Below, in pieces: positions 1 through 21,022 of a DNA stretch of 21,022 nucleotides. The notes beneath the pieces are model-generated. The model saw only the letters and a program-made list of their open reading frames with translations, ran no database searches and was not told the DNA's origin. Within the stretch, counting starts at the first letter, position 1. Every line of letters begins with the position of its first letter. The stretch covers positions 1-21,022 of the IMG/VR virus record IMGVR_UViG_3300018411_000080. One strand, 5' to 3'. Origin of the DNA: a virus. Made by a program: the position numbers and the translations under genes.

Positions 1-60
1 CGTTAAACATCCCAGAGCGAGGCGGCACTTAGGTCGCTTAAACAAAAGCTAAGTTCGCCA

Positions 61-79
61 CCGTGAGTGAGTTTCACGG
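61..79 (+). other. Perfect 6-bp hairpin with 7-base loop
   Basis: CCGTGA (61-66) pairs with TCACGG (74-79) around the loop GTGAGTT. The size matches a tRNA anticodon arm and the loop has T at the second position, but it lacks a purine after the central triplet. No T-tract follows, so it is not a standard terminator. Its function is unknown. Confidence 0.5.
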
Positions 80-116
80 CAAAGTCGAGGACAGCGCGCG
101 ACTATAAATAACGAGG

Positions 117-143
117 CAGGTTTAACCTGATGGCTTCTCAGGT
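117..143 (+). promoter_or_regulatory. Two mutually exclusive hairpins (attenuator-like)
   Basis: ACCTG at 125-129 can pair upstream with CAGGT at 117-121 (3-base loop). Alternatively, ACCTGA at 125-130 can pair downstream with TCAGGT at 138-143 (7-base loop TGGCTTC). Both helices use the same bases, so only one can form at a time. The pairing is seen directly; a regulatory switch is only a suggestion. Confidence 0.3.
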
Positions 144-276
144 AGTGAACAGACACTTAAACAGTTGCGGTAACTCGGTCAGACCAAAGAAACTTTGCCG
201 ATGCTTGAGAATAGTGCTCCGTGAACAAACACGCTAAAATGGGACCCGGGCATGTCTATAAACTGCCCCCAACTAT

Positions 277-347
277 GCGGGCCGCCAGGTCCACCCATGT
301 TCTTGCGTGTGTCACTTGGGTGTGTGGTTCGATTCCACAGGTCTGCA
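277..347 (+). other. tRNA-like remnant: acceptor stem plus T-arm only
   Basis: A T-arm-like hairpin has stem TGTGG/CCACA (323-327, 335-339) and the consensus-like loop TTCGATT. It is followed directly by GGTCTGC (340-346), which pairs over 7 bp with GCGGGCC (277-283), including two G-U pairs. The total span of 71 bases is near tRNA size, and position 347 would be the discriminator base, followed by CC. I cannot draw a normal D-arm or anticodon arm between the two halves. A 5-bp helix accca/tgggt (293-297, 317-321) encloses a 19-base loop instead. It could be a decayed tRNA, a tRNA mimic, or chance. Confidence 0.25.
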
Positions 348-406
348 CCGAATTACGGGAGTATCCCAACAGTTTCTGAGGCTCAACTATCCCGGTCTCA
401 GGGAAA

Positions 407-426
407 CAAGATAGTAGTGTATCTTG
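407..426 (+). other. Perfect 7-bp hairpin
   Basis: CAAGATA (407-413) and TATCTTG (420-426) form a perfect 7-bp stem with the 6-base loop GTAGTG. It is the longest perfect stem in the leader. No T-tract follows. Function unknown. Confidence 0.45.
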
Positions 427-464
427 AATTCTGGCCTTGCACGGCGTTAATGGTGCACAGTTTT

Positions 465-479
465 CGGTCTGTAAAACCG
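465..479 (+). other. Anticodon-arm-like hairpin with GTA (Tyr-type) loop
   Basis: CGGT (465-468) pairs with ACCG (476-479) around the 7-base loop CTGTAAA. The loop matches a tRNA-Tyr anticodon loop: C32, T33, GTA, A37, A38. The stem has only four pairs, because 464 and 480 are both T. I found no acceptor stem, D-arm or T-arm around it, so this is not called a tRNA gene. Confidence 0.3.
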
Positions 480-503
480 TCCAGTTTCTTACGGAAACAG
501 TTC

Positions 504-520
504 TGCATCTGCAAAATGCA
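504..520 (+). other. Anticodon-arm-like hairpin with GCA (Cys-type) loop
   Basis: TGCAT (504-508) and ATGCA (516-520) form a perfect 5-bp stem around the 7-base loop CTGCAAA. This has the exact geometry and loop pattern of a tRNA-Cys anticodon arm (T33, GCA, A37, A38). The upstream hairpin 484-498 (GTTTC/GAAAC) sits where another arm would be, but no acceptor stem or T-arm can be placed. Not called a tRNA gene. Confidence 0.3.
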
Positions 521-584
521 ACACTCACTCTGGCATACTCAATTTGTTTGAGACGTTGTTATTAGTCGCACAGTCGCTTCAACG

Positions 585-821
585 GTGGTGAGATTTGCGT
601 TGTTAGGAGTGCTTTTGTTAGTTTGTGGCAGCCTATATTACCTCCTGTATTTGGTTCGGAGAAATCCGTATCCCCAACGCAATGAAATATGCAAGCCTAT
701 GGTACTATCTTCGGATAGCGGGTTGAAAGTCCCGGTGCTCCCTAATATACACGCTGGTCACGTGGGCGATTCGACCATTAACTTTCTTGGACAGCTTGGC
801 TTGTGCGGGAAACAATATTAA
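585..821 (+). CDS. Possible small single-pass membrane protein
   Basis: This 78-residue frame opens with GTG and ends in TAA at 819-821. A strongly hydrophobic stretch covers roughly residues 4-23 (FALLGVLLLVCGSLYYLLYL) and is followed by two arginines. That fits a single N-terminal membrane segment with its basic end in the cytoplasm and about 50 polar residues after it. The Cys does not sit in a good lipobox. No clear Shine-Dalgarno sequence precedes the GTG; a TTG at 600 is an alternative start. It lies between the non-coding leader and the first endonuclease gene. I recognise no family. Small membrane proteins are common in phage early regions, but a function cannot be assigned. Support rests on the membrane segment and the lack of any competing gene. 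Confidence 0.45.
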   Translation: MVRFALLGVLLLVCGSLYYLLYLVRRNPYPQRNEICKPMVLSSDSGLKVPVLPNIHAGHVGDSTINFLGQLGLCGKQY

Positions 822-892
822 GTAAATAATCAGTCGCGTAAAGTCCAAGTAAAACCGCGTCAGGTTGTTCAAGAAAGTTAAGGAGAAGTTCA

Positions 893-1363
893 ATGTCTGA
901 GGTAGTCATCCCCAAAATACTTCGGGACAATCTAGAATACAATGTTGTGAGTGGTGTGTTCACAAGGTGTGGGCAAGAGCTTGGTGGCGTAAACTCAAAG
1001 TATACTACGATAAGATACTTGGGCAAGGCCGTCAAAGCACATGTGCTGGCTTGGTACTTCTGTCGCGGCAAATGGCCGACACAGCAACTGGACCACAAAG
1101 ACCGCAATAAGAAGAACAACGCCATAGGTAATCTTCGCGAGGTCAATACCTCACAAAATTGCCACAACCAGTTTGGTGCACGCAAGTCAAACAAATTGAC
1201 TGGCCTGCAAGGCGTTAAGGTGCACAAGAGAAAGTCTGGTACTGTTGCATATCGCGCCAGCATATCTGTGTGCGGCAAGGATTTACACCTAGGTCTGTTT
1301 GACACGCCAGAAGAGGCGCATTCAGCCTACATGAAGAAGAAGGTGGAGTTACTCAATGAATAA
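893..1363 (+). CDS. HNH homing endonuclease with C-terminal AP2 domain
   Basis: This 156-residue protein is a free-standing HNH-AP2 endonuclease of the type that spreads between phages by cutting DNA at a target site. The HNH core is near residues 66-90 (LDHKDRNKKNNAIGNLREV), with the His and Asp of the metal-finger motif and the conserved NN and NLR. The C-terminal part (about residues 100-150: GLQGVKV, YRASISV, HLGLFDTPEEAHSAY) is a typical AP2 DNA-binding domain. An AAGGAG Shine-Dalgarno lies 7 bases before the ATG. The stop overlaps the start of thyX by 8 bases, so the two are translationally linked. It is a paralogue of the gene at 3810-4298. The cleavage site cannot be read from this sequence; the neighbouring thyX or primase gene is a natural candidate target. 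Confidence 0.88.
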   Translation: MSEVVIPKILRDNLEYNVVSGVFTRCGQELGGVNSKYTTIRYLGKAVKAHVLAWYFCRGKWPTQQLDHKDRNKKNNAIGNLREVNTSQNCHNQFGARKSNKLTGLQGVKVHKRKSGTVAYRASISVCGKDLHLGLFDTPEEAHSAYMKKKVELLNE

Positions 1364-2012
1364 ATTTATTAAGTGCGAACTCGTGGATTTCATGGGGACG
1401 GACCTCACTGTTGTGAATGCGGCAAGAGTTTCATACGCCGCTGAATCCAAGGAGTTCTCCGAGCGCGATGCAGCCCTGCTGAAATTCTTGGCGGAGCACA
1501 ACCACATAACTCCCATGCGTCATCCCAAGGTACAAATTCGCTGCGATTCCCCAATCTTTCTGGCTCGTCAGGTTGGCAAACATCAAGTTGGATTTGACTG
1601 GAATGAGATTTCACGTCGCTATAAAGATGGCGATGCCGTTGAAGTCACCTGCTATATCCCCGATGTTATTTTGGCTCGTCCGAAATCACTCATGAAGGAT
1701 AGCGCAGTCCCAGCCTCTGCCGAGTTGACTCAGTGGGCGATTGCAGAAATCAAGCAGTCGTACTCGAACTCGGTGGACGACTATCTGGCATTAATTGGTG
1801 CTGGTGTTGCCCCAGAACAGGCGCGCATGGTTCTTCCGCAGGGTATGCAAACCCAGTGGATTTGGACTGGCTCACTGTTTGGCTGGGCCAACCTCTACAA
1901 CCAACGCTCGTCCGAACACGCCCAGTATGAGGCAAATCTGTTCGCAGAAGAGGTCAACAAAATCATGTCTGCGCTGTTCCCAATTAGCTGGGCAGCACTG
2001 ACGAACCAGTAA
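1356..2012 (+). CDS. thyX: Flavin-dependent thymidylate synthase (ThyX)
   Basis: ThyX makes dTMP from dUMP, using FAD, NADPH and methylene-tetrahydrofolate. At 218 residues it has the usual family length. The signature region is QVGKHQVGFDWNEISRRY (about residues 72-89). N83, E84, S86, R88 and Y89 align with the Asn-Glu-x-Ser-x-Arg-Tyr part of the classic motif. The RHR at its start is replaced by a KHQ version with altered spacing. Family features also include NAARVSY (21-27), the RH at 55-56, and the C-terminal LPQGMQTQWIWTGSL region followed by HAQYE. The Shine-Dalgarno is GGTGGAG, inside the end of the upstream endonuclease gene. With the dUTPase and dNMP kinase further along, it supplies thymidine nucleotides for phage replication. 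Altered base chemistry is possible but nothing here shows it. Confidence 0.93.
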   Translation: MNKFIKCELVDFMGTDLTVVNAARVSYAAESKEFSERDAALLKFLAEHNHITPMRHPKVQIRCDSPIFLARQVGKHQVGFDWNEISRRYKDGDAVEVTCYIPDVILARPKSLMKDSAVPASAELTQWAIAEIKQSYSNSVDDYLALIGAGVAPEQARMVLPQGMQTQWIWTGSLFGWANLYNQRSSEHAQYEANLFAEEVNKIMSALFPISWAALTNQ

Positions 2013-2024
2013 CAAGGCCCAAGC

Positions 2025-3767
2025 ATGCAAGTAAAACAATGTGTTGCGAAGATAAAGCACGACAGTCCCACCTGTAAGTCCACCAGTGGGAAGTCACTGC
2101 AAGTGTGGATAAATGAGGAGGATGGAAAGCGCTTCTACAGCGGATATTGCTTTGCTTGCAGTGTCGTCGTCCCGAATCCTTATGGAAACAATCCACCTGA
2201 CCCCGACGAAGTACATGTCAAGACGCCGGAAGAAATCAAGGAAGAGCTTGATGAAATATCTAGCTGCGCAGTCTTCAACCTTGACCACCGCAGCATAGAG
2301 CCAGAATACTGGAGCGAAGCCCGTGTGCGTTTGCTCCTGTCTGAGTTTGACGGAACCACTCCAAACGCATTGGCCCACGGATTCACGCGTGGTGGTACAC
2401 TTGTTCGTTGGAAGATAAAACTTCTAAACAAGAAAATCATCTGGTCGGTCGGGGACACTCAGAACAACGACCCGTACAACTGGGAAAAGGCCAAGCAAAT
2501 TGGTGGCAAGACTCTGTACATTACCGAAGGCGAAGAGGATTGCATAGCACTCCGACAAATCCTGCGGTCTTGTAACAGAGGGACCCAATATGAGGACTTA
2601 GACTTTGCGGTCATTTCCCTCACAGATGGTTCAGACTCAGTCCACAAGAGTTTGGCTGGTGTTGCTGGAGAAATCAAGCAGCGTTGGGAACAGGTTGTTA
2701 TCGTCTTTGACAACGACGAGCCGGGCAAGAAAGCTGCCAAAGAGGCTTGCCGTCTGCTTCCAGGCGCCATGATTGCAATGCTCCCTGCGAATGATGCAAA
2801 TGATTGCCTCAAACGTGGGATGCTGAAAGCAGCTCGTGACGCTGTAATCTTCCGTGCCGCCCGTCCACTTCCCACTGCATTGGTTGATAAGAATTTGCTG
2901 ATGCTGGAGCTGGATGAAGAAATCGTAGCTGGTGTTTCGACCCCATGGCCGAAGCTAACCGACATGTTGTTTGGTCAACGTCGTGGTGAAATCATTACCC
3001 TCGGTGGTTCTGAGGGTGGTGGTAAAACCACACTTGCCAGACAGATGGCCGAGCACAACATCATTGAGCACGACTGGGGCATCTTCACAGCATTCATGGA
3101 AGAGACGCCTCAAGAGACCCTGTTGCGAATGGCCGGTCTGCGTGACGGACTTCCATATTGGGAGCCGGGTTGCAGACAAGACCCGCGATTCGATGAAGCA
3201 AAGTTCAAGGCAACTTGCCAAGAGCTGCTGCGCAACATCGAAATCTGGGACCGCAAACAGCAAGGCGAAGACCCTTACGAAACTTGGGAGGGTATGAAGA
3301 CAATCTTGCGTCAGATTGGTCCGGACATTGACATGTTCGTGATGGATAACCTGACCATTTTGTCTGAAGGTATCTCAGCATCCGAGAAGAACGACTTCCT
3401 TGGGAAGCTCTATGCAGACCAAGTCAAGTTGTCTGAGCAATACCAATTCCAAATTCTGGACTTGTCTCACCTCAACCCAGTTGCGAAAGGCCAGAGGCCA
3501 CATGAAGATGGTGGTCGAATCAAGAAGGGTGACTTCACCGGCTCTCGGGCTGCGTCGAAATACTCGCACTTCATGATTGGCTTTGAGCGCAACAGCCAAG
3601 CCGTTGACCCGAACTGCTCCATCATCCGTGGTATCAAAGCTCGCAAGAGCGGTAAGACCGACGGTTTCAAAACGTATTACAACAATGACTCTGGCCGCAT
3701 CGTCCAGCAGCATTGGGATGACTCTTTGTTTGAAACTAAAGAGATTGTCCAGTTCGCCAAGAAGTAA
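2025..3767 (+). CDS. T7 gp4-like primase-helicase
   Basis: This 580-residue protein would synthesise RNA primers and unwind DNA at the fork, as T7 gp4 does (566 residues). Domains in order: an N-terminal zinc-binding region with C17, C42 and C45; a TOPRIM primase domain with LYITEGEEDCIAL near 163-175 and VIVFDNDEPGKKAA near 225; and a RecA-like helicase domain with Walker A GGSEGGGKTTLA near 326. These are followed by the MEETPQET segment, a Walker B-like MFVMDNLTIL, LDLSHLNP, and a C-terminal GSRAASKYSHFMIGFERN resembling motif H4. The T7 zinc module has two CxxC pairs; here the first pair is incomplete, and H12 may replace a ligand. AAGG lies about 10 bases before the ATG. It lies upstream of the polymerase, as in T7-like replication modules. 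Confidence 0.94.
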   Translation: MQVKQCVAKIKHDSPTCKSTSGKSLQVWINEEDGKRFYSGYCFACSVVVPNPYGNNPPDPDEVHVKTPEEIKEELDEISSCAVFNLDHRSIEPEYWSEARVRLLLSEFDGTTPNALAHGFTRGGTLVRWKIKLLNKKIIWSVGDTQNNDPYNWEKAKQIGGKTLYITEGEEDCIALRQILRSCNRGTQYEDLDFAVISLTDGSDSVHKSLAGVAGEIKQRWEQVVIVFDNDEPGKKAAKEACRLLPGAMIAMLPANDANDCLKRGMLKAARDAVIFRAARPLPTALVDKNLLMLELDEEIVAGVSTPWPKLTDMLFGQRRGEIITLGGSEGGGKTTLARQMAEHNIIEHDWGIFTAFMEETPQETLLRMAGLRDGLPYWEPGCRQDPRFDEAKFKATCQELLRNIEIWDRKQQGEDPYETWEGMKTILRQIGPDIDMFVMDNLTILSEGISASEKNDFLGKLYADQVKLSEQYQFQILDLSHLNPVAKGQRPHEDGGRIKKGDFTGSRAASKYSHFMIGFERNSQAVDPNCSIIRGIKARKSGKTDGFKTYYNNDSGRIVQQHWDDSLFETKEIVQFAKK

Positions 3768-3772
3768 CAACT

Positions 3773-3791
3773 GCGGCCCCCGGGCCGCTTT
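3773..3791 (+). terminator. GC-rich hairpin after the primase-helicase
   Basis: GCGGCC (3773-3778) pairs with GGCCGC (3783-3788) around CCCG and is followed by TTT only. It sits between the primase-helicase stop and the second HNH-AP2 gene. The T-tract is weak, so it may be a partial terminator or an RNA-processing or stability element. Confidence 0.4.
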
Positions 3792-3809
3792 AAGATGGAT
3801 GGAGTTCAA

Positions 3810-4298
3810 ATGTCCGATGAAGAAAGGATACGTTTGTGGCGGAGCTTGTTTACATACAACTCCAACGGCACACTATTCCGAAAATTCAAGTCTGGGATGT
3901 CAAAGCAGACGGGAAGCCCTTGTGGAAGAGATAAGAAGTACCTAAACGTCCGTGTGGGTAAGGGTTTTGAGTATGTGCATACTGTTATATTTGGGATGCA
4001 CTACGGATACCTGCCAAGTCAAATTGACCATAAGGATAGAAACGGCCTGAACAACTCCCCGAGCAACCTGAGGGCCGCCGACAATAGGACAAACAATTGC
4101 AATGTGCCAAAGGCAATTGGTAAGTCTGGGTATCGGGGTGTCGCCGTATCTGCAACTGGTGTGTTTACAGCAAAGATACGGGCAGGAAAACGCCGCATCC
4201 ACTTAGGTACTTTTAGCAGTGCAAAAGATGCTGCAATTGCGTACAACCGCAAGGCAACAGAACTGCATGGTGAGTTTGCCATTCTCAATAGGATATAG
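3810..4298 (+). CDS. HNH homing endonuclease with AP2 domain
   Basis: This 162-residue protein is a second free-standing HNH-AP2 endonuclease. The HNH motif is IDHKDRNGLNNSPSNLRAA near residues 70-90. The AP2 domain follows (GYRGVAV, FTAKIRAGKRRIHLGTFSSAKDAAIAY). I chose the ATG at 3810 because GGAG lies 8 bases upstream; an in-frame ATG at 3795 would add five residues but has no such site. It sits between primase-helicase and DNA polymerase, and its stop is 2 bases before the polymerase ATG. Homing endonucleases often sit beside the gene they target, so the intron-bearing polymerase is a likely target locus, but this is inference. The core motif matches the paralogue at 893-1363; the N-terminal third differs. 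Confidence 0.87.
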   Translation: MSDEERIRLWRSLFTYNSNGTLFRKFKSGMSKQTGSPCGRDKKYLNVRVGKGFEYVHTVIFGMHYGYLPSQIDHKDRNGLNNSPSNLRAADNRTNNCNVPKAIGKSGYRGVAVSATGVFTAKIRAGKRRIHLGTFSSAKDAAIAYNRKATELHGEFAILNRI

Positions 4299-4300
4299 AA

Positions 4301-5753
4301 ATGTACCCATGGAACAACATGTTCGCCAGTGACATTGAAGCAACTGGCCTGCTCGAAGATATGAAGCGGCAAGAAAACCCGCACCTGCACAACATCGGGT
4401 ATATTGATGTAAAAACAGGTGAGGAAGTTTGCATCGAGTGGACAGACAGAGCCCGCATTCAAGCATTTCTGGACACTGGTCCGACGCTCATAATGCACAA
4501 CGGCTACACCTTTGACTTCGAGGCCCTGACCTTCTTAGGCTACGACGTTTCGAAGTGCACGTGCATAGACACCCTGTACATAAGTTGGTACCTTCGTCCG
4601 CGTCAAATGATGCACGGCTTGGCTAACTATGGGGAAGAGTTCGGTGTACACAAGCCGGAAGTTGAGGAATGGGAAAACCAACCTCAAGAAGTCTACAACC
4701 ATCGGGTGATGGAAGACTGCAAGATTCAGTACAGACTCTGGGCCCATCAGTGGCAGGAGCTGCTAAAGATTTACAAGTCACCGGAAGAGGCGAAGCGATT
4801 CGTTGCCTTCCTCATGACCAAGGCACGGCAACAGGTTATCCAACAGCGCACACGTTGGAAGCTGAATAAGACCAAGTGCCAAGCTTTCATCGACAAAGTT
4901 ACGCCGATGATTGACGAAAAGGTTCTGGCACTGGAGGAATCCATGCCGCGAATCACTGAGTACAAACTCATGAATCGCCCAGCAAAGTGTCACAAGAAAA
5001 ATGGAACCCTGTCCGCAACCGGCCTCAAGTGGAAGGCGATTTGCGATGCAAACGGTTTGGACTGGAAAGACCCAGATTTGGTAATCAAGACCATCAAAGG
5101 GTACAAAGCTCCAAATGCAGGTTCTCACGTACAAATCAAAGATTGGCTGTTCAGCCTCGGCTGGGTTCCGCAAACCTTCAAGTTTGTTCGCGACAAAGAA
5201 ACTGGCGAGACTCGCCAAATTCCGCAGACCACAATCAAGGACGATGACGGCAACCCCGACATCTGCCCGAGTTTGCACGAACTTGCAGAGCTGCACCCAG
5301 ACAAGGGTGTGGAACATTTGATTGGCCTTGGTGTATACAAACACCGACTGACAGTTGCGAATGGCTTCATGAAAGCTGTTGACGATGAAGGTTTCCTCAC
5401 AGCACGTTGCGGTGGCCTCACCAACACACTGCGACTCAAGCACCGAGAGTTGGTAAACCTGCCGTCCATTCGTGTATTTGGTGGGGAAGAGCTTCGTGGC
5501 ATGTTGGAAGCGGAGAGTGAAGACTTCGAACAACTAGGTTCTGACCTGTGTTCGCTGGAAGACCGCTGCAAGCACCACTACCAGTGGGACTATGACCCAG
5601 AGTACGTGAAGAAGCAGCTTGCTGATGACTACGACGCCCACTTGGCGCTGGGTGTTATCGGTGGTTTCATCACCGAGAAGCAGAGTCAAGACCACAAGGA
5701 CAAGATTGCAAAGTGCAAAGACCGTCCAATGTTCAAGTCCACCAACTATGCGT
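4301..5753 (+). CDS. DNA polymerase, family A (T7-like), exon 1
   Basis: This exon encodes residues 1-484 of a polymerase that is 643 residues long once spliced to 6401-6879 (T7 gp5 is 704). A 3'-5' exonuclease domain comes first: Exo I D11/E13 in SDIEATG, Exo II in MHNGYTFDFE (H66, N67, D72), and Exo III D139 in RVMEDCK. Polymerase motif A is GSDLCSLEDR, with its Asp near residue 414. Motif B begins at RPMFKSTNYA and is cut by the intron just after this Ala codon plus one T. Read without splicing, the frame stops at TAA 5753-5755 and the enzyme would lack most of the catalytic palm. The Tyr in KSTNY takes the place of E. coli Pol I F762, as in T7. AGGAT precedes the ATG. Thioredoxin dependence cannot be judged. 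Confidence 0.94.
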
Positions 5754-6400
5754 AAAATGATGCGCATGTAAAACTCCTCTAATTCGGTGGAACTCTCTAT
5801 GAGACAATACCGAGCGAAGCTTGAAATGAAAAGAACATATAAACCAAAGTTATGTGCTTGTGGTGTAGAATTCACACCAAAAGGTCCAGCGAGCCTGCGT
5901 TGTTCGACATGTGCAAAATCATCCGCACAAGATGCTCGTGAAAAGGCATACTTTAAGTATGCAAAGAAGCGTGGCATAAACTACGGAGCCGGCACTGGAA
6001 ACCATAACTCACACCACAAAGGGAAGGACAGCAAATGTTATTCCTCTGGGACTGGTGAATATGTTCGAGCAAGAGTTGAAATGCTTGCCGAACTTAAGTG
6101 CTGTGAGAGGTGCAACAAAGACTTGCAAACTGTGGGTAGTTTCGAACGTGTGATACACCACCGAGACCACAACAGAAGCAACAACGAGAGGATTAATCTC
6201 GAACTGCTTTGCAAGCGTTGCCACCAAATAGAGCACGAATGTTTTGAACATTTCTTGAACGTGTAACGACTATCCGAAAGGAGTAGGGCCAAGTGGTTCG
6301 AAACGGGGAGCACCGAAAGGTGGTGATATAGTCTACTCTGCATGGCGACATGCAGCTGCGAAAGCGGACCAAGCCTAACGAACTTGGTTGAATATAAGTG
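5754..6400 (+). ncRNA. Group I self-splicing intron in the polymerase gene
   Basis: This 647-base intron splits the polymerase at motif B. Its limits follow from four independent observations. The exon ends in T (5753). The intron ends in G (6400). Joining them restores the frame and creates TGT (Cys) in NYACQYGAG. Exon bases ATGCGT (5748-5753) pair with GCGCAT (5762-5767), giving P1 with a U-G at the splice site. Other pairings: P3 ACTCCT (5773-5778) with AGGAGT (6279-6284); P7 GACTAT (6268-6273) with ATAGTC (6328-6333); a CACC-GAAA-GGTG hairpin (6311-6322); P9 CTGCATG-GCGA-CATGCAG (6338-6355); a GAAA hairpin at 6356-6367; and a P9.2-like stem 6368-6388. The segment 5779-5835 resembles the P4-P6 core of the T4 td intron. 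The HNH gene sits in the P6 region. The subgroup (IA2-like) is inferred. Confidence 0.92.
5799..6266 (+). CDS. Intron-encoded HNH endonuclease
   Basis: This 155-residue protein is most likely the homing enzyme that moves the intron into intronless polymerase genes. The N-terminal part has a small zinc-finger-like module (CACGVEF then CSTC, about residues 16-40). The C-terminal half is the HNH module: CCERCNK, then IHHRDHNRSNNERINLELLCKRCHQIEH (two CxxC pairs and the HH, N, H catalytic set). GTG at 5787 and ATG at 5826 are alternative starts; the latter (MKRTYK) would keep the ribozyme core untranslated. With the 5799 start, the coding sequence overlaps the predicted P4-P6 core. The stop at 6264-6266 lies 1 base before P7, so translation into the core would affect folding. 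It lacks the AP2 domain of the two free-standing HNH genes. Confidence 0.9.
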   Translation: MRQYRAKLEMKRTYKPKLCACGVEFTPKGPASLRCSTCAKSSAQDAREKAYFKYAKKRGINYGAGTGNHNSHHKGKDSKCYSSGTGEYVRARVEMLAELKCCERCNKDLQTVGSFERVIHHRDHNRSNNERINLELLCKRCHQIEHECFEHFLNV

Positions 6401-6879
6401 GTCAATATGGTGCCGGTGTTGCAACAGTTGCTCGCACTGCGAAGTGTGACCAAGCAACAGGTGCCCGACTGCACAAAGCATACTGGGATTTGAACTGGTC
6501 CATCAAAGAGATTTCTGCGAATACGAAAGTCATCACAGTCGATGGCCAGATGTGGCAGCAGAATCCGGTGAACAAGTTCTGGTATTCCCTGCGCACCGAG
6601 AAAGACCGTTTCTCAACTTTGTGCCAAGGCACTGGTGCGTATGTGTTCGACATCTGGTGCAACAACATCATTGCAATCTGTAATGAGCGTTGGGGCCGTG
6701 ACCCGAAACTGTCCGGTCAATTCCATGATGAACTTATTCTGCAAGTTCGCAAAGGTAATCGCGAACTGTGGGAAGGTGTTCTGCATGAAGCGATGGCTCG
6801 CACCAACAAAGAGCTCAAGCTCAATCGTGACTGCGCATGCGATGTGCAGTTCGGCGACAACTACTCAGAGATTCACTAA
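6401..6879 (+). CDS. DNA polymerase, family A (T7-like), exon 2
   Basis: This exon completes the polymerase: the second half of motif B (QYGAG, in place of IYG in E. coli Pol I) and motif C, QFHDELILQV, whose HDE is near residue 593 of the spliced protein. The frame is open upstream to a TTG at 6388, but those bases belong to the intron, so this is not a separate gene. The spliced coding sequence is 1,932 bases including the stop. The stop TAA overlaps the ATG of the next gene (TAATG), indicating translational coupling. Neither half would have polymerase activity alone, so splicing is required for replication unless the halves associate. Confidence 0.94.
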
Positions 6880-7109
6880 TGGAAATAGTTCTGTTCGATA
6901 AGATGTCGGATAAATTCCACTTCGTTCCATGCACCGAGGAAACCCTGCGCCACGACCTCTGCAAGTATCTGCAAGAGAACAAGGACGAACTGGATTTCCG
7001 CGACAACAAGACTTTCGAAGCCCTGCTGAACAACATCACCAGTGCTTTGGATTTTGAGGGAATCCAACAACTCATGCTGGATGTGGACATGGCATCTGAT
7101 ACTCACTAA
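6879..7109 (+). CDS. Small acidic protein, unknown function
   Basis: This 76-residue protein starts in the TAATG overlap with the polymerase stop and ends just before a strong terminator. It is acidic and appears largely helical (KYLQENKDELDFRDNKTFEALLNNITSAL, about residues 28-56, in two parts). I recognise no family, zinc site or membrane segment. Its place as the last gene of the primase-polymerase transcription unit suggests a replication accessory role or a partner of the polymerase. That is inference from position only. Confidence 0.75.
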   Translation: MEIVLFDKMSDKFHFVPCTEETLRHDLCKYLQENKDELDFRDNKTFEALLNNITSALDFEGIQQLMLDVDMASDTH

Positions 7110-7124
7110 ACATTAGTTGGTTTT

Positions 7125-7163
7125 GGGCTCACCATTGGGCCCTTAGCTAATTATTTTTTTTTT
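7125..7163 (+). terminator. Strong rho-independent terminator
   Basis: GGGCTC (7125-7130) pairs with GGGCCC (7137-7142, one U-G) around the loop ACCATT. TTAGCTAATTA follows and then ten T residues (7154-7163). It closes the primase-polymerase unit and separates it from the SSB gene, which then has AAGG before its ATG. Confidence 0.88.
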
Positions 7164-7188
7164 CTAACTGCATAATAAGGTTTCAATT

Positions 7189-8055
7189 ATGGCACTGTTT
7201 AACGCCCCAACTCAAGCTTCCAACAAGATTCCGTCCGCAGCACCTCTGCTGGAAGCAGGTGGTTATCCCGCCCGCGTAGTTCGTATCGTTGACCTCGGCA
7301 AACAGCCGGGCTCTGTGAAATACCCGCAGCCGGTGTTCAAGATGCTGGTGACTTTCGAGTTGCTGGAAGAGTACATGAAAGAGGTCGATGGCGAAGGCAA
7401 AATCATCATGGTCCAAGACCCTGATGAAGACGCAGGCGTCATGATGGCCAAGAACATCGAAGACAAGCCGCGCTGGTTCGACTTCGAGTTCACTTACAAC
7501 ACCGACGGCTTCATGGGTGACAACTCTCACATCTACAAGTTCATGAAGGCTGTGGATGCCCTGCAAGTTGCTCCGAACCTCGAACAGGGTATCGTGGGCC
7601 ACGAAGCCAAGGCCCTGAAAGACCTGCTCGGTGAGCCGCTGGTTGTTGGTCTGGTGCAATACACCAAGTCCTCCGGCAAGAACGCTGGCAAGGTAGACAA
7701 CAAGGTTGCGACCTTCTCCCCGATGAAGAAGAAAGACCAGAAAGATGCGCGTCCGCTCATCAATCCGACCGTCTACTTCGACATGGGTGAGCCGGACCTC
7801 GAAGTGTTCAACAAACTGCCGGGCGGGGACTCCGACTGGGCTGTGAAGAATCGCATCACCAAGGGTATCGACTTCGTTGGCTCCAAGCTCCATCAACTGC
7901 TGGGCGGTGCTCCCGAACCGAAAGCTGCTCCGAATCAGGCAACTGAAGAGCAGGTCGATGCAGCGATGCAAGCTGAGCTGGCCGCACAGGCAGAAGCTCG
8001 GGCTGCTCGCGAAGCACAGAACGCCGAAGGCCAACAGCCTAACGACCCGTTCTAA
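7189..8055 (+). CDS. Single-stranded DNA-binding protein (T7 gp2.5-like role)
   Basis: This 288-residue protein likely coats single-stranded DNA at the fork. The body (about residues 1-240) has the mixed beta-strand and basic composition of phage SSBs annotated next to T7-like polymerase genes, for example KPRWFDFEFTYNTDGF and LVVGLVQYTKSSGKNAGK. From about residue 240 it becomes an Ala/Glu/Gln-rich tail ending in PNDPF. This resembles the acidic tip with terminal Phe that bacterial and phage SSBs use to recruit partner proteins. The start has AAGG 9 bases upstream. A terminator lies on each side, so it is probably a single-gene transcript, fitting a protein needed in large amounts. The family assignment rests on context and tail and is less direct than for its neighbours. 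Confidence 0.72.
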   Translation: MALFNAPTQASNKIPSAAPLLEAGGYPARVVRIVDLGKQPGSVKYPQPVFKMLVTFELLEEYMKEVDGEGKIIMVQDPDEDAGVMMAKNIEDKPRWFDFEFTYNTDGFMGDNSHIYKFMKAVDALQVAPNLEQGIVGHEAKALKDLLGEPLVVGLVQYTKSSGKNAGKVDNKVATFSPMKKKDQKDARPLINPTVYFDMGEPDLEVFNKLPGGDSDWAVKNRITKGIDFVGSKLHQLLGGAPEPKAAPNQATEEQVDAAMQAELAAQAEARAAREAQNAEGQQPNDPF

Positions 8056-8068
8056 TCGAAAACAGGAA

Positions 8069-8100
8069 GGCGCCCTTCGGGGCGTCCTCTTGAATTTAAT
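8069..8100 (+). terminator. UUCG-loop terminator after SSB
   Basis: GGCGCCC (8069-8075) and GGGCGTC (8080-8086) form 7 bp (one G-U) closed by a very stable C-TTCG-G tetraloop. The tail CCTCTTGAATTTAATTT is T-rich but interrupted, so termination may be incomplete. Confidence 0.7.
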
Positions 8101-8150
8101 TTGGAATACTTTCATTGGGAGAGTGTTACAAACTAAGTTTTGGAGAAACA

Positions 8151-9179
8151 ATGGCTAATAAAAAGCGTGTCCTCGTCTTGGTTGACGGTGACATGGTTGC
8201 ATTCTCTCATGCCGCTGCTGAAGAGTATGGCAAGGAGTTGGAGGATGTGAACTTCGCGAAAATCCAAATGTCCATGGACTCGAAGATGAAGTTCATCTTG
8301 GACAGGTTGGGTGCGACAGATTACTTCACCACCATGTCGGGTTCTGAGAACATGCGTGATGCTATCACCGACGACTACAAAGCGAACCGCGAAGGTGTGT
8401 GGCGTCCCCACAACCTCAAGAACGCCAAGGCGCACTTGTTGGTGGCTTGGAACGGTATTGCAAAAGAGGGTCTGGAAGCAGACGACCTCATGGCAATGTT
8501 GGCCCGCCACGAATACGAGTTGGTCATGGGGAAGCGCAATCAAATCAAAGAAATGATTTACGTTGGCCCCAACACCTACGACGAAGTTTACATCGTGTCG
8601 TTGGACAAAGACCTCCGTCAAGTCGGTCGCATCGGTGGCAAAGGTCCGGTCATCAAGCACTACCAGTGGGAGCGTGAGAGCCAAGGTATCGGTGAGAAAA
8701 TCATTCCGGTAGAAGACTTTGGTGAACTCAAGGTTATCGTCAAGCCTAGTGGCAAATCCCAGAAGAAAGAGGTCAAGGGCCATGGTCCGAAGTTCTTCCT
8801 CTGGCAACTGCTCACCGGGGACTCCACTGATGGTGTCATCGGTTGCGGAAAACAAGTTCAGGCAATGTACAAGTCTGGTGCCAAAGCTGGCCAAAGCTAT
8901 TCCAAACGTGAAGGTGTTGGGGCAATTGAGGCGTATGAAACGCTGAAAGACTGTACCAGCTACGCGCAAGGTTTGGAAATGGTCAAGCGCCAGTATGTGT
9001 TGCACTTCGCAGACGGTTGGCAAAAAGCTTTGCTCAAGGCTGGTCGGCTCATGTACATGGCCCACATGGTTGACGACGGGCATTTGGTCCGGTTGTGGCA
9101 TTTCGACGGCAAGACAACCGACCGTTACGACCTCAAAGAGAAACGAGTGGTTTCACATGCAGAGTATCTTCAACGTTAG
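8151..9179 (+). CDS. 5'-3' exonuclease (FEN family, T7 gp6-like)
   Basis: This 342-residue FEN/PIN-like nuclease would remove RNA primers and flaps and may degrade host DNA. The family motifs are all visible: LVLVDGDMVAF (D12 and D14), DDYKANREG, the metal-binding GLEADDLMAML, IVSLDKDLRQV, and LLTGDSTDGVIGCG (the GDxxD-G helix-hairpin-helix region). An upstream in-frame start at 8115 is less likely, because TGGAGA lies 7 bases before the ATG at 8151. It follows the SSB terminator and heads a run of genes reaching dUTPase. Its partners in flap processing are the polymerase and the ligase two genes downstream. Confidence 0.93.
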   Translation: MANKKRVLVLVDGDMVAFSHAAAEEYGKELEDVNFAKIQMSMDSKMKFILDRLGATDYFTTMSGSENMRDAITDDYKANREGVWRPHNLKNAKAHLLVAWNGIAKEGLEADDLMAMLARHEYELVMGKRNQIKEMIYVGPNTYDEVYIVSLDKDLRQVGRIGGKGPVIKHYQWERESQGIGEKIIPVEDFGELKVIVKPSGKSQKKEVKGHGPKFFLWQLLTGDSTDGVIGCGKQVQAMYKSGAKAGQSYSKREGVGAIEAYETLKDCTSYAQGLEMVKRQYVLHFADGWQKALLKAGRLMYMAHMVDDGHLVRLWHFDGKTTDRYDLKEKRVVSHAEYLQR

Positions 9180-9190
9180 TTGGAGTTAAG

Positions 9191-9712
9191 ATGGCCTACG
9201 GCTATTGTGGAACAGAAGCCAAGTTCGTCGCTTGGCTTCAATCGGCGTTCAGAAGTATCTGGTCCAAACACCCAAGCAAGCTGACCCTGATTCAAAGTCG
9301 GCAGTTTGCTATGAAGATTGGTACCAGCAAGCGGCCTGTTTATCATTGCCAGTGCTACCACTGCAAGAAGATGTTCAAGCTGAAAGAAATTGAGGTCAAC
9401 CACAAGAGGCAAGTCGGTGGACTCCTCAAGCTGGAAGACCTGCACCGCTTCACAGAAAACCTGCTGCTGGTTCAGCCAGAGGACTTGGAGCTGCTGTGTA
9501 AAGAGTGTCACGGTGTCGTTACCTACATGGAGCGATACGGTGTGACAAGGCGTGATGCAATAATCGAGAAGAAGTGCATCAAGTTTTACAAGTTGGGAGA
9601 TGCCGAACAAATTGCCAAGTGCAAGCTGGCTGGCATTGAGCCAATTCCGAAAACCAAAATCGGCCGCAAGAATGCTGTCCGAGAGTATTTGAAGGCGAGA
9701 GAACCTCAATGA
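9191..9712 (+). CDS. HNH-type nuclease, role uncertain
   Basis: This 173-residue protein has a zinc-binding HNH core: CQCYHCKKMF, then EVNHKRQVGG, then LELLCKECHG, giving two CxxC pairs and the N-H of the catalytic loop. The Asp/His pair before N-H is modified (EVNHK). It lacks the AP2 domain of the other two free-standing HNH genes and ends in a basic tail (KTKIGRKNAVREYLKAREPQ). The start has GGAG 6 bases upstream, and the stop overlaps the ligase ATG by 4 bases. Embedding in the exonuclease-ligase operon without breaking it suggests either a domesticated replication or recombination nuclease, in the slot T7 gives to endonuclease I, or another mobile HNH gene. I cannot decide between these. 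Confidence 0.8.
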   Translation: MAYGYCGTEAKFVAWLQSAFRSIWSKHPSKLTLIQSRQFAMKIGTSKRPVYHCQCYHCKKMFKLKEIEVNHKRQVGGLLKLEDLHRFTENLLLVQPEDLELLCKECHGVVTYMERYGVTRRDAIIEKKCIKFYKLGDAEQIAKCKLAGIEPIPKTKIGRKNAVREYLKAREPQ

Positions 9713-10473
9713 CTATCAAGCAACTCGATGATGGAACCTCATACACCAAGGCCCATGCTCACGATTGGGAAGACCCCGATTGTTTGATTAAGGGCCACTG
9801 TAAGCTGTACATCAAGATTGACGGCATCCGTGCCATTCGCAATCAGGCCGGTAAAGTTTGGTCCCGCAACTCCAAGCCGTTGCCTCACCTCGACCACCTG
9901 AACTTCCAAGATGCGGAAATCTTCCGTGGCTCATGGAACGAAACCTCCTCAATCCTTGGCAGCAACGATGCGCCAACCGTCCCGTTAGCACAGGAAAACG
10001 TGTACGAGCTTACGGATGGCAACATCGACAAGCGCCTTTACATCGGCTGGTGCAAGAATCCAAGCAATGAGAATCTTCATGCACTGATGTTGAAGCAATT
10101 GGAGCTTGGTCATGAGGGCGTAATCGTCCGTCAGGTAAACAAAAGGGGTGAAACCCTTTGGTGGAAGATTGTACCTTACAAGTACGCTGACGTCAAGATT
10201 ACCGGCATGAAGGAAGGCAAGGGCAAGAATGTTGGAATCTGCGGCTCGCTCGCATCCAAACACGGCTCAGCTGGCTCCATGGTGTTTGACTGCCTGAAAG
10301 ACCACAACATTGAGGGTGACTACAACATCCGCAAGTGGTTGTGGGAACATCGTGGCGAACTCATCGGCAAGGTGATGCAAGTTCGTTACCGCGAAAAGAC
10401 CTCGGCTGGCAAGCTGCGGTTCCCCAGTTTGGTTCGGTTGCGCACCGACAAATCAGAAGAGAGCTTCGACTAA
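9709..10473 (+). CDS. ATP-dependent DNA ligase
   Basis: This 254-residue protein seals nicks left after primer removal. Ligase motifs: I, the adenylated lysine in YIKIDGIR (about residues 34-41); III-like DAEIFRGSW (about 69-77); IV EGVIVR (about 135-140); and V WWKIVPYKYADVKITG. A short OB-fold-like C-terminus follows (GKVMQVRYREKTSAGKLRFP). It is shorter than T7 ligase (359) and close to minimal viral or bacterial ATP ligases. It overlaps the HNH gene (ATGA) and its stop overlaps the next ATG (TAATG), so translation is coupled along the operon. Confidence 0.9.
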   Translation: MTIKQLDDGTSYTKAHAHDWEDPDCLIKGHCKLYIKIDGIRAIRNQAGKVWSRNSKPLPHLDHLNFQDAEIFRGSWNETSSILGSNDAPTVPLAQENVYELTDGNIDKRLYIGWCKNPSNENLHALMLKQLELGHEGVIVRQVNKRGETLWWKIVPYKYADVKITGMKEGKGKNVGICGSLASKHGSAGSMVFDCLKDHNIEGDYNIRKWLWEHRGELIGKVMQVRYREKTSAGKLRFPSLVRLRTDKSEESFD

Positions 10474-11075
10474 TGAAACTCGGTATCATCCTCAATGGAC
10501 CTCCGGGTTGCGGGAAGGATACGCTGGCCAACTTGTTGGTCAGTTCCTTCACCATGACCAAGTTCCAAAAACGTCAATTCAAGGACGCACTCTATGAACA
10601 TACCGCTCGGCACTTTGGCGTCGATTTGGAGAAGTTTATCCACTACGCCAGCGACCGTGAGCTCAAAGATTCAAAGTCTTTGGCAGGGCTCGGGGGTCGC
10701 ACACCTCGGCAGGCGCTTATTCATGTCAGTGAGGAAATCTACAAACCTCGCTTTGGCAGTGATTATTTCGGCAAGGTTGAAGCAGATGGTCTGCGACAAC
10801 TGTCGGGGCGTCTGGGTGGCTCTTTTGCTGTCGTTTATCCCGATGGCGGTTTTGCAGATGAAGTTGTTGCAACCGAACCTGAGTTCGATTTGCTTGTCTA
10901 TGCTCGTCTGCATCGAGTTGGTTTTAATTTCGAGGGAGATTCTCGCTCTTACGTCCGACTCCCAGATACCAAAATACTCCACTCATACGATGTGGATTTA
11001 GTTGACGGTGAACCACATCTTGGCCTGAACAAGATTGTGGAAATCCTCGATAAGGAATTTCCTGATGTGTTGTAA
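10473..11075 (+). CDS. Deoxynucleoside monophosphate kinase
   Basis: This 200-residue P-loop kinase would convert dNMPs, including dTMP, to dNDPs, as T4 gp1 does. The Walker A motif is at the N-terminus: LNGPPGCGKDTLAN (residues 7-20). QFKDALYEHTARHFG and TPRQALIHVSEEIYKPRFGSDYFG match the substrate-binding part of phage dNMP kinases. The ATG overlaps the ligase stop by one base; the frame extends upstream but inside the ligase gene. It lies between ligase and dUTPase. With ThyX it completes a dTMP to dTDP route and can recycle dNMPs released from degraded host DNA. Confidence 0.88.
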   Translation: MKLGIILNGPPGCGKDTLANLLVSSFTMTKFQKRQFKDALYEHTARHFGVDLEKFIHYASDRELKDSKSLAGLGGRTPRQALIHVSEEIYKPRFGSDYFGKVEADGLRQLSGRLGGSFAVVYPDGGFADEVVATEPEFDLLVYARLHRVGFNFEGDSRSYVRLPDTKILHSYDVDLVDGEPHLGLNKIVEILDKEFPDVL

Positions 11076-11547
11076 GAAGAAGCAAACTGTCAAAGTCACC
11101 CGCATGGCTGAGCATGCCCGTCTGCCGCGTTATGCCTCCGAAGGTGCCGCTGCTGCCGATGTTCACAGCCTCAAGTGGAAGGGTGTCGATGGCAGTTGGT
11201 ACGAAGGTGACTGCCTGATTGCTCCGGGTTCATCCGTTGCCTTCGGCACTGGCCTCAAGTTTGAAGTGCCTGCTGGCTTCGAGTTGAAGGTCCACTCCCG
11301 CTCGGGCCATGGTTTCAACAAAGGTATCCGCCTGGCCAACTGCACCGGCATCCTCGACTCCGACTATCGTGGGGAGTTGCTGGTCAAGTTGCACAACGAC
11401 TCCAGCGAAGTAGTCATGATTGAACGCCATGAGCGCATCTGTCAGGTGCAGGTCAGCGAAGCAATCCAACACGAGTTCGTAGAGGTCGGTGAACTCACCG
11501 TCACCCAACGTGGTGAAGGCGGCATCGGCTCGACCGGCGCAGTATAA
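11065..11547 (+). CDS. dut: dUTPase (trimeric type)
   Basis: This 160-residue enzyme hydrolyses dUTP to dUMP and pyrophosphate. That prevents uracil incorporation and provides substrate for ThyX. All five family motifs are visible: I AAADVHS (about 33-39), II HSRSGHGFNKGI (about 82-93), III NCTGILDSDYRGE (about 96-108), IV ERICQVQV and V RGEGGIGSTG at the C-terminus. AAGGAA lies before the ATG at 11065, and the start overlaps the kinase gene by 11 bases. The N-terminus MCCKKKQ carries two adjacent Cys and three Lys not typical of the family. The gene ends the nucleotide-metabolism run. Confidence 0.93.
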   Translation: MCCKKKQTVKVTRMAEHARLPRYASEGAAAADVHSLKWKGVDGSWYEGDCLIAPGSSVAFGTGLKFEVPAGFELKVHSRSGHGFNKGIRLANCTGILDSDYRGELLVKLHNDSSEVVMIERHERICQVQVSEAIQHEFVEVGELTVTQRGEGGIGSTGAV

Positions 11548-11564
11548 GACAATCTGGAGAATCC

Positions 11565-12056
11565 ATGTCTATCGTAGATAAGTTTGATGCCCTCATGTCC
11601 CACCTGAACTCGGAAGAGAACAGCATGGCTGAGGAGTTTAAGGCCGAATTGCAAGAGCTGTTCCCTAATGTGCCGACCAGTCCTGTTGCGAAGTACAACA
11701 TCACCAAGTTGGTTCGGGACCAGACTCCGCACTTTGCCAAGCTTGTGAAGTACCTGTTCGACGACTGCGAGACAGTTGAAGAAGAGTATTCCAAGCACTC
11801 TGCCTGCAATGTAACTTTGCAGGCAACTATCGACCTTGAAACTGCGGAAGGTGCTGTGGAATACGCAGGTGTGGACATTCCTGCCGAGGACTTGGTTGGT
11901 GACTGGTTGGTTTACACCAGCCGCGAGTACAGCTGGGGAATTGACTGGGACAACGTCTACGAAATCTTCCGTGGTGCAAGGGTTGAAACAACCAAAACTG
12001 AAACCAAGTGGAATTCCATTCATGTCGAAAGCTCTGCACCCTGTAGTAAAGAATAA
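11565..12056 (+). CDS. Acidic protein, unknown function
   Basis: This 163-residue soluble protein is rich in Glu and Asp with no membrane segment. TGGAGA lies 5 bases before the ATG. Residues 1-35 look helical and acidic; near residues 100-140 there is an aromatic stretch (GDWLVYTSREYSWGIDWDNVYEIF). I recognise no family. It follows dUTPase and overlaps the next gene by 35 bases. It belongs to the late end of the replication and nucleotide unit. No function is assigned. Confidence 0.75.
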   Translation: MSIVDKFDALMSHLNSEENSMAEEFKAELQELFPNVPTSPVAKYNITKLVRDQTPHFAKLVKYLFDDCETVEEEYSKHSACNVTLQATIDLETAEGAVEYAGVDIPAEDLVGDWLVYTSREYSWGIDWDNVYEIFRGARVETTKTETKWNSIHVESSAPCSKE

Positions 12057-12354
12057 AGTTGGCGTCAACTTTTGTTACCTCCCCACCAAAGTCACCTCGA
12101 CTGGTGGCGGCACTTATCTGACCCGAGCACTCGATGCTCGCAATCAGACTGGTGCCGATGTTCTTGTGTTCATGTTGCCGTCTGGCGAGAATGCACAGAA
12201 GAATGCTGAGCGTATCAAACGTGGCCGCGAAGATTTGATGGCAGCTGTAAAGCCGCTGATTCTGCCCTTCAAAATTGTTGTGGCGATTGGTTCCAACCAG
12301 ATTCAACTCGAAAAGTTCTTCGAGAAGAAGCACTGGAGCGACATTAAATACTGA
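12022..12354 (+). CDS. Conserved-looking small protein, unknown function
   Basis: This 110-residue protein starts inside the end of the previous gene (35-base overlap) and ends just before a terminator. It is basic, with hydrophobic strands alternating with helices (DVLVFMLPSGENAQKN, PFKIVVAIGSNQIQLEKFF), as in a small alpha/beta fold. The frame is open upstream to a TTG at 11836, but that part lies fully inside the previous gene. MSKALHPVV at 12022 is the more natural start, though no strong Shine-Dalgarno sequence is seen. I do not recognise the family. Confidence 0.7.
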   Translation: MSKALHPVVKNKVGVNFCYLPTKVTSTGGGTYLTRALDARNQTGADVLVFMLPSGENAQKNAERIKRGREDLMAAVKPLILPFKIVVAIGSNQIQLEKFFEKKHWSDIKY

Positions 12355-12374
12355 GCGTGACGCTATTATTTGGG

Positions 12375-12405
12375 AAGGGAGGTTAATAATGACCTCCTTT
12401 TATTT
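12375..12405 (+). terminator. Rho-independent terminator before the late genes
   Basis: AAGGGAGGT (12375-12383) pairs with ACCTCCTTT (12392-12400), 9 bp with one G-U, around an 8-base loop, and runs into TTTATTTAAT. It separates the replication and nucleotide unit from the zinc-ribbon protein and terminase. Confidence 0.85.
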
Positions 12406-12419
12406 AATAGGACTCGCTT

Positions 12420-12599
12420 ATGCGTACCATCAAGTGCCACGAATGTGGGTCGGAAGTTGCAGAAGATGATTTCATCATGCAGCACTGTCCTGTGTGTGAT
12501 GGCTTCATGCAAGTGTCTCGCCTCGATAAGAAGGTGGATGCGGAAATATCGGCTATTATTCGGGTGACTTCTGCTATTCGTCCGACATTAGTAGAATAG
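12420..12599 (+). CDS. Small zinc-ribbon protein
   Basis: This 59-residue protein has a clear four-cysteine zinc ribbon: CHECG (Cys6, Cys9) and CPVC (Cys23, Cys26). A short tail follows (KKVDAEISAIIRVTSAIRPTLVE). AGGA lies 8-9 bases before the ATG, directly after the terminator. Small zinc ribbons of this kind often bind DNA, RNA or RNA polymerase. Being first in the virion-gene unit, it could act in late-gene control or packaging, but this is inference from position and fold only. Confidence 0.72.
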   Translation: MRTIKCHECGSEVAEDDFIMQHCPVCDGFMQVSRLDKKVDAEISAIIRVTSAIRPTLVE

Positions 12600-12621
12600 G
12601 AATTGAAAAGAGGACGCATCA

Positions 12622-14637
12622 ATGTCAAAGGCCACAGAGGACCTAGGTCCGGAGTTTAACGATTCGGTTGCATTCTATCTGACGAAGCACTATGGCAACC
12701 TGCTGAAAGTTTCCCGTGAACGCTTCTGCATACTCTCTTTGCCATTGCTGCGTAAGTATATTGCCAACATCCCAGACATAGTCGACACGTATGAAGAAAA
12801 CATTCGTGCCGAGATTGAAGGTCAGGGGCTGGAAAAGGACGCAGTTCTTCGTTCAGTGTTGGTGGCGCAGCTGGAGAGATTCCGAGCAGCCGACTCCAAG
12901 GATTCAACTTCGTTCGCATCTGAGATTGAAAAGACAATCAAGGAAGGTAGAACGGAGCGCATTGCGGGTTCCACCATTGAGGAGCCTACGGGTGAGTTCG
13001 ATAACACCCAAGAGCTCATAGACCAGATTCTGTATTCCCCACTTGATGTGGACGTAACTGCCATCCCTGCAAAGGTTGCAACGGCAGTGCGCGAGATTCT
13101 GGTGAGCAGCTTCAAGGTATTTGCAAAGTGGTCTTTCTACTTGCAGATGTCCTGTGAGTTTCAAACTCAAGATTTCCACGACGTAATCTTCGACACAGCT
13201 CAACGTGTTGTTGATGGTGAGATTGACAGGCTTGTTGTCTGCATTCCGCCGCGCCATTCCAAGACTCAAATCATGTCGATTGCGTTGCCGTTGTATTCCT
13301 TCTGCCATAACGCATCGAGCCACAACATCATTACTTCCTATGCCGAAGACGTTGTGTTTGAGTCGAGCGGCTACATCCGTGATGTCCTGTCTGACCCACT
13401 GTTCCAACGCATCTTCCCCAACATTAAGTTGGACCCGAACAAGCGGAGTTTGGAACGTTGGGGTACAACCAAGTCAGGCGTTATGCACTCTGTCCCAACT
13501 GGTGGCAAACTCACTGGTAAGGGTGCCGGACTGTTGTCGGATAAGTATTCTGGTTTGTTCGTCGTTGATGACGTCATCAAGCCGAAGGATGCGTACTCCG
13601 ACCCAGTACGAACAGAAATCAATGACCGATATGATAACACTTTCATGTCTCGCTTGGCGAACGATGGTGAAATCACGGTCAAGGGAAAGAAGGTCAAGTG
13701 TGCTCGCACCCCCATGGTCATCATCATGCAGCGGGTTCACGACGCAGACTTGGTTGGTTACCTGCTCCGAGGAAATTCCTCCGACAAGTATCACTACCTG
13801 AACATCCCGGGGATTGTCACGAAGGAAACTGGCTCTGCCGGTTACTACGACAAGCTCATAAAGAAGCAAGCCTTCACCCATGCAATACCAATCTTGTACG
13901 ACCTCGGTCGAGAAGAAGAAGAGTCTGCACTGTGGTCGTCGCGTAAAAGTTTAACCTCGCTGAAAGCAATGCGTGATGCAAACCCATACACGTACAACTC
14001 ACAGTATGCTGGCGAACCGTCGGCAATGGGCCATGGCCTTGTAAAGGAAGAATGGTGGAAGGAATACGACCCTTCATCGTTCGACCGTCGTCGCGTAATT
14101 CGTTCGTTTATTACAGCCGATACCGCATCGACAGAAAAGGAATACTCAGACTATTCAGTATTGAAGCACTGGGGAATCACGAAAGAACGTGATGCCTACT
14201 GCCTCGACATAATGCTGGGCAAGTTTGAAGTGCCGGAGTTGGAGAAACAAATCCTCGACTTCTGGAAGAAGTGCAACAAGTTTGACATCAACTCGCCCAA
14301 CTGTATTCCTCGTGCACTGTACTTGGAAGACAAGGCTTCTGGGCAGTTCCTCAACCAGCGATTTGCTGCAAAGGGACAGATGCGGTTGCTGCCAGTTCCC
14401 CGAGACAAGTCCGGAGGGAATAAGGTTACACGATTCTTGAACGCGGTGCCGTTCTTCTCACAAGGGAAGATTCTGTATCCAGCCAACCATGAGCACACTG
14501 AGCACATTAAGCGGGAAATTCTTGCTTTCACCTCGTTGGGTTCTGGCACTGGTCACGATGATTGTGTGGACAACGTATCAGACTTGGTTGCAATAGAGTT
14601 CTCTGGCCTAAGTGCCAACTACACATCATGGGTATGA
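12622..14637 (+). CDS. terL: Terminase large subunit
   Basis: This 671-residue packaging motor has an N-terminal ATPase and a C-terminal nuclease. About 190 residues precede the ATPase core. Walker A is VVCIPPRHSKTQ (about residues 202-213), in the variant form used by many TerL proteins. Walker B is GLFVVDDVIK (about 310), with the coupling region PMVIIMQRVHDADLVGYL after it. The RNase H-like nuclease has ITADTASTEKEYSDYSV (first Asp near 499), LYLEDKASGQFLNQ and GTGHDDCVDNVSDL near the C-terminus. AAGAGGA precedes the ATG. I found no small-subunit gene beside it; the extended N-terminus or a gene outside the window may supply that role. Confidence 0.93.
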   Translation: MSKATEDLGPEFNDSVAFYLTKHYGNLLKVSRERFCILSLPLLRKYIANIPDIVDTYEENIRAEIEGQGLEKDAVLRSVLVAQLERFRAADSKDSTSFASEIEKTIKEGRTERIAGSTIEEPTGEFDNTQELIDQILYSPLDVDVTAIPAKVATAVREILVSSFKVFAKWSFYLQMSCEFQTQDFHDVIFDTAQRVVDGEIDRLVVCIPPRHSKTQIMSIALPLYSFCHNASSHNIITSYAEDVVFESSGYIRDVLSDPLFQRIFPNIKLDPNKRSLERWGTTKSGVMHSVPTGGKLTGKGAGLLSDKYSGLFVVDDVIKPKDAYSDPVRTEINDRYDNTFMSRLANDGEITVKGKKVKCARTPMVIIMQRVHDADLVGYLLRGNSSDKYHYLNIPGIVTKETGSAGYYDKLIKKQAFTHAIPILYDLGREEEESALWSSRKSLTSLKAMRDANPYTYNSQYAGEPSAMGHGLVKEEWWKEYDPSSFDRRRVIRSFITADTASTEKEYSDYSVLKHWGITKERDAYCLDIMLGKFEVPELEKQILDFWKKCNKFDINSPNCIPRALYLEDKASGQFLNQRFAAKGQMRLLPVPRDKSGGNKVTRFLNAVPFFSQGKILYPANHEHTEHIKREILAFTSLGSGTGHDDCVDNVSDLVAIEFSGLSANYTSWV

Positions 14638-14638
14638 C

Positions 14639-14854
14639 ATGGCTGTAATCACTCGTATTGATGCCCGTTCGCAGAAGAACCAATCCATTCAGGTGCAAGA
14701 CCTGTTGGGTAACATCCTCTGCACTATCGAGGCAGCGCCTTGCAAAGGCAACTTGGATGCGGAAAGGTTTCGCCATGAGGCAAATCTTCGCATCGAAGCT
14801 TCCGACAGTGTTCGCATTGTCAAAAGTAATGGTGCAATCCTCGGGAGAAAGTAA
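14639..14854 (+). CDS. Small protein between terminase and portal, unknown
   Basis: This 71-residue protein starts 1 base after the terminase stop and ends exactly at the base before the portal GTG. It looks like a small beta-rich protein (QSIQVQDLLGNILCTIEAAP, then LRIEASDSVRIVKSNGAILGRK) with a basic C-terminus. No family is recognised. Strict packing between two head genes suggests a real structural or assembly gene. An in-frame upstream start at 14612 would overlap terminase without benefit. Confidence 0.7.
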   Translation: MAVITRIDARSQKNQSIQVQDLLGNILCTIEAAPCKGNLDAERFRHEANLRIEASDSVRIVKSNGAILGRK

Positions 14855-16171
14855 GTGAATCCCAAACAAGACTCGCACGTTGGAAAGTCTAACGCTTTCC
14901 GAAAGACTAAGCTTGCGGATGGTCTGGAGAATATAGTATCCGGACTTGGTGGTGAAAAGGATAAGGCGGAGCATAACCGTTGGACTTTCTCCAACAAAAA
15001 TGCTGACTACCGTCAACTGATGAACCGCTTCCGTGAGGACTGGGTGAGTCAGAAAGTTTGCACCGTTATTCCTCAAGACATGACTCGAAAGTGGCGGCAC
15101 ATTGACTCCGAAGAGGGTCGGCTGGCGGATAAGAAACTTCGTATCCGTCACCTGTTCCGTGAGGCATATCAATGGGCTCGACTCTATGGGACTTCGTTTG
15201 TGCTGCTGGATATCAAAGGTACTGGCAAGCTCGACACCCCACTGCGTCTTGACAACTTGAAGAAGGGATGTATCAAATCCCTGAGAGTTGTTGACCGCTC
15301 TCGAATGTATGCGGCTGGTACTATGGTACTGGATGCGCTGAGTCCTCACTACGGTTTGCCAGAGTTCTACACCCTGTCAGGCTACAGCGGGATGATTCAC
15401 CATTCGCGGTTTCTGCGTTTCGAAGGCACCGAACTTCCGTTGTTCGAGTTCCAGAGAAACATGTGGTATTCAGATTCGGTGTTGATACCACTGATGAAAA
15501 CCATTGACCAATTCTACACCACGGCTGCGGCAGCGGCGAACTTGGCACAGGAAGCAACTATTGACGTTGTTACTGTAGCTGGTTTGCAATCGCTTTGTAC
15601 GAGCCCGGAAGGTGAGCAGGCGGTCCTGAAGCGGTTCCGGCTCATGAAGTTGGCGAAGAGCATTTATAATGTTCTCATACTTGATGAAGCTGAGAAGTAC
15701 GATACCAAGTCGATTGCGCTATCCGGCGTAAAAGATTTAATCTGGGAATACCTCAAGATTGTCGCAGCGGCAGTTGGTATTCCGGCAACACGTTTCCTTT
15801 CTGCATCTCCAGACGGTATGAACGCGACGGGCGAATCTGACCTTGTCAACTATATCGACTTGCTGACAGGCTTGCAGACTACCATCTTTGAACCACGTTT
15901 GTGTGTCATAGATGCAATTGTCCAAGCGCACTTTGGTATCGAGGAGTACACCTATGAATGGTGTGACATCTTCCCCGAATCCAATGTGGAGAGGGCGGAA
16001 CGTGCTGTGAATGTTGCAACAGCATTAGACCTTCTGGTCGCCAATGGCACTATCACACGTGAAGCTGCCAACAGTATTGTTGCCCATTCCAGAATATTCG
16101 GAGAGTGTGCCATCGGTGCACCTCCAAAGAATCCACCAACACAAGGTAGTCCAAGTGATTCCAAGTCATAA
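14855..16171 (+). CDS. Portal protein (DUF1073 type)
   Basis: This 438-residue protein resembles DUF1073 phage portals, which form the dodecameric ring for DNA passage at one head vertex. Family-like features are the N-terminal RFREDWVSQKVCTVIPQDM segment, REAYQWARLYGTSFVLLDI, the LSGYSGMIHHSRFLRFEG stretch and the SPDGMNATGESDLVNY segment near residue 315. The start is GTG, directly after the upstream TAA, with GGGAGA 6 bases before it. The C-terminal codons overlap the next gene by 17 bases. The order terminase, small gene, portal, DUF2213 protein, cement-like protein and capsid is that of many myoviruses. Confidence 0.88.
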   Translation: MNPKQDSHVGKSNAFRKTKLADGLENIVSGLGGEKDKAEHNRWTFSNKNADYRQLMNRFREDWVSQKVCTVIPQDMTRKWRHIDSEEGRLADKKLRIRHLFREAYQWARLYGTSFVLLDIKGTGKLDTPLRLDNLKKGCIKSLRVVDRSRMYAAGTMVLDALSPHYGLPEFYTLSGYSGMIHHSRFLRFEGTELPLFEFQRNMWYSDSVLIPLMKTIDQFYTTAAAAANLAQEATIDVVTVAGLQSLCTSPEGEQAVLKRFRLMKLAKSIYNVLILDEAEKYDTKSIALSGVKDLIWEYLKIVAAAVGIPATRFLSASPDGMNATGESDLVNYIDLLTGLQTTIFEPRLCVIDAIVQAHFGIEEYTYEWCDIFPESNVERAERAVNVATALDLLVANGTITREAANSIVAHSRIFGECAIGAPPKNPPTQGSPSDSKS

Positions 16172-17213
16172 GGTACAACTCAATGATGAGGCTTCGGTCA
16201 GCAACAGCGTAATACTGTTGCACGACCGCATGACCATTCCGTCTGCGCGTATCCTTCGTGATTCTGGTGAAATGATTGCTCCGGTAACTCTGGCTCGTTG
16301 CGGCATTATGCTGTACAAAGCCAAAGAGTTGGGCGCTATTGCCGCACACCTTCTGCCTGAGAAGGTGTGCCGCGTCCGCACCCGTCCCGAAGTGTTGTTT
16401 GACCAAGCCACGATTGACTCGTGCCGCTCCATCCCGCTGACCGTCAACCATCCCAAAGATGATGTGGACATCGGCAACAACAAGGAACTCCAAAAGGGTT
16501 TCCTCGAAGGTCTGCCTTCTGCCGACGGCACTCACTTGGTTGGCCATGTGGTTATCAACGATGGTGCAACCATCAAACTCGTTGATGCCGGTTACGACCA
16601 AGTGAGCCTCGGTGCCACCTGCGAACTCGAAGTTTGCACAGATGGCGAAGCAGACTTCGACAAAGTCTCTATCAAGGCAAACCACTTCGCAATTGTCCGC
16701 AATGCCCGTGCTCAAACCACCCGCATTGGCGACTCCGGCGAAGAGATTGGTATTGTCGACCGCACCGTTTACGAAGCTCTCGAAGCTGAACGTGATGCGC
16801 TCAAGGACAAGACCGTCACGCTGGAGCAACGTCTGGTTGATGCCGAGTCTGTACGTCTGACCGACGAACAAATACAGACCATGGTTGAAGAGCGTGTCGA
16901 AAGCCGCATGAACATGTTGACCAACATTGCCCGTCTGGGTGATGGCTATGTTGACATGGATTTCTCCGGCCAGACCGACTCGCAAATCCGCCGAACTGTT
17001 GTAGCAAAACTTCTGGACGCTGATGTGTCCAGCAAGAGCGATGCCTACATCGAAGCGCGATTCGAAGTTGCACTGGAAGATGCCGGAAGCGTCACCCTGA
17101 GTGATGCCCTGAACATTTCCATGCAGCACACCTCCAAAGAAGGTGTTGTCGAACGCAAGCCCAGCCCCCGCGATGAAGCTTTGCAGCGTCGCAAAGAACG
17201 TTACAACAAGTAA
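16155..17213 (+). CDS. DUF2213 head maturation/scaffold protein
   Basis: This 352-residue protein matches DUF2213, encoded between portal and capsid in many phages and thought to act as prohead protease and scaffold. The N-terminal half has the family pattern: LLHDRMTIPSARILRDSG, PVTLARCGIMLY, RTRPEVLFDQATID, IPLTVNHPKDDV, GATCELEV and KANHFAIVRNARA. The last third (about residues 200-250) is a charged coiled-coil-like region (YEALEAERDALKDKTVTLEQ), as expected for a scaffold. The GTG at 16155 is chosen because the conserved part begins upstream of the first good ATG (16229); the frame also stays open further upstream inside portal. It overlaps portal by 17 bases. The protease role is family-based; I cannot identify the catalytic residues. 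Confidence 0.85.
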   Translation: MIPSHKVQLNDEASVSNSVILLHDRMTIPSARILRDSGEMIAPVTLARCGIMLYKAKELGAIAAHLLPEKVCRVRTRPEVLFDQATIDSCRSIPLTVNHPKDDVDIGNNKELQKGFLEGLPSADGTHLVGHVVINDGATIKLVDAGYDQVSLGATCELEVCTDGEADFDKVSIKANHFAIVRNARAQTTRIGDSGEEIGIVDRTVYEALEAERDALKDKTVTLEQRLVDAESVRLTDEQIQTMVEERVESRMNMLTNIARLGDGYVDMDFSGQTDSQIRRTVVAKLLDADVSSKSDAYIEARFEVALEDAGSVTLSDALNISMQHTSKEGVVERKPSPRDEALQRRKERYNK

Positions 17214-17222
17214 GGTATCAAC

Positions 17223-17696
17223 ATGCCCGTACAAACTTGGTCCATCAACACTGGTGAAGCCTACGCAGGCGAACAGTATGGTCTGGCCACTACCAACTCC
17301 CAACGGCTGACCTACAGCGTCGATGCCGAAATGTCTGAATACGGCGTTGCCGTTCAGCAAGGTGTTGCCTCCAACACCATCAAAGTTGGCCACAATGTTG
17401 GCGAAATCCTCGGCATCACCATGCGTGAACTCAAGCTGGAATCCAAGACCCGTCCCGGTGACGGCACCGTCCTGATTCCCAAAGGTCAGCCGCTGGCTGT
17501 CATGATGGACGGCCCGGTCATGGTCAAGCTGGTCACCGCCATCACCGATGCCAACATCGGTATCTCTGCAACTGGCGGTTTCGGTGGCGTGGCTGCTGGC
17601 TACACCAAAGCTACCAACGTCAAGGCTCTGCGGTTCCCGGCCAAGGCCGGTGACGTAATCCCGGTCATGGTCATCCTCGTTGGCCCAAAGCCGTAG
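17223..17696 (+). CDS. Head decoration/cement-like protein, short form
   Basis: This 157-residue protein is the product of normal reading. It resembles capsid cement or decoration proteins (DUF2190-like), which stabilise the mature head: an early Gly-rich segment (NTGEAYAGEQYGLATTNS), YGVAVQQGVASNTIKVGHNVG, MRELKLESKTRPGDGTVLIP and a C-terminal GDVIPVMVILVGPKP. AAGGT precedes the ATG. It lies directly before the capsid gene. The stop TAG (17694-17696) comes 3 bases after a CCCAAAG slippery site, so part of the product is probably extended (see the 17223-17983 entry). The cement assignment is from position and composition; confidence in the gene itself is high. Confidence 0.82.
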   Translation: MPVQTWSINTGEAYAGEQYGLATTNSQRLTYSVDAEMSEYGVAVQQGVASNTIKVGHNVGEILGITMRELKLESKTRPGDGTVLIPKGQPLAVMMDGPVMVKLVTAITDANIGISATGGFGGVAAGYTKATNVKALRFPAKAGDVIPVMVILVGPKP

Positions 17697-17983
17697 CCCC
17701 TGCTCCTGCGCTAGTCTTCACAACTGACTTGGCAACAACCAAGACAGTTGCGACTGGTGTGCCTTTGGATTTGGCTGTGGTGGCAACTGGTGGTGTCGGA
17801 ACTCTTTCCTATGTCTGGAAAAAGAGTGGCACTGTCATTGCTGGTAAAACAACTGCCAGCATTAGTGTCACTGCAACCGCTGCGGCGGGGGATGCTGCAA
17901 CCTATACCTGCGAAGTCACCGACTCCGCAACTCCGACACCGACGAAGATTACTTCCACAGCCTGTGTCGTAACAATTTCCTAA
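17223..17983 (+). CDS. Cement-like protein with Ig-like domain by -1 frameshift
   Basis: A -1 slip at C CCA AAG (17684-17690) would carry ribosomes past the TAG into an open frame ending at TAA 17981-17983. The product has 253 residues: 156 of the cement-like protein, a Pro/Ala linker (AVAPAPALVFTTD) and an Ig-like domain. The domain shows the strand pattern of the fold, with core Trp in LSYVWKKSG and the Tyr-x-Cys of DAATYTCEV. It has no ATG or Shine-Dalgarno sequence; the only nearby start, TTG 17729, lies inside a hairpin. Ig-like domains added to phage head and tail proteins by -1 frameshifting are known and are thought to aid surface attachment. The slip itself is inferred. Confidence 0.83.
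17684..17690 (+). promoter_or_regulatory. CCCAAAG -1 frameshift slippery site
   Basis: The heptamer fits X XXY YYZ exactly in the zero frame (C CCA AAG). After slippage the two tRNAs re-pair on CCC and AAA. It lies one codon before the zero-frame stop, and the -1 frame is open across the junction and encodes an Ig-like domain. Confidence 0.8.
17721..17750 (+). promoter_or_regulatory. Strong hairpin downstream of the slippery site
   Basis: CAACTG-A-CTTGG (17721-17732) pairs with CCAAG-A-CAGTTG (17739-17750): 11 bp broken only by one A-A mismatch, with the loop CAACAA. It starts 30 bases after the slippery site and buries the TTG at 17729. It may stimulate frameshifting, block internal initiation, or both. 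The spacing is longer than the usual 5-9 bases. Confidence 0.55.
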
Positions 17984-17993
17984 GGAAATCCGA

Positions 17994-19007
17994 ATGCCTA
18001 AGATGGTAAAACTGCTCGACGGCTCTGAATTTGAGCTGGACGATGCGCTGGTACGAATTCAAGATGCCGGCACCGTCGTTCTGAACGATGACAATGCTGT
18101 GTTCTTCCAGCGCCAGCTTGAGTTCATCGAAGCTCAAACCTATGACACCCTGTATCCGGAACTGGAAGCGCGTGAAGCTTTCGGTGTGGATACCACCGGC
18201 GGCCCGGGCGTAACTACCCTGACCTACCGTTCCTACAACCACGTTGGCAAAGCTCAGGTCATCAACGCCCGAGCAACCGACCTGCCGAAGTCCAGCCTCT
18301 CCGGCAAGGAATACTCCATCACCGTCAAGTCTGTTGGCACTGCCTACGACTACGACATCGACGAAGTTGCCGCTGCCTCCGTAACTGGCCTCCCGCTGGA
18401 AGCTCGTAAGGCCATGGCCGCAACTCGCGGTTACGAGCAGTACGTGAACTCTACCGCTTGGTACGGTGATGCGGCCAACGGTTTCGTCGGGTTCTTCGAC
18501 CATCCGGACATCACCAAAGCCAACGTTGCTGCTGGTGCTGGTGCCGGTACTCCCACCAAGTGGGCGCTGAAGCAACCGACCGAAGTTATCGCCGACCTGA
18601 CCACCGCAGTGTCTGCCATGTACAGCTCCACCATGAAAATCATGCGTCCGGAAGAAATCTGGATGCCGGTTGAGCACGAGCAGTACATCTTCAACACTGC
18701 ACGTTCCGCGCAAAGCGACATGACCATAGGTCAGTTCTTTATCGCGAACAACCAGTTCATCAACTCCCGCGAGAAAATCAAGGGTCTGAACGCAATCAAG
18801 GGTCGCGGCGCTTCTGGTGCCGACTGCTTCATTGTGGTCTGCCGCAAGGCTGGCGGGATGAACACCTTCCGTCTGCGGGAGCCGCTGCCGCTGACTTGGC
18901 AACCTGTGCAACTGCACGGTCTCGTCTACGAGATTCCTGGTCGCGGTCGCTTCGCTGGTTTCCAAGTCATGTATCCGGCTGCGCTCTCCATCAACTCCGG
19001 TATCTGA
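17994..19007 (+). CDS. Major capsid protein (DUF2184 type)
   Basis: This 337-residue protein matches DUF2184, the HK97-fold major capsid family of myoviruses with DUF1073 portals. Family features are the N-terminal RQLEFIEAQTYDTLYPEL (about 35-52), a central VGTAYDYDIDE segment, ARKAMAATRGYEQYVNS, PEEIWMPVEHEQYIFNTA and C-terminal LPLTWQPVQLHGLVYEIPGR. TAAGGA lies 7 bases before the ATG, overlapping the stop of the Ig-like frame. Many preferred codons and a terminator-like hairpin after the stop fit very high expression. No separate scaffold gene is seen; the DUF2213 protein probably fills that role. Confidence 0.92.
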   Translation: MPKMVKLLDGSEFELDDALVRIQDAGTVVLNDDNAVFFQRQLEFIEAQTYDTLYPELEAREAFGVDTTGGPGVTTLTYRSYNHVGKAQVINARATDLPKSSLSGKEYSITVKSVGTAYDYDIDEVAAASVTGLPLEARKAMAATRGYEQYVNSTAWYGDAANGFVGFFDHPDITKANVAAGAGAGTPTKWALKQPTEVIADLTTAVSAMYSSTMKIMRPEEIWMPVEHEQYIFNTARSAQSDMTIGQFFIANNQFINSREKIKGLNAIKGRGASGADCFIVVCRKAGGMNTFRLREPLPLTWQPVQLHGLVYEIPGRGRFAGFQVMYPAALSINSGI

Positions 19008-19015
19008 TAGCACTT

Positions 19016-19035
19016 GGGCGGCAGCAATGCCGCCT
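19016..19035 (+). terminator. GC-rich hairpin after the capsid gene
   Basis: GGCGGC (19017-19022) pairs with GCCGCC (19029-19034) around AGCAAT, with an extra G-T at 19016/19035. No T-tract follows. It may partly end or stabilise the capsid transcript, as at many phage capsid genes. Confidence 0.55.
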
Positions 19036-19055
19036 CTAACTTCAAAGAGAACAAG

Positions 19056-19490
19056 ATGCAAATTAAGAACAACCAGACCCGCAATGCCCAGTTCTTCTAC
19101 TACCGCCAGAAGGAAGGCTCCAAAGCGCAAGAGTTGGCGTTGGTACACATCCCCGGCGGCGCAACCGTCGAGTTGGATGATGCCATCTTCAAAACCCTGT
19201 GCGCCAGCCAGACCGAAGTCAATGTGATGAAGGAGGTCGTCTCGGAAATCGAATCCGAAGTCCCCGTCACCATGGACAAGAAGGCTGTGCAGGTTAAGGA
19301 GTATTACGAGACTGGTGAAACCAAGACTGTAAACCTGCTGCTGGAATCCATCAAGGCCGGCGAGTTCACCATCGTGGAACGCCCGAAAGCAACCATGGCG
19401 GACATCGACGCCACCCTGATTGCCAATGGGCTGGACCCGAAAGGTATGGCCGAAGATGCGAAGCTGGCTCTCTACGACAAGTTGGCGTAA
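19056..19490 (+). CDS. Head-associated protein, unknown
   Basis: This 144-residue protein lies between capsid and the DUF4054 protein. The ATG at 19056 has AAAGAGA 5 bases upstream; a TTG at 19014 would run through the capsid hairpin and is rejected. The N-terminal part looks beta-rich (RNAQFFYYRQKEGSKAQELALVHIPGG is a two-part segment near residues 9-35), with an acidic middle and a helical C-terminus (MADIDATLIANGLDPKGM). It could be a head decoration or connector-linked protein by position; no family is recognised. Confidence 0.78.
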   Translation: MQIKNNQTRNAQFFYYRQKEGSKAQELALVHIPGGATVELDDAIFKTLCASQTEVNVMKEVVSEIESEVPVTMDKKAVQVKEYYETGETKTVNLLLESIKAGEFTIVERPKATMADIDATLIANGLDPKGMAEDAKLALYDKLA

Positions 19491-19865
19491 ATGATTTCAC
19501 TGAGCGATTTGGTCTCACGCTATCCAGCAATGTCAGAAATGACCCAGACTCGGTTCGACATCCTCACTGGGGATTCCGTCCTTGTTATGGGAAGTGCCGA
19601 GTCGCGGTGGTGTGGTTTCTATGACCCAGCTCAAGCAGCATTGATAGCGCATTGGTCGTCTACTGTGGACGACCTTGTTGCTGGCGATGCGCCAATGCCT
19701 GCGCTGCCGGTTTCACGGACAGATGTCGATGACGTCCAAGTGGAATTCAGCGACCGAATGATTTCAACCATCCCATACCAAGAAGCAGACTTGATGTCTA
19801 CTGTCTATGGTCAGGCGTACATGCGCTGGCGACGGATGGCATTTGCTGGCCCGCGTGTGGCCTAA
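19491..19865 (+). CDS. Head-tail connector protein (DUF4054-like)
   Basis: This 124-residue protein begins at the base after the preceding stop. It resembles DUF4054, small adaptor proteins in head completion: an N-terminal SLSDLVSRYPAMSEMT helix, a central YDPAQAALIAHWSS helix and the C-terminal STVYGQAYMRWRRMAFAG, which is the most typical part. Order and size match the connector position in DUF1073/DUF2184 phages. The family call is moderate. Confidence 0.72.
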   Translation: MISLSDLVSRYPAMSEMTQTRFDILTGDSVLVMGSAESRWCGFYDPAQAALIAHWSSTVDDLVAGDAPMPALPVSRTDVDDVQVEFSDRMISTIPYQEADLMSTVYGQAYMRWRRMAFAGPRVA

Positions 19866-19873
19866 GAGGTCAC

Positions 19874-20236
19874 ATGATTAATCAAAGCCGTGCTTTCAAT
19901 CGCTACACGACTGCAAAGCACACTTTAGAATTGTATATTTCTGGGTACTACGATACCGAGAATAACTGGGTTGGGGAATCATACTCCCCACCTAAACAGA
20001 TTCGCTGCACGCCAATCGCATACGGCGACCGAGATTCTGGAACCAATGGACAACAGTTGAAGGCCACCGAAATAGGTGAGCGGCAACCAGCATTCATTCA
20101 GGTACACTCCAGAACCCAGATGCCGATGAAATCGTTGATAACATTTGCTGGCATCAAGTACAAAGTGATTTCGGTTTCCAACTACTCCGATGCCGGATTC
20201 TATGTCGTCATCGCTGCCAAGCAGCTGGAGAAGTGA
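19874..20236 (+). CDS. Neck/head-closure candidate
   Basis: This 120-residue beta-rich protein has AAGAGGT 7 bases before the ATG. It sits where head-closure proteins usually lie, between the DUF4054-like connector and the terminator-like gene. Sequence features are KHTLELYISGYYD, PPKQIRCTPIAYGDRDS, EIGERQPAFIQVHSRTQ and SVSNYSDAGFYVVIAAK, which suggest repeated beta strands in a small barrel-like fold. I do not recognise a named family, so the role is from position only. Confidence 0.7.
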   Translation: MINQSRAFNRYTTAKHTLELYISGYYDTENNWVGESYSPPKQIRCTPIAYGDRDSGTNGQQLKATEIGERQPAFIQVHSRTQMPMKSLITFAGIKYKVISVSNYSDAGFYVVIAAKQLEK

Positions 20237-20754
20237 TGGACGTTTACGATAGCGAAATCCAAGCGATTAAAAGAATCATAGATGTTTGCGTTGGAATCCC
20301 CCGCTTCACCTACCAGATGCAGCAGGAGGGTGCGCCACGGCCAGTTGGCGAGTATGCCGCTGTGAAGTGTGTGAGCAGTACCAATCCAGGATTCGATGAG
20401 TCCAAAATTGTGGACGTTGGCGGTGTTGAAATGTACCGCAGCCGTGGCATTCGGATACTGACATTCCAAATTCTGTTCTCTCGGGAGGGTAGTGAGTTCA
20501 TCAAGTTTGACAACTCGTTCTACCGCCCAGATGTTCAGGCTGTACTCAAGCAAGAGAAGTTTGCAGCCATGGACAAGAAGCCGCTCAACCTTGCTTCTCT
20601 TGTGCTCGAAACCAACTGGGAGTTTCGGCAAGCTGTTCAAATGCAGTTCAACGTTCTCCGAGAGGAGCTGTCCCCAATTGGTGTCATGTCTGGCGCTGTT
20701 GTGGGTGGCGTATTTATTGATGGCGACCAAGTCATCCAAGTCGAAGGAAAGTAA
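20236..20754 (+). CDS. Tail terminator/neck protein (LIC_12616-like)
   Basis: This 172-residue protein starts at an ATG overlapping the previous stop by one base (TGATG). The N-terminal pattern (IQAIKRIIDVCVGIPRF, then GAPRPVGEYAAVKCV) resembles the LIC_12616-type neck terminator proteins that come just before DUF3383 sheath genes in myoviruses. Later segments (RGIRILTFQILFSREGSEFIKF, WEFRQAVQMQFNVLREE) fit an alpha/beta tail-end protein. The stop is followed at once by the sheath ATG. Confidence 0.72.
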   Translation: MDVYDSEIQAIKRIIDVCVGIPRFTYQMQQEGAPRPVGEYAAVKCVSSTNPGFDESKIVDVGGVEMYRSRGIRILTFQILFSREGSEFIKFDNSFYRPDVQAVLKQEKFAAMDKKPLNLASLVLETNWEFRQAVQMQFNVLREELSPIGVMSGAVVGGVFIDGDQVIQVEGK

Positions 20755-21022
20755 ATGTCTATTCCAATTTCCGACCTGATTAACGTCAGCATTGCGGTGT
20801 CCCCGAATGCTGTTGCCACCGATGGGTTTGGCCCGTTGCTCTTCATGAGCAAAGAGTTTATCCCCACCGTTGGTGAGAAGTATCCGGTCCGCACCTACAA
20901 CAGCCTGAAGGAAGTCTCCGCGGATTTCCCCACTGGCGAAATCAATGCCGCTGCCACCGCTTGGTACAGCCAGAAGCCAACTCCCAAGACTTTCTTGGTT
21001 GGTGCCATCACCATAGAAACCC
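20755..21022 (+). CDS. Tail sheath-like protein (DUF3383), 5' part
   Basis: The window ends after 89 codons of this gene. The N-terminus (MSIPISDLINVSIAVSPNAV, then FGPLLFMSKEF, PVRTYNSLKEVSADFPTG and WYSQKPTPKTFLVGAI) fits DUF3383, proteins regarded as contractile tail sheath subunits. This is the best evidence that the phage is a myovirus. The full length and C-terminal domain lie outside the window. Confidence 0.85.
   Translation, partial: MSIPISDLINVSIAVSPNAVATDGFGPLLFMSKEFIPTVGEKYPVRTYNSLKEVSADFPTGEINAAATAWYSQKPTPKTFLVGAITIET

Follow-up and report, generated by a model that had tools for sequence, protein, structure and literature searches.

A conserved -1 frameshift site is predicted to add exchangeable Ig-like domains to the capsid cement protein of a group of Chaseviridae phages

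How can an Ig-like domain be translated when its reading frame lies directly behind a capsid gene, is displaced by -1 from that gene, and has no well-placed start codon of its own? This question is raised by IMG/VR virus record IMGVR_UViG_3300018411_000080, of which positions 1–21,022, here called the window, were analysed. The window is a fragment of a Cleopatravirinae-like myophage of the Chaseviridae, the family and subfamily of its nearest named relatives. Its early region seems rich in mobile endonucleases. Two ORFs at 893–1363 and 3795–4298 resemble HNH/AP2-type homing endonucleases from their translations, and a candidate group I intron (5744–6355, + strand), which carries an HNH-type ORF (5787–6266), splits the DNA polymerase gene (4301–5755 and 6388–6879). 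The candidate intron scores 25.5 bits (E 0.0073) against Rfam RF00028, below the gathering score of 50.

The gene that precedes the Ig-like domain (17223–17696, + strand) encodes in the zero frame a structural cement, or capsid decoration, protein of 157 aa. The protein matches PF22758 over residues 4–148, nearly the full family length, with 54.5 bits (curated cut-off 27); it also matches phrog_563, and the profile of its relatives finds PDB chain 8hdt_G, which is named 'Cement'. Genes for terminase, portal and a DUF2213 head maturation protease lie upstream, the major capsid protein gene (17994–19007, + strand; PF09950, phrog_264) lies downstream, and a tail sheath gene is found at the window end. 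The preliminary description of this DNA had spoken of a head protein; that it is a virion head gene stands, but the product is refined to a cement protein rather than the major capsid protein. Both the family match and the gene order beside the major capsid gene are shared with E217 gp24 and Pam3 gp6, although the PF22758 family entry lacks an Ig-like extension and the window's protein has one. In E217, trimers of the cement protein of this family occupy the outer capsid surface (PMC10329688), and by analogy the same would be expected of the window's protein.

The zero-frame ORF ends with GTT GGC CCA AAG CCG TAG. Within this end, the heptamer CCCAAAG (17684–17690, + strand) is read in the register GGC-CCA-AAG-CCG-TAG, i.e. 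as C_CCA_AAG, which is the register needed for a simultaneous -1 slip. A single codon separates it from the zero-frame stop codon TAG (17694–17696, + strand) that ends the short form. Beyond a -1 slip, the sequence reads CCC-AAA-GCC-GTA-GCC-CCT and remains open up to TAA 17981–17983. Translation of the two frames gives products of 157 aa and 253 aa, the latter composed of 156 shared residues and 97 residues after Lys156; the phase of the site, its distance from the stop and both product lengths agree with what had first been described. In-phase X_XXY_YYZ heptamers occupy 10 of the 5,225 codon positions in the window's genes, and only that at 17684–17690 is near a stop, which speaks against a chance occurrence. 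C_CCA_AAG has been reported to be highly shift-prone in Escherichia coli, A_AAG alone being a weaker site (recoding review PMC5009743).

Joined to Lys156, the -1 frame extension (17690–17983, + strand; 97 residues and the TAA) begins with a Pro/Ala-rich linker, AVAPAPAL (17690–17713, + strand), and continues into the Ig-like domain (17714–17980, + strand). The peptide directly after Lys156 is AVAPAPALVFTTDLATTK, encoded upstream of every start codon in the -1 frame; its counterpart in phiEcoM-GJ1 is AVTPPPAPTVSAVAAAVTADASTSDATVTVDK, and almost every relative retains a Pro-rich linker. The domain shows the Trp and Tyr-x-Cys landmarks (YVWKK ... ATYTCEV). The extension matches phage major tail and Hoc-like decoration families (phrog_158, 4e-21; phrog_2973), and a PDB sequence search returned decoration proteins (5lxk, 8zvi), 9ncf and further Ig-domain proteins of phages, with E-values down to 1.8e-18. 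The Pfam Ig_2 match falls below the curated cut-off (24.7 bits vs 27). AlphaFold2, applied to the extension alone and not to the 253-aa fusion, gave a confident all-beta domain (pLDDT 89.8), the first strand of which begins at extension residue 9. The best structural matches of this model in Foldseek include chains from the Moo19 and N4 capsid reconstructions (TM 0.76–0.80). The linker and the full Ig-like domain that had been recognised from the letters are thus borne out by translation, profile, PDB and fold matches. In a phage of another type, a probable major tail protein has an in-frame Ig-like domain (L033 2845–3123) 59% identical to that of the window, and the domain thus moves from one carrier to another.

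Comparison with relatives, as the preliminary description had proposed, strongly supports programmed -1 frameshifting. The comparison set comprised 27 related loci with an extension, drawn from 21 isolate records and six other IMG/VR contigs. At each of them, the cement stop is followed immediately by an extension of ~95–121 aa in the -1 frame, which is kept open. An in-phase X_XXY_YYZ heptamer stands close before the stop in 26 of the 27, and in 24 it is exactly CCCAAAG. L045 has CCCAAAA (about 2961–2967), and L052 has GGGAAAA (2961–2967) 22 nt before its stop; at all other loci with a heptamer the stop follows after 0–1 codons. The sole exception is Proteus phage Myduc, which has only A_AAG (L020 2268–2271) before TAA. 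No in-frame cement–Ig fusion was found among the 27 loci. The 21 more distant cement genes that lack an extension, which belong to Aeromonas, Shewanella, Vibrio and other phages, hold no heptamer in their last 15 codons; there, the capsid gene begins 15–75 nt on where its start was found. A scan of all viral contigs for the junction pattern brought up six newly seen contigs, one of which is a true relative (L069) and five of which are chance matches. Judged by these sequences, the frameshift arrangement characterises the phage group as a whole.

Codon-position and pN/pS comparisons of the extension in 17 pairs and in all three frames indicate that purifying selection acts in the -1 frame only; in that frame it is seen in all pairs tested. 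Most of the variation within the 17 pairs falls at third positions of -1 frame codons. Between the window and L032, 10, 5 and 49 differences fall at codon positions 1, 2 and 3, and pN/pS is 0.12 in the -1 frame as against 3.5 and 2.2 in the other two. In 16 of the 17 pairs, pN/pS in the -1 frame is 0.12–0.34, with 0.52 for Berlingot/Fougasse, a pair with few differing sites; the other frames have higher values in nearly every comparison. Such constraint is difficult to reconcile with a decayed or accidental fusion, in which recombination placed an Ig-like domain out of frame and left it unexpressed. Ig-like domains do move between phages, and the frame in which one is found may reflect a chance landing, as is discussed in PMC5009743. 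However, the extension is open in all 27 loci and the slip site has been kept across a long divergence among related phages; selection and conservation together rule out a decayed fusion, to which we give practically no weight.

A different possibility is that the Ig-like domain is a separate small protein, translated from an internal TTG or GTG start coupled to the end of the cement gene. Codons of this kind are present in frame, and some records do hold the domain as a separate CDS (BSBP01 'Ig protein', Y2 gp67 and SSEM1 gp73). The earliest in the window's extension, TTG 17729, lies within a hairpin and has weak anti-Shine–Dalgarno complementarity (-1.5 kcal/mol), and the later TTG and GTG codons fall within the Ig-like domain, essentially as had been described. 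When start codons and anti-Shine–Dalgarno energies were listed in all relatives, no conserved or well-placed start with a Shine–Dalgarno sequence was found for the extension: the places of start codons are not conserved, the early ones have little complementarity, and four relatives contain no ATG, GTG or TTG in the first 50 codons of the extension. An internal start would also leave unexplained both the in-phase heptamer and the frame that stays open through it with a Pro-rich linker. It was rejected on the basis of this listing, and we consider it improbable. Conservation of the in-phase site, selection in the -1 frame and the lack of a credible alternative start together support the original proposal of a frameshift.

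Fusion of the two reading frames could in principle also arise through stop-codon readthrough or RNA polymerase slippage. The cement stops of relatives are mostly followed by C (UAGC, UAAC), and a stop codon followed by C is generally regarded as a weak termination context. Readthrough, however, stays in the zero frame, which closes five codons further on at TAG 17712, and it was rejected for this reason; CCCAAAG, for its part, is without the long homopolymer of a polymerase slippage site. Either route to the fusion is regarded as very improbable.

Two observations weigh against ribosomal frameshifting itself. Myduc keeps its extension without a full heptamer, having A_AAG only, and possible stimulators of slippage are weak. 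A hairpin at 17721–17750 (+ strand), identified by folding, is a putative stimulator; it lies ~30 nt past the heptamer, farther than the 5–9 nt at which a stimulatory structure is usually spaced from its slip site. L032 has a similar hairpin, whereas Berlingot and Fougasse lack it. Averaged over the group, the folding z immediately past the site (-1.39) is the lowest of 15 offsets, but is weak, and energies for an internal Shine–Dalgarno stimulator are near background. In all, no strong and conserved stimulatory element was found among internal Shine–Dalgarno sequences and downstream folding.

Comparison of relatives nevertheless leaves programmed -1 frameshifting well supported, and it is proposed, with a probability of about 0.92, that the cement gene has two modes of decoding. 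The majority of ribosomes would terminate at TAG 17694 and release the 157-aa cement protein. The others, a minority that hold tRNA-Pro on CCA and tRNA-Lys on AAG, would slip back by one base to CCC-AAA and read on in the -1 frame through the linker and the Ig-like domain, yielding the 253-aa form. We infer that the long and short forms would assemble together on the outer capsid surface, so that only a small part of the cement subunits would display an Ig-like domain, and that the displayed domain would probably bind weakly to cell surfaces or glycans.

Frameshift-appended Ig-like domains are known in phages, as the preliminary description had stated; T3 and A2 are examples (review PMC5009743). 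T3 gene 10B and Lactobacillus phage A2 resemble the present locus in that a slip site stands at the end of a virion protein gene and, through a -1 shift, a small share of the subunits gains a C-terminal Ig-like domain. They differ in their carrier, which is a coat or structural protein there and a cement protein with a predicted frameshift here, and in that here one slip site is common to a whole phage group and serves several domain types. T5 pb10 and the N4-type decoration proteins likewise place Ig-like domains on the capsid surface, and the window's domain is related to them by its sequence match to 5lxk and its fold match to the N4 and Moo19 chains. To our knowledge, the T5 pb10 and N4-type domains are fused in frame on all copies, whereas the window's domain stands behind a frameshift on an E217-type cement protein. 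The lambda-type tail assembly chaperone G/GT is a further parallel, a phage morphogenesis gene with a -1 slip at a similar heptamer near the stop, but in gene, position and product it is distinct from the cement frameshift. The window's gene sits between the protease and major capsid genes, and not between tail tube and tape measure, and it does not qualify as a tail assembly chaperone gene.

Across the phage group, the slip site is retained while the domain behind it changes. All-against-all comparison resolved four groups of extensions: one is large, and the others are the window's Ig group, that of L050/L052, and Myduc. Many relatives have a domain of another Ig type, Big_2/pb6-like, as their extension; a model of the large group (pLDDT 80.6) has matches to pb6, the tail tube protein of T5 (E 6e-4), and to the phi29 capsid protein. 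One slip site serves at least two domain types, and probably all four. On the cement-protein tree, the distribution of the extension groups needs seven changes against a minimum of four. Berlingot and Y2, for instance, have cement proteins that are 94% identical and extensions from different groups; their nucleotide identity falls to ~50% right past the slip site and is 100% again at about +306, at the capsid gene. Papaline/Mauresque and Aioli/EaPF9 exhibit a like drop and return, in both cases within the large extension group. The breakpoints of these swaps flank the extension, so what is exchanged is the segment from the slip site to the capsid gene. In Erwinia phage Fougasse (L017 2580–2909), an extra 330-bp ORF, absent in sibling phages, lies between extension and capsid gene, so this gap accepts further insertions.

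In the database records examined, no joined CDS for cement protein and extension was present. The extension appears instead as a separate hypothetical or 'Ig' protein, as a wrong-strand gene, or without annotation; the opposite-strand CDS over the extension in Erwinia phage Fifi44 (gp7; L013 2363–2590, - strand), for example, is probably spurious. Literature searches, largely limited to papers outside subscription journals, returned no description of frameshifting in any cement protein or for this Chaseviridae gene. Frameshift-added Ig domains on phage virion proteins were already known; the cement protein as carrier, and one fixed slip site for exchangeable cassettes, are new here. The frameshift extension corrects gene calls in many records and points, from sequence, to a second, so far unannotated form of the capsid surface protein made by phages of Erwinia, Pectobacterium, E. 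coli and others. The natural slip-site variants GGGAAAA, CCCAAAA and A_AAG are useful for studying how the level of frameshifting is kept.

With a constant slip site and changing domains, these phages allow two views to be tested cleanly by comparison: that frameshifting is selected for the dose of Ig domain that it sets, or that it is a by-product of where the domain landed. The swaps alone are no proof of such selection, because their breakpoints lie in conserved flanks and homologous recombination keeps the frame; the absence of any in-frame fusion points towards selection for frameshifting. The slip site may act as a conserved docking port, at which selection keeps a capsid surface domain at a low dose set by frameshifting and the domain present changes by cassette exchange between phages, a proposal for which we put the odds at even. 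Such exchange would perhaps change what the capsid sticks to. If the site does act in this way, it would argue against the view that Ig domains land behind frameshifts merely by chance.
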